The notes beneath the pieces were generated by a model, which saw nothing but the letters and a program-made list of their open reading frames with translations, did no database searches and was not told the DNA's origin. Positions 1 to 64,000 of a DNA stretch of 64,000 nt are shown piece after piece (position 1 is the stretch's first letter; each line of letters starts with the position of its first letter). The DNA lies in the NCBI RefSeq assembly GCF_030408755.1, contig NZ_CP047209.1, positions 248,001 to 312,000 on the forward strand. The letters are read 5' to 3'. The translations under genes and the position numbers were made by a program. The stretch is from Corynebacterium felinum (GTDB lineage: Bacteria > Actinomycetota > Actinomycetes > Mycobacteriales > Mycobacteriaceae).

Positions 1-724
1 AGCCCAGTTCAGCGGACATGCGGAAGGCGCGCTGGCCGGCAACCAAGCGTGACGATAGAGTCAACGTGCCCGTCGAAGTATCAAGATGATGCAGCTTATT
101 GCCGATTTCAGCACCGGTTGAGACTGAAATATTGTGCCGGTTGGTCAAACGCTGCGACAACGCCTCTTCAGTGTTGCGAATAGCGAAGGTCGATACAGAA
201 AGCTCCTGCGCGATTGTCTCCGCAGCAATGTCGAGGGTATGGAGGTAATTTTGGCGGGCGTAAAAGAAATCGCGGACCTCATCATGAGGCATCGAAAGAG
301 CCTGCGCTACGGCTGGCTGATGCGCGGCGGTGTGGCGCACATCAGTAGCCACGGAAAGCTTGTCGCGAACGTTGCGATAACGCCGGTGCATATCCACCAT
401 GGTGCGAGCAATCTCAGGATGATTTTGCACCATGTCTGCTAAGTCGTGCAGGGGGATAGGGGATTTGCACAGCTCTTGGTCCAAAATCACATCTTGAATT
501 TCTGCAAGAAGACGTGAGTCATCGTCGCGTGAGAAAAAGGTGGCGTCAACGCCAAAAGATTCCGTAATGCGGTTGAGTACAGGAAGCGTGAGGGGGCGAA
601 CGTCATGTTCGATTTGATTCACGTAGCTTGCAGAAAGGCCAAGGGTCTGTGCGAGTGCGGCCTGGCTTAAGTCTCTCTCCCTGCGTAGCTGACGCAAACG
701 GGAGCCAACATAGGTTTTCGCCAT
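1..724 (-). CDS. ramB: RamB-type XRE-family transcriptional regulator (partial, C-terminus off window)
   Basis: Reverse-strand reading from the ATG at 724 stays open to the window edge, so the C-terminal part is missing. The N-terminus ([18 protein letters not shown], then a helix ending [12 protein letters not shown]) is a classic XRE/Cro helix-turn-helix in about the first 60 residues. The following region, rich in His, Arg and Phe, fits the short-chain fatty acyl regulator domain of RamB. RamB is known in C. glutamicum as a regulator of acetate and central carbon genes. The divergent position next to sdhCAB is the usual corynebacterial order. A GlxR-like site lies just upstream of its start. 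The assignment rests on the N-terminal two thirds plus synteny. Confidence 0.88.
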
Positions 725-745
725 GCATGCATCTTAGCCTACGTT

Positions 746-761
746 TGTGACTACCGTCACT
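746..761. promoter_or_regulatory. GlxR (CRP-type) binding site near ramB start
   Basis: TGTGACTACCGTCACT matches the GlxR consensus TGTGA-N6-TCACA except for the last base. It lies 22 bases upstream of the ramB ATG, where it would control ramB itself. Confidence 0.6.
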
Positions 762-940
762 TTTGCGAGGTCATTTGCAAGTTTTTAACACAATTTTGTG
801 AACAACGAGCGTGAGCTGACAACTTTGTGAAAGCTGATCCAGTCCCATTTTGAGCTTTTGCGCAGGTAGTTGGAAGAAATTTGAATTACATTCATGAAGT
901 TTCGATAAAGCGTCAGTAGACAATTAGACAAGGGGGAAAG

Positions 941-960
941 GATCAATATTTCGATTGATC
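941..960. repeat. Perfect inverted repeat GATCAAT-N6-ATTGATC
   Basis: Two 7-base arms are separated by ATTTCG in the middle of the ramB-sdhC region. The symmetry suggests a dimeric regulator operator. It matches no corynebacterial consensus known to me (DtxR, RipA, GlxR, RamB). Confidence 0.45.
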
Positions 961-1134
961 CCAAAAGGGTGGGATTTCCTGCGGGGGTGGAAAGCTGAGA
1001 AAATTGTGAGATAAGCCATTATGTCACTTCCCGCGCCACTAAAAGTGCTGTTGATGGGCATGAGTGAACCAGTTGAAAATAACAGCCAAAGGTCAGGCTA
1101 TCCTAAATTGCAGGTCGAAGGGCATTTTTGCCCA

Positions 1135-1150
1135 TGTGAGGTGAATCACG
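1135..1150. promoter_or_regulatory. GlxR (CRP-type) binding site upstream of sdhC
   Basis: TGTGAGGTGAATCACG fits TGTGA-N6-TCAC with one mismatch at the last base. It ends 66 bases before the sdhC start, downstream of a possible -10 at 1099-1104, a position expected for repression. Confidence 0.6.
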
Positions 1151-1216
1151 TCGCGGCCAAGTGAGTGGTTTAACAACCATAAACCCTAATAAAGTAAGGG
1201 CGACACTGGAGGTGCC

Positions 1217-1978
1217 ATGACTGTAAATAACATCGACCGTGACGCAATCGCTCACGGCAAAATCACTGAAAAGCCGCTGCGTGAGCGGCCAAAGTACCCG
1301 ACCTGGGCTCTGAAACTGACGATGGCCATTACCGGCCTCATCTTCGCAGGCTTCGTCGTGTTCCACATGGTCGGTAACCTGAAAGTTTTCCTTCCTCACT
1401 ATGAGGACGGAACCCACCCAATTGACGTGTACGCACACTGGCTGCAGAAGGAAGTTCTGTACCCACTGGTGCCACACGGCTGGTTCGTGTGGATCTTCCG
1501 TCTGGTCCTGCTGGCAGCGATTGCGCTTCATATCTACGGCGCGTTCGCACTGACCAAGCGCTCTCACCAGTCCCGCGGTAAGTTCCGTCGCACCAACCTC
1601 ATTGGTGGTATGAACTCCTTCACCACCAAGACCATGCTGGTCACCGGCATTGTGCTGCTTGCGTTCATCGTCTTCCACGTGCTGGATCTGACCGTTGGCG
1701 TGCAGCCAGCAGCAAGCGATGTCTTCGAGCACGGTGCAGTGTACGCAAACATGGTTGCGAGCTTCTCTCGCTGGCCAGTGACGATCTTCTACGTTATCGC
1801 CATGGTTGTACTCTTCCTGCACCTGTCCCACGGCATTTGGCTGGCAGTCTCCGACCTCGGCATCACCGGCAAGCGCACCCGCGCGGTCCTGCTGGTTATC
1901 GCGTACCTGGTCCCAGCAGCCGTCATGATCGGCAACATCTCGATCCCGCTTTCCATCGCCTTGGGCCTGGTTGGCTAG
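1217..1978 (+). CDS. sdhC: Succinate dehydrogenase cytochrome b subunit
   Basis: This is the membrane anchor of succinate:menaquinone oxidoreductase, which carries haem b and passes electrons from SdhB to menaquinone. The 253-residue product has about five hydrophobic segments (roughly residues 33-56, 94-117, 137-158, 190-210 and 225-250). Several contain histidines suited to haem ligation, for example in VVFHMVGNL and IVFHVLDL. This fits the single-polypeptide, five-helix type B SdhC of Gram-positive bacteria. The ATG is preceded by a clear GGAGG-like site (ctggaggtgcc). It is the first gene of sdhCAB, followed 30 bases later by sdhA. Confidence 0.93.
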   Translation: MTVNNIDRDAIAHGKITEKPLRERPKYPTWALKLTMAITGLIFAGFVVFHMVGNLKVFLPHYEDGTHPIDVYAHWLQKEVLYPLVPHGWFVWIFRLVLLAAIALHIYGAFALTKRSHQSRGKFRRTNLIGGMNSFTTKTMLVTGIVLLAFIVFHVLDLTVGVQPAASDVFEHGAVYANMVASFSRWPVTIFYVIAMVVLFLHLSHGIWLAVSDLGITGKRTRAVLLVIAYLVPAAVMIGNISIPLSIALGLVG

Positions 1979-2008
1979 GACTTTTCAAAGGACGAAAAGG
2001 TAATACAT

Positions 2009-4024
2009 ATGAGCACTCACTCTGAGACCGTAACTCGCCCTGAGTTCAACCACCCAGTATCTATCGTTCCTGGTGTTGTTCCAGGCACCGTGCTGGAGGC
2101 TAATGAGCCCAAGGGCGTCCCAACCAAGGACATGTGGCAGTATCACAAGGACCACATGGAACTGGTTTCCCCGCTGAACCGTCGTAAGTTCCGCGTTCTC
2201 GTCGTTGGTACCGGCCTGTCCGGTGGTGCCGCTGCGGCCGCTCTCGGCGAGCTTGGCTACGACGTTAAGGCTTTCACCTACCATGACGCTCCTCGCCGTG
2301 CGCACTCTATTGCTGCGCAGGGTGGCGTGAACTCCGCTCGTGGCAAGAAGGTCGACAACGACGGCGCATACCGCCACGTGAAGGACACCGTGAAGGGTGG
2401 CGACTTCCGTTGCCGCGAGTCTGACTGCTGGCGTCTGGCGTACGAGTCTGTACGCGTTATCGACCACATGAACGCAATTGGTGCACCGTTCGCACGCGAA
2501 TACGGTGGCGCTCTTGCTACCCGTTCCTTCGGTGGTGTGCAGGTTTCTCGTACTTACTACACCCGTGGTCAGACCGGTCAGCAGCTGCAGCTGTCCACCG
2601 CGTCTTCCCTGCAGCGTCAGATTCACCTCGGCACCGTGGAAATCTTCACCCACAACGAGATGGTTGATCTGATCATCACCGAGAAGGACGGCCAGAAGCG
2701 CTGCGAAGGCTTGATCATGCGTAACCTGATCACCGGTGAGCTGACCGCTCACACTGGTCACGCCGTGATTCTTGCTACCGGTGGCTACGGCAACGTTTAC
2801 CACATGTCCACCTTGGCGAAGAACTCTAACGCTGGCGCTATCATGCGTGCCTATGAGGCGGGCGCTTATTTCGCGTCGCCGTCCTTCATTCAGTTCCACC
2901 CAACTGGTTTGCCAGTGAACTCTGAGTGGCAGTCGAAGACCATTCTGATGTCTGAGTCTTTGCGTAACGACGGCCGTGTCTGGTCCCCGATCAAGCCTAA
3001 CGATGATCGTGACCCCAACACCATCCCTGAGGAAGAGCGTGACTACTTCCTGGAGCGCCGTTACCCAGCGTTCGGTAACTTGGTTCCTCGCGACGTTGCA
3101 TCCCGCGCTATCTCCCAGCAGATCAATGCTGGTCTGGGTGTTGGTCCGCTGCACAACGCTTCTTACCTGGACTTCCGCGACGCTATCGAGCGTCTTGGGC
3201 AGGCAACCATCAAGGAGCGTTACTCCAACCTCTTCCAGATGTACGAAGAGGCAATTGGTGAGGACCCCTACACCACTCCGATGCGCATTGCTCCAACCTG
3301 CCACTTCACCATGGGTGGCCTGTGGACCGACTACAACGAAATGACCTCCATCCCAGGTCTGTTCGCTGCAGGCGAGTGCTCCTGGACCTACCACGGTGCA
3401 AACCGTCTGGGTGCTAACTCCCTCCTGTCGGCATCCGTGGATGGCTGGTTCACCCTGCCATTCACCATCCCGAACTTCCTCGCTGGTTACCTCGGCCAGG
3501 AGCGCCTCTCTGAGGACGCACCAGAGGTGAAGGTTGCTCTTGACCGTGCACAGGCACGCATCAACAAGCTGATGAACATCAAGGGCGATAACCCTCACGG
3601 TCCTGAGTACTACCACCGCCAGCTCGGTGAAATCCTGTACAAGTACTGTGGTGTTGCCCGCGATATTGAAGGCCTGAAGCAGGGTATTGAAGAAATCCGT
3701 GCACTGCGCAAGGACTTCTGGGCAAATATGCGTATGACTGGTACCGATAAGGAACTTAACCAGGTTCTTGAGTACGCAGCACGTGTTGCTGACTACATCG
3801 ATCTGGGCGAGCTGATGTGCGTTGACGCACTGGATCGCGATGAGTCTTGTGGTGCACACTTCCGCGATGATCACCTCTCCCCTGAAGGTGAAGCTGAGCG
3901 TGACGACGAAAACTGGTGCTTCGTTTCTGCATGGGAGCCTGGTGCACAAGAAGGCGAATTCATCCGCCACGCTGAACCACTCGTATTCGAAGCTATCCCT
4001 CTGATGACAAGGAATTACAAGTAA
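2009..4024 (+). CDS. sdhA: Succinate dehydrogenase flavoprotein subunit
   Basis: Catalytic subunit that oxidises succinate to fumarate using covalently bound FAD. The 671-residue protein has the dinucleotide-binding motif VVGTGLSGG at about 65-73. The FAD-attachment stretch HSIAAQGG begins at His99, the presumed covalent ligand. Substrate-site motifs QFHPTGL and PRDVASRAI are also present. The length fits the family. An AAGGACGAAAAGG element precedes the ATG. Its stop codon overlaps the sdhB start by one base (TAATG), so the two are translationally coupled. Strong codon bias also creates a long spurious antisense reading frame here. Confidence 0.97.
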   Translation: MSTHSETVTRPEFNHPVSIVPGVVPGTVLEANEPKGVPTKDMWQYHKDHMELVSPLNRRKFRVLVVGTGLSGGAAAAALGELGYDVKAFTYHDAPRRAHSIAAQGGVNSARGKKVDNDGAYRHVKDTVKGGDFRCRESDCWRLAYESVRVIDHMNAIGAPFAREYGGALATRSFGGVQVSRTYYTRGQTGQQLQLSTASSLQRQIHLGTVEIFTHNEMVDLIITEKDGQKRCEGLIMRNLITGELTAHTGHAVILATGGYGNVYHMSTLAKNSNAGAIMRAYEAGAYFASPSFIQFHPTGLPVNSEWQSKTILMSESLRNDGRVWSPIKPNDDRDPNTIPEEERDYFLERRYPAFGNLVPRDVASRAISQQINAGLGVGPLHNASYLDFRDAIERLGQATIKERYSNLFQMYEEAIGEDPYTTPMRIAPTCHFTMGGLWTDYNEMTSIPGLFAAGECSWTYHGANRLGANSLLSASVDGWFTLPFTIPNFLAGYLGQERLSEDAPEVKVALDRAQARINKLMNIKGDNPHGPEYYHRQLGEILYKYCGVARDIEGLKQGIEEIRALRKDFWANMRMTGTDKELNQVLEYAARVADYIDLGELMCVDALDRDESCGAHFRDDHLSPEGEAERDDENWCFVSAWEPGAQEGEFIRHAEPLVFEAIPLMTRNYK

Positions 4025-4773
4025 TGAAACTGCATCTTGAAATCTGGCGCCAGGCCGGACCAAATCACGAGGGCCGCTTCGAGTCTGTGACCGTCGAGGA
4101 TGCTGTCCCTCAGATGTCCATCCTGGAATTGCTCGACCACGTCAACTCCGGCATGGTTGAGCGCGGCGAAGAGCCTTACATGTTCGCCTCCGACTGCCGC
4201 GAGGGTATCTGTGGTACCTGTGGTTTGCTCGTGAACGGACGTCCACACGGCCTTGAGCAGAACAAGCCTGCGTGCCAGCAGCGTCTGCTCAACGTCGCAG
4301 ACGGCACCACCTTGAAGATTGAGCCTTTCCGCTCTGCTGCTTTCCCAGTGATCAAGGACATGATCGTCGATCGTTCTGCCCTTGACCGCGTGATGCAGCA
4401 AGGTGGCTACGTTACTGTTAACGCGGGTACTGCACCTGATGCTGATACCCTGCACATGAACCACCAGACGGCTGAACTTGCACTGGATCACGCAGCCTGC
4501 ATCGGCTGTGGTGCTTGTGTGGCAGCGTGCCCGAACGGCGCAGCGCACCTGTTCACTGGTGCTAAGCTGGTTCACCTTTCCCTGATGCCTATGGGTAAGG
4601 AAGAGCGTGGACGTCGCGCCCGGAAGATGGTCGATGAGTTGGAGACCAACTTCGGTCACTGCTCTCTCTACGGTGAGTGTGCGGATGTGTGCCCTGCAGG
4701 CATCCCGTTGACTGCTGTTGCGGCTATCAACAAGGAACGTGCTCGCGCGTTCTTCACCGGCAAGGACGCTTAA
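4024..4773 (+). CDS. sdhB: Succinate dehydrogenase iron-sulfur subunit
   Basis: Electron-transfer subunit between SdhA FAD and SdhC haem. All three cluster motifs are visible in 249 residues: the plant-type [2Fe-2S] ligands Cys58, Cys63, Cys66 and Cys84; the [4Fe-4S] set Cys159, Cys162, Cys165 and Cys169; and the C-terminal set Cys213, Cys219 and Cys223, typical of the [3Fe-4S] site. The ATG shares its A with the sdhA stop codon. It is the last catalytic gene of the operon. A large stem-loop follows at 4802-4859 before the next small membrane gene. Confidence 0.97.
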   Translation: MKLHLEIWRQAGPNHEGRFESVTVEDAVPQMSILELLDHVNSGMVERGEEPYMFASDCREGICGTCGLLVNGRPHGLEQNKPACQQRLLNVADGTTLKIEPFRSAAFPVIKDMIVDRSALDRVMQQGGYVTVNAGTAPDADTLHMNHQTAELALDHAACIGCGACVAACPNGAAHLFTGAKLVHLSLMPMGKEERGRRARKMVDELETNFGHCSLYGECADVCPAGIPLTAVAAINKERARAFFTGKDA

Positions 4774-4801
4774 AACAAGTTCATGTACCCCCGAAAAGGG
4801 A

Positions 4802-4859
4802 ATTATCGCCAGTGAGCAGAATTTTCCAACTGGTGGAGAATTGCTACACTGGCGGTAAT
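4802..4859 (+). other. Long stem-loop after sdhB (attenuator or mRNA end element)
   Basis: The 13-base arms ATTATCGCCAGTG (4802-4814) and CACTGGCGGTAAT (4847-4859) pair with one G-U. The loop of about 32 bases can partly pair again. No T-run follows, so it looks more like a processing or attenuation element than a simple terminator. A short CCCCT-GCTG-AGGGG hairpin lies just after it at 4868-4881. Confidence 0.5.
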
Positions 4860-4921
4860 AGCTTAAACCCCTGCTGAGGGGCACTAATTAAACTTGAAAA
4901 GCCCAGTAGAAAGGCATTTTA

Positions 4922-5272
4922 ATGTCCGCTGAGAAGCACGTAGCTGAATATCCAGTATTCGACGGCCAAGAATCCAGCCGTATGCACTACATCGAAGGCT
5001 ACGATCCCGTCAGCCTCATGGCACCGCATTCCTCCCTGCAGCGCACCAGCACTTGGGTGGGTATGGGTCTTGTGCTGACCTCGCTTGCTGGCTTCGGCAT
5101 GATTATTTTCGGCGCAGCTACCCACATTTACGAAACCCAAGAATCGGCGTCCTTGTACCTGATTCTCGGTCTCGTTGTGGCAGCTGTGTGCTTGGTCGGT
5201 GGTTTCGGTCTGATCCATTATGGTCGCCGCTACTACCGTCAATACCGCGCAGAAACTGGCCGTATTAACTAA
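4922..5272 (+). CDS. Small two-helix membrane protein downstream of sdhCAB
   Basis: This 116-residue protein has a hydrophilic N-terminus of about 45 residues, two hydrophobic segments (about 45-67 and 76-98) and a short basic tail with RRYYRQYR. An AGAAAGG element precedes the ATG. I do not recognise a named family. A small membrane gene directly after sdhB is also found in C. glutamicum, so it may be an sdh-linked accessory protein, but that is inference from position only. It is separated from sdhB by two hairpins and followed by a terminator-like hairpin at 5359-5395. Confidence 0.8.
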   Translation: MSAEKHVAEYPVFDGQESSRMHYIEGYDPVSLMAPHSSLQRTSTWVGMGLVLTSLAGFGMIIFGAATHIYETQESASLYLILGLVVAAVCLVGGFGLIHYGRRYYRQYRAETGRIN

Positions 5273-5358
5273 CGGCTCAGCTGTGTAGCCCTTAGTATCC
5301 CTAAGGCATCTCCAGCATCGTAGGCTCGCAAGGATTGGTCACTTGAAGGTGATCAGTT

Positions 5359-5395
5359 CTTTCGGGCCTACTTTGCGTTGTGCCTGAAAGTTTTT
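5359..5395 (+). terminator. Rho-independent terminator after the small membrane gene
   Basis: The stem CTTTCGGGC / GCCTGAAAG (9 pairs with one G-U) closes a 14-base loop and is followed by five T. It probably ends the sdh transcript. Confidence 0.6.
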
Positions 5396-5406
5396 AGGTT
5401 GTGTTC

Positions 5407-5538
5407 GTGAAAAAATCTACAGTCATTATCCTCATCTTGATTAGTGTGATCACTTTTATTTCGGCGATCCAGCTGGGTCAGTTGGCGTGGCAGTTGTGGC
5501 AGGAAGAGCGTATGCCTGTTGTTGGGGTCGAGGTGTAG
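5407..5538 (+). CDS. Putative 43-residue single-span membrane protein
   Basis: A short reading frame starts at GTG 5407, with an AGG eight bases upstream (a GTG at 5401 is in frame but too close to it). It encodes two lysines, a hydrophobic stretch of about 18 residues (STVIILILISVITFISA) and a short acidic amphipathic tail ending GVEV. The Lys-Lys-plus-helix form is typical of small bacterial membrane proteins. It fills an otherwise empty 330-base gap between the terminator and the DUF445 gene. No family is known to me, and coding status rests on composition alone. Confidence 0.42.
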   Translation: MKKSTVIILILISVITFISAIQLGQLAWQLWQEERMPVVGVEV

Positions 5539-5604
5539 TTTTCACGATGTCAGATCTCGTGTTTGCGCAGTGCTGTGACTGTGGTTTTCGGCAATAATAG
5601 AAGA

Positions 5605-6897
5605 ATGACTCCTACTCGTTTAGCGGTTCCTGGTCCGTCTCCAGAAATGGAAGCTTTCCGCCGTAAAGAATTACGAAAATATAAAAGCCTTGCTACTGGG
5701 CTGCTTATTTTTGCAGCCGTTATTTTTTTGGCCTGCCGGTGGTATGAAACTTATGTAGACCCAGATGCAACGTGGGTGGGGTTTGTTCGCGCGGCCTCTG
5801 AAGCTGGCATGGTTGGTGGTTTAGCGGACTGGTTCGCTGTTACGGCGTTGTTTCGCTATCCGTTGGGTTTAAAGATTCCGCATACGGCGATTATTCGCCG
5901 TAAGAAGGATCAGGTGGGGGAGGCGTTAAGTGGTTTCGTGGGGGAGAATTTTCTTAATGCTGAGCTGATTACTGAGAAGGTTTCTCAAGCTCAGGTTCCT
6001 GAGAAGATTGCTCAGTGGTTGGTTGTGGAAGAAAATGCTAAGAAAGTGTCGCGTGAGGTTGGTAAGCTTGCTTCCAATGCGATTCAGGCGCTTGATCCGC
6101 AGGATGCGGAGGCATTGATTCGCCATCAGCTTGTCGATAAGCTCGCCCAGCCTGAGTGGGCGCCTCCTGTGGGCCGAATTTTAGATCAGCTCATCGACGG
6201 TGGTCATGTGGAGCCTATTGTTGATCAGTTGATTGAGTGGGGGCATAAGAAGGCTTTGTCTAGTGAAGCGTTTATTGTGCGCTTGCTGGATGAGCGTGCC
6301 CCTTCGTGGGCGCCGAAGTTCATTAATGAGCTTGTTGGCGATAAGGTGTACCGCGAGTTGATTACGTGGACGGAGTCTGTGTGTGCGGATAAGAATCATG
6401 AGGCGCGACAGGCTATCCGGAATTTCTTTGTGAAGTTTGCGCATGATTTGCAGCATGATCCGGTGATGATCGCGAAGGTTGAGGATTTCAAGGCTGATGT
6501 GATGGCGTCGAAGCCTGTTCATGATGCTGCAGGTATGCTGTGGAAGTCGGCGCGTGCAAATATTGTTGCGGCTTGTGAGGATCCTTCATCGATGCTTCGT
6601 GTGAAGATCGTTGAGTTGTGCATGCAGTGGGGTTCGCGGCTTAATTCGGATGAGCAGATGCGTGACAAGCTCGATCAGCGTATTACGGGTTGGGCTGCGT
6701 TTTTAGCGGATAATTATGCTGATGAGGTGACGAGCATTATTTCTGAGACGATTGAGCGTTGGGATGCGAACGAAGCAAGCGAGAAGATTGAGCTGATGGT
6801 TGGTAAAGATTTGCAGTACATCCGGGTCAATGGCACTGTTGTGGGTGCGTTGGCAGGACTGGTCATTTACTCGGTTTCTCATCTATTGTTTGGTTAA
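5605..6897 (+). CDS. DUF445 family membrane-anchored protein
   Basis: This is a protein of 430 residues. A hydrophobic segment at about residues 25-45 (LATGLLIFAAVIFLACRWYE) is followed by GGLADWFAVTALFRYPLG, the hallmark of DUF445 (YheB/YjiN-type) proteins, then a long charged helical domain and a C-terminal hydrophobic helix (VVGALAGLVIYSVSHLLF). The family is membrane-associated and of unknown function. The ATG at 5605 was chosen over a TTG at 5563 because the conserved part begins shortly after it, although the ribosome site is weak. The DUF2516 gene follows after 28 bases, suggesting co-transcription. Confidence 0.85.
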   Translation: MTPTRLAVPGPSPEMEAFRRKELRKYKSLATGLLIFAAVIFLACRWYETYVDPDATWVGFVRAASEAGMVGGLADWFAVTALFRYPLGLKIPHTAIIRRKKDQVGEALSGFVGENFLNAELITEKVSQAQVPEKIAQWLVVEENAKKVSREVGKLASNAIQALDPQDAEALIRHQLVDKLAQPEWAPPVGRILDQLIDGGHVEPIVDQLIEWGHKKALSSEAFIVRLLDERAPSWAPKFINELVGDKVYRELITWTESVCADKNHEARQAIRNFFVKFAHDLQHDPVMIAKVEDFKADVMASKPVHDAAGMLWKSARANIVAACEDPSSMLRVKIVELCMQWGSRLNSDEQMRDKLDQRITGWAAFLADNYADEVTSIISETIERWDANEASEKIELMVGKDLQYIRVNGTVVGALAGLVIYSVSHLLFG

Positions 6898-6925
6898 TGT
6901 ACTTGCGAGTGAAGGATTTTCTACC

Positions 6926-7228
6926 ATGATGCTAGATGCTATTGATCCACTGTCTATTTTTAGGTTGGCGGTTTTGGTGTTGTATCTCGCAATTGCAGTT
7001 TTTGGTGTTGCTGGTGCGATCACAGCGCTGATGACCCGCGATGATGCGTTTGATGCGGCTGACCGTAAGCCGAAGTTGGTGTGGGTGGCGATCTTGATTG
7101 GTTCGGCTATTGCGGTGAGTTTGAATGTGTATTTCCTTTCGTGGATCGGCATTGTGATGATCGGTTTGTACTGGTTTGATGTGCGTCCGCAGATCAGGAA
7201 TATTCTTAACGGCAATTACGGCTGGTAA
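6926..7228 (+). CDS. DUF2516 family small membrane protein
   Basis: This 100-residue product has two to three hydrophobic segments (about 8-30, 48-66 and 67-80) and ends in WFDVRPQIRNILNGNYGW, typical of actinobacterial DUF2516 proteins. The function is unknown. It starts at ATG 6926 (an earlier in-frame start runs into the DUF445 gene). Its stop overlaps the next gene's ATG as TAATG at 7228, so it is translationally coupled to the DeoC-like gene. Confidence 0.8.
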   Translation: MMLDAIDPLSIFRLAVLVLYLAIAVFGVAGAITALMTRDDAFDAADRKPKLVWVAILIGSAIAVSLNVYFLSWIGIVMIGLYWFDVRPQIRNILNGNYGW

Positions 7229-7743
7229 TGAAGATTTATTCAACTGCGCTGGGCAGGTGCGTTGATGCTCAGCAGGTGCGTGCTCTTTCGACACCCGTGT
7301 GTGTTCCTGCGAACTGGGTTGAGGTGGCAGGCTTCGGGTGTGCTACTGTTGTGGGTTTTCCGACAGGGCAGCATCACGCTCTTGTGAAGGCTTCTGAGGC
7401 GCGGCTGGCGGTGAGTCAGGGTGCGGAGCTTGTTGTTGTGGTTCCGGCTCCGCATGCGGTGTTGGGTGATGATCATGCGCTGATGCTGGAGCTTGTGACT
7501 ATTCGTGAGGCTGTGGCGTATCCTACGACGCTCGTTGTGGTTTTTGATGCTGAGCTTATCGACGTCGACCGCATGCGGTCCTGTGCGCGACTGGCCCGCA
7601 CGTGTGGTGTGGATGCGTTGATGTCGAGCGTGAGTGAGTCGGATCCGGCCAGTGATGCGATTTTGGCGGAAGAATTGCCTGTGGTGGGGATTGGCATGGA
7701 AAAGCCCGAGCGCGCCGTTGTGTGGCTGCGCACGGGCTTGTAA
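7228..7743 (+). CDS. DeoC-like protein lacking the Schiff-base lysine (probable pseudoenzyme)
   Basis: The 171 residues align with deoxyribose-phosphate aldolase, which is normally about 220 or more. Seen: VVGFPTGQHHALVKASEA at 41-58 corresponds to the VVGFPLG...KAxEA region of DeoC, and GAELVVVVPAPHAVLGDD to the GAdEiDmV strand. The catalytic signature VKTSTG is replaced by ALMSSVSES (about 130-138), with Met132 where the Schiff-base lysine belongs. The VDMV aspartate is Val, and the GFKPAGG lysine region reads GIGMEKPERA. Aldolase activity is therefore unlikely. The reading frame is intact and coupled to DUF2516, so a retained non-catalytic role or recent decay are both possible. Confidence 0.7.
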   Translation: MKIYSTALGRCVDAQQVRALSTPVCVPANWVEVAGFGCATVVGFPTGQHHALVKASEARLAVSQGAELVVVVPAPHAVLGDDHALMLELVTIREAVAYPTTLVVVFDAELIDVDRMRSCARLARTCGVDALMSSVSESDPASDAILAEELPVVGIGMEKPERAVVWLRTGL

Positions 7744-7747
7744 GTGT

Positions 7748-8557
7748 TTATTTGGTTGGCGTAGTTGGGGTGGTGTTGAGCTCATTCATGGCTTCGAGTG
7801 GGACGTTTTCGCCGTACATTTTCAGTTGTAGTCCGCCGTCGACGACGGTGGCGCCACGAACAGTTAGTCCTTGTTGGGAGAATTCGTCGAAACCGCCGCT
7901 GAGTGCTTCGGTGATTGCTTGTGAAACAGTTTCGGGCAGGTCAAAACCGAGGAGGTTTGCTTTTGTTGCTTCGAAGTTTAATGATCCGTTGACAAGCTTT
8001 GGTTGGAATGTCAGTGTTGCTGCTCCGTTGTTGAACTCTACGTCGAAGGAGTTGCGATCGGCGTGTGAATTGAAATCAGATACCTTGATCAAGTTGGAGA
8101 GGAATTGACTTGCTAGTCCTGCGAAATCGTCTGGATTAGCGGTTTCGATTTGCGGCTGGGATTCTTTTAAACCGTTTTGGATTTGGGCAAGGAGGAAATC
8201 GTCGCTGAGGGTTGTCTCGATCGACATGGTGCGGATTCTGCTTGCTGGATCCTGTGAAAGTGGAAGCCCTTCGATAACCATATGGGTTTTGGGCTGTCCG
8301 GTAACAGTGCCGTCTGCGGCAATTGCGGCGGTGTCGGGGGCATCGATTTCGAGGTAGCCGATTTCGCCACGCACGATTCCTGTTAGAACAGGTGTGGCAC
8401 CGAAGGATACGGTGCTTTTTTCGGCGCCAGCCTCAGGGGCGCCGGAGATTTGATTTTTGAGGAACCACCGTAGGCCAAATTCTGCGGCGAAAAGTAGCAC
8501 CACGAGGATGACGACAATACCAATGAGAATTTTCGGAGCCGACTTACCTTTTGTCAT
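7748..8557 (-). CDS. DUF2993 (LmeA-like) envelope protein
   Basis: This 269-residue protein has a short basic N-terminus and one hydrophobic helix (PKILIGIVVILVVLLFAAEF, about residues 8-27) acting as signal anchor. The extracytoplasmic domain contains IRTMSIETTLSDDFLLAQI and repeated beta-type strands, as in DUF2993. Mycobacterial LmeA of this family is a periplasmic lipid-binding protein involved in mannosylated glycolipid metabolism, so a similar envelope lipid role is plausible. It converges on the DeoC-like gene with only four bases between stop codons. Confidence 0.8.
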   Translation of the reverse strand: MTKGKSAPKILIGIVVILVVLLFAAEFGLRWFLKNQISGAPEAGAEKSTVSFGATPVLTGIVRGEIGYLEIDAPDTAAIAADGTVTGQPKTHMVIEGLPLSQDPASRIRTMSIETTLSDDFLLAQIQNGLKESQPQIETANPDDFAGLASQFLSNLIKVSDFNSHADRNSFDVEFNNGAATLTFQPKLVNGSLNFEATKANLLGFDLPETVSQAITEALSGGFDEFSQQGLTVRGATVVDGGLQLKMYGENVPLEAMNELNTTPTTPTK

Positions 8558-8795
8558 AACATCCCAGTTTGGCGGAAAACTTCTTTTCGCGCCACCTTTT
8601 CCTTTCAGCTTCTATGTCGTGTGTGTCCGTATGGATGTTTTTTACGATGAGGAGCCGTGATTGGTTGGTTGTGCAGGCTTTATTACCCCCAAGTGGTCAG
8701 ATACCTTGTTGGTTTTTCGGTGGTGTGAGGGGAGCATCGCTGAGAGTTTTTCAGATTGGTAGGGGGTGACGGTTCCTTTGGGGTTGTTGTTGAGG

Positions 8796-8823
8796 TGGCG
8801 GTGGCGGACTTATGCCACCGCCA
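8796..8823 (-). terminator. Hairpin after the glycine-rich protein gene
   Basis: Perfect 10-base arms TGGCGGTGGC and GCCACCGCCA surround an 8-base loop, six bases beyond the stop of the minus-strand gene at 8830. The downstream side lacks a T-run, so termination is likely but not certain. I saw nothing else in the gap 8558-8829. Confidence 0.5.
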
Positions 8824-8829
8824 TAGGTG

Positions 8830-10593
8830 TTATTTGTCGCGTTCGTGGCGTGGTTTGAATACGTCTGCGCCGATGACGCGGGGGACTACTTTGGGTGCTT
8901 CGCCTAGAAGGTCGAGGAGGTTTTTATCGCGTTCTGCTTGTTGGAGTACTCCTTTAACCGCTGTGCGTCGTGTCCGGTTGGTTGTGCGCCTGCGATTATT
9001 CGCCTGCTGCCCACCACCAGCGCCAGCACCAGTACCACCCATGGGTGCCCCGCCTGCCATCGTTGATCCACGACCACCAGCACCACCAGTACCAGCACCA
9101 GTATTGGAATTGTTTCCTGTGCCTTGTCCGTTGTTGTAGGGGCTGTGACCCCGATGGGACCCACCACCCGAACCAGAGCCCGAACCCGAACCGGAACCGA
9201 CGCCAGAGCCGGTTGGGTTGTGTCCCCTACCAGTGTGCGAGCCACCCGGGCGATGAGAACCACCAACACCAGCACCATACCCACCTGCACCTGTACCTGT
9301 GCCTCTGCCACCACCGGTGCCGGTGCCGGTGGTGGTGTTGGTTCCTCCAACATGGTTGCTACCAGCGTGGTGCGGCATCGTATGCGACACCCTATGATGC
9401 TGCGTGTTTCCACCGGCAATGTGTGACTGTGCAGTGCCACCAGCATAAGAACCACCACCATAGCCTGCACCTGCACCTGCACCCCAACCAGTAGCATTAC
9501 CAACACCACTGTGTGTGGCTGGGTGTTGATGGGCATTAAGTGGGTTAATAGTTGCAGGATCAAGCCCTAGCGCGGATTGCTGGGTTGCTACCTGATCTAA
9601 CACCCGTTCAGCAAGTTCGTGAGGTTCAAGGTCAAGCTCTCTAGCCGCCTGTTGGGTATTCTGCACCCAGTTGGTGGTAGAGATTGTGCTGGTTGCTTCG
9701 TTCGTGCTTCCCCCGCCTGCGCCTGCGGGTGCAGGTTCCATCAGGTGGCGTGTTACAGGCATTGCTGCGGTTGCTGCGGTTGCAAGGGCTGTACGGAAGC
9801 CTTGGAGGAAAAGTTGTTCTGCTTGCTGGGCAACAACGATGCCTCCTTGGGTGGCGCGGAGTGCGTTGACTTTAGCAACTGCTGCTGTCACCTGCGGGGC
9901 AAACCCTGGTGCGATTGCTGATAGCGCGGTGGTAGATTGTGCCATCAGCGCAGCATTCTGAGCGAAGTTCATGCCCGATTGCGCCATGGTAGTAATAGCG
10001 GTGTTTGCTTTTTCAAAGGGGGTGCCTTTGTTTGCTGCGATCAGTTCACTGGCCACGCTGTTTAACCGGTCACTGATCGCAGTGGCATCACGTGCCAAAC
10101 TCCCCCAAATATCTGCTGCTTCTATCGCTGCTGCGTTGTTGGTGGAAGCAAGAGCTGAAGCAAGTTGTTCTAAGCTTGCTGCTTGATTCACAACTGGTGG
10201 TGGGAAGTTGAATCCTTCGAATCCTAGGTCAGGGCGGGTAGGGAAATAGACCCTGGGAAACATTGGGACTCCGGTTTCTTCCAGGATGCGATCGAACTCA
10301 TCGGTGGCAAACCGGTTCATGCCTGAAAGTGAGTAGTAGTTGGCATAGAGGTTTTCTTCCAACCATTTCACCTGACGTTCAAAGGCTGTGAGCATATCAA
10401 AAGCACTCCCAGCCCCACCATGAAGAACCCGACCGTGTTGTTCCCCGAGCTGGTCTAAACCACTCACCGATGAAAAACTTCCGTTAAGTGGGCTTTTAGT
10501 GGAATACAAAGCAGCAGATTTTGACTCTTTGCTGAGTTGTTCAAGGGTGTGAACGCTGTCTGTGACTTGTTGTTTATCCATGAATAGGGTCAT
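8830..10593 (-). CDS. Large helical protein with Gly/Ser/Thr/His-rich low-complexity domain (possible type VII-like substrate)
   Basis: The 587-residue protein has no signal peptide. Residues 1-110 are helical (LTAFERQVKWLEENLYANY around 68-86). Residues 138-285 are Ala-rich helices with a Trp-Gly turn at 163-164, resembling the WXG/PPE helical hairpins of type VII secretion proteins. Residues 360-530 are a Gly/Ser/Thr/His/Asn repeat region (GSGSGSGSG, TGTGTGGG). A basic block (RRRTTNRTRRT, 534-544) and a conserved-looking hydrophilic tail close the protein. Its ATG overlaps the stop of the upstream lipoprotein gene (ATGA), so both are made together. I do not recognise a named family. The secretion idea is inference from helix pattern, repeats and the lipoprotein partner; no secretion ATPase gene is in the window. 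Confidence 0.75.
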   Translation of the reverse strand: MTLFMDKQQVTDSVHTLEQLSKESKSAALYSTKSPLNGSFSSVSGLDQLGEQHGRVLHGGAGSAFDMLTAFERQVKWLEENLYANYYSLSGMNRFATDEFDRILEETGVPMFPRVYFPTRPDLGFEGFNFPPPVVNQAASLEQLASALASTNNAAAIEAADIWGSLARDATAISDRLNSVASELIAANKGTPFEKANTAITTMAQSGMNFAQNAALMAQSTTALSAIAPGFAPQVTAAVAKVNALRATQGGIVVAQQAEQLFLQGFRTALATAATAAMPVTRHLMEPAPAGAGGGSTNEATSTISTTNWVQNTQQAARELDLEPHELAERVLDQVATQQSALGLDPATINPLNAHQHPATHSGVGNATGWGAGAGAGYGGGSYAGGTAQSHIAGGNTQHHRVSHTMPHHAGSNHVGGTNTTTGTGTGGGRGTGTGAGGYGAGVGGSHRPGGSHTGRGHNPTGSGVGSGSGSGSGSGGGSHRGHSPYNNGQGTGNNSNTGAGTGGAGGRGSTMAGGAPMGGTGAGAGGGQQANNRRRTTNRTRRTAVKGVLQQAERDKNLLDLLGEAPKVVPRVIGADVFKPRHERDK

Positions 10594-11225
10594 TGGAATC
10601 CTCCTTTAGTACGTAGTTTTTCAAGGGTTTCATACGCCTTCCAACACAACTCATCCTTCGTTGGTGTGGCTCTACCTGTGTGTCCGAAGGTGATGCTGAT
10701 TCGACCATGTTTCGTGCTGATGGCAGCATCACAATGTATATTTTCATCTTCCCTGGGCAGGTTGCTGAAGTAGATGCGCTCATCAATCCCGGGGAACGTC
10801 GCATCAATAATCAACCCATGGTCGCGAAGAAATGAATACTGGGCAAAGTGCGTTGATACACTGAAGGCTCCATGGATGCCGTCGGTTGTATGAACCTCGC
10901 TCATGCCACAATCAATCATCGGAGTTGAGTCCCTCCTCGTCATCGAGATTTTTTCTAGTCCGATCTCTGCGAGTTCTTCTGGGGTGAAGGTGTCGCACAG
11001 ATCGTACAGGGTGTTGTTGGGGTCAAACTTGTCGAAGGCCTCAACGTATTCCCTGTTTGGTGGCAGGGGGATCATGCTGGGTTTGGGCGGTGACTCCCAC
11101 GTTTCAAAGGGGTAGGTTTCTTCAGTAGTCGTGCTGTCCGCGGATTGGGTGTCCTGTGGTGGCGTACAACCAGAAAGTGTCACGGCGCAACAGGTGGCAA
11201 GTGCTGTGAGAATACGTGTGCGCAT
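10590..11225 (-). CDS. DUF3558-type lipoprotein
   Basis: The start at 11225 has a strong GGGAGG site, and the first 20 residues form a lipoprotein signal (MRTRILTALATCC... ending LSGC, lipid-modified Cys20). The mature part contains LCDTFTPEELAEIGL and a second conserved Cys in MIDCGMS, a pattern typical of DUF3558 lipoproteins of actinobacteria. The total is 211 residues. The gene overlaps the downstream large glycine-rich protein gene by four bases (ATGA), so the two act as one unit at the cell surface. An upstream in-frame extension to 11363 is rejected because it would bury the signal peptide. Function is unknown. Confidence 0.78.
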   Translation of the reverse strand: MRTRILTALATCCAVTLSGCTPPQDTQSADSTTTEETYPFETWESPPKPSMIPLPPNREYVEAFDKFDPNNTLYDLCDTFTPEELAEIGLEKISMTRRDSTPMIDCGMSEVHTTDGIHGAFSVSTHFAQYSFLRDHGLIIDATFPGIDERIYFSNLPREDENIHCDAAISTKHGRISITFGHTGRATPTKDELCWKAYETLEKLRTKGGFQ

Positions 11226-11557
11226 TAAACCTCCCGTGGGGTTGTGCTTGGGGTAGTTCTGTGCCCCAATATATAAACACTGCACAATGGGCGTGTGTGT
11301 TCCCCCTATCAGAGGGAAAACTGCGACCATTTGCCCCGCTGAAAATAGTGAACAATCTTCCACAGCTTCACCAATGTTTACTTTGACTGTGCTGCCACAG
11401 CAAAATAGGTACAGATTTCACATGTGGCCGAAAGCCCCTGCTGGTGAGGGGATAAAAATAGTGCAGCAACTACTGTGTAGTAGCAGTTTTCTACGAAAAG
11501 CATCCGGCTGAGTGTCAAGAAAAAGCACAGGCAGACGTTTCTGCGGATTCGGATGAG
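11226..11557. promoter_or_regulatory. Gap holding the promoter of the lipoprotein unit
   Basis: Between the methyltransferase stop and the lipoprotein start there are about 330 bases without a convincing gene. The half next to 11225 must hold the lipoprotein promoter. I saw no strong inverted repeat, and short reading frames here lack ribosome sites. Confidence 0.4.
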
Positions 11558-12358
11558 TTAGTAAACCTCATCCCATGCAATAGTCACCCGATTATCACGA
11601 ACAAGTCCCCCACGATCGATCGCGAACTCGTGACGCAACATCTGCTTAGCCTCTTGCCAGCGAACCCTAGGGCCAAATGCTTCAAAACCACTAGCCCTAG
11701 CCCAGCAATCATCCGCGGCCTGGAGGAAATCATAAATTTTATGGCCGGGAATATTGTTGTGAATCAAGATTTTCGGCAGGCGCTCCGCAATATCAGAGGG
11801 TTTGTCCAGCTCCCACGGATTCCATGCAAGAGTTAACGAGCGCGGCCCGTTTTTATCAAGCAAGACCCATGTGGCACGGCGGCCAATTTCATCGCAAGTG
11901 CCTTCAACAAAATAGCCATCATCAGCGATCTTCGAGCGGACAAGATCCCACGCATCCCACACTTGGTCCACATCGTATTGGCGCAACACATTGAATGCTC
12001 GAACAAGCTGCGGTGTATAGCCTGCAAGCTCAAAACCGCCGAGTTCAAAGCGCACACCATCGCGGGGTGGAAGTACTCGTTCGGGATCAATTTCAAGCCC
12101 AACAACCTCAAACCGGGGGTTCATCTTCCGTAAGAAACGAGCCCACTCGCAGGTCGTGGTGTAGCTTTCCCCGTAGCCCACATCAATGGCTAAAGGCTTC
12201 CCCAGGCGAAAAGCTGCTTGGAGCTCAGGGTTATGAAAAACCCACCGGTCGCAGCGGCGCAGCCGGTTAAAGCCTGTAGTGCCACGTGTGATCACACCGA
12301 TGGGTTTGGTGGTGTTTTTAGTGAAATCAGCGCGTTTGTTATGCCCGTGATATGCCAT
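11558..12358 (-). CDS. SAM-dependent methyltransferase (class I-like)
   Basis: This is a protein of 266 residues. The segment LAIDVGYGESYTTTCEWARF at about 55-75 is a glycine-containing motif I after a beta strand. FEVVGLEIDPERV follows at about 83-95, the acidic end of strand 2 that normally binds the SAM ribose. DGYFVEGTCDEIGRRATWVLL is a typical later strand region. The substrate cannot be read from the sequence. It lies 28 bases downstream of the DUF2505 gene on the same strand, so they are probably co-transcribed from the promoter at 12898-12903. Confidence 0.7.
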   Translation of the reverse strand: MAYHGHNKRADFTKNTTKPIGVITRGTTGFNRLRRCDRWVFHNPELQAAFRLGKPLAIDVGYGESYTTTCEWARFLRKMNPRFEVVGLEIDPERVLPPRDGVRFELGGFELAGYTPQLVRAFNVLRQYDVDQVWDAWDLVRSKIADDGYFVEGTCDEIGRRATWVLLDKNGPRSLTLAWNPWELDKPSDIAERLPKILIHNNIPGHKIYDFLQAADDCWARASGFEAFGPRVRWQEAKQMLRHEFAIDRGGLVRDNRVTIAWDEVY

Positions 12359-12386
12359 GGAAAAACACCAAAAATGGGAAAATTTT

Positions 12387-12890
12387 TTAAAGGTTTGCCG
12401 CGATCCACGCGTCGGTCAGGGCTGCCTCATTAGCGAACAGCTCGCCCAGAGCATCAGCGACCTTTGGCTCGATCGCAGGACCCATGAACGGAATGTTGAC
12501 ACTCACTTCGTTAGAGTAGGAAAGGGAAGTGGAATCACCAGCGCCGGAAAGCGCGATATCGCCCTTGAAATCAACAGGGGTGCCCTTCACATCAGCAGTG
12601 TAGGACAAGGAAGCGGACTCGCCATCCAGTGCGCCGACAGTGACGACTCGCTTCACCTTCAGTGCCTGCGAAATCATTGCGCGAACAGCTTCAGGCAAGA
12701 TATCGAGCGGGAGTACTTCGTAGAGTACGACCTCTGCGCCGCCGTCGGTAAGGCTAAACTCGTGAACCTCACCTGGTTCAGGAGAAAGAGTGGCAGCAAT
12801 ATGCGCCCAGTAATCAGCGTTCGTCAAAGCGGCATGCACTTTTGATGCAGGCTGATTGATAGTTACAGTGTTTTCGCTACGCGTAGTCAT
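12387..12890 (-). CDS. DUF2505 domain protein (START/SRPBCC-like fold)
   Basis: The 167-residue product begins with VTINQPASKVHAALTNADYW, the first strand and helix of SRPBCC/START-like lipid-binding folds. It continues with alternating strands and ends in a helix (IEPKVADALGELF), as in actinobacterial DUF2505. There is no signal peptide, so it is cytoplasmic. It starts at ATG 12890, seven bases after a TAGTCT hexamer, consistent with a leaderless transcript. It diverges from murB across only 24 bases, so the two share overlapping promoters. Confidence 0.8.
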   Translation of the reverse strand: MTTRSENTVTINQPASKVHAALTNADYWAHIAATLSPEPGEVHEFSLTDGGAEVVLYEVLPLDILPEAVRAMISQALKVKRVVTVGALDGESASLSYTADVKGTPVDFKGDIALSGAGDSTSLSYSNEVSVNIPFMGPAIEPKVADALGELFANEAALTDAWIAANL

Positions 12891-12914
12891 GGTATACAGA
12901 CTACCCTGAAGAAG
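12891..12914. promoter_or_regulatory. Overlapping divergent leaderless promoters of DUF2505 gene and murB
   Basis: On the minus strand TAGTCT (12903-12898) stands seven bases before the DUF2505 ATG. On the plus strand TACCCT (12902-12907) stands seven bases before the murB GTG at 12915. Both fit TANNNT -10 boxes with transcription starting at the first codon. The two boxes overlap by two bases, so polymerase binding should be mutually exclusive. Confidence 0.55.
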
Positions 12915-14048
12915 GTGAGTATGCCTTTAGACACCCTTGATGCCCTCGTGCGATCAAATTTCACCAGCTTAGATGGTGTGACTATCGATCACACAAGTTT
13001 CGCTCAATTAACCACCTTGCATCTAGGTGGAACCCCAGCTGCGACAATTCGGTGCGCGACAACTCGCGCCGTGGTCGACGTCGTCACGCTTCTCGACGCT
13101 CACAACATCCCCCTCATCATCGTCGGCGGTGGATCAAACCTCGTGGTAGCAGACGGGGAACTTCCCGTCGTTGCCGTCGTGCTCGAATGCGACGCAATCG
13201 CGATTGACACCACCACCGGACTAGTCGAAGTGGAAGCCGGCGCTGTCTGGGATCATGTCGTGGATCTCTGCGTCGAGCAAGGATTAGGCGGGCTGGAGTG
13301 TCTGTCAGGGATCCCCGGATCAGCGGGGGCAACACCTGTACAAAACGTGGGCGCATACGGTGTGGAAATTTCTGATCTTCTCACCGAAGTTGAGCTGTAC
13401 CACCGCGACAGCGGCAAACGCGAGTGGGTTGCTGCCGCAGATCTGGAGTTAGCGTACCGCTACTCAAACTTGAAGTTCACCGCCCGCGCCGTCGTCTTGG
13501 CTATTCGCCTGCAACTTTACACCGACGGATTATCAGCGCCGATTCGCTTCGGTGAACTTGCGCGCAGCTTAAACCTTCCACAATCGGAGGCTGAAGCTCG
13601 CACAAATCCGCGCACCGTGCGCGAAGCGGTACTGCAGCTCAGGGGGATGAAGGGCATGGTGTATGACGAAAATGATCACGATACGTGGTCTGCCGGGTCC
13701 TTCTTCACCAACCCCATAGTCTCAGCTGAACAAGCAGAGACAGTGCGCGCGCTCGTGCGAACAACCTTCGACGACGACACCGCTCGTCGGATGCCATGTT
13801 TTGACGTGGGGGATCAGCGCAAATTATCCGCCGCCTGGCTTATCGACCGCGCTGGTTTTAGCAAGGGCTACCCGCACGAAGGGGCGGCACGGTTATCAAC
13901 AAAGCACACGCTTGCACTGACGAATCGAGGTAATGCGACAACGCAGGATCTCGTGGCGCTGGCACAAGAAATTCGCGATGGAGTCGAACAAAAATTTGGG
14001 GTTCGCCTCCACCCTGAACCGGTGTGGATCGGCGTCAGCATCGACTAA
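12915..14048 (+). CDS. murB: UDP-N-acetylenolpyruvoylglucosamine reductase
   Basis: FAD enzyme that reduces UDP-GlcNAc-enolpyruvate to UDP-MurNAc in cytoplasmic peptidoglycan precursor synthesis. The 377-residue protein shows IIVGGGSNLVV (FAD site), GIPGSAGATPVQNVGAYG, YRYSNLKF, the catalytic-serine region SAGSFFTNP and the C-terminal LHPEPVWIG. The length fits the longer MurB class with an inserted segment. GTG 12915 is preferred to ATG 12921 because a TACCCT box lies seven bases upstream, as for a leaderless message. A hairpin without a T-run follows at 14069-14102. Confidence 0.95.
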   Translation: MSMPLDTLDALVRSNFTSLDGVTIDHTSFAQLTTLHLGGTPAATIRCATTRAVVDVVTLLDAHNIPLIIVGGGSNLVVADGELPVVAVVLECDAIAIDTTTGLVEVEAGAVWDHVVDLCVEQGLGGLECLSGIPGSAGATPVQNVGAYGVEISDLLTEVELYHRDSGKREWVAAADLELAYRYSNLKFTARAVVLAIRLQLYTDGLSAPIRFGELARSLNLPQSEAEARTNPRTVREAVLQLRGMKGMVYDENDHDTWSAGSFFTNPIVSAEQAETVRALVRTTFDDDTARRMPCFDVGDQRKLSAAWLIDRAGFSKGYPHEGAARLSTKHTLALTNRGNATTQDLVALAQEIRDGVEQKFGVRLHPEPVWIGVSID

Positions 14049-14068
14049 AACTCCATGAGATATCTTTC

Positions 14069-14102
14069 AGCCCTGCGTTCATGCCTTTGTGAAAGCAGGG
14101 CT
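14069..14102 (+). terminator. Hairpin after murB
   Basis: AGCCCTGC (14069-14076) pairs perfectly with GCAGGGCT (14095-14102). There is no T-run on the plus strand, so this is a weak terminator candidate. The rest of the 348-base gap to fadD (14103-14351) holds nothing I recognise. Confidence 0.4.
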
Positions 14103-14351
14103 AAGATGCGTTGAGGGGCAGGGAAAAGCACTTTTGCGCACGCACGATCAGTGATATTTCATCATCCACACGAGTGGCCAGTAGCTTCCACTCGTGCAAC
14201 GGATGCATGCGAGTTCTTTTTGCTGAGCTAATGAATCCGGAAATTGGACAGATTTGAAATCACGCAGTACATAGCCTTGTGTCTTATGATTAGCCCAGCT
14301 AGTAGACACGGTGCTCATGTATGTGTGCGGGGCATTCGAGACAGGGACAAA

Positions 14352-14385
14352 AAGAAAAGAGCACTGGTGAAAGTGCTCTTTTCTT
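14352..14385 (-). terminator. Strong terminator of fadD (bidirectional)
   Basis: A perfect 14-base stem, AAGAAAAGAGCACT / AGTGCTCTTTTCTT, has a six-base loop and T-rich flanks on both strands. It lies 12 bases past the fadD stop. Confidence 0.85.
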
Positions 14386-14396
14386 GAGGGTGTAGG

Positions 14397-16100
14397 TTAT
14401 GCGCGCTTTTCTAGAAGCTGTTCTTGCACCTCACGGCGACGGATCTTGCCCATTTGATCCCGTGGCATTTCTTCAAAGTGGAAGAACGTCCGTGGAACCT
14501 TGTAGCGAGTAAGACGCTCACGGCAGAATGTCTTCAAACCTTCAGGGTCGAGAGCGGCACCAGGGCCTAAGGTGATGGCGGCAACCACAGATTCGGAACC
14601 GTCGTCACGTGGCAGGCCAACAACCGCACAATCGGTGACATCGGGATGCTCCAGCAACACTTCTTCAACCTCAAGTGGATAAACATTGAAGCCACCAGTG
14701 ATAATCACTTCTTTAATGCGGGCAACCAGACGGATGAAACCATCTTCTTCCATCACACCAACATCACCAGTGCGGTACCAGCCCTTATGGAAACTTGCCG
14801 CGGTCGCTTCAGGGTTATTCAGATACCCAGCAAACACCTGTGGTCCGCGAACCAAAACTTCACCCTCGGTTCCGTCCGGAACAGTTTCATCCAAGTTGTC
14901 TGGATTAGCGATGCGCACCTCGGTATCAGGGAAAGGAATACCGACGTAGCCAGGGCGACGGTTGGTATTCATTGGATTGCCCACAATAATCGGCGAAGTT
15001 TCGGTCAAACCATAGCCCTCAACCAATAGTCCGCCGGTGAGCTTTTCCCACTGCTCAACAGTGGCAACCGGAAGGGTCGAAGCGCCGGAGAACGAGTTGC
15101 GGATACCGGAAATCGAAATACCATCACGGTCTGCAGCCTCAACGATCTTTTGATACAAAGTAGGAACACCAGGAACCCAAGTGGGGGTGTGCTTCTTCAT
15201 GATCTGCATAACCAACGGGATCTGCGGTGCAGGCAACAGCACCATTTCTGCGCCGACATAGACAGCGAGGTTGAGAATAATAGTCAAACCATATGCGTGG
15301 AAGAAAGGCAACGCCGCAAGCATGCGCTCATCCTGATCGCCCAAGCCTGGAACCCACGCCTTACCCTGCAGCAAGTTGGCAAACAGGCTGCCGTGCGTCA
15401 ACTGTGCACCCTTCGGTGCACCCGTTGTTCCTGAGGTGTAAAGGATAACGGCAACGGAATCCTTCGTTACCGCAGTTTCGGAAACAACATCGTCACCATT
15501 GCCACCCAATGCAGGACCTGTCAGGACTTCCCACGGGATGGTGTTCGGTGCGGCCGCATGTAGCTGCTCACGCTTCTTCGCAATGGCGGGGATTGGAAGC
15601 TTCAAGGCAAAACGCTGCAGCTTCGGCATTGCGTCAATCATATTGACCGAGACGATCGTTTCCAGCGGAGTGGTGTGGCGCAGTTTCTCCAACGTCGCAC
15701 AAGCCTTGTCCCACACAATCGCAACGCGGGCACCGTGATCGTTAAAAGGATGCTCCAACTCATGCGCGGTGTACAGCGGATTATGCTCAACCACAGTCGC
15801 ACCGAGCTTCAACACTGCGAAATACGCTGCCACATGCTGTGGGCAGTTCGGAAGAACAATAGCCACCCGATCGCCCTGGCGAACACCAAGAGCACGCAGG
15901 CCTGCGGCAGCAGAACGAACCTGCTTATCCAGATCGCCGTAGGTTAAAGAACGGCCGAAGAAATAAGTGGCAGGCTTTTCTGCATTGATGGCCAAATTGT
16001 TGTCGTAGAGATCAAGAAGAGTGGTGTCTTCGTAATCCAGGCTGTGTGGTGTCCATTCACCGTAGTAATCCAGCCAAGCTTTGGTCTCGTATGCAGACAT
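14397..16100 (-). CDS. Long-chain acyl-CoA ligase (FadD family)
   Basis: AMP-forming ligase that activates fatty acids to acyl-CoA, or possibly acyl-AMP. Seen: P-loop VILYTSGTTGAPKGAQL, GYGLTETSP, the hinge WYRTGDVGVMEEDGFI, the region IKEVIITGGFNVYP, and the C-terminal catalytic lysine in DQMGKIRRREV. ATG 16100 gives about 567 residues; the frame also offers a TTG at 16115. The exact fatty substrate is not determinable. It is monocistronic, ending at a strong terminator. It sits between murB and the YhgE-like gene as in other corynebacteria. Confidence 0.88.
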   Translation of the reverse strand: MSAYETKAWLDYYGEWTPHSLDYEDTTLLDLYDNNLAINAEKPATYFFGRSLTYGDLDKQVRSAAAGLRALGVRQGDRVAIVLPNCPQHVAAYFAVLKLGATVVEHNPLYTAHELEHPFNDHGARVAIVWDKACATLEKLRHTTPLETIVSVNMIDAMPKLQRFALKLPIPAIAKKREQLHAAAPNTIPWEVLTGPALGGNGDDVVSETAVTKDSVAVILYTSGTTGAPKGAQLTHGSLFANLLQGKAWVPGLGDQDERMLAALPFFHAYGLTIILNLAVYVGAEMVLLPAPQIPLVMQIMKKHTPTWVPGVPTLYQKIVEAADRDGISISGIRNSFSGASTLPVATVEQWEKLTGGLLVEGYGLTETSPIIVGNPMNTNRRPGYVGIPFPDTEVRIANPDNLDETVPDGTEGEVLVRGPQVFAGYLNNPEATAASFHKGWYRTGDVGVMEEDGFIRLVARIKEVIITGGFNVYPLEVEEVLLEHPDVTDCAVVGLPRDDGSESVVAAITLGPGAALDPEGLKTFCRERLTRYKVPRTFFHFEEMPRDQMGKIRRREVQEQLLEKRA

Positions 16101-16280
16101 CGTTGTTGCGTCCAATCTCGTTATATGAAGAGTATGAGCATCACTATCCTACGGTAAGGTAGGTTTGCGATATCAGCATAGAGCATACATCAAAATATGA
16201 GGGTTTCCTCATTAGCGGAGTGAAAACTTTGTCTGCACTGTGAGAAAAATTTCACCCGTATCACTGTTAAGTGCAGAGAA

Positions 16281-16315
16281 AAAAGGCGCCATGGGAAGAA
16301 ATCACGGCGCCTTTT
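16281..16315 (-). terminator. Terminator of the YhgE/Pip-like gene
   Basis: AAAAGGCGCC and GGCGCCTTTT form a perfect 10-base stem with a 15-base loop, 14 bases past the stop of the minus-strand gene at 16329. The flanking A/T tracts let it work in both directions. Confidence 0.75.
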
Positions 16316-16328
16316 GTGAAGGGAAAAT

Positions 16329-18215
16329 TTACGCTAAAGCTCCACTGAGCTGGCGGATCTTTTTCACCCTCGCATTTCGCACCATCAAGGTAATAGCCAG
16401 CGGAATTACCGTAAATAGTGCGAGAACGATCACCGCACCAACATAGGAGCTACCGAGATCGCCCCGGGTTGCGGAAACAAAAGCTTCACGAGCATAGCTC
16501 ATCGGGGAGAACGGGTGAATGAGCTGGAATGGCTTCGGAACGGTAGCAAGCGGCCATACACCGCCAAAGGAGAATAGCCCGAAGGAGAATAATGCCAAGA
16601 TCGCAATGCCACCAGTGAAACGACCAAACAGTGCACGCAACATCTGATTGCAGGCGGAAGCTGCGCTGACCATCACGGCGAAGGCAAGGGCAATCGCTGG
16701 CCATGACTTCGGTGCCCAGTCGGCAACATGGGCGCTGGCAGCCAGAACGGACACAATGATCGAGCCTGTCACGACAAGACCTGCGAAAGACTTCAATGTT
16801 GGCCCAACAAAAGCGGTGCGGCGATCTGTGCCAAACACGTGTGGAACCAAAATAGCGATCATCGCCATCAAGAGGAAACCAAAGACCATGATGATAAGCA
16901 TCGACGCACCACTCGACAGCTGCTTTTCTGTCGGGTCCTTGATATCGATGATGGTCTGAACAGGGTTTGCGTTATTTTCCTTGTACGCAATTGGTACGGC
17001 GACCTGCTTAGCGGAGGCACCAACATCGGCAGCATTGGGCGCCTTCGCAGCACCCGCGGCCAACTTTTCATGAAGCTGATCGAGGCCATCCTTGATGGTC
17101 ACGGAACCATCATGAAGCTTCTGCGTACCAGCGGAGAGCTTTCCGGCACCGTCATTGAGCTTGCCAGCGCCTTCGTTTGCACGCTCGATACCGTCTTTGA
17201 GCTTCAGCACACCGCCGTAGTACTCACTGTTCGGATCACTGAGCATATGTCGCATCGTCGCAGTGCCATTTTTCAGCTTCTTTAACTGCTCCACCTGGTT
17301 ATTTGGGTTGCTGGCATCGAATTTATTGGCAAGATCGGCGATGCGGTTTGCCTCAGTGACAAGCCCAGCGGCACGCAAACCATCAGCAATGCCCTGAAGC
17401 TGTGGGGCGGCATTTTGGGCGGTGGTCAGAACCGGAATCAGTGTATCGGTAAGTTTGCCAACACCCTCGTCGATTTGAGCCGCACCATCACCAAGACGTG
17501 CCGTGCCTTGAGCGAGACGGGCAGCGCCATCAGCGAGCTGCTGGGTGCCGGAGGAAAGCTTCGCGGTGCCTTCAGAAAGTTGGGTGGCGCCGGAGTTGGC
17601 TTGGGCGAGCCCGTCCTTCAACCGGCCAGCGCCGTCGGCAAGCTTCAGCGAACCATCAGCCGCGCGACTAATACCGCCACCAAGGTTATTCATGCCGTCG
17701 ATAATCTTGGTGGCATACGTTTCAGAAATCGAGGACGACACTGCTTGCTGCAGTCGAGGGACGAGGCCACCGGTGAGCACCGAACCGTTCGTGCCATTGA
17801 AGTCGTTGTAGGAAATAATAACTTCAGGAGTTGTTGGTTTTTCACTGAGCACCGAGGTGAGGTTTTCCGAGAACGTCTCAGGTAGCGTCACAGTGAAAAG
17901 GAAATCTCCCTTATCCAAACCTGCTTGAGCCGTCGCTGCATCCACTTCCTTGAACGAAAGGTAGTCGCGGCTTAAAAGACCCTCCACAACCTTGTCCGCA
18001 TGGCGCTCAACCTTGCCATCACGCATCACACCCGCATCGTTGTTGACGAGGGCGAGATTGACAGAGCGCAAACTCTTGCCTGGATCCCACATTGCCCACA
18101 TGTAGACAACAGAAACGATCATGGGAAACAAGAGGAAGATAATCGCGGTTAAGCGTTTCCAGCTAAAACTCCGACTAGCGGAAAGGTGAGATGAACAGTC
18201 AGTTCCTTCGTTCAT
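16329..18215 (-). CDS. YhgE/Pip-type membrane protein (ABC-2 family fold)
   Basis: From ATG 18215 the product has 628 residues. One N-terminal helix (LTAIIFLLFPMIVSVVYMW) is followed by a large extracytoplasmic domain with LALVNNDAGV and then about 200 residues of repeats of the type LxxGxxxLxxG (for example KLADGAGRLKDG). Five C-terminal membrane helices follow, including the region around PLATVPKPFQLIHPFSPMSY typical of ABC-2 permeases. YhgE/Pip proteins include phage receptors and type VII secretion-linked EsaA-like proteins; the role here is unknown. A longer start at 18233 is possible. Confidence 0.82.
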   Translation of the reverse strand: MNEGTDCSSHLSASRSFSWKRLTAIIFLLFPMIVSVVYMWAMWDPGKSLRSVNLALVNNDAGVMRDGKVERHADKVVEGLLSRDYLSFKEVDAATAQAGLDKGDFLFTVTLPETFSENLTSVLSEKPTTPEVIISYNDFNGTNGSVLTGGLVPRLQQAVSSSISETYATKIIDGMNNLGGGISRAADGSLKLADGAGRLKDGLAQANSGATQLSEGTAKLSSGTQQLADGAARLAQGTARLGDGAAQIDEGVGKLTDTLIPVLTTAQNAAPQLQGIADGLRAAGLVTEANRIADLANKFDASNPNNQVEQLKKLKNGTATMRHMLSDPNSEYYGGVLKLKDGIERANEGAGKLNDGAGKLSAGTQKLHDGSVTIKDGLDQLHEKLAAGAAKAPNAADVGASAKQVAVPIAYKENNANPVQTIIDIKDPTEKQLSSGASMLIIMVFGFLLMAMIAILVPHVFGTDRRTAFVGPTLKSFAGLVVTGSIIVSVLAASAHVADWAPKSWPAIALAFAVMVSAASACNQMLRALFGRFTGGIAILALFSFGLFSFGGVWPLATVPKPFQLIHPFSPMSYAREAFVSATRGDLGSSYVGAVIVLALFTVIPLAITLMVRNARVKKIRQLSGALA

Positions 18216-18578
18216 GAAAAGCCTCCGGCACAATGAGTGAAATTTAACCGAATCATTATGGCGCAGCTGCGTTTGTATCGAAAAGCTAAAAGGCCCATGG
18301 GGCTAGACTTACGCGAGTAAAATTCGCCACAAAAACACCGAACGCGCACGTGCTATCGACGCGGGATTAATGGCGTGACCTGTTAAGAATTACTTTCTAA
18401 GCGACCGCCGATCCGCCTAGTCGCCGCCGGGCGAAAACGTGCACAAAATTACCCCTATCTGCAACGAGGGGCACAGTGGCTGCATGCGTGATGAAGAAAA
18501 CAAGGAAATCACTGTATCCACAATGCGCGCACCACGCCAACACTTTTTAAGCACACGCACCAGCTAAACTACAGAATT
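18216..18578. promoter_or_regulatory. Divergent gap between the YhgE-like gene and mshA
   Basis: About 360 bases carry no convincing gene. At the mshA end, TAAACT (18565-18570) stands eight bases before the ATG, a good leaderless -10 box. I see no strong operator-like symmetry. Confidence 0.5.
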
Positions 18579-19853
18579 ATGCGTATCGCAATGATTTCTA
18601 TGCACACATCCCCACTCATGCAACCTGGCATTGGCGACGCAGGAGGTATGAATGTCTACGTATTAAACGTAGCCACCCACCTTGCACGGCAAGGCGTTGA
18701 AGTGGACATTTTCACCCGCGCTACACGCCCAAGCCAAGGGGAAGTAGTAGAAATTGGCGATAACCTGCGGGTTATCAACATTGTTGCCGGCCCCTACGAA
18801 GGGCTGACAAAAGAAGAGCTTCCGACGCAACTGGCAGCTTTTGCCGGCGGTATTGTTCAATTCGTGAAATGTTTCGGGGTTGATTACGACCTCATTCACA
18901 CGCATTACTGGCTTTCGGGACAAGTCGGGTGGTTGCTGCGTGACATTTGGGAAGTTCCACTAGTCCATACCGCGCACACGCTTGCCGCGGTGAAAAATCA
19001 TCACCGCGCCGCTACAGACACCCCAGAGTCTGAGGCGCGGCGCATCTGCGAGCAGCAGCTGGTTGATAATGCCCAAGTTTTAGTGGTGAACACGCTCGAA
19101 GAAACGAACGATCTTGTTCGGCATTATGATGCTGAACCTGATCGCATTCGAGTCATGTCCCCTGGCACCGACACGGAACTTTTTACCCCAGGTACCACGA
19201 AGAACACAGAACTGGCGCGACGCCATCTAGGCATCCCCATGCATGCCAAAGTTGTTGCGTTCGTCGGTCGTCTCCAAGAATTTAAAGGCCCCCAGGTTTT
19301 GATCAAGGCAGCTGCGGAAATGCTGGCGCGAGACCCTGATCGTAATCTCAATGTCATTATTTGTGGCGGGGCATCAGGGGCGAGCGCACGATTGGAAAAC
19401 TACAAAAACCTCGCTCACGAACTGGGTGTTGCACATCGCGTGCGTTTCCTTGATCCGCGTCCCCCGCAAGAGCTTGTCACAATCTACCAAGCTGCCGATA
19501 TCGTGGCAGTTCCGAGCTATAACGAATCTTTCGGGCTTGTTGCCATGGAAGCGCAAGCGTCCGGAACCCCCGTGGTTGCCGCCCGCGTGGGTGGTCTTCC
19601 CATCGCAGTCGCCGAAGGTGAAACAGGCGTACTCGTCGACGGTCACGATCCTGCCGATTGGGCAGATGCGCTGACGCAATTGCTTGACGACGACGCCACA
19701 CGCATGCGCATGGCAGAAGACGCCGTGGTTCACGCATCAAATTTTTCATGGCAATCCTCCGCATCGACACTCGCGGAAATTTATGCGGAAGTACTCAGCA
19801 CCGAAATCCCCGAGTGTCCGAAGCGATTCGCCATGGGCAACGACAACCACTAA
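18579..19853 (+). CDS. mshA: D-inositol-3-phosphate glycosyltransferase
   Basis: First committed enzyme of mycothiol synthesis, joining UDP-GlcNAc to inositol-3-phosphate. The 424-residue GT-B protein starts [17 protein letters not shown], then [10 protein letters not shown], the glycine-rich nucleotide-sugar start of MshA. It contains [28 protein letters not shown] and the C-terminal [20 protein letters not shown] with the GT4 EX7E motif. The match across the whole length is strong. The transcript is probably leaderless. It converges on the SDR gene with no intervening base, so antisense overlap of their 3' ends is likely. Confidence 0.94.
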
Positions 19854-20606
19854 CTACCACTCACTACTCACAATCCGCGTAACCAGACGGGCAAGGCGGA
19901 TCGGCGCAATCCTGCGGGCACAAAAGAAAAGTTTATCTGTAATAGAAACCCCATAGTGGATCTTTCCAGCCTGCCACCGGTTACGCGGATGCACAGCGCG
20001 GTAGAGCGTATCGGCAATCGTTTCTGGAGAAATGCGCACACCCAGCCGTCTCACACTGGCAGTATCCACTTCGGCTAGTGAGGTTTTGACCCACAAGGGC
20101 TGAAGCGAAATCACCCGAATTTTCTTTTTTCGCCACTCAAGATTCAACGCCTCAGTGAAGCCTGTGACAAAAAACTTCGTCGCCGAATACACTGCAATTC
20201 CCGGCTGCCCATAAATCGCCGATGCTGAACCCATAGTGACCAACGTCGCGCCGGGTGCGAGGTATTTATGCGCCGCATGTGCGCCGAGGCTAATGCCGGT
20301 GCAATTGACCGTAATCTGTCGTGCAATGTCGTGGGGGTCTAGTGTGTGGATATCGCCGGGGATGAGGATTCCCGCGTTGTTATCAACCACATCGATGCTG
20401 CCGTTGGTCTGAGAAGCAAAATGGGCGAGAGCCTGCTCCCAGGAGTTTGGATCTGTGACGTCGAGAAATCCGCTGATAAGGCGTGGGTGGCTATAGGGTA
20501 TTTCAGCGAGATCGTAGGCTCCGACGGTCCATCCTTCGTGGAGGAATTTTTCGGCGACGGCTTTGCCGATACCTTTCGCTGCACCAGTAATAAAAATAGA
20601 AGGCAT
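19854..20606 (-). CDS. Short-chain dehydrogenase/reductase
   Basis: This is a classical SDR of 250 residues. Seen: IFITGAAKGIGKAVAEKF (TGxxxGIG cofactor motif, about 4-21), NNAGIL near 77, and the catalytic VYSATKF with Tyr and Lys four apart. The oxidised substrate cannot be inferred. Its promoter shares the 87-base divergent gap with the aldehyde dehydrogenase gene, so the two could be co-regulated, but this is only positional. Confidence 0.88.
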   Translation of the reverse strand: MPSIFITGAAKGIGKAVAEKFLHEGWTVGAYDLAEIPYSHPRLISGFLDVTDPNSWEQALAHFASQTNGSIDVVDNNAGILIPGDIHTLDPHDIARQITVNCTGISLGAHAAHKYLAPGATLVTMGSASAIYGQPGIAVYSATKFFVTGFTEALNLEWRKKKIRVISLQPLWVKTSLAEVDTASVRRLGVRISPETIADTLYRAVHPRNRWQAGKIHYGVSITDKLFFCARRIAPIRLARLVTRIVSSEW

Positions 20607-20693
20607 GGTTCTACTGTAGGTTCAACAGCTGTGCTTGGGAGGGGTGGAAAGTTGTGTGATTTTTTGGCAGCGAAGTTCGCTAGGCTAGTGGGC

Positions 20694-22187
20694 ATGACAA
20701 CTATTGACGAACGTAGCACTGACACAATTGCCGTTGAAAATCCTCGCACTGGGCAGATTATTGCTCACCTGCCAGCGCTTTCGCGCCAGCAGGTGATGGA
20801 TGCGTTTGCGCACGCTCGCCGTGCGCAGCGCCAGTGGGCACGCACGCCGGTAGAGCAGCGGGTGAAAATTGTTATGCGCCTGCATGATCTGGTGTTGGCA
20901 AAGCAGGCTGAGATTGTGGATATTATTCAATCGGAAACGGGAAAGAATCGGGCAAGTGCTTTTGATGAGATCCTCGATGTGGTAGTGACTGCACGTCATT
21001 ATGGAAAGAAGGCACCGAAACTTTTAAGCCGAAGCAGGGCTAAAGGTGCTTTGCCCGTGCTGACCAAAACGCGTGTGGATCACGCACCGATTGGTGTGGT
21101 GGGGATTATTGCACCATGGAATTACCCGCTGACGTTGACTTTGTCGGATGCTATTCCTGCGTTGCTGGCCGGCAATGCGGTGATCGTGAAACCGGACCCC
21201 AAAACTCCATTGAGCGCAATTGAATCGGAAAAGATTGCCCGCGAAGCCGGGCTACCCGAAGGTTTGTACACGATCCTTACTGGGCATGCAGATGTCGTTG
21301 GGCAAACAATTGTGCACAATTCTGATTATCTGATGTTTACAGGTTCAACAAAAACGGGGCGTATTCTTGGAACACAAGCAGGTGAACGGCTCATTGGGTA
21401 CTCGGCGGAACTGGGCGGGAAAAACCCCATGATTATTGCCCGTGATGCCGATATTGATCGGGCAGTACGGGGCACGATCGACGGATGCTTTTCCAATAGC
21501 GGGCAATTGTGCGTGAGTGTGGAGCGTATTTTTGTCCATCGCGCTGTGGCGCAGCGCTACACGGAAAAGCTAGTTCAGGCGGTCGAGGCGCTGACTATTG
21601 GCGGCGGAGGCTGGGAAGAAAATATTGGTTCGCTCATTTCTGCGGAGCATGCAGACAGGGTGATGGATTTTGTTGACGATGCTGTGCGCAAAGGGGCACG
21701 TATGCTCACAGGTGGGCGCAGGCCAGATCTAGGGCCGGCGTTTGTTGCACCCATCGTGTTAGTGGATGTTCCTGAAGATGCGCACATGTATCGGGAAGAA
21801 GTGTTTGGCCCGGTTGTCTATATCGAAACTGTGGATGATGAAGACCAGGCGCTGGCAAAGGCGAATGATTCCGAGTATGGTCTTAACGCGTCAATTTTTG
21901 CCAGCCCGCGTCGTGGGTGGGAGTTGGCGCAGCAGGTTGAGGCGGGAACGGTGAATATTAATGAAGGATTTGCGGCCGCTTTTGGTTCCGTTGATGCGCC
22001 GATGGGCGGGTGGAAATCTTCCGGTCTTGGTCGTAGGCATTCCGATTATGGGTTGTTGAAATATACGCAAGCGCGCACTATTGCGCAGCAGCGTCTTGTC
22101 CCTGTATCTGGCCCCAAGGGGATGGATAAACACACCTATGCGCAGGTGTTAAGTACCGTCCTGCGCTGGGGTAAGCGCGTGCTTTAG
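20694..22187 (+). CDS. gabD2: NAD(P)-dependent succinate-semialdehyde dehydrogenase-like protein
   Basis: Aldehyde dehydrogenase superfamily member of 497 residues from ATG 20694. A TAGGCT box seven bases upstream suggests a leaderless message. Motifs: NYPLTLTLSDAIPALLAGNA, cofactor FTGSTKTGRILG, catalytic Glu in ELGGKNPMI, catalytic Cys in FSNSGQLCVSVERI, and EEVFGPVVYIE. The sequence style and length agree with the GabD2 group found next to mshA in corynebacteria, but the substrate is not proven by sequence. The frame extends upstream to 20346 over the SDR gene; that part is spurious. Confidence 0.8.
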   Translation: MTTIDERSTDTIAVENPRTGQIIAHLPALSRQQVMDAFAHARRAQRQWARTPVEQRVKIVMRLHDLVLAKQAEIVDIIQSETGKNRASAFDEILDVVVTARHYGKKAPKLLSRSRAKGALPVLTKTRVDHAPIGVVGIIAPWNYPLTLTLSDAIPALLAGNAVIVKPDPKTPLSAIESEKIAREAGLPEGLYTILTGHADVVGQTIVHNSDYLMFTGSTKTGRILGTQAGERLIGYSAELGGKNPMIIARDADIDRAVRGTIDGCFSNSGQLCVSVERIFVHRAVAQRYTEKLVQAVEALTIGGGGWEENIGSLISAEHADRVMDFVDDAVRKGARMLTGGRRPDLGPAFVAPIVLVDVPEDAHMYREEVFGPVVYIETVDDEDQALAKANDSEYGLNASIFASPRRGWELAQQVEAGTVNINEGFAAAFGSVDAPMGGWKSSGLGRRHSDYGLLKYTQARTIAQQRLVPVSGPKGMDKHTYAQVLSTVLRWGKRVL

Positions 22188-22257
22188 TGCGGGGGTGAGG
22201 ATATGTGAATGCACGGTGCTTTCGTGAATGTAGAGCGTGCTCGTTACACTTATGCAC

Positions 22258-23850
22258 ATGACGGAAATCACTCAATCTACACCCACGTCGCCTTCGCCAC
22301 TTGATGAGGCTGCCGTTCGCTATGTGCATGACATGGCGGCGTTGATCCCCACTGCGGCAACTGCGTGGGGCATTCCGGGCTACGATGATAAGCTCCAAGA
22401 CTTCAGCCCACGCTTTCACGAGCAAGTCGCTGCGCGTACCCGCAGCATGCTTGACGACGTCGACACGCTTGAGGGCGACGACATTACGAAAGCCGTGATG
22501 CGCGATCGCCTCGGGATCGAACTTGAGCTGCATGAGCGAGGCGAAAACCTCCGCGCACTCAACAACATTGCCTCACCTGTGCAGGAAATTCGCGATACCT
22601 TGCTGCAGATGCCGGAAGCAGGGCGGGCAGAGCGTGTCGCCCAGGTGCCTCAGGCACTGGCGGGCTATCGGGAATCGCTGGAACTTGCAGCAAGCCAGGG
22701 CAACGTTGCAGCCCGACGCCAGATCACTAAGCTGCAAGAACAACTTGCGCCACTAGCCCATGGTGACACCCTCAACGGGCTTGGGCACGAAGCGGACGTG
22801 ACCAAAGCGAAGGAAGCGTTTGCGCAGCTTGGTGAGTGGCTGCGCACGACCCTTGCCCCGCAAGCACCTGAAAAAGATGCGGTTGGTCGCGAGCGTTACG
22901 AACTGTTTAGCCACGAATTTGTTGGCGCGAAAGTTGATCTTGATGAGGCCTACGAATGGGGCCTTAGCCGCTTGGAAGAAATCATTGATCAGCAACAACA
23001 CTGCGCGCGTGAACTCTATGGTGCAGACGTGAGTGTCGATGAAGCGTTGAAGCGTTTGAATGGCGATGAACGCTACACCCTGCATGGCGTTGACGCGCTG
23101 AAAAACTGGATGCAAACAATCGCCGATAAAGCGGTGGAGGATCTCGCAGGGGTACATTTCACCATCCCGGAGCAAATGCGCACCATCGAATGCTGCATCG
23201 ACCCCGCGGGAACCGGCGGAATTTTCTACACCCCACCGGCAGAAGATTTCTCCCGCCCAGGCCGCATGTGGTGGTCGGTGCCTCCTGGTGAGACCACCTT
23301 CCACACCTGGCAAGAACTGACAACGGTGTACCACGAAGGAGTGCCAGGACACCACCTCCAGTGCGGAGTTGCCGCCTGCGAGCGCGACAACCTGAACCTG
23401 TGGCGTCGAATCGCCTGCTGGAACTCAGGGCACGGCGAAGGCTGGGCCTTATACGCTGAAGCGCTGATGGCGGAACTGGGATATCTCGACGACCCAGGCT
23501 TCCGCATGGGCTTATACGATGCGCAACGACTACGCGCAGCCCGAGTTGTGCTCGATATCGGCGTGCACTTAGAAAAGAAGAACCCTGAAGGTGGCGCGTG
23601 GGACTTTGACTACACTCGTCAATTCTTGCGTGGGCATGTGGCCATGAGCGATGCAAACCTTGACTTTGAACTGCATCGTTACTTGGGCTGGCCAGGTCAA
23701 GCCCCGAGCTATGCGCTTGGTCAGCGTCTGTGGCAGCAGCTGCGTGCCGACGCCGACACGGCAGGCATGAGCGCTCCACAGTTCCACGAAAAGGCGTTGA
23801 AGCAAGGCTCCATCCCGATGGACATCCTGCGCACGGCAGTGCTGGGCTAA
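22258..23850 (+). CDS. DUF885 family protein (putative metallo-carboxypeptidase-like)
   Basis: About 530 residues. The key block is TVYHEGVPGHHLQCGVA, the HExxPGHH signature of the DUF885 family with likely zinc-binding histidines, followed by the ARxVLDIGVHL region. It is cytoplasmic, with no signal peptide. The family is distantly gluzincin-like, and its peptide or ester substrate is unknown. A TTACACT box just upstream of 22252 and 22258 suggests a leaderless transcript; 22258 was chosen, with 22252 possible. The TSUP permease gene follows after nine bases. Confidence 0.82.
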   Translation: MTEITQSTPTSPSPLDEAAVRYVHDMAALIPTAATAWGIPGYDDKLQDFSPRFHEQVAARTRSMLDDVDTLEGDDITKAVMRDRLGIELELHERGENLRALNNIASPVQEIRDTLLQMPEAGRAERVAQVPQALAGYRESLELAASQGNVAARRQITKLQEQLAPLAHGDTLNGLGHEADVTKAKEAFAQLGEWLRTTLAPQAPEKDAVGRERYELFSHEFVGAKVDLDEAYEWGLSRLEEIIDQQQHCARELYGADVSVDEALKRLNGDERYTLHGVDALKNWMQTIADKAVEDLAGVHFTIPEQMRTIECCIDPAGTGGIFYTPPAEDFSRPGRMWWSVPPGETTFHTWQELTTVYHEGVPGHHLQCGVAACERDNLNLWRRIACWNSGHGEGWALYAEALMAELGYLDDPGFRMGLYDAQRLRAARVVLDIGVHLEKKNPEGGAWDFDYTRQFLRGHVAMSDANLDFELHRYLGWPGQAPSYALGQRLWQQLRADADTAGMSAPQFHEKALKQGSIPMDILRTAVLG

Positions 23851-23859
23851 GCAGGCGCG

Positions 23860-24615
23860 ATGATCGACTACGCCTGGCTTATAGCACCAGCATTTCTGGC
23901 TGGGTGGGTCGATGCAGTCATTGGTGGAGGTGGGCTCATTTTAGTCCCGGCGCTTCTGAGCGCAGGTTTAGCCCCTTCCACCGCTTTGGGGACAAACAAG
24001 CTCAGCGCAGTATTCGGCACCGCTTCAGCAGCACTTGTCCTGGTGAAGAAAGTGGGGGCGCCACTTGCGCTGGGTAGATTTGTCGTCATTGGGCTCCTAT
24101 GCTCGGGTTTGGGGGCATTATTGGCCAGTAGTCTCGCGCAAGAAATAATGCGCCCAATCGTGATTGTCCTCTTGCTCGTTGTGGGCATTTTTGTTGCTGT
24201 GCGCCCGCACTTTGGGCAGCTTCAACAAGGACGAAAGCACCGTCGAGTTTTACTCATTGTGCTCGTGTCGGTGATTTCTTTTTATGATGGCATCTTTGGC
24301 CCCGGTACGGGCATGTTTTTGGTCATGGCATTTACCGCATGCGCAACAGGGGATTTTCTCCACTCGTCCGTGATGGCAAAAGTGGTCAATACCTGCACTA
24401 ACGCGGGGGCGCTGGTGATGTTTATTTTTTTAGGCCACGTGTATTTTCTCCTCGGAGCAAGCTTGGCTGTAGCCACTATTCTGGGTGCCCAACTAGGAGC
24501 CCGCACGGTCATTGGGGGCGGGGCGCGTTTTGTCCGCATCGCACTTGTGATCATGGTTATTGTGATGGCAACCAAGCTTGGGATTGATTCACTCGCAGGT
24601 GGGGCTTTCACCTAG
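23860..24615 (+). CDS. TSUP (TauE/SafE) family membrane permease
   Basis: The 251-residue protein is almost entirely hydrophobic, with seven to eight helices. It has the repeated TSUP motifs GWVDAVIGGGGLILVPALL with GTNKLSAVFGTASA near the N-terminus, and FYDGIFGPGTGMFLVMAF in the second half. The family exports or imports sulfite, organosulfur compounds or other small anions; the substrate is not readable. It is nine bases after the DUF885 gene and probably in the same operon. Confidence 0.88.
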   Translation: MIDYAWLIAPAFLAGWVDAVIGGGGLILVPALLSAGLAPSTALGTNKLSAVFGTASAALVLVKKVGAPLALGRFVVIGLLCSGLGALLASSLAQEIMRPIVIVLLLVVGIFVAVRPHFGQLQQGRKHRRVLLIVLVSVISFYDGIFGPGTGMFLVMAFTACATGDFLHSSVMAKVVNTCTNAGALVMFIFLGHVYFLLGASLAVATILGAQLGARTVIGGGARFVRIALVIMVIVMATKLGIDSLAGGAFT

Positions 24616-24709
24616 GAGGGCCGGGGGGATGGGGTGAAAAGTGTTAAAAAGTGCACATTTCACCGAGCTGGGGCTGACGTTAAGCGTAATTAGTGGCAGA
24701 CTTGGAAGC

Positions 24710-25456
24710 ATGGCTAATGGAAAACTAGTGCTCCTCCGTCACGGACAGAGCGAATGGAACGCATCGAACCAGTTCACCGGTTGGGTTGATGTCAACCTCA
24801 CTGCGAAGGGCGAAGAAGAGGCAAAGCGCGGTGGCGCGCTGCTGCGCGAGGCAGGCATTGTGCCCACCGTGCTCTACACTTCGCTCCTGCGTCGCGCGAT
24901 TCGCACCGCAAATATCGCGCTTAATGAAGCCGACCTGCACTGGATCCCTGTTATCCGCGATTGGCGTCTGAACGAGCGCCATTACGGTGCGCTGCAGGGT
25001 CTGAATAAGGCAGAGACTAAGGAAAAGTACGGCGACGACCAGTTCATGGCGTGGCGTCGTTCCTACGACACCCCACCACCAGCACTGGCTGATGACAGCG
25101 AGTACTCCCAGGTCAACGATCCTCGCTACGCACATTTGGATGAAGTTCCACGCACCGAATGCCTCAAGGATGTTGTGGTTCGTTTCATCCCTTATTTCGA
25201 GGAAGAGATCCTGCCTCGCGTGAAGAACGGGGAAACCGTCCTAGTTGCAGCTCACGGCAACTCCCTGCGTGCCCTTGTTAAGCACCTGGATGCTATTTCC
25301 GATGAGGATATTGCGGAGCTGAACATCCCTACCGGTATCCCACTGGTTTACGAGTTGGATGAAAACGGTACGGTACAAAACCCTGGCGGTACTTATCTTG
25401 ATCCGGAAGCTGCAGCCGCTGGTGCCGCAGCAGTAGCAGCACAAGGCGCGAAGTAA
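24710..25456 (+). CDS. gpmA: 2,3-bisphosphoglycerate-dependent phosphoglycerate mutase
   Basis: Glycolytic enzyme interconverting 3- and 2-phosphoglycerate through a phosphohistidine. 248 residues from ATG 24710. [19 protein letters not shown] carries the catalytic His11; [24 protein letters not shown] and [15 protein letters not shown] supply the other active-site residues. The C-terminus is Ala-rich. It stands alone, followed 37 bases later by senX3, the same order as in M. tuberculosis (gpm1-senX3-regX3). The frame extends upstream to 24641 without a better start. Confidence 0.96.
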
Positions 25457-25493
25457 GCACTAAGATTTTAGTGCAAGATCGTGTAGCAAGATA

Positions 25494-26720
25494 GTGCATA
25501 TCTTCGCAGCATTTATTCTGGGCGTGGCCTTAACGGGCCTCGCCCTAGCTGCGTTTTCATGGGGGAAAGCGCGGTATCGCAGGTATCGGCATGCGGCAAC
25601 GCTCACTGATAATAAGGTGACCACAGTCAGCCAGATCCTGCACCTTGCAGTGCAAGGATCGCCGACCGGGGTGACGGTTGTTGACAGGAGTGGGGGAGTG
25701 GTTCTGTCTAATGAACGCGCCCACGATATGGGGGTGGTTCACGAGCGAACCATCAACGAAAAAGTGTGGGTCGTTGCGGAAAGAACCTTCGACGATAAAG
25801 AGGAACACTTTATCGATTTCACTACGTCGCGCAAGACGGGCTCACGGGTGACAAGTGTGCGGGCGGTAGTAAAACCACTGACGCTTATTGATGATCGGTA
25901 TGCGATTATTTACACCACGGACGAATCGGAAAACGTGCGTATGGAATCTGCGCGCCGCGATTTCGTGGCCAATGTTTCGCATGAATTGAAAACACCAGTC
26001 GGGGGGATGGGACTTTTAGCAGAAGCTCTCGCTTCCGCCTCAGATGACCCCGAGCAGGTGGAATATTTTGCGCATCGCCTGTACAAAGAGGCGCATCGGC
26101 TAGGGGAAATGATTTCCGAACTCATTTCCTTGTCTAAACTGCAAGGCGCTGAAGCGCTCCCAGAGATGGAGCCGGTGTTTGTCGATGAGATTATTGAAGA
26201 GGCTCTGGCCCGAAATGTGCTCGCGGCGGAGGGGGCAGATATCCGTTTCCAGCGATGCTCGCCCTGCGGGCTGCAGGTATTGGCGGATCGTAGTTTGTTG
26301 GTGACAGCAGTCTCCAATCTTGTCTCAAATGCAATTAACTATTCGCCCAACGGTTCGAAGGTGGCGGTCAGTGCTAAACTTCACGCCCGCGATATAGTGC
26401 TCATTGAGGTGGAAGACCATGGAATTGGCATCGCTCCCGAGCACCAGCAGCGCGTATTCGAGCGGTTTTTCAGGGTGGATAAAGCTCGTTCGCGATCTAC
26501 CGGCGGAACGGGCCTTGGGTTAGCTATTGTTAAGCACGTGGCAGCCAATCATGGTGGTCGCATTCGTTTGTGGTCGAGGCCAGGCAGCGGTTCAATTTTC
26601 AGCTTGGAGCTGCCTGTATTCCACCCCGATGACGATGGTGACATTCAGGATCGAGAAGTTAATGCTTCGCTTTTTCGCGCTCCAAGGCTTGGGGGCCGTC
26701 GAAAGGAGACACCCCTATGA
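25494..26720 (+). CDS. senX3: Sensor histidine kinase SenX3
   Basis: Membrane sensor of a two-component system that in mycobacteria responds to phosphate limitation. 408 residues: one N-terminal membrane helix (about 3-22), a PAS-like domain (about 45-140), the H-box FVANVSHELKTPVGG with phospho-acceptor His163, and the ATPase N, G1 and G2 boxes (NLVSNAINYSPNG, DHGIGIAPEHQ, GGTGLGLAIVKHV). The start is GTG 25494. It overlaps regX3 by four bases (ATGA), so kinase and regulator are coupled. Confidence 0.93.
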   Translation: MHIFAAFILGVALTGLALAAFSWGKARYRRYRHAATLTDNKVTTVSQILHLAVQGSPTGVTVVDRSGGVVLSNERAHDMGVVHERTINEKVWVVAERTFDDKEEHFIDFTTSRKTGSRVTSVRAVVKPLTLIDDRYAIIYTTDESENVRMESARRDFVANVSHELKTPVGGMGLLAEALASASDDPEQVEYFAHRLYKEAHRLGEMISELISLSKLQGAEALPEMEPVFVDEIIEEALARNVLAAEGADIRFQRCSPCGLQVLADRSLLVTAVSNLVSNAINYSPNGSKVAVSAKLHARDIVLIEVEDHGIGIAPEHQQRVFERFFRVDKARSRSTGGTGLGLAIVKHVAANHGGRIRLWSRPGSGSIFSLELPVFHPDDDGDIQDREVNASLFRAPRLGGRRKETPL

Positions 26721-27409
26721 CAACAACAATTTTGTTGGTTGAGGATGAAGAGTCTTTAGCTGAGCCTTTGATGTTCCTTCTGCGCAAAGAAGGATTCACG
26801 GTCATTCATGCAGCTGATGGGCCTTCGGCTTTGGTGGAATTCGACCGCAACCCAGTCGATATTGTGTTGCTGGATCTCATGCTGCCCGGCATGTCGGGGA
26901 CAGACGTGTGCAAGCGTCTGCGCGCAGTATCGTCCGTGCCCGTGATCATGGTGACAGCCCGCGATTCCGAAATTGACAAGGTTGTAGGGCTAGAAATCGG
27001 GGCGGATGATTATGTGACCAAGCCGTATTCTTCCCGCGAACTTATTGCTAGGGTGCGGGCAGTACTGCGCCGTGGCGGTGACGTCATGCTTGACGACGTC
27101 GGCGATGAGCTGCTGTTTAATTACGGTCGCATCCGGCTCGACATTGACAGTCACACCGTCGTTGTCGATGGTGAAGCCGTAGCCATGCCATTAAAAGAAT
27201 TCGACCTGCTGGAATATCTCATGCGTAACGCGGGACGAGTGCTCACCCGCGGTCAACTTATCGACCGAGTATGGGGCGCCGATTTCGTCGGCGACACTAA
27301 AACCTTGGATGTGCACGTCAAACGCATTCGAAGCAAAATTGAAGAAGATTCTTCACGCCCCCGACACCTAGTCACCGTTCGCGGCGTGGGCTACAAATTC
27401 GAAAAATAA
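26717..27409 (+). CDS. regX3: Response regulator RegX3
   Basis: OmpR/PhoB-type regulator of 230 residues. The receiver domain has the acidic pair in LLVEDEESL, phospho-acceptor Asp53 in VLLDLMLPGMSG, Thr in VTARDSE and Lys in VTKPYSSRELIARV. The C-terminal winged helix contains LKEFDLLEYLMRNAGRVLTR and VKRIRSKIEEDS. It overlaps senX3 by four bases. It converges with the cysteine-rich gene at 27410 with no gap. Confidence 0.95.
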   Translation: MTTTILLVEDEESLAEPLMFLLRKEGFTVIHAADGPSALVEFDRNPVDIVLLDLMLPGMSGTDVCKRLRAVSSVPVIMVTARDSEIDKVVGLEIGADDYVTKPYSSRELIARVRAVLRRGGDVMLDDVGDELLFNYGRIRLDIDSHTVVVDGEAVAMPLKEFDLLEYLMRNAGRVLTRGQLIDRVWGADFVGDTKTLDVHVKRIRSKIEEDSSRPRHLVTVRGVGYKFEK

Positions 27410-28318
27410 CTAACGCGAAGCCGGATGCACACCAAAAATCTCGTTTACATCCACACCCTGTTCCGCAAGGGCGCTGCGGGCATGAAGACGCTTACGCAGG
27501 TAGCTGGCCAAAATCTCAAAAGGAGCATCGCCAATAAGCGCCCGCAGCTCCTGCTCGCAGCTTTGCCACAGCGGGGACGCGTTGGTATGGCAAGCCGGTG
27601 ACGTTGTGCAATACCAATCGAAATCCTCGCCACCATTACCCCACCCACGACGCTCATACTCAGTAATCGTTGTACGCAGAATTTCTTGGCCATCAGCACG
27701 ATCCTCATAGGCTTCTAACCTGCGCAACGGCAACTGCCAACACACTTCGGGTTTGACCACGGTGAGATCCTCACCAGCGTCAAGCGCCCACTGGTGAAGA
27801 GCACAGCCCGTCCCCGTTGCCCACCCCGATCGGTTAGCAAAAATACAGGCACCATCAACGATGACGGTTTTTAAAGCGGGTTCTGGCTCGCCTTCCTCAT
27901 TATCCAACTCATCCCACACCAGCCACGGTTCGAGCTGAGATTCATCATTTTCCTCCAGATACTCATCGACAGTGGTGGGACGCAGCTGCCAGTAGCGGGC
28001 CGGCATGCGGCTAACGGCGTCGATAAGCTGCTCCCGATCCGTTTCATCGCACAAAAAAGCACCATGATTGCAACAACCCACGTCAGAAAAACCGGCCACA
28101 ATGCCCTGACACACGCCGGTGCCGAACGCACAACTGTAATAAGATTCCAGCCACGTTAAATCGATACTAAACACGTGCAAAGGGTCATGCGGATGCGTAA
28201 ATTCCCACCATTGACGTGGGAAATCTGGAGCTAACTCCGCACCCCGTTCAATGGAAAGAGCGGCAGGGGAGGAGGAAGGAAATCCAAGATAAACGGGAAA
28301 AGTATCAGGGCGGTTCAC
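27410..28318 (-). CDS. Conserved cysteine-rich protein (Rv0495c-like)
   Basis: The start at GTG 28318 is supported by a TAGGGT box eight bases upstream; the open frame beyond it runs over ppx and is spurious. The 302-residue product has the cluster C-x6-C-x11-CC-x6-C (within [13 protein letters not shown] to AFLCDE) and later Cys in [10 protein letters not shown] and [10 protein letters not shown], suggesting a bound metal or iron-sulfur cluster. The position between regX3 and ppx matches M. tuberculosis Rv0495c as I recall it. I cannot assign a function; metal binding is inference from the cysteine pattern. Confidence 0.8.
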
Positions 28319-28352
28319 ACTTAAGTACCCTAGACCGTCTAACCTTAAACAT
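28319..28352. promoter_or_regulatory. 34-base divergent region with two leaderless promoters
   Basis: On the minus strand TAGGGT (28332-28327) is eight bases before GTG 28318. On the plus strand TAACCT (28340-28345) is seven bases before GTG 28353. Each -35 region must lie inside or against the opposite gene's start. Confidence 0.55.
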
Positions 28353-29291
28353 GTGAGATTAGGTGTATTAGATGTGGGTAGTAATACTGTCCACCTTGTA
28401 GCGGTCGATGCGCGATTAGGTGGTCCGCCAACCCCAATGAGCGATTGGAAAGCGACCCTGAAGCTTGTCGAGTACCTCGACAAGGATGGGGCGATTGATG
28501 CCAAAGGCATCAAAAAGCTGACCGATTCAGTTGGCGAAGCGAAAGAATTAGCGCAGCGTCTAGGCTGCGATGAGCTGAAGCCTTTTGCTACCTCCGCCGT
28601 ACGTTCTGCGGTGAATGCGAATGAGGTGCTCGAGCACATCGAGCGCGAAACAGGCGTCCGCCTTGAGATCCTCTCGGGCGCGGATGAAGCAAGACTCACA
28701 TTCTTAGCTGTGCGTCGTTGGTACGGGTGGTCTGCGGGCCGGATCACCAATCTTGACATCGGCGGTGGTTCGCTGGAAATGACCACCGGTGTGAATGAAG
28801 AGCCAGACGTTGCTGTTTCTTTGGATTTAGGTGCAGCGAGACTGACACACAACTGGTTCGATATTGATCCACCAGAGCGCAAAACTGTGAATTTGCTGCG
28901 GGATTATATCGACGCTGAGTTAGTCGAACCTGCAAAAGAAATGCGTGCGCATGGTCAAGCCCGGCTTGCCGTGGGTACCTCAAAGACGTTCCGCACGCTG
29001 GCGCGGCTGACAGGTGCAGCGCCTTCGTCGGCAGGAATTCATATCACTCGGGAGCTCACGGCTCCTGGCTTGCGTCAACTGATTGCCTTTATTTCTCGTA
29101 TGACCGCTGCAGATCGTGCCGAGTTAGAGGGCGTATCAGCAAACCGCTCGCATCAGATCGTCGCCGGCGCTTTAGTTGCAGAAGCGGCGATGCGCGCGTT
29201 GAATATTGAGAGACTAGAGATTTGCCCGTGGGCATTACGCGAGGGCGTAATTTTCCGCCGCATTGAACGCGGTCTTGATCTGCAGTCATAA
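28353..29291 (+). CDS. ppx: Exopolyphosphatase / guanosine pentaphosphatase family protein
   Basis: Ppx/GppA protein of 312 residues, short like the mycobacterial Ppx1 form with only the two ASKHA domains. Seen: [17 protein letters not shown] (phosphate-binding loop), [28 protein letters not shown], and the second glycine-rich loop [14 protein letters not shown]. It hydrolyses polyphosphate or pppGpp; which one is not decided by sequence. It starts with GTG and is probably leaderless. The acidic membrane protein gene follows after 19 bases, the order also seen at M. tuberculosis Rv0496-Rv0497. Confidence 0.9.
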
Positions 29292-29310
29292 CTTTGGGAA
29301 GGTTAAAGCT

Positions 29311-30432
29311 ATGAGCGAAAAGCAGCTGACAGTAGCCGAACTACTAGCGAAGGCTGGTAAGGAGGAGCCAAGTGGCTCCTCTCGTAGGCGACGCCGCCGC
29401 AGTATCGAGGAAGGTGGCGTGTCTGTTGCCGAATTGACCGGCAATATCCCGAAGGTGGATGCGAAGCCCGCAGAATCCAAGCATTCAAGCGAGCCGATCG
29501 ACCCCGAACCTGTCGAACCTACCGTCGAAGACAGTGCATCGGATGCCCCCGTCACTACCCCTGATGGTGCGGGTGTTGAGGCGAATAAGGCCGAAAAAGT
29601 CGAAGAAAAAGCTGATTCGTCATCTAAGTCTACTCCGGTTGAACCTTTCCAGGAGCAACGCGATGATGCGGCCGAGCCGGAAGATGCGCTAGAGCAAGAC
29701 GCCAGTGAGGAAGAAACACACGAGGATGAGGCAGCCGACGACGCTGAGGACGCTGCCAATATTGTGATTTCGGTAGTCAGCGCAGATGAACCACTGCGGT
29801 TAACCACCGGTGCGTTCCGTGCGCAGCTGCCGGAGAAGGCGGAATCTGCACGAGAAGACGCCACAGTTGTGCTTCCTGCCGTCGAGGATGAAGAGATGCT
29901 TGCTCTCGCGTCTTTGGGTGCCGCAGCTGCTGATGAAGCAGATGAGGACTACGAAGAAGACTATGAAACCGAGGAAGACTTCGACGAAGCCTACGATGAA
30001 CAGTTGGCTGAAGAAGAATATGACGAGTACGAAGAATACGACGACGAACTCGTTGACGAAGACGCCGCTGACTACGACGATGATGTCGAGTACGAAGAAG
30101 TAGAGTCCGACTACGAGGACATCGACGAGGCTGAAGCTGAGTATGCTCTAGAGGAAGCTGCTGAAGCTGACGAAGAAAAAATGTCGATCGTCGCTGTCGC
30201 TGCGATGGCATTGGTGGGCATCATTTTGGGCGTGGCTTTGTTTACCGGGTTCCAGTACCTGTGGTCGACTATGAGCAAAACCACCGTCGGATTGATTGCC
30301 TTGGGCGTGACCGCAGCATTGGTCGTGTTGGTCAAGCTCTTGCGCACCTCCCGCGACGGTGTGTCGATGTTCCTTGCCGGCATTGTTGGTTTAGTGATGA
30401 CATTCGGCCCACTGTTGGTTGTGGGTTTTTAG
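29311..30432 (+). CDS. Acidic protein with three C-terminal membrane helices (Rv0497-like)
   Basis: From ATG 29311 the product has 373 residues. There is a basic patch (SRRRRRRSIEEGG) near residue 30, then Pro/Glu/Ser-rich and then extremely acidic sequence (about 200-290: runs of Glu, Asp and Tyr such as EDYEEDYETEEDFDEAYDE). Three hydrophobic segments lie at the C-terminus (around 293-318, 325-343 and 350-373). It probably presents a disordered charged domain at the membrane. The mycobacterial counterpart Rv0497 is also a membrane protein of unknown role. A hairpin follows at 30452-30476. Confidence 0.8.
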   Translation: MSEKQLTVAELLAKAGKEEPSGSSRRRRRRSIEEGGVSVAELTGNIPKVDAKPAESKHSSEPIDPEPVEPTVEDSASDAPVTTPDGAGVEANKAEKVEEKADSSSKSTPVEPFQEQRDDAAEPEDALEQDASEEETHEDEAADDAEDAANIVISVVSADEPLRLTTGAFRAQLPEKAESAREDATVVLPAVEDEEMLALASLGAAAADEADEDYEEDYETEEDFDEAYDEQLAEEEYDEYEEYDDELVDEDAADYDDDVEYEEVESDYEDIDEAEAEYALEEAAEADEEKMSIVAVAAMALVGIILGVALFTGFQYLWSTMSKTTVGLIALGVTAALVVLVKLLRTSRDGVSMFLAGIVGLVMTFGPLLVVGF

Positions 30433-30451
30433 AAAAATAACGCCGCATAAT

Positions 30452-30476
30452 GCGATAAATATCATCGCTTTATCGC
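30452..30476. repeat. Perfect inverted repeat after the acidic membrane protein gene
   Basis: GCGATAAA and TTTATCGC flank a nine-base spacer. It could be a weak terminator of the ppx transcript or an operator for proC. No T-run follows. Confidence 0.4.
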
Positions 30477-30572
30477 AAGCAATCTCTTCTTAATACCTGC
30501 TGTCAGCTGTGCACATGGGTCAAGGAGGGATTGTTTTTCTGTAAAGATGTGCGAAGCAGCTGAAGATTTGGC

Positions 30573-31388
30573 ATGGTTGTTGCTATGAGTTCGATAGCAG
30601 TAATTGGCGGCGGCAAGATCGGAGAAGCTTTGATTGCAGGGCTTCTCGACGGGGGCGTGAACCCTAAAGATATTCATGTCACGAACCGCAGCGTAGAGCG
30701 CGGGCAGTATTTACGCGAGAAATTTTCCGTTGTGCCGTTCGTGGATAACGGTCCCGCTGTCGACGGCGTGGATGTGGTCTTCATCTGTGTGAAGCCGAAA
30801 ATGGTGCTGAAGGTTGCCGAGGAAATCGCGGAGATCATCGACAATAACGATGCAACAACGGTGGTTTCTATGGCCGCAGGTATTACCAACGCAGCACTGG
30901 AAGAGGTGTTAGCTGCAGGTGCGCCTGTGATCCGCGCAATGCCGAATACTCCCATGCTGGTAGGCAAGGGGATGACTGCGCTCGCGCCGGGTCGCTTTGT
31001 TGATGAGGAGCAGCTGGCGAAGGTTACCACGCTGCTTCAGGCAACAGGTGCGGTGCGTGTGGTGGAAGAATCTGATATGGACGCGGTTACTGCGATGAGT
31101 GGATCTTCACCTGCGTATTTTTTCTTGATGATCGAAGCGATGATTGATGCTGGTGTCAATCTTGGCTTGAGTAGGGATGCTGCGAAAGATTTGAGCGTGA
31201 ATGCGCTGTATGGCGCGGCGGCCATGCTGAAGGAGACTGGTGAGGAGCCACAGCAGCTGCGTGCAAATGTTTCCTCCCCTGGGGGTGCGACTATTGCTGC
31301 GATCCGTGCGTTTGAAGAAGCCGGCTTGCGTGCGGCTGTCTATGATGCGACGCAGGCGTGTGCGCGTCGTTCGGCGGAGCTCGGTTAG
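30573..31388 (+). CDS. proC: Pyrroline-5-carboxylate reductase
   Basis: Last step of proline synthesis, reducing pyrroline-5-carboxylate with NAD(P)H. 271 residues from ATG 30573 (ATG 30585 is equally possible). Motifs: [20 protein letters not shown] (Rossmann loop), [19 protein letters not shown], and [20 protein letters not shown] with the helix that binds substrate, then [20 protein letters not shown]. The length is normal. It is followed by a 226-base gap and the small HTH gene, as in mycobacteria. Confidence 0.94.
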
Positions 31389-31614
31389 TTTTTCGCGTTG
31401 ACCTTTTCCCTCGTTGTATTTGTGGAAAGTAGTGGTGTGTGCTGCTTCTTTCTGCGAGTAACACGGGGGTTATTTTGTTTCGTTACCGTCTTTTTTTCAC
31501 TTTGGGTCGCACCAGTCACATGTTTCACGCTAAACTCATAAATGCACGTGCGTGTTTCTTCTGCGGGAGGGGAAGCCTGCAGCGCGCTCGTGGCTGAAGG
31601 GTTAGATAAATATT

Positions 31615-31806
31615 ATGGCTAAAGAAGATACTGGAACCTTCTTGACAGTCGCTGAGGTCGCGGAGATTATGCGCGTTTCTAAGATGACTGTCTACCGGTT
31701 GGTTCACTCTGGTGAATTGCCGGCGGTTCGTGTTGGGCGCAGCTTCCGCGTCCACGAGCGGGCAGTGAATGAGTACCTCGATGCTTCGTTCTACGAAGCG
31801 GGTTAA
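31615..31806 (+). CDS. Excisionase-type MerR-like helix-turn-helix protein
   Basis: The 63-residue protein is one winged-helix domain: FLTVAEVAEIMRVSKMTVYR is the HTH, followed by LVHSGELPAVRVGRSFRVHE (wing and recognition). The family name reflects phage excisionases, but this single-domain gene next to proC and the bS22 gene is a fixed part of actinobacterial chromosomes (Rv0500A in M. tuberculosis). It probably acts as a DNA-binding regulator with unknown targets. A terminator follows at 31837-31898. The ribosome site is only moderate. Confidence 0.88.
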   Translation: MAKEDTGTFLTVAEVAEIMRVSKMTVYRLVHSGELPAVRVGRSFRVHERAVNEYLDASFYEAG

Positions 31807-31836
31807 GGGGCTTGTGCGCCGCCTGTGATCGGAAAT

Positions 31837-31898
31837 AGGGGCGAAGAGGATTGGTGTGGTGTTTTACCACGGTGATTTTCTTCGCTCCTTTTTCTTTC
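31837..31898 (+). terminator. Terminator after the HTH gene
   Basis: AGGGGCGAAGA (31837-31847) pairs with TCTTCGCTCCT (31879-31889) with one G-U. An inner GTGGT/ACCAC stem lies in the loop, and TTTTTCTTT follows. The rest of the gap to 32192 holds the bS22 promoter and nothing else I recognise. Confidence 0.7.
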
Positions 31899-32192
31899 AC
31901 TGCTGTGTGGAGTTGGTGGCGGTAGCAGATCTGGGGTTGTGTTGTTGTGGGGGCTGTTAATCTGGGTGATTTTTCCATATGCACGTATTCTCGGTATGAT
32001 TGAGCCCATTCGTGTCAGCATCTGCTCGCGCACGGAACCTTCGGCTGTATCCAGATTCTGTGTGGAGAGAGCATGAGGTTCATACTGCAGGGCGAAAGTG
32101 CACTTCGGACTGCTGTGAAGCATTCAGTTCGTGCCTAGAGCTTGGCTGACATCGGAAGTACGTACTCCAACTAGTAAGCGAGGGAAACCGTT

Positions 32193-32294
32193 ATGGGTTC
32201 TGTCATCAAGAAGCGCCGCAAGCGCATGTCCAAGAAGAAGCACCGCAAGTTGCTGCGCCGCACCCGCGTTCAGCGTCGTAAACTCGGCAAGTAA
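32193..32294 (+). CDS. Small ribosomal subunit protein bS22 (AURKAIP1/COX24 domain)
   Basis: This 33-residue, extremely basic peptide begins [19 protein letters not shown] and ends in QRRKLGK. It matches the actinobacterial bS22 protein found on the 30S subunit of mycobacteria, whose gene (Rv0500B) lies in this same place after the HTH gene. A GAGGG ribosome site precedes the ATG by nine bases. A strong terminator follows within 20 bases, so it is its own transcription unit. Confidence 0.92.
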
Positions 32295-32311
32295 GCCTTT
32301 TCTGCACCAAC

Positions 32312-32352
32312 CCCTCTGCACGACTATGAAACACACATAGTTGTGCAGAGGG
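32312..32352. terminator. Long terminator hairpin between convergent bS22 and SerB-like genes
   Basis: CCCTCTGCACGACTATG (32312-32328) pairs with CATAGTTGTGCAGAGGG (32336-32352) over 17 positions with one G-U and a seven-base loop. Its place between converging genes suggests it serves both. Confidence 0.8.
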
Positions 32353-32375
32353 ATTTGTGTATCTGATGGGCGCTT

Positions 32376-33404
32376 TTAGCGGCGTAGCGCTTTCCATGAG
32401 AAAAGCGCAGTGATGAGTGCTGGGAGCCCGAAGGTGCGTACGGCTTTACGGACGCTGCGGTAGTCGTGGATGGTCCAGCCGCGACGCTGCGCTTCCTTGC
32501 GCAGGGCGCGGTCAGGATTGATTGCGACAGCCGAACCCATCATGGTGAGCATGGGGATATCGTTAATGCTGTCGGAATAGGCGGTGCAGCGATCGAGGTC
32601 GAGGCGTTCGAGCGCGGCGAGCGCGGCCACTGCGTGACGTTTGCCGGGGCCGTGGAGGATATCGCCGACGAGCCTGCCGGTGAATTTTCCGTCTTTGACT
32701 TCCGCAACCGTACCCAGTGCCCCGGTGAAGCCGAGGCGTTTGGCAAGGATTTGCCCGAGCTGGACTGGTGTGGCGGAGACGAGCCACACTTGCTGACCAG
32801 CGGCAATATGGTCTTCGGCGAGCTGCTTGGTCCCTGGCCAGAGTTTTTCACTCATGTGAGTGTCGACGATTTCTTCGCAGAGCTCGACAAGTTCATCAAC
32901 ACTTCGGTTGGCGATGAATTCGAGGGCTTGCTTGCGTCCTTCGGCGACATCGGAGGCGTTTTCGGCACCGGTGATGCGAAACTTCAGCTGTTTCCACGCC
33001 ACGGGGAGGATCTCCCCGAGTCTGAGGTAGCGTTTGCGGGCTAAGCCGAGTGCAAAAACGATCAGGGATGATCCCTGGATGAGGGTGTTGTCGATATCAA
33101 AGAACGCTGCTGCGCCGTGTTCTTGGGGGATGTTGGGGTCGGGTTGGGTGAGGTGCAGTTCCCCTGCTGCTTCCAAAGAGCCGCTCACGGAATCCAGGCC
33201 AGAGGTGAAGGCGTCAAGCTCAAGATCGAACAGTGAGCTCACGGCTAATGCAGCGGCGGCCTCGCCGGCCTCGCGCTGTGTGGATTCGTCAATGGGGGGT
33301 AGGGCGTGTTCTTCGAAGAACCTGCGGACATTTCCCCGGCTGCTGCTCCAGCTGGCGAGAAAATCCTCGGGCCGCTGATGCCACTGTGGCTCATGCTTAT
33401 TCAT
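32376..33404 (-). CDS. HAD-superfamily IB hydrolase (SerB-like phosphatase)
   Basis: 342 residues. About 95 residues of N-terminal extension precede the HAD core: motif I AAFFDIDNTLIQGSSL, motif II VWLVSATPVQ, the lysine in GPGKRHAVAAL, and motif III AYSDSINDIPML. The IB subclass includes phosphoserine phosphatase SerB, and the mycobacterial gene at this place is annotated serB1, but many members act on other phosphates, so the substrate stays open. A C-terminal hydrophobic stretch (FGLPALITALFSW) may touch the membrane. It is divergent from the glutaredoxin and haem genes. Confidence 0.82.
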   Translation of the reverse strand: MNKHEPQWHQRPEDFLASWSSSRGNVRRFFEEHALPPIDESTQREAGEAAAALAVSSLFDLELDAFTSGLDSVSGSLEAAGELHLTQPDPNIPQEHGAAAFFDIDNTLIQGSSLIVFALGLARKRYLRLGEILPVAWKQLKFRITGAENASDVAEGRKQALEFIANRSVDELVELCEEIVDTHMSEKLWPGTKQLAEDHIAAGQQVWLVSATPVQLGQILAKRLGFTGALGTVAEVKDGKFTGRLVGDILHGPGKRHAVAALAALERLDLDRCTAYSDSINDIPMLTMMGSAVAINPDRALRKEAQRRGWTIHDYRSVRKAVRTFGLPALITALFSWKALRR

Positions 33405-33708
33405 GCTTTAAGTGTGCGCCCCTTACGGCTTAAAAGTGTGGTGTGGAAAGGCAGTGTTCTAATAATCATGCCAGAGGAGGGATAGTTTTGCCTGTGCAAT
33501 GATCATGGGGTGATCGATGAGTTGTGATCTTATGCACGTGAGCCTAGTAGTGCTGGGGTACAGACGCATCAACGACACGGTGAATATGTGGCATGGGTCA
33601 TAAGCATATCGATTGGTTGAGTGTCTCTAGTCGCTGGCAGTGCTAGATTACAGATCAGGCAGGGGGATACCCCCTAAAGAAGGTGGATGCTGAAAGGTAT
33701 AAAGTGAC
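33405..33708. promoter_or_regulatory. Divergent region upstream of the glutaredoxin-haem cluster
   Basis: 304 bases carry no gene. At 33661-33675 AGGGGG-ATA-CCCCCT is a perfect inverted repeat about 35 bases before the glutaredoxin ATG, a good operator or hairpin candidate. A TGTGATCTTATGCACG element near 33523 only half matches the GlxR consensus. Confidence 0.45.
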
Positions 33709-33945
33709 ATGGCTAATCGTGTGGAATTGATGGTGCGCAAGACCTGTGGTTCCTGTGCTCGGGTGGCTGATCAGATTGCTCCGGTCGTGGCTGCGGCGGG
33801 GTTGGAGCTGATTATCTGCGATGTCGATGAGGATCAGGAGTGGAGGTTGGAGTATTCCGATAGGGTTCCGGTCGTGGTGATTGATGGGGAGGAATTTAGT
33901 TGTTGGGAGGTTGATAATGACGAGTTAGCCCATGCTTTGTTGTGA
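33709..33945 (+). CDS. Glutaredoxin-like thiol-disulfide protein
   Basis: The 78-residue protein has VELMVRKTCGSCARVADQI with a CGSC redox pair at about residues 13-16. VPVVVIDGEEFSCWEVD follows, which includes the cis-proline region typical of the glutaredoxin/DUF836 fold. A GAAAGG site precedes the ATG. It is found before hemA in mycobacteria too (Rv0508). A role in redox control of haem synthesis is tempting but only positional. Two inverted repeats flank the gene (33661-33675 and 33954-33968). Confidence 0.85.
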   Translation: MANRVELMVRKTCGSCARVADQIAPVVAAAGLELIICDVDEDQEWRLEYSDRVPVVVIDGEEFSCWEVDNDELAHALL

Positions 33946-33953
33946 AGCACACC

Positions 33954-33968
33954 CCCTAATGATTAGGG
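33954..33968. repeat. 15-base perfect palindrome upstream of hemA
   Basis: CCCTAAT-G-ATTAGGG lies between the glutaredoxin stop and the hemA start, about 110 bases before hemA. hemA is known to be haem-repressed through ChrAS/HrrAS in C. diphtheriae; whether this palindrome is part of that control is not known to me. Confidence 0.5.
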
Positions 33969-34078
33969 TGGAGTGAATCGAAAATACAGGATGGTAATCG
34001 ATCGAAAGTTTGAGATTTTACTATTCTGGTGGGCACAACAGATTGTGATGTGAAGAAAGCGTGAGGGCGTAGAGGGCC

Positions 34079-35398
34079 GTGAGTGTACTTGTCGTGGGAA
34101 TGTCCCACCGCTCAGCACCAGTATCGCTGCTTGAGCGGTTAAGCATGGATGATTCTGTGCGGGATAACGCTACGCGAGAACTTCTCGCTCGTGAATCTTT
34201 AACTGAGGCCATGATCGTATCCACCTGCAACCGCATGGAGGTGTACGTCATGACGTCGAGTTTCCACAGCGGTGTCTCAGATGTGGTGGAGATTTTGCAC
34301 GGTGTTTCCGGGGTGGATATGGAGACGCTTCGTTCTTCTTTGTATGTCCGTTATGCCGATGCTGCTGCCGAGCACATGATGGTGGTGACCTCGGGGCTCG
34401 ATTCCATGGTGATTGGTGAGCAGCAGATTATTGGGCAGGTGCGCACGGCCTATCAGGCGGCGATTGCGGCGCGTACGGTTGGCCCTGCATTGCATTCGTT
34501 GGTTCAGGCGTCGCTGCATACCGGCAAAAGGGTGCATACTGAGACCGAAATTGATGATGCGGGGGCGTCAATGGTGTCTTTTGCTTTCGATGAGGCGATG
34601 GCGCATTTGCAGTTGGAGTCGTTGCAGGGCAAGTCGGCGTTGGTGCTGGGGGCTGGTGCGATGGCGTCGTTGGCGGCAACGCATTTGGGTCGTTTGGGCA
34701 TAGATCGGCTGGTTGTGGCTAATCGGACGCGGGAGCGGGCTGAGCGTTTGGCGCAGCATAGTCGCCAGGCGGGGGTTGATGCGGAGGTTGTGGATTTTGA
34801 TCAGCGTGCCCAGGTGTTATCGCGGGTAGATATTGCGGTGTCGGCCACGGGTTCGCAGAGTTACACGATTACTGCGGCTGATGTTCCCCCAGCGCACGAT
34901 TTGATGTTGGTGGATTTGTCTTTGCCGCGCGATATTGATGATGCGGTGACTGATAAGGGCGCGCGTTTGGTCAATATTGAGCGTTTGCATGCTGTGCGTT
35001 CGGGGCAGGGGCAGACAACTGCTGATGCGCAGGCGCAGGCGATTGTTGCTGAGGAGTTGAAGCAGTATTGCTCGGCGCAGCGGATTAAGGATGTTGCGCC
35101 TGCTGTTTCTGCGTTGCGACGCCACGCCGCCGACCTTGTTGATACGGAACTGTCGCGTTTGCGTTCCCGGGTCGACAACCTTAACGAAGCGGAGTTCGTG
35201 GAGGTTGCGAATACGGTGCGCCGGGTCGTCGATAAGCTGCTGCATCAGCCCACTATCAAGGCGAAAGAGCTGGCAGCATCGTCGGGGGTGGTGTCCTATG
35301 AAAGCGCGTTGCAGGAATTTTTCGGATTGACCGGCCCCACCCGCTCAGTCAAAGTCAACTATGAAGCACTTCCCAGCGAGGAAGAACTAGGAGCATAA
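34079..35398 (+). CDS. hemA: Glutamyl-tRNA reductase
   Basis: First enzyme of C5 haem synthesis, reducing Glu-tRNA to glutamate-1-semialdehyde. 439 residues from GTG 34079. [12 protein letters not shown] holds the catalytic Cys50; [19 protein letters not shown] is the family signature. The NADPH domain starts at [15 protein letters not shown] and a C-terminal dimerisation helix follows ([16 protein letters not shown]). hemC follows after one base, so hemA-hemC-hemD form a tight operon. Confidence 0.96.
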
Positions 35399-35399
35399 G

Positions 35400-36287
35400 A
35401 TGCTGAAAATCGGAACCCGCGGGAGTCTGCTCGCCACCACCCAATCAGGGCATGTGCGTGATGCGCTTGCCCAGCATGGTTTTTCTGCACAGCTGCACAT
35501 TGTGACCACGCTTGGCGACGTCAACATGGCGCCCGTGGAACGCATCGGCGTGGGCGTGTTCACCCAAGCTCTGCGCGATGCTCTAGCCGCGGGCGAATGC
35601 GATATCGCAGTGCACTCCCTCAAAGACCTCCCCACAACGCCCGACGAGCGTTTCTTCATGGTAGTGCCCACCCGCGCTGACGCCCGCGATTGCCTGATCG
35701 CTCGCGACGGGCATACCCTTCGCACTCTTCCGCATAAAGCGGTGGTGGGAACTGGCGCACCGCGACGTATTTCCCAGCTCAAAGCGTTGCGCCCCGACAT
35801 TGAAACAAGGCCACTGCGCGGCAATATTGATACCCGCATGGGCAAAGTCGCCTCCGGGGAACTCGATGCCGTCATCCTTGCCTATGCTGGGCTCAGTCGG
35901 GTGGAACGCCAAGGCGAGGCCACCGATGTGTTTGACCCGCATGAATTCCTCCCTGCGCCAGCTCAAGGGGCACTTGCAGTTGAGTGCCGCGCGGACGATG
36001 AGATCGCCAAAGCAGCGATCAGCTCCATCTTGGACCCCGAAGCATTCGCCTGCGCCCAGGCAGAGCGCGTGGTGCTTAACCGCCTCGAAGCCGGATGCAC
36101 CGCACCCGTGGCAGCATACGCAACAATCACCGACGGGGTCATGGAGGTACACGGATCAGTGACCAAACTCGACGGAAGCTGCAGCATGCGCGCACAGGCT
36201 CACGGAAGCCCGCACGATAGCGTTGCACTCGGTGAGGAAGTTGCGGCAAAACTTCTGGCCAAAGGCGCTGCGATCATTCTTGATTAG
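35400..36287 (+). CDS. hemC: Porphobilinogen deaminase (hydroxymethylbilane synthase)
   Basis: Polymerises four porphobilinogens to hydroxymethylbilane. 295 residues: [17 protein letters not shown] start, [26 protein letters not shown], and the dipyrromethane cofactor cysteine Cys233 in [13 protein letters not shown]. An AGGAGC site sits just before the ATG, inside the end of hemA. hemD starts 25 bases downstream. Confidence 0.97.
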
Positions 36288-36311
36288 CCCTTGCTTTTAG
36301 GTACTCAACCA

Positions 36312-37055
36312 GTGTTTAGCATTGTTGTTCCTCGCGCCCGCGACCACGCGGAGGCTATGGGACGCAGCATCGAAAGCCGCGGGCATCGGGCTCTTTTTGT
36401 GCCCACGATCGCGTTTATCCCGCCGAGTGATCCGCAGCAGCTGCACCAGGCACTCCGCAGGCACTACGACTGGGTGGTATTCACCTCAGTGACAGCAGTC
36501 AACGCCTGCGACACAGTGCCCAAGGGTGCAAAAATCGCAGCAGTAGGGCATGCCACCGCCGCAGCACTGCGGGCACGCGGATACACCATCGACCTGATAC
36601 CCGAGGACACAGCCTTCCATGCTGCAGGACTCGTCGCAGCATTCCCCGCAGCACCGGATACTCGCCCAGCGAAAGTTCTCCTTCCCCGCTCTGACATCGC
36701 CACAGATGTTCTGCCCGCAGGGCTGTGCAAGCTCGGCTGGGACGTTGACGATATCGTCGCCTACCGCACCGTGTCAGCACAGCCACCAGAACCAAAGCTG
36801 GCACAGGCACTGCGCAACGGTACGATCGATGCTATCTGCTTTACCTCCGGCTCCACTGTGCGCAACTTCATCACACTCGTGGGTATGCCGCATCCGTCCA
36901 CAGTCATTGCCTGCATTGGCCCGCGCACGCGCGAGGTCGCGTGTGAACTCGGACTTGATGTCCATGTGATGCCGGAGCGTGCCGACGTCGATATGCTCGT
37001 AGAAGCAACCCTCAACTACCTCAACACCCTGCGCAACCCCACACAGCAGCCATAA
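36312..37055 (+). CDS. hemD: Uroporphyrinogen-III synthase (stand-alone HemD domain)
   Basis: Cyclises hydroxymethylbilane to uroporphyrinogen III. From GTG 36312 (AGG nine bases upstream) about 247 residues; the frame also allows TTG 36291. HemD sequences are poorly conserved, but VVFTSVTAVNAC, KIAAVGHATAAALRARG, DAICFTSGSTVRNF and IACIGPRTREVACELG are characteristic. In M. tuberculosis (and, as I recall, C. glutamicum) HemD is fused behind an N-terminal uroporphyrinogen methyltransferase domain. That domain is absent here, and hemC abuts directly. Confidence 0.88.
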   Translation: MFSIVVPRARDHAEAMGRSIESRGHRALFVPTIAFIPPSDPQQLHQALRRHYDWVVFTSVTAVNACDTVPKGAKIAAVGHATAAALRARGYTIDLIPEDTAFHAAGLVAAFPAAPDTRPAKVLLPRSDIATDVLPAGLCKLGWDVDDIVAYRTVSAQPPEPKLAQALRNGTIDAICFTSGSTVRNFITLVGMPHPSTVIACIGPRTREVACELGLDVHVMPERADVDMLVEATLNYLNTLRNPTQQP

Positions 37056-37098
37056 CCTCGCCTCTGCGCGCAATGGCGCAACATAAAAGGATGAAACC

Positions 37099-38118
37099 AT
37101 GAACAACGCTTCTTTTCGCCCACATAACCTGATTCGCCGCCCACGCCGCCTGCGCACTACCCCCGCCATGCGGGCGCTGGTCGCGGAAACTACGCTGAGC
37201 CCAAAGGACCTGATTTATCCGCTGTTCGTTGCGGATGGGATCGATAGCCCTAAAGAAATTTCCTCCATGCCCGGCCAATACCAGCACACCCTCGACTCGC
37301 TGAAAGAGATTGTGGGCCGGGCTATCGACTTGGGCATCACCTGCGTTGATCTTTTTGGTGTGCCGCGGGCAGAAGATAAGGATGCCACGGGATCTCACGC
37401 GTGTGCACAGCACGGTATCCTCAACCGTGCTATTGCCATGCTGCGTGCCGAATACGGCGAGAGCATCCTGATCATGGCAGACACCTGCCTCGATGAATTT
37501 ACCGACCACGGGCATTGCGGTGTTGTTTCCACCAACCAGTGGGGCGAGTTGATCGTCGATAATGATGCAACCATCCAGCACTACCAGCGCATGGCAGTAG
37601 CTCAAGCGCGCGCAGGCGCTCACATCGTTAGCCCCTCAGGGATGATGGACGGACAAATCTTGGCAATCCGACAAGCCCTCGATGAGGCAGGATTCACCGA
37701 CGTTGCCATCATGGCGTATTCCGCGAAGTACGCCTCCGCGTTCTATGGTCCATTCCGTGACGCAGTGGGATCCTCCCTCGAAGGTGACCGCCGCACCTAC
37801 CAGCAAGACCCCGCAAACATCCGCGAATCCCTGCTCGAAGTTGAACTCGACATTCAGGAAGGTGCCGATTTCGTCATGGTCAAACCAGCCATGCCCTATC
37901 TCGACGTCTTAAGCCGGGTAGCTGATTCTGTTACCGTGCCCGTGGCCGCCTACCAAGTTTCTGGCGAGTACGCCATGTTGTGTGCCGCCAGCGCACACGG
38001 GTGGCTTGATCGCAGCGCAGTGATGATGGAATCGCTCATCTCCATTAAACGCGCAGGTGCCTCCCAGATTTTGACCTACTTTGCCTTGGAGGCAGCAGAA
38101 ATCTTGAAAACCCCCTAG
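37099..38118 (+). CDS. hemB: Delta-aminolevulinic acid dehydratase (porphobilinogen synthase)
   Basis: Condenses two aminolevulinates to porphobilinogen. 339 residues. Catalytic lysines lie at Lys210 in MAYSAKYASAFYG and Lys262 in MVKPAMPYLDV. The metal-site stretch ADTCLDEFTDHGHCGVV keeps acidic residues where zinc-type enzymes have the full cysteine triad, pointing to a magnesium-type enzyme. AAAGGA precedes the ATG. It lies 43 bases after hemD. Confidence 0.96.
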   Translation: MNNASFRPHNLIRRPRRLRTTPAMRALVAETTLSPKDLIYPLFVADGIDSPKEISSMPGQYQHTLDSLKEIVGRAIDLGITCVDLFGVPRAEDKDATGSHACAQHGILNRAIAMLRAEYGESILIMADTCLDEFTDHGHCGVVSTNQWGELIVDNDATIQHYQRMAVAQARAGAHIVSPSGMMDGQILAIRQALDEAGFTDVAIMAYSAKYASAFYGPFRDAVGSSLEGDRRTYQQDPANIRESLLEVELDIQEGADFVMVKPAMPYLDVLSRVADSVTVPVAAYQVSGEYAMLCAASAHGWLDRSAVMMESLISIKRAGASQILTYFALEAAEILKTP

Positions 38119-38204
38119 AATCATGTAGCGGTAAAAACTCTTGTATCCAGATGCGGAAGAATCGAATCTTAAGAGTTCACAGGACTGTATGCGAGAGGAG
38201 AATT

Positions 38205-38762
38205 GTGGGGAAGGAAGCAATGAAGGAAAAGGGCACTGCGCCAGAATCGGTAGTCTTGGCTTTCAAAGTCTGGGTTGCAGTTCTTATTCTCGAAATTGTC
38301 CACCAGATCACCTCGGTGCTCACTGCGCTCATGGATCGGGAAAATACCACCGCAACCATCATCGAGCAGTACAAACAAAGCCAAGCAGCGGTGATTCCTA
38401 GCGAAACTTTCGTCTCCACAGTCGTGATCGGTAGCAGCATCTTCGTCGGCTGCGTCGCCTTGGCCATTATTGGCATTGTGCTCTGGCTCGCCCGCTCCTA
38501 TGTCAGCGCCGGGCCCCGCGCTGGGACTGCACGAAAAGTACTGACCTATTTCGGCGTATTTTTCGCTTTGCGCTGCATCTTTGCCTTTAAAGCCCCCACG
38601 CTCTCCATGGTGCCCATCGGTGTGCAGGCTTTTAACGGCTCTGTGGAAATCGCAGTAGGCGTTGCGGCTGTGGTGGGAACGATCCTTGTATCCAAGCCCG
38701 ATTCTTTAGAATGGGTGGGAGATAACCTCAGTGCGAAAAAACCGAAGAAACCTCAACGCTAA
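38205..38762 (+). CDS. Four-helix membrane protein in the haem cluster
   Basis: GTG 38205 is chosen because GAGAGGAG ends about six bases before it; ATG 38220 in the same frame is the alternative. The product of about 185 residues has hydrophobic segments near 20-38, 70-95, 115-132 and 145-165 and a basic tail (LSAKKPKKPQR). There is no signal peptide or recognised family. It lies between hemB and the degenerate P-type ATPase-like gene. A weak hairpin (38771-38793) with a T-rich end follows. A link to haem or metal handling is only positional. Confidence 0.72.
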   Translation: MGKEAMKEKGTAPESVVLAFKVWVAVLILEIVHQITSVLTALMDRENTTATIIEQYKQSQAAVIPSETFVSTVVIGSSIFVGCVALAIIGIVLWLARSYVSAGPRAGTARKVLTYFGVFFALRCIFAFKAPTLSMVPIGVQAFNGSVEIAVGVAAVVGTILVSKPDSLEWVGDNLSAKKPKKPQR

Positions 38763-38922
38763 AACTACCTGCCTGTGGTGAAGGTGCGCAGGCGGTGTTT
38801 TCTAGGCACACTATTCCTGGCAGCATAGATACGCTGGGTTGCAAGAAATGCTGTGCTTTTCTTCGCGTGTAAAGAAGTAGTGAGTTGTTAAGTGAAGGAC
38901 TTGTCGCGGAAGCGCCGTTATC

Positions 38923-41559
38923 ATGATTGACCCTAAGGAATTTCACGCCACCGAATCGAAGGTTCGCGAAGCGATTGAGACTGCTAAGAATGCAGCGCGT
39001 CGCGTCGGTATCGACGCTACCCCGAAGTCGAAATTTTTGGATCCTGACGAAGCTGCCACCGAGGCCATGCATATTGGCCGGACTTCCTTTGCGTTTGAGC
39101 TCAAGGGTTTGGAAAATGCCGCAGCTGTTGGCGAAATAGAGGAGGCTTTGTCGGCGTTAAACGGGGTCAGTGTCCGTATCGTCTATAGTTCCTCGATGGC
39201 GTGGATTACGGCAAGTCGTTCAACTGATATCACGATGATTGAGGAAGTGTTTTCTCGTTTCGGGATTACCGCAACGTTGTCGGACTCGTCGTTGCGGCGT
39301 CGTTTAGCGTGGTCGGATGTTGAGGAAGGGCGGTATAACCGCTCTCACCAGCGTCATCGTCGGCGCAGGCGTCGCGAGTTGTCGATGCCCAGTGCTTTGC
39401 GACGCCAGGCTGCGGAGGAGTCGAAAGCACTTGAGCTTGCCCGCCGCGAAGGGTTTTTGGATGGTACTTTTCGCACGCTGGAGCATAAAGACCCCACGGA
39501 TGTGCTGTTTACCGCGCGCACACTGATCACGCCGTTGCGTCTGATTGTCACGGTGTTGTTTACCATCCCCGTGATCGCTATTAGTTATATTCCTTCATTG
39601 CAGTTTGATTACTGGCAGTGGGTGCTTGCCGCTTTGGCGTTTCCGGTGGTCACTTATGGTGCTTACCCCTTCCACCGCGCAACTATTGGTGGTTTCCGCC
39701 GCGGGATGTCGGCGTTGGATTCGGCGAGTTCTTTGGCCATCATGGTGGCGTATTTTTACAGTCTGGCGGTGATGGTTTACACCGAGGCGGGGGACCCACA
39801 GTATCGGGTGACTTCCGAATTGGTGGCCATTGATCCGATGGCTTTTGAAAGCGGGGCGCTGTTTTTTGATGTTGCCTGCGCGATGACCTTGTTTTTGTTG
39901 GGTGGCCGGTTGTTGTCGCGCAAGACGCGGAAAAATCTTGTCGATGAGCTGGCCGATTGCAAACCTTTGCCGCAGTCGATGGCAACCCGCGTGGTGAAAT
40001 CTCGCAAGACTGGTGAGGTGACGGAGAAAAACATTCATGTGCATAAGCTGAATGTTGGCGACGATATCGTGGTTCCCCCATATGGGTTAATTCCTGTTGA
40101 TGGACAAGTGGTGGGTGGTTCCTCCCATGTTGATGGCCGCGCCTTGGGCATTGGTGAGCATGAGGTGAAGGTTAATTCCAAGGTGTATGCCGGCTGCATG
40201 AATGGTGCGAATACGCTGAAAATTCGTGTGCTGTCAACAGGCCACCGCACGTGGTTGGCTGCGTTGAGCCGCTGGGTGGATAAATCGTCGTTGAATCAGA
40301 ATCATTCGGATGCGCTGGCGACGAAGTCCGCCTCGGTTTTGGTGCCGATTGCTTTGGCCATTGCCATGTTGGACTTTACGCTGTGGGCGTTGATTACCAA
40401 CAATATTAATCAGGCGATTGCCACATCTTTGGCGGTGTTGGGGTGTGTGGCGCCGGTGGCGTTGGCTGTTTCGTCTTCGGTGGCGATGCGCCAGGGTATT
40501 GAGATGGCTGCGCGCCACGGTGTGTTGATTCGTGATGCGGATACGGTGCGGACGTTGGATTTTGTCGACACCATTATTTTCAATCGTGTGGGCGCGTTGT
40601 CGGTGGGGGAGATGACGGTGGAGTCTGTGACTGCGGATCGCGGTGAGAACCCTGATTTGGTGTTGCGGGTGGCGAGCGCGTTGACCTTAGAGAGTGATCA
40701 TCCTGTTTCGCGTGCGTTGAAGCGGGCGGCGCGTGAGTCTCGTGATGCCTCAACTGATGATACGATCCCGCGTCTGATTGATGTCAGCAATGTTGAGATT
40801 GATGAGAACGGTAGTTTTACGGGTTTGGTGGAAATCCCGCTGCGGGATTCCGATGGGCGCGTGGAATTACGCAATGTGGAGGCTAAATTGTGGCGTCCGC
40901 GCAACCTTTCTGATGTACAGGGCCGTTTGGCTGCAGCGGCTGTGTCGGGGGGTACTCCTTTGGTGGTGCGGTGGAAGGGTAAAGATCGTGGTGTGATCAC
41001 GCTGCATGATGATGCGAAGGACGATGCGACGCGGGCTGTTGCTGATGTGGAACAGTTGGGTATTGAAACCATGATGCTGTCGCGCGATACGTATCCGGTG
41101 GCGCGTCGTTATGGCGATATGGTGGGTGTGTCGCACGTGTTGGCGGGTATCCAGCCGGGACATAAGGCGCAGACGGTGCGTAGTGTGCATAATCATGGTG
41201 CGGTTGTGGCCATGGTGGGTGACGATTCGGTGCGTGAGTGTTTCCGGGTGGCGAACGTGGGCATTTTGGTCGACGCTATGGGAAGTTTGCCGAGTGCTTC
41301 CGCGCTGGAAAATACTCAGGCTGACGTGGTGTTGCTTACTAGCAATACGGAGCCAATTCCATGGTTGTTTAAGGGGGCGCGCCGGTTGAATAAGCTGATT
41401 AGTAGCAATTTGTTCTTGGCGTGGGGTTATAACCTTGTGGCTATTCTCGCCGCCTGTGCGGGTGTGTTGCATCCGATGTTTGCCACTATTTTGATGTTGG
41501 GTTCGTCGTTGGTGATTGAGTCGCGTTCGAGTTTGGCGCGTACCTTCTCCTCCTCCTAG
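38923..41559 (+). CDS. Degenerate P1B-type ATPase-like protein with all catalytic motifs lost
   Basis: 878 residues, full P1B length. Residues 56-120 form a ferredoxin-like HMA domain in which the metal motif MxCxxC is replaced (FELKGLENAAAVGEIEEAL). Eight hydrophobic segments and the actuator, P and N domains follow in normal order. The phosphorylation motif DKTGT is N554-R-V-G-A (in IIFNRVGALSVGE). The transmembrane CPC is A510-P-V in GCVAPVALAVSS. TGD reads SRD, and GDGxND reads G766-DDSVRE. Kept: SDHP-type nucleotide site (591-594), PGHK (745-748). It cannot be a normal metal pump, yet the long frame is intact. It lies between hemB and hemE, hinting at a binding or regulatory role in haem metabolism. 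Confidence 0.82.
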   Translation: MIDPKEFHATESKVREAIETAKNAARRVGIDATPKSKFLDPDEAATEAMHIGRTSFAFELKGLENAAAVGEIEEALSALNGVSVRIVYSSSMAWITASRSTDITMIEEVFSRFGITATLSDSSLRRRLAWSDVEEGRYNRSHQRHRRRRRRELSMPSALRRQAAEESKALELARREGFLDGTFRTLEHKDPTDVLFTARTLITPLRLIVTVLFTIPVIAISYIPSLQFDYWQWVLAALAFPVVTYGAYPFHRATIGGFRRGMSALDSASSLAIMVAYFYSLAVMVYTEAGDPQYRVTSELVAIDPMAFESGALFFDVACAMTLFLLGGRLLSRKTRKNLVDELADCKPLPQSMATRVVKSRKTGEVTEKNIHVHKLNVGDDIVVPPYGLIPVDGQVVGGSSHVDGRALGIGEHEVKVNSKVYAGCMNGANTLKIRVLSTGHRTWLAALSRWVDKSSLNQNHSDALATKSASVLVPIALAIAMLDFTLWALITNNINQAIATSLAVLGCVAPVALAVSSSVAMRQGIEMAARHGVLIRDADTVRTLDFVDTIIFNRVGALSVGEMTVESVTADRGENPDLVLRVASALTLESDHPVSRALKRAARESRDASTDDTIPRLIDVSNVEIDENGSFTGLVEIPLRDSDGRVELRNVEAKLWRPRNLSDVQGRLAAAAVSGGTPLVVRWKGKDRGVITLHDDAKDDATRAVADVEQLGIETMMLSRDTYPVARRYGDMVGVSHVLAGIQPGHKAQTVRSVHNHGAVVAMVGDDSVRECFRVANVGILVDAMGSLPSASALENTQADVVLLTSNTEPIPWLFKGARRLNKLISSNLFLAWGYNLVAILAACAGVLHPMFATILMLGSSLVIESRSSLARTFSSS

Positions 41560-41666
41560 GCGTAGTTGGGGGCAGGGAGGAGTTGGCCTGTGAGGGGGTA
41601 GTCGGGTTCCTCCAATTAGCCCACGCTTACTTTCCAAAGGTATGAACCTCTGTCATACTTTTGGCT

Positions 41667-42743
41667 ATGTTAGCTCCTATCCTGCCTTCGCCCTCGTCGT
41701 CTCCTGCTGATTCCCCTAAGCCTTTGTTGCAGGCTATCGCTGGGGTGAAACCTACTCGTCGCCCTGTCTGGTTTATGCGCCAGGCGGGGCGTTCGCTTCC
41801 GGAATATCGCCGGGTGCGTGAGGGGATTGGCATGTTGGATTCTTGTTTCATGCCGGAGTTGTTGGCGGAGATTACGTTGCAGCCGGTGCGTCGCCATGAT
41901 GTGGATGCGGCGATTTTGTTCTCCGACATCGTTGTTCCGCTCAAGGCTGCAGGTGTTGGGGTGGAGATTGTTGCGGGCAGGGGGCCGGTGATGGAGCGTG
42001 CCTGCAGTAGTGCGGATGAGTGTGCCTCTGTGCCCATTCTTGAGGGGGATATCCCAGAACTTACTGAGGGGATTGGGCTGATTCGGCAGGGTTTGACGGC
42101 ATCACAGACGTTGATCGGTTTCGCGGGTGCGCCGTTTACGTTGGCGAGTTATTTGGTCGAGGGTGGCCCTTCGAAGAATCATGAGAAGACGAAGACGATG
42201 ATGCATGCGAATCCGCATGCGTGGCATACGTTGATGCAGCGTTTAACTCCGACGATTATTCGTTTTTTGGAGATTCAAATTGCCGCTGGCGTCGAGGTTG
42301 TGCAGCTGTTTGATTCCTGGGTTGGTTTTATCACTGAGCGCGACTATCGCGAGCATGTGTTGCCGTATTCGACGCAGATTTTGGATGCGGTGGCGCAGTT
42401 GGGGGTGCCGAGGATTCACTTCGGCGTGGGCACGGGCGAGTTGCTAGGTGCGATGAGTGAAGCTGGCAGTGAGGTGATGGGTGTTGATTGGCGGGTTCCA
42501 CTTGATGTTGCTGCCACGCGCATGGTGACTCCGCGGGTGCTGCAGGGCAATTTGGATCCTGCGCTGTTGTTTGCCGGCGAGTCGGTTGTGCGTGATGAGG
42601 TTGCGCGTATTTGTGCGGAAGCTGATCGTGCGTGCGCTTCTGGTGATGCGTTGGGTCATATTTTTAATCTTGGGCATGGGGTTTTGCCGCATACTGATCC
42701 GGATGCGATTACCCGGGCTGTTGAGTGTGTGCACCAGCACTAG
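41667..42743 (+). CDS. hemE: Uroporphyrinogen decarboxylase
   Basis: Decarboxylates uroporphyrinogen III to coproporphyrinogen III. 358 residues from ATG 41667; a CATACT box seven bases before it suggests a leaderless message. Signatures: RPVWFMRQAGRSLPEYR, AAILFSDIVVPLKAAG, FAGAPFTLASYLVEGG, IHFGVGTGELLGAM and the C-terminal FNLGHGVLPHTDPD. It begins the second haem gene block after the ATPase-like gene. Confidence 0.97.
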   Translation: MLAPILPSPSSSPADSPKPLLQAIAGVKPTRRPVWFMRQAGRSLPEYRRVREGIGMLDSCFMPELLAEITLQPVRRHDVDAAILFSDIVVPLKAAGVGVEIVAGRGPVMERACSSADECASVPILEGDIPELTEGIGLIRQGLTASQTLIGFAGAPFTLASYLVEGGPSKNHEKTKTMMHANPHAWHTLMQRLTPTIIRFLEIQIAAGVEVVQLFDSWVGFITERDYREHVLPYSTQILDAVAQLGVPRIHFGVGTGELLGAMSEAGSEVMGVDWRVPLDVAATRMVTPRVLQGNLDPALLFAGESVVRDEVARICAEADRACASGDALGHIFNLGHGVLPHTDPDAITRAVECVHQH

Positions 42744-42846
42744 TGTCGTTGTGTGTGCGGCTGCGTCGCGGGGCGCGGGCGCAGGTGTGTGCGTTGGGTA
42801 GACTTAGCGTTTTTAGTGGTGTTTTTTAAGCAGAAAGGCGACGGTT

Positions 42847-44256
42847 GTGCGCATTGCCATCGTTGGTGCAGGTTTGGCGGGATTGACTACTGCGTGGGAG
42901 ATCCGTGCGGGTGCACCTGAGGCTGAGATTGATGTGTTTGAGGCGACGGATCGTATTGGTGGGAAGTTGTTTACGGTTCCGTTTGCTTCCGGCCCGACTG
43001 ATATGGGTGCTGAGGCTTATCTTGCGTTCCGTGAGGATGCGACGGAGTTTTTCACCACGCTGGGTTTGAAAGATGCGCTGCGTGCTCCTTCGGGTTTGCC
43101 GTCTGCTTTGTATTCCCAGGGGCAGTTGCATGCGCTTCCGTCGCACACGGTGATGGGCATTCCGGCGTCGAGTGCTGGTTTAGAGGGGCTTATCGACGCC
43201 GACACAGCTGCCCGTATTGATTCCGAATCCGACGCGCCGGGTATTGAGTGGACCTCGGGTGAGGCGGATGTGTCTTTGGGTGCGTTGGTGCGTTCCCGTT
43301 ATGGCGATCAGGTGGTTGATCGTGTGGTTTCGGCGTTGCAGGGGGGCGTGTATTCGTCTTTGGCTGATGATTTGGGTGTTCGGGCGACGGTGCCTGTGTT
43401 GGCGCAGGAGTTTGATCGTATGGCTGATGCGGGGCAGAAGGTGTCGTTGTCGACGGCGGTGCGTGCGATTGTGGATCGTCGGGCGGCGTCGTCTGAGAAT
43501 GCGACATCTGGTGAGCAGTATCGTCCGCAGCTTTTTAGTACGTTTGCTGGTGGTTATGCGCAGTTGTATGAGGAGTTGGCGGAGCAGTCGAAGGCGCGTA
43601 TTCATATTGATGCTTTTGTGTCGGGGATTGTGCGGAAGAATTCCGGTTTTAGTTTGAAGGGTGCTGGTGAGGGCATTTATGACCGGGTGGTGGTGACCAC
43701 TCCTGCGCCTACGACTGCGATGTTGCTGAAAGATGTGGCGGCTGCTGCGAGCGCTGAGTTGAAGAAGGTGCGTTTGGCGTCGAGTGTGGTTGTGGGCATG
43801 AAGTTTGCTCATGATGAGGGGTTGCCGGATCATTCGGGAATTTTGGTGGCCTGTGATGAGCCGGATGTGAAGGTGAAGGCGTTGACGTTTAGCTCGAAGA
43901 AGTGGCCGCATATTGGCCAGCGTGGTGGTGCGTTGGTGCGTGCGTCGTTTGGCCGTTTTGGGGATGAGCAGATTACGCGTGCGGAGGAGGATGAGCTTGT
44001 CGATCGCGCGTTGGATGATCTGCAAGCGATCACTGGCTTTGATGGTCGTGCAGCGGGGTTGGATGAGATTTTTGTTCAGCGCTGGTTTGGTGGTTTGCCG
44101 GTGTATTCGCCAGAACATCTCGTCACTGTGTCACGTGTGATGGCGGAGTTGGATAAGGTTGATGGTGTGTTTGCTACCGGCTCGTGGGCTGGTGGGGTGG
44201 GGGTTCCTGCGGTGATTGCGCATGCGCGTGCTGTTGGCCGCGCGGTTATTGCTTAG
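42847..44256 (+). CDS. hemY: Coproporphyrinogen/protoporphyrinogen oxidase (HemY family)
   Basis: FAD oxidase of 469 residues; in actinobacteria HemY-type enzymes oxidise coproporphyrinogen III to coproporphyrin III in the coproporphyrin-dependent pathway. The N-terminus MRIAIVGAGLAGLTTAWEI is the FAD dinucleotide loop, followed by DRIGGKLFT and DMGAEAYLAF. GVFATGSWAGGVGVPAVIAH is the C-terminal FAD-binding segment. The start is GTG 42847 with an AGAAAGGCG site. The later enzymes of the path (ferrochelatase, HemQ) are not in the window. Confidence 0.93.
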   Translation: MRIAIVGAGLAGLTTAWEIRAGAPEAEIDVFEATDRIGGKLFTVPFASGPTDMGAEAYLAFREDATEFFTTLGLKDALRAPSGLPSALYSQGQLHALPSHTVMGIPASSAGLEGLIDADTAARIDSESDAPGIEWTSGEADVSLGALVRSRYGDQVVDRVVSALQGGVYSSLADDLGVRATVPVLAQEFDRMADAGQKVSLSTAVRAIVDRRAASSENATSGEQYRPQLFSTFAGGYAQLYEELAEQSKARIHIDAFVSGIVRKNSGFSLKGAGEGIYDRVVVTTPAPTTAMLLKDVAAAASAELKKVRLASSVVVGMKFAHDEGLPDHSGILVACDEPDVKVKALTFSSKKWPHIGQRGGALVRASFGRFGDEQITRAEEDELVDRALDDLQAITGFDGRAAGLDEIFVQRWFGGLPVYSPEHLVTVSRVMAELDKVDGVFATGSWAGGVGVPAVIAHARAVGRAVIA

Positions 44257-44330
44257 GGGCTAGTTTTTCAAGGTGAGTGTGGCGCTCGATCAGGGCGTTG
44301 TGCTTCGTAACAGTGTAAAGGGTTGGTTTT

Positions 44331-45641
44331 ATGATGGTTTCTGCGCAGAATACTTCTGTATCGGAGCAGTTGATGCAGCGTGCTCAGGTGAGCATTCCTG
44401 GCGGTGTGAATTCTCCGGTGCGTGCCTTTGGTTCCGTGGGTGGTCATGCGCGCTTTATTGAGCGGGCGTATGGCAGCACGCTTGTCGACGTCGACGGCAA
44501 CAAGTACGTTGATTTGGTCAATTCGTGGGGGCCCATGTTGTTGGGCAATGCTCACCCCGAGGTGCTCGCTGCGGTGAATGAGGCCATGGCTCAGGGCTTG
44601 TCTTTTGGTGCGCCGACAAAGGCGGAGATTGAGCTTGCAGAGATGATTTGTGCACGGACCTCGGTGGAGCAGGTGCGTATGGTCAATTCCGGTACGGAAG
44701 CTACTATGTCGGCGGTGCGTTTGGCGCGTGGTTTTACTTCGCGTGCGAAGGTTCTGAAGTTTGAGGGCTGCTATCACGGGCATGTGGATGCGTTGTTGGC
44801 CTCTGCTGGTTCGGGTGTGGCCACGTTTGCGTTGCCGGATTCCCCTGGTGTGACGGGTGCGTCGGCGGCGGATACGATTGTTGTCCCCTATAACGATTAT
44901 GCGGCTGTGCAGCAGGCTTTTGCCGACTACCCCGACCAGATTGCTTGTGTGATTACTGAGGCTGCTGCCGGAAATATGGGTGCGGTGGCACCGCAGAATC
45001 AGTTCAATCAGCGGCTGAAGGATCTATGCCATGCGCATGGCGCGTTGCTGATTATTGATGAGGTGATGACCGGTTTCAGGACTTCCTATTCGGGCTGGTT
45101 TGGTGTTGATGGTGTTGCGGGCGATCTGACGACCTTCGGCAAGGTCATTTCGGGTGGTCTTCCAGCTGCTGCCTTTGGTGGCCGCGCCGATATTATGGCT
45201 CATCTTGCACCTTCAGGTCCGGTCTATCAGGCGGGCACGTTGTCGGGTAATCCGGTGGCGATGGCCGCTGGTAAGAAATCTTTGGAATTGGCTACTCATG
45301 CTGTGTATGACACGGTTGCGAAAAATGCAGATCTGTTGGCCTCGTTGATTTCGCAGGCGCTGAGCAGGGAAGGGGTGGTGCACCATATTCAGCGTGCCGC
45401 CACGATGCTTAGTATTCGTTTTGCGGAAGGTGAGGGGAAGAATTTTGCGGAGATGAAGGCTGCTGAGACTTTCCGTTTCGCCCCATTTTTCCATGAGCTT
45501 TTGCGTGGTGGTGTGTATGCTCCGCCGAGTGTGTTTGAAACGTGGTTTGTGTCTGCTGCGCTGAGTGATGATGATTTTGCCACGATTGAAAAGGCCTTGG
45601 TTCCGGCAGCCCAGGCTGCGGCTCGTGCGCGGCAGGATTAG
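44331..45641 (+). CDS. hemL: Glutamate-1-semialdehyde 2,1-aminomutase
   Basis: PLP enzyme making 5-aminolevulinate from glutamate-1-semialdehyde, the product of HemA. 436 residues: [56 protein letters not shown], and the PLP lysine Lys271 in [18 protein letters not shown]. It starts ATG-ATG at 44331/44334. It is the third gene of the hemE-hemY-hemL block, followed after 150 bases by the phosphatase and cytochrome c genes. Confidence 0.97.
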
Positions 45642-45793
45642 GGTGAGCTCAAAAATTAATTGTGGTGTTTTCTTTTAGTTTTTGGGTTAAACCCCTAGTA
45701 TTTTTGGGGGACATTCACCAAGCATCGCGGATCTCAATCTAGAAGGTTGGGGCCCAAAAGATGTTTCATGAGCAGACAGAGAGATAATTCTTG

Positions 45794-46402
45794 ATGAGTA
45801 CCACCATTGTTCACCTCGTGCGCCACGGCGAAGTGTTTAATCCCGAGCGCATCCTGTACGGGCGTATCCCTGATTTTCATTTGTCTGCCCGAGGTGAATC
45901 AATGGCAGCTGCGACTGCGCAGTCGTTTTCCGGCCACGATGTGGCTGTGCTGATGAGCTCTCCTTTAGAGCGTGCCCAAGAGACTGCCGCGCCTATTGCT
46001 GAGGTTGTGGGCAAACCTGTGCTCATTGATGAGCGCTTACTGGAGGCGGGCAACCAGTTTGAGGGCCTGCGGGTTAAAAGCGTGCGTTCTCAGTTGTGGA
46101 ACCCTGTTCGCTGGCCGTTGATGTGGAATCCGGCGTTGCCCAGCTGGGGTGAGCATTATGTGGACATTGTTGAGCGCATGATGGATGTTATTGAGTTTGC
46201 CCGCATGAAAGCTGAAGGCCACGAGGCGATTTTGGTCAGCCACCAGCTTCCGATCGTGTGCGTTCAACGTAAAGCACAGGGGAAGTCTTTGTCGCATAAT
46301 CCCGCATTGCGCCAGTGCGACCTTGCGAGTGTGACGTCCTTGGTTTTTGATGGCGATCAGTTGGTTGATTATCGTTACAGCGAGCCCGCCCAGCACATTT
46401 AG
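45794..46402 (+). CDS. Histidine phosphatase family protein (phosphoglycerate mutase-like)
   Basis: 202 residues from ATG 45794. VHLVRHGEVFNPERILYGR carries the catalytic RHG His11; SPLERAQETAAPIAE, the acid in DERLLEAGNQFEG, and VSHQLPIVCVQ complete the active site. It is not the glycolytic enzyme (that is gpmA at 24710), and the substrate is unknown. Its position between hemL and the thioredoxin-like gene is conserved in corynebacteria, perhaps because of the operon rather than a shared pathway. Confidence 0.87.
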   Translation: MSTTIVHLVRHGEVFNPERILYGRIPDFHLSARGESMAAATAQSFSGHDVAVLMSSPLERAQETAAPIAEVVGKPVLIDERLLEAGNQFEGLRVKSVRSQLWNPVRWPLMWNPALPSWGEHYVDIVERMMDVIEFARMKAEGHEAILVSHQLPIVCVQRKAQGKSLSHNPALRQCDLASVTSLVFDGDQLVDYRYSEPAQHI

Positions 46403-46446
46403 TGCATGCGGTGAACGTGAAATCCACACTAAGAAAGGCAGTCCGG

Positions 46447-47046
46447 ATGCGTCGGTGGATGAAATCAGCAGTGGCAGCGGTAGCGGTCTGTAGTTCCGCG
46501 CTGGTTGTTGCTGCCTGCAGTGAAGAGCAAACTGCGGGTAAAGATGCTGTTGCCGTGGGTGGAACATTCCAGTTCCATTCTCCCGGTGGGGAAAAGACAA
46601 TCCACTATGCGGAAGCTGATCGCGCCACAATCGGCCAGATTGCGGGCCCGAGTGTTATTGACGGAAAAGAAATCACGCTTTCCGATTATGAAGGCAAGAT
46701 TGTAGTGCTCAACGCCTGGGGCCAGTGGTGTGGTCCGTGCCGAACTGAGGTTGATGATTTGCAGACAGTCCATGAGCATCTGCACAAGACCGGTGGCACC
46801 GTGTTGGGCATTAATGTGCGCGATAACCAAACCTTGGCCAAAGATTTCATGGAAGATAATGGCTTAACCTACCCAAGCGTGTATGATCCACCCTTTAAAT
46901 CAGCTGCAGCTTTAGGTGGTTTACCTGCATCTGTTGTTCCGACCACCATTGTGTTGGATCAGCAGCATCGTCCTGCTGTGGTGTTCTTGCGTTCGGTGAC
47001 TGATCGTGAGCTTTTGCAGGTTGTTCAAGAATTAGAAAAGAACTAA
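46447..47046 (+). CDS. Membrane-anchored thioredoxin-like lipoprotein (ResA/TlpA type)
   Basis: 199 residues. The start at ATG 46447 has GAAAGG eight bases upstream. The signal peptide ends in VAAC (Cys24 lipid-modified), so the redox domain faces the outside. The thioredoxin fold has NAWGQWCGPCRTEVDDLQ with the WCGPC active site, and the cis-Pro region ASVVPTTIVLD. In system II cytochrome c biogenesis this protein keeps apocytochrome CXXCH cysteines reduced, taking electrons from CcdA, whose gene starts directly at its stop codon. Confidence 0.9.
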   Translation: MRRWMKSAVAAVAVCSSALVVAACSEEQTAGKDAVAVGGTFQFHSPGGEKTIHYAEADRATIGQIAGPSVIDGKEITLSDYEGKIVVLNAWGQWCGPCRTEVDDLQTVHEHLHKTGGTVLGINVRDNQTLAKDFMEDNGLTYPSVYDPPFKSAAALGGLPASVVPTTIVLDQQHRPAVVFLRSVTDRELLQVVQELEKN

Positions 47047-47859
47047 ATGGACGGTATGTATTTGGCACAAAGCCTTGGTGATACCTTCGCTGAGGCTGCC
47101 ACTCATGGGCCACTAGTCTTAGGCATTCTTGCAGCCGCGGTGGCAGGGTTTGTGTCTTTCGCAAGCCCGTGTGTGGTTCCGTTGGTGCCAGGCTACATCA
47201 GCTATCTTGCCAGCATTGTCAGTGCTGATGTGGAGATCGACAGTGTGCACGGGCCGAAGGTCGCTCAAGGTTCGCGACTGCGGGTGGCCGGTGCCGCGAG
47301 TTTGTTTATCCTCGGGTTTACGGTCGTGTTTTTGCTGGCCACGGTTACTGTTTTTGGTGCGATCAGTGCGCTTGCGCTCAATAATGAGTTGTTGATGCGT
47401 ATTGGTGGTGTAGTCACCATTGTGATGGGTGTGGTGTTTGTCGGCTGGGTTCCTATTTTGCAAACGGAACGTCGATTCCATCCCCGCAAGTGGTCTACGT
47501 GGTTGGGTGCGCCGTTGTTGGGCGGGGTTTTTGCCTTGGGGTGGACACCCTGTTTGGGCCCGACTTTGGCTGCGATTGTGTCGGTGTCCGCGGGCACTGA
47601 GGGGATGACAGCGGCACGCGGTGTTGCGCTAATTATTGGTTACTGTTTAGGTTTGGGGCTACCGTTTTTGTTTGTGGCTTTAGGCTCTGCGCAGGCTATG
47701 GTTGGTGTTGGATTCCTCCGGAGGCACTCGCGAACAATCCAAATCTTAGGCGGTATCGCGTTGATAGTGGTCGGTGTCGCATTAGTGACTGGCGTGTGGG
47801 CCGATTTTATTAACTGGATCAGGGTTTTTACCCTCGAATTTGGTACGACGGTTATTTAG
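47047..47859 (+). CDS. ccdA: Cytochrome c biogenesis protein CcdA
   Basis: Six-helix membrane protein of 270 residues that passes electrons from cytoplasmic thioredoxin to the ResA-type protein. The two conserved cysteine motifs are visible: FASPCVVPLVPGYISYLA near residue 40 and LGWTPCLGPTLAAIV near 170. The ATG follows the previous stop without a gap. resB starts 66 bases downstream. Confidence 0.94.
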   Translation: MDGMYLAQSLGDTFAEAATHGPLVLGILAAAVAGFVSFASPCVVPLVPGYISYLASIVSADVEIDSVHGPKVAQGSRLRVAGAASLFILGFTVVFLLATVTVFGAISALALNNELLMRIGGVVTIVMGVVFVGWVPILQTERRFHPRKWSTWLGAPLLGGVFALGWTPCLGPTLAAIVSVSAGTEGMTAARGVALIIGYCLGLGLPFLFVALGSAQAMVGVGFLRRHSRTIQILGGIALIVVGVALVTGVWADFINWIRVFTLEFGTTVI

Positions 47860-47925
47860 GGAACGTCTTGAGTGTGTGTCGCCACTGTGGTGGCACGGGT
47901 GTTTCTGTGAGCGTGAAGGACGTGT

Positions 47926-49536
47926 GTGGCAATCGTGAAATTCCTGCTTAGTCTGCCTAAGAAGGCGTGGCACTGGCTGACGAGTATGCGCACAGCATTA
48001 GCGCTGTTGTTCTTGCTGGCCTTAGGCGCGATCCCTGGTGCGCTGTTGCCGCAGCGTTCGCTGAACGCCGACAACGTTGCTGATTACCTTGCTAATAACG
48101 GCAAAGTGGCGGAAATTTACGACAAACTGCAGTTTTTCGATGTTTTCTCCTCTACCTGGTTTAACGCCATTGCGCTGTTGCTGTTCATCTCCTTGATCGG
48201 CTGCATCCTGCCCCGCAGCGTGGAGCACTACCGTGCTATGAAGCAGCCTCCCGTGCGCGCTCCTAAGAACCTCAAGCGCCTCGCGCTTCATGGTGAAGGT
48301 AGTGTGGAAAAGCCTTTAGCTGAGGTGGAAGCTGAGATTGCTCAGGCTCTGCGTGGCTGGAATGTTGCCAAGTACTCCGCGGCGGAAGATCGCGCTGGGG
48401 TGCGGTCGGTGGCTGCGGAAAAGGGCTATGCGCGTGAGTTTTTCAACTTGATGTTCCACCTTGGTTTGGTGGGTATGCTTGCTGCGATGGCGATTGGGCG
48501 TTTCGTGTATTACGAAGGCCAGGTCATCGTGATTGCTTCTGAGCGGGAAGATGTTAATTCGCAGTTCTGTACGACTGCAACAGCAAACTTCGATTCCTTC
48601 CGCGCGGGCGTGCTTTTCGACGGCACTGGCTTGAACCAGTACTGCATCGAGGCCCATAACTTTAAGGCCGATTATTTGCCTAACGGGCAGGCTGAAAGTT
48701 TCCGCTCGGATATTTCTTATGCCCAAGGTGAGCAGATTTTTGCAGATCCGAAAACGTGGACTCACACCACGTTGAAGGTGAATCATCCGCTGCGAATCGG
48801 TGGGGACCGTGTGTATCTTCAGGGTCACGGTTTCGCGCCAACATTCACCGTGACGTGGCCTAATGGTGAAAGTCGTCGCCAGACGGTGCAGTTTAGGCCC
48901 GATGATCTCACGTTTTTCTTGTCCTCTGGCGTGATGCGCTTCGATCCACCTGCCGGAATGTATCCGGACCTGTTTGAGCGTCGTCAGCAGCAGCTGACTA
49001 TTCAGGGCTTGTTTGCCCCCACCGCTGAGTGGAGTGGTGCGAATAATGAGTTGTTGACCTCCGCCTACCCTGCGCTGCGGGACCCTGCTGTGGCTATCGA
49101 TATTTACCGCGGTGACCATGGCCTTGATGGGGGTAGTTCGCAGAGCATCTTTGCCCTCGACCCGAGCCTGATTCATAGCGGTCAGCTGCAGAAGATTGAG
49201 CGCGTGAATCTCAGCGAAGGGGAGTCGGTGACTTTGGATGACGGCACGAAGGTGACGTTTGAAGGGGCAGAGGAATTTGCCAACTATCAGGTTTCCTATG
49301 ACCCCACACAGCTGTGGGTGTTGATTTTTACGGTGGGTGCTTTGCTCAGCCTGGTGGGTTCTTTGGTGGTGAAACGTCGTCGCATTTGGGTGCGTTACCG
49401 CGAGGTCACTCCGACTGTGACGTTCGTCGAAACTGCAGGTTTGGCTCGCACGGATCGTGCCGGTTGGGGTGAGGAGTACCAGAGGATTCACCGCCGGATT
49501 CTTGCGCTTCCAGAACCTGAGGATGATGACGAATAG
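47926..49536 (+). CDS. resB: Cytochrome c biogenesis protein ResB
   Basis: System II haem-ligation partner of ResC. 536 residues from GTG 47926: an N-terminal amphipathic start, helices near 25-45, 72-90 and 168-185, then a large extracytoplasmic domain (about 190-455) and a last helix (LWVLIFTVGALLSLVGSLVV). MRTALALLFLLALGAIPGAL and LPQRSLNADNVADYLANNG are typical ResB/Ccs1 segments. Strong codon bias gives long spurious antisense frames. A T-tailed terminator follows at 49592-49630. Confidence 0.92.
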   Translation: MAIVKFLLSLPKKAWHWLTSMRTALALLFLLALGAIPGALLPQRSLNADNVADYLANNGKVAEIYDKLQFFDVFSSTWFNAIALLLFISLIGCILPRSVEHYRAMKQPPVRAPKNLKRLALHGEGSVEKPLAEVEAEIAQALRGWNVAKYSAAEDRAGVRSVAAEKGYAREFFNLMFHLGLVGMLAAMAIGRFVYYEGQVIVIASEREDVNSQFCTTATANFDSFRAGVLFDGTGLNQYCIEAHNFKADYLPNGQAESFRSDISYAQGEQIFADPKTWTHTTLKVNHPLRIGGDRVYLQGHGFAPTFTVTWPNGESRRQTVQFRPDDLTFFLSSGVMRFDPPAGMYPDLFERRQQQLTIQGLFAPTAEWSGANNELLTSAYPALRDPAVAIDIYRGDHGLDGGSSQSIFALDPSLIHSGQLQKIERVNLSEGESVTLDDGTKVTFEGAEEFANYQVSYDPTQLWVLIFTVGALLSLVGSLVVKRRRIWVRYREVTPTVTFVETAGLARTDRAGWGEEYQRIHRRILALPEPEDDDE

Positions 49537-49591
49537 CACAAATAGGTTTTATAGAACTTAAGTTGGCTTTCATCCCCATCAGAAGTTTTTG

Positions 49592-49630
49592 CCCTTGGTT
49601 TGTTTAGTGCATAAACCAAGGGTTTCTTTT
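49592..49630 (+). terminator. Terminator-like hairpin between resB and resC
   Basis: CCCTTGGTTT (49592-49601) pairs perfectly with AAACCAAGGG (49613-49622), followed by TTTCTTTT. It implies that resC has its own promoter or is expressed by read-through. Confidence 0.75.
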
Positions 49631-49650
49631 GTGCTTCCACTGGGGGTAAG

Positions 49651-49740
49651 GTGACAGTGATAGAGGCTTTGCGCTACGTGCAAAGTCTGATTGCCTTAGT
49701 GAAATCTGTGTGTGAAGAAGAGGAACCCCTCCCGCCATGA
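49651..49740 (+). CDS. Possible 29-residue leader peptide overlapping the resC start
   Basis: GTG 49651 (or 49657) opens a frame encoding MTVIEALRYVQSLIALVKSV followed by CEEEEPLPP. Its TGA overlaps the resC ATG as ATGA, the pattern of translational coupling. The peptide is amphipathic with an acidic end. No family is known, and coding is suggested by the overlap alone. Confidence 0.35.
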   Translation: MTVIEALRYVQSLIALVKSVCEEEEPLPP

Positions 49741-50753
49741 ATGTAAACCACACGCTTGCGTCCTTTTCGGACACGGCGTTCTTTTCAGCTTTTGTGATCT
49801 ACGCATTGGCGTTGGCGCTTTCGATCGTTTTCTACATCAAGCGCCAGGCAGTTATTGACCTCGAACGCGAAAAAGAGCATCTGTCAGCCCAGCAGCTTGT
49901 TGCTGCGGGTTCTGGTGCTGCGGTGGACGCCGCACCTGAGGGTGAGCATGCTGATGCAGCTGAGTTGGATCGTCGCATTGCTGCAAAGGAAGAATCCGCC
50001 ACCAAGTTTGCTGGCATGACCCAAACCGTGGTGTGGTTGGGCATTATTGTGCATATTTCTTCGGTGATTTTGCGCGGTGTTTCCGCAGGCCGATTCCCCT
50101 TTGGCAATTTGTATGAGTACATCACCGAAATCACCATGTTCACCATGATCGTCGCAGCTTTCTACCTGCAGAAGAAAGAAATGCGCGTGATTTGGCCGTG
50201 GGTGCTTTCCCCAGTGTTAGCGCTGCTGTTTTTGGCGGGTACGAAGCTATATGCCGATACCGCACCCGTGGTTCCGGCGCTGCAGTCTTTCTGGCGCCCC
50301 ATTCACGTTGGTTCTGTTTCTTTGGGTGGTTCCATCGGCATGATTTCCGGCGTGGTGTCGTTGCTCTATGTGCTGCGTATGTGGCAGCCGGTGGGCAAGG
50401 AAAAGGGATTCTTTGGTGCGGTGGCCAAGCCTTTGCCTTCGGCTAAGGTGCTGGATGCCATTGCGTATCGCACTGCGATTGTTACTGTCCCTTTGTTCGG
50501 TCTTGGCATCGTGCTGGGTGCGATTTGGGCGGAAGCTGCGTGGGGTCGTTTCTGGGGTTGGGATCCGAAGGAAACGGTATCGTTTATCACCTGGATCTTG
50601 TATGCGGCGTACCTGCACGCCCGCGCTACTGCTGGTTGGCGTGATTCGAAGGCTGCGTGGATTAACATTTTGGCGCTTGCCGCGATGGTCTTCAACCTGT
50701 TCTTTATCAACCTCGTGGTTTCGGGTCTGCACTCCTATGCCGGACTGAACTAA
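49737..50753 (+). CDS. resC: Cytochrome c biogenesis protein ResC (CcsA/CcsB type)
   Basis: Haem-handling membrane protein that ligates haem to apocytochrome c together with ResB. 338 residues, about eight helices. The haem-binding WWD-type motif is WGRFWGWDPKETVSFITW, with histidines in the flanking helices (VHISSVIL, YLHARAT, GLHSYAGLN). The last 110 bases and the terminator are repeated at 52702-52873 beyond an inserted ATP-grasp gene, but the gene here is complete. Confidence 0.93.
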   Translation: MNVNHTLASFSDTAFFSAFVIYALALALSIVFYIKRQAVIDLEREKEHLSAQQLVAAGSGAAVDAAPEGEHADAAELDRRIAAKEESATKFAGMTQTVVWLGIIVHISSVILRGVSAGRFPFGNLYEYITEITMFTMIVAAFYLQKKEMRVIWPWVLSPVLALLFLAGTKLYADTAPVVPALQSFWRPIHVGSVSLGGSIGMISGVVSLLYVLRMWQPVGKEKGFFGAVAKPLPSAKVLDAIAYRTAIVTVPLFGLGIVLGAIWAEAAWGRFWGWDPKETVSFITWILYAAYLHARATAGWRDSKAAWINILALAAMVFNLFFINLVVSGLHSYAGLN

Positions 50754-50811
50754 GCCTGAGCAACCGAGAGGCCGTCTCTTTTTCTTGCTGCGGTGAGGAA
50801 AAGAGACGGCC
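50641..50811 (+). repeat. Direct repeat copy 1: 3' end of resC plus terminator
   Basis: This stretch recurs at 52702-52873 at roughly 95 percent identity. It includes the last 113 bases of resC, the stop and the GGCCGTCT hairpin. It marks the left border of the ATP-grasp insertion. Confidence 0.9.
50770..50811 (+). terminator. resC terminator
   Basis: GGCCGTCTCTTTT pairs perfectly over 13 bases with AAAAGAGACGGCC, then ATTTT follows. The second, slightly decayed copy is at 52831-52873. Confidence 0.85.
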
Positions 50812-52701
50812 ATTTTGATGCCACGACTTCCACCTGAGCTGCACAATAGTTTGGGATACCCAGTGAGGTTTTCACAGTGGGAAAATGCGTATGAAACGCT
50901 GCCCTGTGGTGATGGGGGTTTTGTCAACATAAAGCACTGTCAACGAGTAACCTTCTGCCCCTAGGTGATCACAGCGCTCATCACAACAGTACTTGCCGTC
51001 CTACACCTCAAACACCATATCCCAGTGAGAAAATCCTGGCGGATTGTGGCTTCCGTCGCACTCCATAAAACGTTAGGATTGCTAACAGAGACCGGTGTTT
51101 TTGGAGGGCTCTCGTCCGGAGCTTCATATGCAGTCGGGGACTAACAAAAAAAGAGTGCATAACACTATTTCTTAGTCCGGACATGGGCTTTAGATATGCG
51201 CCAATACTCGCCGAAACTGTTATACCCACGAGTAATGTCACCTAAACCCTTGTGGATAGACTCTCTTGACCAGCTGGCTCCACCATGGTGTGCATTGGAA
51301 TGGTCGGGACGAGATTTCTGTCCTGAGTGCAAAACAGTGAGTGGAAGTGAGGACACACAATGACTGACCGGAGAATTCTCCTCGCCATTGAAGCCATGTC
51401 TGAAGTGGATGAAATGGCTGTTGCAGCCGATAAGCATGGGTATCAATTACGTGTTTTGGCTGAAGACCCAGCATATTATGACAGTACTCACGCGGAAATC
51501 GTGAAGTTTCCTACCCGCGATCATGAACAATTACATGCTTATGTTGCAGCACGCCGTTCAGAAATTTCGCAAGTATTCAGTGTCACCGATACCTGGGGTG
51601 TAGTTGCATCAAAGATTCGCGATGCGTTTGGTTTCTACCAATTTGGTGATACAACAAAGCTGGAGTTCTTCAGGGATAAGGAAGCTGTCCAATCAGAGCT
51701 CATCGCATTAAAGCTCGCGCAGCCGTCGCAGAGTTGGCCCAAGATTATGAAACTGCGAAGTGGAACGGGCAAGATGGGAGTCCATCTGGTTTCGTCGGAG
51801 GAAGAAGCATCGGCAGTGATAAAGAGCTCGGGCTTTGATGAATCAGATTATGTCAAGCAAGACTTTTATTTAGGGCCTACATACTCAGCTGAAGTGTGGC
51901 GTGACGCCACCTCCGAAATCTTCTTTGGGGTGACCAATCGGATTGTGTCGAAACCACCCTTGTTTACTGAGCGCGTGAAATCTTTCCCGTGGGCTGCGGA
52001 TTCGGTCTGGGAGGAGCGAGTAAAGGCTTGGGTTTTCCGTGTGCTTGATGCGCTAGGTTACGATCTTGGGCTGGCGCATGTGGAGTTCATTGAAACGACC
52101 GCTGGGTTTGAGTTAGTCGAGATAAATCCGAGAATGGCTGGGTCTGTGATCACACCTGGCATTTTAAAAACTACTCATTTCAACCCATACGCTATGGCGG
52201 TACATCAGGCTCTCAACACACAACCCTGCGAAAAGAGTGAAAGGGAAATTTTGTGCGGATTCTCCCATGTCAGCCTTTATGCTTCACGCGTGGGAATCAT
52301 TAAGTCCATTAAGGGGCTGGAGAATATTCATCGGTATCCTGGACAACTGGTTTGTTACCTTCGCGAGATATTGAGGATCGCATTACTGAGGTGGGCACCT
52401 ATCGGTCGCGTATCGGAAACTTGGCGGCTACAGGCGAGACTGCCGCGCTGGCGCAAGATAGAGCAATCTGTGCGTCACAGCTGATTACAGCAGAAATCGC
52501 AGAGGATTAATGGAGAGGGTGTCGATGAAGGGCGAGTGTGCGCGTAGTTGGTCGTGTGCGTCGAACATTCCACAACCTGACTAAAATGTCACAACTCAGG
52601 GTCTAACTTTTCCGGTATTTTGTTGTTGGACTAGGCCACGAATGTGTTTTGCTGGGGATAGTCATAAAGCCACCACTCGTTGGCCAATAGGCACTGTAGG
52701 T
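50812..52701. mobile_element. 1.9-kb accessory insertion between resC repeats
   Basis: This is unique sequence bounded by the two resC-terminator repeats, carrying the frameshifted ATP-grasp gene on the plus strand. No transposase, integrase or terminal inverted repeat is visible, so it looks like a gene cassette exchanged by homologous recombination rather than a transposon. The left 500 bases contain only a short open frame (50965-51144, 59 codons, hydrophobic, no clear ribosome site) that may be a gene remnant. Confidence 0.6.
51360..52510 (+). pseudogene. ATP-grasp ligase, frameshifted near the C-terminus
   Basis: The first frame runs from ATG 51360 (GAGG upstream). Residues 1-333 are a clear ATP-grasp protein: Rossmann-like N-domain, KIMKLRSGTGKMGVHLV (nucleotide loop, about 128-144) and VEFIETTAGFELVEINPRMA (metal-binding E-x-N-P-R, 255-258). 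After Tyr333 the frame continues with an atypical basic tail to 52484. In the -1 frame from CCT 52358 the sequence reads PSRDIEDRITEVGTYRSRIG and on to a TAA at 52510, a natural family ending. One base is therefore missing around 52356-52360. Such enzymes join carboxylates to amines; the product is unknown. A sequencing error or true decay are both possible. Confidence 0.75.
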
Positions 52702-52814
52702 GTGACTCGAAGGCTGCGTGGATTAATATCTTGGCGCTTGCCGCGATGGTCTTCAACCTGTTCTTTATCAACCTGGTGGTTTCGGGTCTGCACTCCTATG
52801 CCGGACTGAACTAA
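52702..52814 (+). pseudogene. resC 3' fragment
   Basis: Encodes the last 36 residues of ResC with an identical protein sequence (DSKAAWINILALAAMV to GLHSYAGLN) and stop, but no 5' part. It is a remnant created when the ATP-grasp segment entered the locus. Confidence 0.85.
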
Positions 52815-52873
52815 GCCTGAGCAACCGAGAGGCCGTCTCTTTTTCCTGCTGCGGTGAGGAAAACAAGACGGCC
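52702..52873 (+). repeat. Direct repeat copy 2: resC tail plus terminator
   Basis: Matches 50641-50811. The coding part differs at four positions (GAT/GAC, AAC/AAT, ATT/ATC, CTC/CTG), all synonymous. The hairpin arm has decayed to GGCCGTCT / AGACGGCC. It closes the insertion on the right. Confidence 0.9.
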
Positions 52874-52893
52874 TTTGTGTTGTGCTCAGGCTT

Positions 52894-53232
52894 CTAAAGT
52901 GCTTCGACGAGTTTATTAATCCGCTGGTACTCGCTTTTAACAATTTCGTAGTAAGCCCATTTGCCCACTTTATGGCGGGTAACCAAATTGGCGTCGGTGA
53001 GCTTTTTCATGTGATGAGTGACAGTCGGAGCTGAGATGTTCAGCGCTTCCGAGAGCTCTACGGCGCACACGGCCTTGTCCTTGTTGTGGGCGATGATCAT
53101 GAGAATCTGCAGGCGGGTAGGGTCACCGAGGACTTTAAAGAGCATTGCGGCGCGCTCAGACCGCTGAGTGCAGGGAAGATCGAGGCTTTGCGGATACGCG
53201 CCTTTGGGAGGAGAAACAGGGGAGGAACGCAT
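52894..53232 (-). CDS. ArsR-family winged-helix transcriptional regulator
   Basis: 112 residues: LFKVLGDPTRLQILMIIAHN is the ArsR family entry helix, CAVELSEALNISAPTVTHHM the HTH, and LVTRHKVGKWAYYEIV the wing. One Cys (KAVCAVEL) lies in the position of the ELCVCDL metal site but without the second Cys, so a canonical alpha-3 metal site is not complete. A perfect TATACT box seven bases before the ATG (minus strand, 53245-53240) indicates a leaderless transcript. Targets are unknown. It lies right of the ATP-grasp insertion and is probably core. Confidence 0.86.
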   Translation of the reverse strand: MRSSPVSPPKGAYPQSLDLPCTQRSERAAMLFKVLGDPTRLQILMIIAHNKDKAVCAVELSEALNISAPTVTHHMKKLTDANLVTRHKVGKWAYYEIVKSEYQRINKLVEAL

Positions 53233-53384
53233 GCCTCAAAGTATAAAGGCAAGGGTAAGCTAAGTAAACTAATGGTGGATAAAACTAACCCCACTTTTGC
53301 CTACATTGAGCCCAAAAGTGGGGAAGAAAACAATCACTGCAGATTCACACAATTTCTTCTGCGGATCTCGCAGAAGGCAGTGTT

Positions 53385-53726
53385 TTAGTTGTTATCGGAT
53401 TCGTCGACGTCCCCAGGGGTTTGGGGTTTTTCAGGAGTGGAGTCCTCGTCTTTCGTATCCGCTGGTTTCTCCGGCTCCGGATTATATTTTTGCTGCGCCC
53501 GTTTAATGCGGGCTTCTTCTTCCAGGGCAGCTTCTTCGCGGGCGCGTCGTTGTTTGAATTGTTGCTTTTCTAGCTCCCATAAGAAGTTCTCATCATCATC
53601 GGGGCCTTTGATGACACCACGGCTGGAAGATTCAATGCTGTTGCGATTCCATGAACGTGGCCCGAATGCCCGCCACACGAGGTAGGCGGCGGCAATGAGC
53701 AGGATCAAGAGGAAAAGTCGTCCCAT
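53385..53726 (-). CDS. Single-span membrane protein with charged tail
   Basis: 113 residues. The first 20 (MGRLFLLILLIAAAYLVWRA) are a membrane anchor, followed by a Glu/Arg coiled-coil-like stretch (about 48-82) and an acidic Pro/Asp-rich end. The family is not known to me. AAAGGTG precedes the ATG. It is divergent from the DUF4229 gene and follows the arsR gene on the same strand, with a 150-base gap. Confidence 0.72.
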   Translation of the reverse strand: MGRLFLLILLIAAAYLVWRAFGPRSWNRNSIESSSRGVIKGPDDDENFLWELEKQQFKQRRAREEAALEEEARIKRAQQKYNPEPEKPADTKDEDSTPEKPQTPGDVDESDNN

Positions 53727-53858
53727 GAAAAAGATTCACCTTTGCTAAAAAACAAGTAGTACGGATTACTGGCAACGCGCTTACTAGTTTAGGCATAAAA
53801 CCGTTTTCATTGTGCAGGTGTTCAAACCGGCCAGCAAAGTGGGGTAGGGTTGGCTAGT

Positions 53859-54182
53859 GTGAGCGAAGAAAACACCAGTTCCCAACCCCCAGTTCGTGAT
53901 CCACACGTGCGTGCCCAAGCAACGAAGAGCCTGTTCTACTATGGCGCGGCGCGTCTTGTGCTATTCCTAGCACTCACTGCGGTCATTCAGCTGTGTGCTA
54001 CCGCGATTGGGGCATATGTGCCTATCTTTATTTCCGCAATGCTGGCCTTGATCGTAGCCATGCCACTGAGCGTTTTTCTGTTCAAGGGGCTACGAGTTCG
54101 TGCCACCATGGCTGTTGCGCAGTGGCACCAGCAACGTAAGGCGTATAAGGAGTGGGTGAAAGCAGAGCTTTCCACGCGCTAG
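53859..54182 (+). CDS. DUF4229 family small membrane protein
   Basis: 107 residues from GTG 53859, with TAGGGT eight bases upstream, so probably leaderless. Two hydrophobic segments (about 26-48 and 52-68) carry LFYYGAARLVLFLALTAVI, typical of actinobacterial DUF4229 proteins encoded beside menA; a basic C-terminal tail follows. The stop codon overlaps the convergent menA stop by four bases. Function is unknown; the conserved place next to menaquinone genes is notable. Confidence 0.78.
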   Translation: MSEENTSSQPPVRDPHVRAQATKSLFYYGAARLVLFLALTAVIQLCATAIGAYVPIFISAMLALIVAMPLSVFLFKGLRVRATMAVAQWHQQRKAYKEWVKAELSTR

Positions 54183-55090
54183 AACTTTAAAGAAAGCACT
54201 AATCCAACGCAGGTGAGAATCGACCAAGCGAGCATAGCTTTGCCGGTGGTTCCCAGCACTGGGATGAGTGCTTTTCCTTTCTCCTGTGCGCGGATAGGTT
54301 TTGCAGCTTTGACAATCAACGGCGCCACAATTAATCCACTAGCGGCGAAGGGTGAATGCACAGCAAAGCTCAGTGAAGCGATCAGCGGGATACTGACGAG
54401 GATGTAGTACAGGATTCGCGTTGCGCGATCACCGAGGCGAACAGCAAGGGTGATTTTTCCGGCTTCCTTATCGGTGGGGATATCACGCAGGTTGTTGACT
54501 AGGTTTACACCGGCAGACATTGCGCCAATGGCACAGGCACCACCAAAGCCGATCCAGGTCAGTGATCCTAGTTGGGAAAACTGTGTGCCTAAAACAGCAA
54601 CGAGACCGAAGAAGATAAACACGGCTACTTCGCCTAATCCGCGGTAGCCGTAGGGGTTTGTGCCACCGGTGTAAAACCAGGCGGCGAGGATGCATACCAC
54701 GCCGACGGCGACAAGCCACCAGGAGCTTAAAATCGCGAGGGTCATGCCCGCGATACCGGCAAGTCCGAAGAATGCGAATGCTGCATATTTCACATGGCTG
54801 GGTCGTGCCAAACCGCTACCTACTAGGCGCAGTGGGCCGGTGCGTTGCTCGTCGGTTCCCCGAATGCCGTCGGAGTAGTCGTTGGCGTAGTTCACGCCCA
54901 CAATGAGCGCCCAGCTGACGATGAGTGCAAGTGCTGCTTTGCCAAGATGCGCCCCGTTGGCAGCGGCTGCTGCGGCGGTGCCCATGATCACTGGGGCTAA
55001 GGCATTGGCCCAGGTGTGAGGACGTGCGCCTTCGTACCATTGGGCAAGGCTTGGGCGTGGAGCAGAAGCGGCTGAGGGCTGAGAATTCAT
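54179..55090 (-). CDS. menA: 1,4-dihydroxy-2-naphthoate polyprenyltransferase
   Basis: Membrane prenyltransferase attaching the isoprenoid tail to dihydroxynaphthoate in menaquinone synthesis. 303 residues from ATG 55090, with TATCCT seven bases upstream (leaderless). Motifs: RPHTWANALAPVIMG, the first Asp-rich site NYANDYSDGIRGTDE, and the second NLRDIPTDKEAGKIT; eight to nine helices. A longer in-frame start at 55162 would overlap menE and is rejected. It ends overlapping the DUF4229 gene. Confidence 0.95.
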   Translation of the reverse strand: MNSQPSAASAPRPSLAQWYEGARPHTWANALAPVIMGTAAAAAANGAHLGKAALALIVSWALIVGVNYANDYSDGIRGTDEQRTGPLRLVGSGLARPSHVKYAAFAFFGLAGIAGMTLAILSSWWLVAVGVVCILAAWFYTGGTNPYGYRGLGEVAVFIFFGLVAVLGTQFSQLGSLTWIGFGGACAIGAMSAGVNLVNNLRDIPTDKEAGKITLAVRLGDRATRILYYILVSIPLIASLSFAVHSPFAASGLIVAPLIVKAAKPIRAQEKGKALIPVLGTTGKAMLAWSILTCVGLVLSLKF

Positions 55091-55121
55091 TGAATTAAGG
55101 ATACTTCCGTAGGTCAAAGGT

Positions 55122-56261
55122 TTAGCGCGTGCGGAAGAGCTCTTGCACGCGGGAGCGGTCAATTTTTCCCGGCCCTGTCAGTGGGAGGGACTCGACTCGC
55201 ATGATTTGCTTCGGCAGCTGCCAGCGGGGCAGATCGTCGAATGCTTCGATGATGTCGGTGGGGCTGGCGGTACCGGTGTAGGCGGCAACGATCGCTTGGC
55301 CTAGCCGGGGGTCTGCAACGCCGACCACGCACACGGAGTGCACGCCGACTACATCGGCGATAACGGCTTCGAGTACTTCGGGGTGAACTTTGAGGCCACC
55401 GGAATCGATGATGGTGTCGATGCGGCCGGTTACCCGCAGCACACCATTGTCGAGGACGCCTGTGTCTGAGCTTTGGTAGAAACCGGGGCGGCTAAAGGCT
55501 TCGTGGTCGGGGAAATTCCGGTAGCCGTGGGCAATCATTGGCCCTGAGAGGATGATTCTTTCGTTTTCTACTCTAACGGTGACGCCCGGTAGTGGAATTC
55601 CATCGTAGACGCAGCCCCCGGATGTTTCGGAGCTGCCGTAGGTGGAGATAACGTTGATGCTTAATTCCACTGCTGCCCTGCGGTCATCGGCGCGTAAGGG
55701 GCCGCCGCCGACCAAGATGGCGTCGAAAAGCCGTAAAGCTTCGATGCCTTGGAGCGTGTCCATGGCTTTGAGTAGCTGCATCGGGGTCAGTGCGGTGTAG
55801 CAGCGTTCGGCGTCGTCACGCAGTTGGGTGGCGGCGTGGGCGAAGTCGGGGACATGGAAACCCTGCGCCACGTTGATAAACGCCGGCTCAAACCCTGCGA
55901 CTAGCGATCGGGTGAGCACCTGGACACCTGCGATGTGGTGTGCAGGCATTGCGAGTAGCCATGCCCCTTCGCCGCCTAAGTGTTGGTGGGTTGCGTCGGC
56001 AGAGGCCACTAGGTTCAGTGGGGTGAGCTGGGCGCCTTTGGGGGTGCCTGTGGAGCCTGAGGTGGCTACGACGAGTGCGATGTCGGGGGAGATATCTCGG
56101 CCACCTTTGAGGTGATTGTGCAGAATCGACGACCGGGCCGCATCGTGCGCGGGGACGGGTAATAGGGTGCGCAGTCCCGCAATAGACTCCTCGAGTGCGT
56201 CGAGAAAGGGGCGCGGATCAACCGGGTCGACCGGGAAGGTTTCCAAGATTCGAGCAGCCAT
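55122..56261 (-). CDS. menE: o-Succinylbenzoate-CoA ligase
   Basis: AMP-forming ligase activating o-succinylbenzoate for MenB. 379 residues: VVATSGSTGTPKGAQLTP (P-loop), LLAMPAHHIAGVQVL, STYGSSETSGGCVYDG, YQSSDTGVLDNGVLRVTGR and the C-terminal LPLTGPGKIDRS lysine. The length is typical of the short actinobacterial MenE. It lies 31 bases upstream of menA on the same strand. A 248-base gap with nothing recognisable separates it from the MFS pseudogene. Confidence 0.94.
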   Translation of the reverse strand: MAARILETFPVDPVDPRPFLDALEESIAGLRTLLPVPAHDAARSSILHNHLKGGRDISPDIALVVATSGSTGTPKGAQLTPLNLVASADATHQHLGGEGAWLLAMPAHHIAGVQVLTRSLVAGFEPAFINVAQGFHVPDFAHAATQLRDDAERCYTALTPMQLLKAMDTLQGIEALRLFDAILVGGGPLRADDRRAAVELSINVISTYGSSETSGGCVYDGIPLPGVTVRVENERIILSGPMIAHGYRNFPDHEAFSRPGFYQSSDTGVLDNGVLRVTGRIDTIIDSGGLKVHPEVLEAVIADVVGVHSVCVVGVADPRLGQAIVAAYTGTASPTDIIEAFDDLPRWQLPKQIMRVESLPLTGPGKIDRSRVQELFRTR

Positions 56262-56509
56262 AACTTAAGCAATAATACCCTTGAAAACCACTCATCATGA
56301 CCACCAAACCACACGGATGTATCCGCAGCCGAAAAACACCCTTCAACATGCACAACGTCAGGCCAAAGGGGCCTAACCCTCGCTTGCACTCACCAGAGTC
56401 TTTTGAGGGATCAAGAAAATTGTGCCGAACTCCACCTATGGATGCTTGTGTGCCATTGGTTCCAAACAGTACGCGACCCTGTGAAAAATCTTGGGTATGC
56501 AATTCATCA

Positions 56510-57762
56510 CTATTGTGAAGTGGTTGTCAATCGTGAAAAGACTGCAGAAATGAGGGTGATCACTAGGGTTCCCACTCCTGAAATCACGAGAGAAAGTGCG
56601 GGGCCGAAGTAAGCCACTGCAGGAGCCCCTACACAATATCCAATAAACATGGCGGAGGTATTCACAGTGCCCATGGTCGATAGTGCTTTCGGGCGGATAG
56701 ATTCTTCAACCGCATTATAAATAAGCAAACGAAGTGCTGCGATCTGAAGAGCATTACAGATGCCCGCACAAAGAAATGCAATTATGGCTACAAACAAGTT
56801 GGGGACAAGACCTGCGCTCGCGATCATCGCTCCCATTATGATTCCGCTGAGGAGCAAAACTTGGTAGGCCGCCGATTCTGTAATTCGCGCTGAGAACCTA
56901 GCTCCAATTAGTCGCCCAATAATGAAGGCTTGCATCAACAATGCATAACCGATTCCTCCAACTTTGAGGGTGTCAACAGCGAAAAAGACCAGAGCAACGT
57001 TGTAGATCGACGTGAAAATGATTGCGCCCCAAATACTGCTCAGGCCAGCGCGTGTTTTCCTATTTCGCAAAAGTAAAACTGGTGCAGCGATTAAACGCGC
57101 GAAGAAGCTTTCTTCTTTGACCTCAGATTCGCGTTTTTGCACTGGGACTAATGGAAGAACGTTGATGATGAGTATGGTTAGTGCACTTGCCAGAATCTCG
57201 GCGATGAATGCATAGCGAACTGTACCTACGTGGACGAGCGCCCCACCAAGGGTGGGTCCTATGAAACTGCCGAGCAGGCGGGCTGTGTCAAGATTTGCAA
57301 AAGTTTCAGCAGCACGAGAACGGCTGAGATTTTCAGCTAGGGTGAAAACGGCTGGAATTATTATGCAAGTAGTGCTGGCACTGAGGAATGTGCCAGCGAT
57401 AAGAATGATGGGTTTAGGCCAGATGGTCAGAACGAGTAGAGTTGCGATGTCAATGGCCGCAGCTATGGTGATAAGGGCGTTTGGGGTGTGCTTGTCAAAA
57501 ACTGGGGCTAGTACTGGAGCAACAAAAATCTGGGCGACTGCCGCGGCGATCAGTGTGCCGGTAATGGTGAAAGCACTTTGTCCATCTTCGGCAAAATGGA
57601 TGGCAATCGCTACCGCTGTGATGGAACTACAGAGCGAGCTTAAGAAGTAAGCGGCAACGATTGCCGTCGATATTTTGTTAATGATTGCCTGCCTTGCTAG
57701 TGAGCCTTAAGCCAGTGACTCACGTCGATGTCTGTGCTTTCAACTCCCATCGAAGTAAACAT
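56510..57762 (-). pseudogene. MFS transporter, frameshifted at the 5' end
   Basis: The continuous frame from about 57706 down to 56510 encodes nearly 400 residues with about 12 hydrophobic segments (for example GRLIGARFSARITES and ARLLGSFIGPTLGGALV), a full major facilitator. Within it no ATG, GTG or TTG occurs before 57142, so the complete protein has no start in that frame. In the neighbouring frame ATG 57762/57750 reads MFTSMGVESTDIDVSHWLKA to TAG 57699-57697, which joins naturally to ARQAIINKISTAIVAAYFL. A one-base indel around 57697-57706 explains both. It interrupts the menE-menB order. The substrate is unknown. Confidence 0.72.
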
Positions 57763-57844
57763 GCTGCGATGGTGGGAATTTTCAACGACAGATTTCTTTT
57801 CACGGAAAAATCAAGGAATGCCTCACCACCGAGCACGCACAGCT

Positions 57845-58798
57845 TTAGTAGTAGTAGGGGAATTGTGACCAATCGGGATCGCGCTTTTCAAGGAAGGAAT
57901 TCTTGCCCTCAACCGCCTCATCGGTCATATATGCCAAGCGGGTGGCTTCGCCAGCAAAAACCTGCTGGCCCATCAAACCGTCATCGGTGAGGTTGAACGC
58001 AAACTTCAACATGCGCTGCGCAGTCGGCGACTTCGTATTAATCTCACGGGCAACCTGAATTGCCTCATTTTCCAGCTCAGCATGGTCGGCCACAATATTG
58101 ACAGCACCCATCCGTTGCATCGTCTCCGCATCATAAGTGCGCCCGAGGAAGAAAATTTCGCGGGCAAACTTCTGGCCCACCATCTTGGCCAAATAGGCCG
58201 ACCCGTAGCCCGCATCAAACGATCCCACATCAGCATCGGTTTGCTTAAACCGTGCCTCCTGGCGGGAAGCGATCGTAAGATCGCAGACCACATGCAGCGA
58301 ATGCCCGCCACCGGCCGCCCATCCGTTGACCACGGCGATCACCACTTTCGGCATGGTGCGGATCAGTCGCTGCACTTCCAAAATGTGCAAACGCCCACCC
58401 TCAACCTTGGTGCGTGCCTCATCCACGGTCTCTTCAGTCTCGCCCGTGGCGTAGCGGTAGCCGGAACGGCCACGGATGCGCTGGTCGCCGCCGGAACAAA
58501 ACGCCCAGCCGCCATCTTTGAGCGCGGGACCATTGCCGGTGATCAGCACCGTGCCCACATCGGGGGTGCGGCGTGCATGATCCAGTGCACGGTACAGCTC
58601 ATCGACGGTGTGGGGGCGAAACGCGTTGCGCACCTCAGGGCGGTTGAATGCAATGCGCACCGTGCCATATTCGCGGCCTTCGCCCACATGGCGGTGGTAG
58701 GTGATATCGGTCAGGTCTTCAAAACCTTCAACTGTGGCCCACAGTTCGGGAGTGAAAGGGTTGTCAGTGGAGTACTGTGATACAGATTCTTTGCTCAT
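57845..58798 (-). CDS. menB: 1,4-dihydroxy-2-naphthoyl-CoA synthase
   Basis: Crotonase-fold enzyme closing the naphthoate ring. 317 residues: RIAFNRPEVRNAFRPHTVDE, the oxyanion loop FCSGGDQRIRGRSGYRY, VNGWAAGGGHSLHVVCDLTI, DVGSFDAGYGSAYLAK and the C-terminal DPDWSQFPYYY. AGGAA precedes the ATG. It diverges from menC across about 100 bases. The MFS pseudogene follows it on the same strand. Confidence 0.97.
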   Translation of the reverse strand: MSKESVSQYSTDNPFTPELWATVEGFEDLTDITYHRHVGEGREYGTVRIAFNRPEVRNAFRPHTVDELYRALDHARRTPDVGTVLITGNGPALKDGGWAFCSGGDQRIRGRSGYRYATGETEETVDEARTKVEGGRLHILEVQRLIRTMPKVVIAVVNGWAAGGGHSLHVVCDLTIASRQEARFKQTDADVGSFDAGYGSAYLAKMVGQKFAREIFFLGRTYDAETMQRMGAVNIVADHAELENEAIQVAREINTKSPTAQRMLKFAFNLTDDGLMGQQVFAGEATRLAYMTDEAVEGKNSFLEKRDPDWSQFPYYY

Positions 58799-58902
58799 AA
58801 TTGTTCCTAGTGTAGTGCCCGCGCCCGTGCGCCGTTGCTTTTCGTGCTTTAAGTTAAACCCCCAACTAGTTTCCTCAAGCTACACAGCTATAGTGGGAAG
58901 TT

Positions 58903-59943
58903 ATGAGCCCAACAAGCAGGTATGCCCCTATTGATTACAGCACTTTAAGCCTCGACGATATTCTCGAGCGCGCCAGAGTTGTCAGCCTCCCGCTGCGCGT
59001 GCGTTTCCGTGGCGTGCGCGAACGTGAAGCGCTCGTGATTGAGGGCCCTTGCGGGTGGGGTGAATTCTCCCCCTTCCTTGAATACGATGCTGCTGAGTCT
59101 GCTTCGTGGCTGAAATGTGGTCTTGAAATGGCTTTTGTGGGGCCTCCTGTGATGCTGCGCGAGAAGATTGAAGTGAATGCCACCGTTCCGGCTGTTCCCG
59201 CAGTGCAGGTGGAAGGGGTGCTTGAGCATTTTCCTGGCTGTCGGACTGTCAAAGTGAAGGTGGCGGAAAAGGGGCAGACTCTCGCCGATGATATTGAGCG
59301 TGTTGCTACTGTGCGTGAGATTATTCCCAATGCCATCATCCGGGTGGACGCGAACCAAGCGTGGACTGTTGATCAGGCGCTTGAGGCGGCGCAGCAACTT
59401 GGTCCGCTTGATTATATGGAGCAGCCCTGTGCCACTGTTGCTGAGCTTGCTGAGCTGCGTATGAAGTTGGTGCGTGCGGGGTTGTTTGTGCGTGTGGCTG
59501 CGGATGAGTCGATTCGTCGTGCTGATGATCCCTATGCGGTGGCGGCGCAGAAAGCGGCGGATGTTGCGGTGGTTAAGCCGGCGCCGTTGGGTGGGCCGCG
59601 GAATGTGTTGGCGATTGCGCAGCATTATCGTGCGCAGGGGTTGGATGTGACTGTTGCTAGTGCGTTGGATACGGGTGTGGGTATGAATGCTGGGCTGGCC
59701 GCGGTGGCGGCGCTGCCTGTGCATGCCGACGATGATGATTGTGATGTTCCGCCTGCTCCTGCTGGGTTGGCAACGCAGCGTTTGTTCGTTGCGGATATCA
59801 CCCCACAGCGCACGCTTATCGACGGCTACTTGCGGTGCGACATGCTCGCGCCTGACCCAGCGCGCTTGGCGGAGTTTCAGGCGGAAGGGCCTAGGAGAGA
59901 TTTTTGGCTCAATCGTCTCCGCGAGTGTTGGGCGTTTCTCTAA
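58903..59943 (+). CDS. menC: o-Succinylbenzoate synthase
   Basis: Enolase-superfamily dehydratase making o-succinylbenzoate. 346 residues. KVKVAEKG contains the KxK pair; metal ligands lie in RVDANQAW, DYMEQPC and AADESIRR, and the second lysine in VVKPAPLGGP. VTVASALDTGVGM is the C-terminal loop. TATAGT lies eight bases before the ATG, so the message may be leaderless, though GGGAAG could act as ribosome site. The mycolyltransferase-like gene follows 41 bases later. Confidence 0.9.
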   Translation: MSPTSRYAPIDYSTLSLDDILERARVVSLPLRVRFRGVREREALVIEGPCGWGEFSPFLEYDAAESASWLKCGLEMAFVGPPVMLREKIEVNATVPAVPAVQVEGVLEHFPGCRTVKVKVAEKGQTLADDIERVATVREIIPNAIIRVDANQAWTVDQALEAAQQLGPLDYMEQPCATVAELAELRMKLVRAGLFVRVAADESIRRADDPYAVAAQKAADVAVVKPAPLGGPRNVLAIAQHYRAQGLDVTVASALDTGVGMNAGLAAVAALPVHADDDDCDVPPAPAGLATQRLFVADITPQRTLIDGYLRCDMLAPDPARLAEFQAEGPRRDFWLNRLRECWAFL

Positions 59944-59984
59944 AATCTATTCCTAGGGTGTGGGGGTAATTCTAGGAGAGGTTT

Positions 59985-61448
59985 GTGGGAGGTTGTGTGT
60001 CGAAGAAAATACGAGTGGGAACACATTCTTTGGCGGGTTTTCAACGGCTGGGGGTGAAAAACCTTGTTGCGAGTGTGATTGTGTTGTCCGTGCTGTCGCT
60101 GGGGGTATGTGCCCCGGCGTATGCGCAGCGGCAGGAATTGGAACCGTCCTCGCCACGTGAGTTGTCGTCGTTAAGCTCGGGTAGCTCGCGGAATCCGGGG
60201 AATCTAAGGCCGCGTCAGGGGGAGTCTTCGCGACAATCGTCACGTGAGTCGGCGCAGGATGCATCAATGCTTTCGTCGAATGCACGTGCAGCGCTTTCGA
60301 ATTTTGGTCGGGGGATGTCCAGCCAGGGGATGTTTTCATGGGGCAGGGTAAAAGATTCTGTTCATTTTCATGAGTTGATGAGACAGCTTCAGCGTGGGAG
60401 TGCGAATACGCGGATTTCTTCGGACCGTCTTCTGCATTTCATTGTCAGCGTTATTTATGCTCTTGGTTTAGGTCGGGTGATTTTCCCTCTTCCTACTCCG
60501 TCACCGGATCAGAAACCGGATACGGATATTTCCCCCGATATCACTTCGCTGCAGGTGGTAAAGAAGGAGAAGGAAGGAAAATACGGTGATCGTGTTGAGC
60601 GCTGGTTTATTTCCTCGCCAGCAATGAAACGGATTGTTGAGGTGCAGGTTCTGCTTCCGAAGGATTCCAGCCAACCTGCACCACAGTTGTATCTGCTCGA
60701 TGGGGTGGATGCCCCGAAGGATAATGGGTGGCTTCAGACTGGGGAGGTGATTGCCCACATTGGCGACGACAATGTGATCGGTGTGTTGCCTACCCACGCG
60801 CTTGCGTCATTTTATGCCGACTGGAATCAGCCCGATCCGGTTCTGGGTTATATGAAGTGGGAGACGTTTTTGACCACAGAGCTACCGCAGGTGCTGGAAG
60901 CTGGGGGACATGAGGGGATTAATCCGAATGGGAAGCGGGCAATTGCCGGATTGTCGATGGGGGCTGGCTCAGCGGTGCGGATTGCAGCGAAGCATCCTGA
61001 TGTTTTTCATGCTGCGATTGGTATTTCTGGCTGCTACACCACCTTAGATCCGGTGGGGCGTGCCACCCACGAGCTTACTGTGCATAGCCGGGGTGGGCAG
61101 GTGGATCACATGTGGGGGCCGGTGGGTAGTGCGGATCGGAACGATAATGATGTGATTGAGCGCGTTGAGGGTTTGCGCAATATGCCGGTGTATTTGTCAA
61201 CTGCGGATGGGTATGTCACAGATGATGTGATGAATGAGGCGGCCAAATACTATTGGGATGGCTTAGGTATTGGTGTGGTCTTAGAGCATGGGTCGATGCA
61301 TTGCACAAAGTTGCTCGACCGTGCCATGAAGTCTCAGGGGATGGACAAGAAGAAGGTGGTTTATATAGAAGGGGGTTCGCACCAGTGGATCAATTTCCGC
61401 GAGCAGATTAAACCAGGCTGGGAGTACGTTCGTCCGTTTCTGCAGTAG
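59985..61448 (+). CDS. Secreted esterase of the corynomycolyltransferase (antigen 85-like) family
   Basis: 487 residues from GTG 59985 with a strong AGGAGAGG site. The signal peptide (hydrophobic 26-40) ends APAYA-Q at 47. A Ser/Arg-rich linker of about 130 residues precedes the alpha/beta-hydrolase domain: YLLDGVDAPKDNGWLQTG, the nucleophile elbow AGLSMGAGSAVR (Ser324), FHAAIGISGCY, and catalytic His466 in GGSHQWINFREQIKPGWEYV. The family transfers corynomycolate to trehalose or arabinogalactan in the envelope. The long N-terminal linker is unusual, as is its place between menC and menD. Confidence 0.88.
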   Translation: MGGCVSKKIRVGTHSLAGFQRLGVKNLVASVIVLSVLSLGVCAPAYAQRQELEPSSPRELSSLSSGSSRNPGNLRPRQGESSRQSSRESAQDASMLSSNARAALSNFGRGMSSQGMFSWGRVKDSVHFHELMRQLQRGSANTRISSDRLLHFIVSVIYALGLGRVIFPLPTPSPDQKPDTDISPDITSLQVVKKEKEGKYGDRVERWFISSPAMKRIVEVQVLLPKDSSQPAPQLYLLDGVDAPKDNGWLQTGEVIAHIGDDNVIGVLPTHALASFYADWNQPDPVLGYMKWETFLTTELPQVLEAGGHEGINPNGKRAIAGLSMGAGSAVRIAAKHPDVFHAAIGISGCYTTLDPVGRATHELTVHSRGGQVDHMWGPVGSADRNDNDVIERVEGLRNMPVYLSTADGYVTDDVMNEAAKYYWDGLGIGVVLEHGSMHCTKLLDRAMKSQGMDKKKVVYIEGGSHQWINFREQIKPGWEYVRPFLQ

Positions 61449-61524
61449 CGTGCCCAGCGGTGGGTTTTGCGTGTTGTGGTGCGCGTATTTAGCAGCTGGT
61501 GTTTGGAAGTTTAGAATTGCAGTC

Positions 61525-63150
61525 ATGACTGTTGCAGATACAACGAGCCCTGAACTTGCCCGCGTCCTTGCTAAGGAGCTTGCTCGGCATCTGACCGATG
61601 TTGTTATCTGCCCAGGTTCGCGCAACTCGGCGCTGTCGCTTGAGCTGATTGCGCGCGGCGATGTGCGCATCCATTCCCGGATTGATGAGCGCTGCGCCGC
61701 ATTTGTGGCGCTTGGCATGGCCCGGGTGACTGGCCGCCACGTGGGGGTGCTGACAACTTCGGGCACGGCTGTGGCGAACTGTTTACCCGCGATGGTCGAG
61801 TCGCAGCATTCGCATACCCCGCTGGCGATCATCTCAGCGGACCGCCCCGAATATTTAGTGGGTACGGGCGCGAATCAGACCATTGAGCAGCGCGGGTTGC
61901 TGGGAGTAGACACGATTGAGATCACCGATGTTGCCGACGTCGACAAGCTTATCGACGCCTTTGGCAACGTCAGCGTGCACATCAATGCCCGCTTTGCGGA
62001 ACCGCTGGTCGAAGGAATGCCCGCACGCGCCGAGAAGGTGAACAAAGTGCGCGTCGGCATCCACCCCGTTGACCACGGTGACATCAGCGTGGACTTAAGC
62101 AAACGCACCCTCGTTATCGCCGGTGATGAAGCATGGCGCGTCGACGGTTTGGAAGACGTGCCCACCATCGCCGAGCCTTCCGCCCCAGCCCCATACCACC
62201 CCGTACACCCGCTGGCGGCGAGCGTGTTTTCGCGCGTGCAAGTCTCCGCGGAAGGCTACGTTGTTAACACCAAACCGGAACAGATCATCGTGGTCGGGCA
62301 CCCCACCTTGCACCGCCAAGTCATGGCACTACTTGCCGATGAAGACATCGACATCATCGTACTCAGCCGCACCGACGTGGTGTGCAACCCGCAGCGCCGC
62401 GACGTGCGCATCGCCAGCCGCGTAAAAACAACAGGCGCGCCGACGAAGGAATGGCTGAAAATCTGCGACGCTGCCGCACAACTCGCCGCGCAATCTGTGC
62501 GTGATGTACTCGCCGAACCCGACTACGGCTTCACCGGACTCCACGTTGCCGCCGCAGTCGCCGATACCCTCGGCACCGGCGACACCCTCTTCGTCGGTGC
62601 ATCCAACCCCATCCGGGACTGCTCCTTTGTGGGCATGCCCTTCGACGGGGTGGACACCTACACCCCACGCGGGGCCGCCGGCATCGACGGCAGCATCTCC
62701 CAAGCAGTCGGCGTAGCGTTGGCCGTACAAGCCCGCGAACCCGACCTGCTCCGCGCCCCCCGCACCGTCGCCCTCCTCGGGGATGTCACTTTCCTTCACG
62801 ACGCCGGCGGGCTGCTCACCCCCGTGCACTCCATCGCCGCAGAAAACCTCACCATTGTTATCGCCAACGATGACGGCGGCGGAATTTTCAACACACTTGA
62901 AGTGGGGGCCGAAGAATACCAGCCGGGCTTCGAGCAAGCATTCGGCACCGCCCACCATGTCAACGTCGCTGATCTGTGCCACGCATACGGGATTGAACAC
63001 CGCAGCGTCGACAGCATCGAGGAGCTTATCGACGCCCTCAACGACACCATCGACATCCCCGGCCTCAACATCATCGAGGCCTGCACCACCCGCACAACGC
63101 GCCGGGCACTCCACGAGCAGCTCGTGCAGAAAGTGTCGATGGGTAATTAG
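61525..63150 (+). CDS. menD: 2-Succinyl-5-enolpyruvyl-6-hydroxy-3-cyclohexene-1-carboxylate synthase
   Basis: ThDP enzyme joining 2-oxoglutarate and isochorismate. 541 residues from ATG 61525; TAGAAT seven bases upstream suggests a leaderless message, so an upstream in-frame start at 61450 is rejected. Motifs: DVVICPGSRNSALSLEL, HSRIDERCAAFVALGMA, LTTSGTAVANCLPA, SADRPEYLVGTGANQTI, and the ThDP motif LLGDVTFLHDAGG with IVIANDDGGGIFNTL. The GC content rises in the second half. Confidence 0.96.
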   Translation: MTVADTTSPELARVLAKELARHLTDVVICPGSRNSALSLELIARGDVRIHSRIDERCAAFVALGMARVTGRHVGVLTTSGTAVANCLPAMVESQHSHTPLAIISADRPEYLVGTGANQTIEQRGLLGVDTIEITDVADVDKLIDAFGNVSVHINARFAEPLVEGMPARAEKVNKVRVGIHPVDHGDISVDLSKRTLVIAGDEAWRVDGLEDVPTIAEPSAPAPYHPVHPLAASVFSRVQVSAEGYVVNTKPEQIIVVGHPTLHRQVMALLADEDIDIIVLSRTDVVCNPQRRDVRIASRVKTTGAPTKEWLKICDAAAQLAAQSVRDVLAEPDYGFTGLHVAAAVADTLGTGDTLFVGASNPIRDCSFVGMPFDGVDTYTPRGAAGIDGSISQAVGVALAVQAREPDLLRAPRTVALLGDVTFLHDAGGLLTPVHSIAAENLTIVIANDDGGGIFNTLEVGAEEYQPGFEQAFGTAHHVNVADLCHAYGIEHRSVDSIEELIDALNDTIDIPGLNIIEACTTRTTRRALHEQLVQKVSMGN

Positions 63151-63240
63151 CACCTACCTGCTGGCTATAAGCCCTCCTCAGGCACTAAACAACAGCACAG
63201 AAGCCTATGGGCGAGAGGGGAATAAGGAAATCCGCTTGTC

Positions 63241-63498
63241 TTATTTTTGTGTCGCCCGCTCAACAACCATGACAAAAAGCGCAGCTGTCAGCATGCCGAT
63301 GAGTGCGGGGAAAATTCTCACTAATTCATCGGCCATACTAGGTGCTGGAATTAGTGCGCTGAGTATGGTTGTGATGAGGAAAAAGAGGATAAGGGCGCTT
63401 AAGAGTGTGAGTGTTTTTAACCGCGATGAACGCCCGGCGAAAAAATCTGTCGCCCGTGGCGGCTGATCTGTATTTTTCATACCTAACCATGAAAGCAT
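63241..63498 (-). CDS. Two-helix small membrane protein
   Basis: 85 residues from ATG 63498 with AAGGAG eight bases upstream. A hydrophilic start is followed by two hydrophobic segments (about 30-49 and 58-80). No family is recognised. It converges on menD and shares its upstream region with the SdpI-like gene. An upstream in-frame extension to 63591 lacks a ribosome site. Confidence 0.68.
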   Translation of the reverse strand: MLSWLGMKNTDQPPRATDFFAGRSSRLKTLTLLSALILFFLITTILSALIPAPSMADELVRIFPALIGMLTAALFVMVVERATQK

Positions 63499-63827
63499 AG
63501 GGTGCTCCTTTTTAGTCGATGCAGCACCCAATGGTACCTTCCACGACGAAAGTACTGCAGGGGGACACAACGCGCCACAGTAAGCCCCCACGCACGAGTG
63601 TGGGGCAAGGGTGATGGGAAATCTCTAGCCCGATTAAAGCTGGCCTGCCACTGTGGCAGGTATTGCACGCAGGATGGCTATGGGCAGGCAATTTTTTTCT
63701 ACAATGGCGGGTACTAAAGCGTATTTCCATGACGGCCTTGCCGAAAGTGTCGGGGCGAAACGGTGGCAGTAGGAGCCTTGGCCTCACTAGTGCAGGGGAC
63801 TTCGATGACTAAAGCGAAGGAGCTTGA
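63499..63827. promoter_or_regulatory. Divergent gap with a 17-base palindrome
   Basis: About 330 bases separate the small membrane gene and the SdpI-like gene. The notable element is CCTGCCAC-T-GTGGCAGG at 63644-63660, a perfect palindrome that looks like an operator for a dimeric regulator. Short frames here have poor composition. Confidence 0.45.
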
Positions 63828-64000
63828 TGATGTTTGTGGCTATAGCTTTCTTATTGGGTACTTTTGGACTCATGAGCCTGGTGATGTTCTTTATTGCCAA
63901 GCAATCACCTAAAGGGAAGTTCGGGCGCATCAAGTGGTGTGATTTGCCCGGTATTATCACGCCGAATACGTTGAGTTCGCGTGAAGCATGGGTGGCTGCA
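63828..64000 (+). CDS. SdpI-like membrane protein (partial, runs off window)
   Basis: AAGGAG precedes two tandem ATG codons (63828, 63831). The visible 57 residues have one membrane helix (about 3-23, VAIAFLLGTFGLMSLVMFFI) and then GIITPNTLSSREAWVAA, which resembles the GIRTPxTLSSxxxW motif of SdpI/YhfL family proteins. SdpI itself is an immunity protein in Bacillus, but most family members are uncharacterised. The C-terminal part is outside the window. Confidence 0.65.

Follow-up and report, generated by a model that had tools for sequence, protein, structure and literature searches.

The window (the whole stretch of Corynebacterium felinum DNA analysed here, 64,000 nucleotides) carries a cluster of haem synthesis genes, and between its hemB and hemE lies a gene for a protein resembling the heavy-metal pumping P1B-type ATPases (Table 1). 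The preliminary description had placed the gene correctly, with the right coordinates, protein length and unbroken frame. The Pfam matches of the neighbouring genes (GlutR, porphobilinogen deaminase, HEM4, ALAD, URO-D, amine oxidoreductase and aminotransferase) agree with the location in a haem gene cluster.

Table 1. Positions of the genes, domains and motifs discussed. Fractions are counts among the 130 family genomes; the last four rows give positions within loci of other genomes.
Feature	Position	Strand	Remarks
hemB	37099..38118	+	Pfam ALAD 1.9e-140
tm4, small membrane protein	38205..38762	+	start codon uncertain; LIC_13387 family 8.1e-05, 22.3 bits, below the cut-off of 33
pseudo-P1B-ATPase gene	38923..41559	+	878 aa, frame open; Pfam E1-E2_ATPase 8.6e-24; AF2 model
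HMA-like ferredoxin-fold domain without CxxC	39073..39282	+	residues 51-120; predicted, secondary structure of the model
Arg-rich helical linker	39283..39507	+	residues 121-195; low conservation; helices in the model
Cys319 in M2	39877..39879	+	130/130 in the family; Ala in 12/12 canonical rows
A-domain loop at the canonical TGE site, drifted	40144..40158	+	residues 409 and 410 variable
APV replacing the CPC metal-site motif	40450..40458	+	residues 510-512; Pro511 130/130
NRVGA replacing DKTGT	40582..40596	+	residues 554-558; N554, R555, G557 each 130/130
His593, N-domain HP histidine, kept	40699..40701	+	120/130
SRDTY replacing TGDxx	41080..41094	+	residues 720-724; R721, D722, Y724 each 130/130
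Lys748, HAD motif III lysine, kept	41164..41166	+	130/130
GDDSVRE replacing GDGxND	41218..41238	+	residues 766-772; D767 (motif IV first Asp) 120/130
Tyr836-Asn837 in M5, kept	41428..41433	+	130/130 and 127/130
Met858 to Ser862 in M6, kept	41494..41508	+	M858 128/130, S862 118/130
hemE	41661..42743	+	Pfam URO-D 4.5e-117
hemY-type oxidoreductase	42847..44256	+	Pfam Amino_oxidase 1.5e-24; named by position and family
hemL-type aminotransferase	44331..45641	+	Pfam Aminotran_3 3.7e-78; named by position and family
hemD region, locus L329	7199-8950		locus turned to the gene's strand
hemD region, locus L330	7132-8883		locus turned to the gene's strand
second P-type ATPase gene, locus L267 (G103)	5320-7473		between pseudo-ATPase and hemE
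second P-type ATPase gene, locus L268 (G031)	5567-7744		between pseudo-ATPase and hemE

In profile searches the protein scores above the cut-off for Pfam PF00122 (84.5 bits, cut-off 28.1) and passes the general NCBIfam model TIGR01494 (113.9 bits, cut-off 62.3), and it stays below the cut-off of the more specific ATPase-IB_hvy model TIGR01525 (282.7 bits, cut-off 346.25). The AF2 model and its structural matches support the P-type ATPase fold with eight membrane helices and A, P and N domains, as proposed in the preliminary description; these matches were found with Foldseek, and VIA-align served as a second look at the Foldseek rows and excludes nothing. The HMA fold named there is likewise consistent with the model, in which residues 53-119 are predicted in the HMA-like order beta-alpha-beta-beta-alpha-beta; a Pfam search gave no HMA match in the protein. 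The linker that follows has a mean pairwise column identity of 0.30 in the 130 genomes aligned. At three loci (L210, L211 and L212, from genomes G025, G054 and G196) the match to the window protein starts only near residue 184-188 and the open frame is about 827 residues long, which suggests that the HMA-like part has diverged or become shorter there.

The motifs were counted in the gene translated from 130 distinct genomes out of 185 carriers, with 12 canonical proteins as comparison rows; the names of motifs and sites are those that we take to apply to these pumps. The 55 carriers outside the count include G190, where the gene meets a contig end (its protein is 98% identical to that of the window), and G236, where a frameshift lies in a genome that is 77% complete. 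DKTGT, GDGxND and CxxC occur in none of the 130 genomes, nor does M4 contain CPC, CPH or SPC in any of them; CPV is found there in two, and residue 510 is Ala in 113, Gly in 14, Cys in 2 and Ser in 1. The A domain is without TGE[SPA] in all 130 genomes (three have it elsewhere in the protein), the most frequent residues in the loop at this site being Gly (58), Asp (32), Asn (12) and Ser (10) at position 409 and Arg (29), His (28) and Ile (16) at position 410. At N554, R555, G557, R721, D722, Y724 and K748, the canonical rows have Asp, Lys, Gly, Gly, Asp, a variable residue and Lys, respectively. Residue 720, in HAD motif II, is Ser or Thr in 123 of the 130 genomes, and residue 770 is Val in 101. 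In the N domain of the window protein the HP pair lies at 593-594 (Pro594 in 97/130), and the glycine loop for ATP, with canonical Gly at aligned positions 629 and 631, is variable in the family and appears lost. No family-specific invariant His was found.

What these counts describe is replacement and not erosion: the P-domain pocket has taken on a new, invariant arrangement (N-R-x-G, (S/T)-R-D-x-Y and K), and the A-domain loop has drifted. The codons of the fixed residues vary, with five different codons each for Arg555 and Arg721, so it is the residue that is held and not the DNA. The change of Asp to Asn and the loss of the TGE loop rule out the usual phosphorylation cycle. The preliminary description had read NRVGA, APV, SRD (residues 720-722) and the missing MxCxxC correctly, and it also recognized GDDSVRE, which spans 766-772 and not 766-771. 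Its wording that every catalytic motif is erased holds for the phosphorylated Asp with its Lys, for the metal-site motif and the TGE loop, and for the second half of motif IV, all of which are replaced, but goes too far for Ser/Thr720, Asp722, Lys748, Asp767 and His593, which are mostly kept. Compared with CopA-type Cu+-ATPases (P1B-1; AfCopA 7r0g, LpCopA 3rfu), the family is without their DKTGT, CPC, TGE, GDGxND and CxxC and has the new invariant Asn-Arg, Arg-Asp-x-Tyr and Cys319.

Among the best 120 of 234 matches, the 36 nearest relatives (41-72% identity, from Corynebacterium where the source is named) stand clear of the canonical pumps (615 vs. 278 bits). None of the 37 proteins formed by these and the window protein contains DKTGT, CPC, GDGxND or CxxC, and three canonical proteins retain all four. 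In public records several of the dead proteins (P0011, P0014, P0018, P0027 and P0032) are called heavy-metal, cation-transporting or copper-exporting P-type ATPases; the sequence speaks against these names.

Selection on the gene was estimated by the Nei-Gojobori method with a custom script, from pairs of at least 80% identity and with dS of 0.05-1.2. The median dN/dS was 0.106 (range 0.015-0.252; 90 pairs from 64 genomes), with domain medians from 0.083 to 0.137. Between the window genome and its nearest relative, G190, dN was 0.0035 and dS 0.069 over 500 codons. The low dN/dS, together with the absence of DKTGT and CPC from all relatives read, speaks for a maintained protein, and the presence of an intact relative with the same replacements in 129 other genomes means that neither a chance open reading frame nor a sequencing error is involved. 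The earlier suggestion of a maintained pseudo-transporter is borne out by both of the comparisons it had called for, the search for intact orthologues in the genus and the dN/dS estimate.

The family is carried by 185 of the 242 Corynebacterium genomes, and 57 have only canonical P-type matches; the two sets were separated by hand from the best E-values (1e-125 or better vs. 1e-37 to 1e-77). A tree built from 19 family members together with 13 canonical ATPases places the family in one clade (support 100). The clade has a long stem and falls within actinobacterial Cu-type ATPases, grouping with three canonical proteins at support 92. A search at the level of the bacterial family (401 genomes) gave 2.1e-90 as the best match outside Corynebacterium, and this protein and three more were canonical pumps with all motifs. 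At the class level (394 genomes of 137 genera), only two genomes, both of Corynebacterium, had matches at 1e-92 or better. The pseudo-ATPase was thus found only in Corynebacterium, with few candidates scored per genome and cut-offs that could miss a very divergent dead relative. On a HemE tree, built quickly from this one gene and with at least one genome duplicated (G117), the presence and absence of the gene needs five changes and the earliest branch (G168, G208) is without it; one gain followed by several losses fits this pattern, which does not prove it. A relative 49% identical to the window protein is encoded directly before hemE in G064, which we take to be C. glutamicum ATCC 13032, so that a relative in C. 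glutamicum is very probable. Two related genomes have a second P-type ATPase gene, with DKTGT, CPH and a His-rich N-terminus, between the pseudo-ATPase gene and hemE (Table 1).

The surroundings of the gene are conserved as well. In 44 carriers with flanking sequence, hemB and tm4 were each found upstream in 42 and hemE downstream in 38. Of the six without hemE, G190 and G189 come close to a contig end, and in the remaining four hemL takes its place. These four belong to a set of 13 genomes in which the pseudo-ATPase gene is followed by hemL with no hemE beside it and hemE is located elsewhere (G194, G157, G213, G226, G087, G021, G241, G050, G065, G018, G119, G007 and G136); for G194, G213 and G087 no tm4 was detected at the locus. 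The association is thus with the cluster and does not depend on hemE alone. According to the available part of one report, HrrA, a haem regulator of C. glutamicum, binds immediately upstream of hemE (PMC7337898). With such a site there, the pseudo-ATPase gene and hemE could be transcribed separately.

The small membrane protein encoded upstream had been proposed as a client of the pseudo-ATPase. Of 56 loci without the pseudo-ATPase gene, 52 have tm4 between hemB and hemE by tblastn (56 of the 57 non-carriers were checked, G074 being left out, and L192 and L195 have no hemB upstream). An obligate partnership of the two proteins is therefore rejected, and the role of obligate chaperone is unsupported. 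A search with the tm4 protein returned four proteins: that of the window, one at 88% identity and two at 30-31%. After tm4, 47 of 55 non-carrier loci (three genomes counted twice) have a second small membrane gene, mostly of 150-185 aa, with membrane stretches of the small proteins taken from a custom hydropathy scan. The same gene lies between tm4 and the pseudo-ATPase gene in 26 of 49 carrier loci (some genomes twice; examples of the gene are found at L148, L161, L024 and L144), and it is absent from the window. No positive association with the pseudo-ATPase gene was seen for haem oxygenase PF01126 (18/34 carriers, 30/42 non-carriers) or HtaA PF04213 (16/34 and 22/42) in a hand tally uncorrected for relatedness.

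Three genomes that are 99-100% complete (G111, G186 and G223) contain no hemE, no hemA match at 1e-10 and no hemL orthologue; the fourth genome without hemE, G189, is only 53% complete. The three genomes (loci L328, L329 and L330) retain hemD with a longer fused N-terminal part, a shortened hemY, tm4 and a second small membrane gene, the pseudo-ATPase gene with its NRxG and TRDxY, and genes for ferrochelatase and a HemQ-type protein. The 20 kb locus of G186 and G223 also lacks hemB and hemC, with hardly any gap between hemD and tm4. The three strains look unable to start haem synthesis and are perhaps able to finish it. Between them the pseudo-ATPase gene has dN/dS values of 0.084, 0.081 and 0.064, and since the loss of hemA, hemL and hemE is common to all three, their divergence most simply came after that loss. 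Retention of the gene in these genomes fits a role late in the pathway, for example in the use of outside porphyrin. In the three genomes hemD is strongly selected too (dN/dS about 0.04), despite the absence of hemB and hemC from the locus in G186 and G223. As hemD is kept without the hemA/hemL source of its substrate, retention there need not mean porphyrin salvage; its survival without the feeding genes calls for caution in interpreting retention.

Taken together, the pseudo-ATPase is almost certainly a maintained pseudoenzyme that has spread through much of one genus. The conversion from a CopA-like pump would have taken place only once. Its rebuilt P/N pocket would bind an anionic ligand without turnover, either a nucleotide or a carboxylate, for instance from a porphyrin, and Arg721 and Arg555 may stand in for phosphate and Mg2+. 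In P-type ATPases, mutants with Asn for Asp bind ATP without turnover. Since the glycine loop of the N domain seems lost, nucleotide binding is uncertain in this family, and another anionic ligand is as likely. The eight-helix body, perhaps with the one or two small membrane proteins encoded upstream, would then couple the pocket to the membrane, and late tetrapyrroles would be scaffolded or sensed on their way to or from it, in place of any control over early haem synthesis. A haem or metal sensor, one of the functions suggested in the preliminary description, is possible. The role in scaffolding or sensing late tetrapyrroles such as coproporphyrin and haem at the membrane is put forward only tentatively. 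For the whole statement, which joins the pseudoenzyme, its one-time origin, the ligand pocket without turnover and the late-tetrapyrrole role, we would claim slightly less than an even chance.

Of the other readings, a passive or ATP-independent conduit or carrier, moving metal or porphyrin along the kept helices, fares best, and we consider it unlikely. In its favour are residues kept in the membrane helices. The M5 and M6 positions that are mostly kept, Tyr836, Asn837, Met858 and Ser862, are presumably the copper-site ligands of CopA, and the invariant Cys319 in M2 lies near residue 316, which is kept acidic (Asp in 116 genomes, Glu in 14). However, CPC is gone throughout. Leu265, which like Asp266, Cys319, Pro511 and Tyr836 is found in 130/130, stands where canonical pumps have Met, and position 332, aligned to the canonical Glu, is Ser or Thr in 108/130; we take these two positions to be the entry-site Met and entry Glu.

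Regulation of haem synthesis through HemA (GtrR), in the manner of HemX, is less probable again. The position of the gene in the haem cluster suits it. There is also a functional precedent, though no more than that, in HemX of Staphylococcus aureus, an integral membrane protein encoded beside haem genes that lowers GtrR abundance, as described in the part of the paper available (PMC5801465). In the survey given in that part, HemX never occurs without gtrR, whereas the pseudo-ATPase persists, intact and under purifying selection, in the three genomes without detected hemA. Selection in the absence of hemA, hemL and hemE argues against HemX-like control of HemA and weakens the haem-synthesis regulator proposed earlier. 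In addition, the 57 of 242 genomes without the gene all have hemE. The name HemX is absent among the Pfam and NCBIfam matches of the window protein, and these libraries may hold no HemX model.

Pseudoenzymes often regulate their active relatives. The pseudo-ATPase could accordingly act as regulatory partner to an active Cu-ATPase that shares its cell, or provide some other copper-haem link; to this we give marginally less weight than to action on HemA. The family shares its ancestry with Cu-ATPases, and the window genome has exactly one other PF00122 gene, for a CopA with all motifs. That gene, however, lies elsewhere on the chromosome, at 3.10 Mb, and the 57 genomes without the pseudo-ATPase still have canonical P-type matches. 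In C. glutamicum, hemL and cytochrome c maturation genes in the same cluster go up under copper excess, but in the available part of that study hemL and the genes after it are listed, and not the gene before hemE (PMC3140484).

An active transporter with unconventional chemistry, for example one with Asn554 deamidated to Asp, is very improbable: the kept Ser/Thr of motif II, Lys of motif III and first Asp of motif IV would serve it, but Asn554 is never encoded as Asp in the 130 genomes, the TGE loop has drifted and GDGxND is gone. Decay of a pump gene in a single species would explain the lost copper-pump motifs and is refuted by their absence across the genus (0/130 with DKTGT or CPC) and by dN/dS far below 1.

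ERMA and TMEM94 are one and the same human protein. TMEM94 offers a disputed eukaryotic example of a P-type-like protein without the cycle: the text available for one study gives it a P-type-like layout, reports no TGES motif and argues against phosphorylation (PMC12134183). A later paper, likewise available in part, describes an ER Mg2+ ATPase, ERMA, and mentions TMEM94 (PMC13322241). Unlike the corynebacterial family, TMEM94 is eukaryotic and keeps an Asp at the proposed site (D417; PMC12134183). A further comparison is the pseudokinase version of ChrS, described in relation to haem tolerance of C. glutamicum in the accessible part of PMC9491836; it is likewise a dead protein in corynebacterial haem biology, but a histidine kinase variant and thus of another protein family. 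No description of the present family was found in the openly licensed literature, a result that is weak given that scope, and the parts available of PMC12327846, PMC10654040 and PMC6160403 contain nothing on this gene.

In its fullest form the preferred reading, a pseudoenzyme concerned with late tetrapyrroles, is of a P-type ATPase turned receptor or scaffold. Its fixed site without turnover (N-R, R-D-x-Y and K) would sense or carry haem or late porphyrins at the membrane of corynebacteria, perhaps with the adjacent small membrane proteins. It would be kept even where porphyrin synthesis can apparently not be started, in strains that may finish porphyrins from outside. So complete a picture is rather doubtful, if slightly less so than the conduit. 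Strongly selected throughout a genus, these dead P-type ATPases would plainly exemplify the repurposing of a pump. Since C. glutamicum very probably carries a relative, the question is testable in a strain that is safe, tractable and also employed in haem production.
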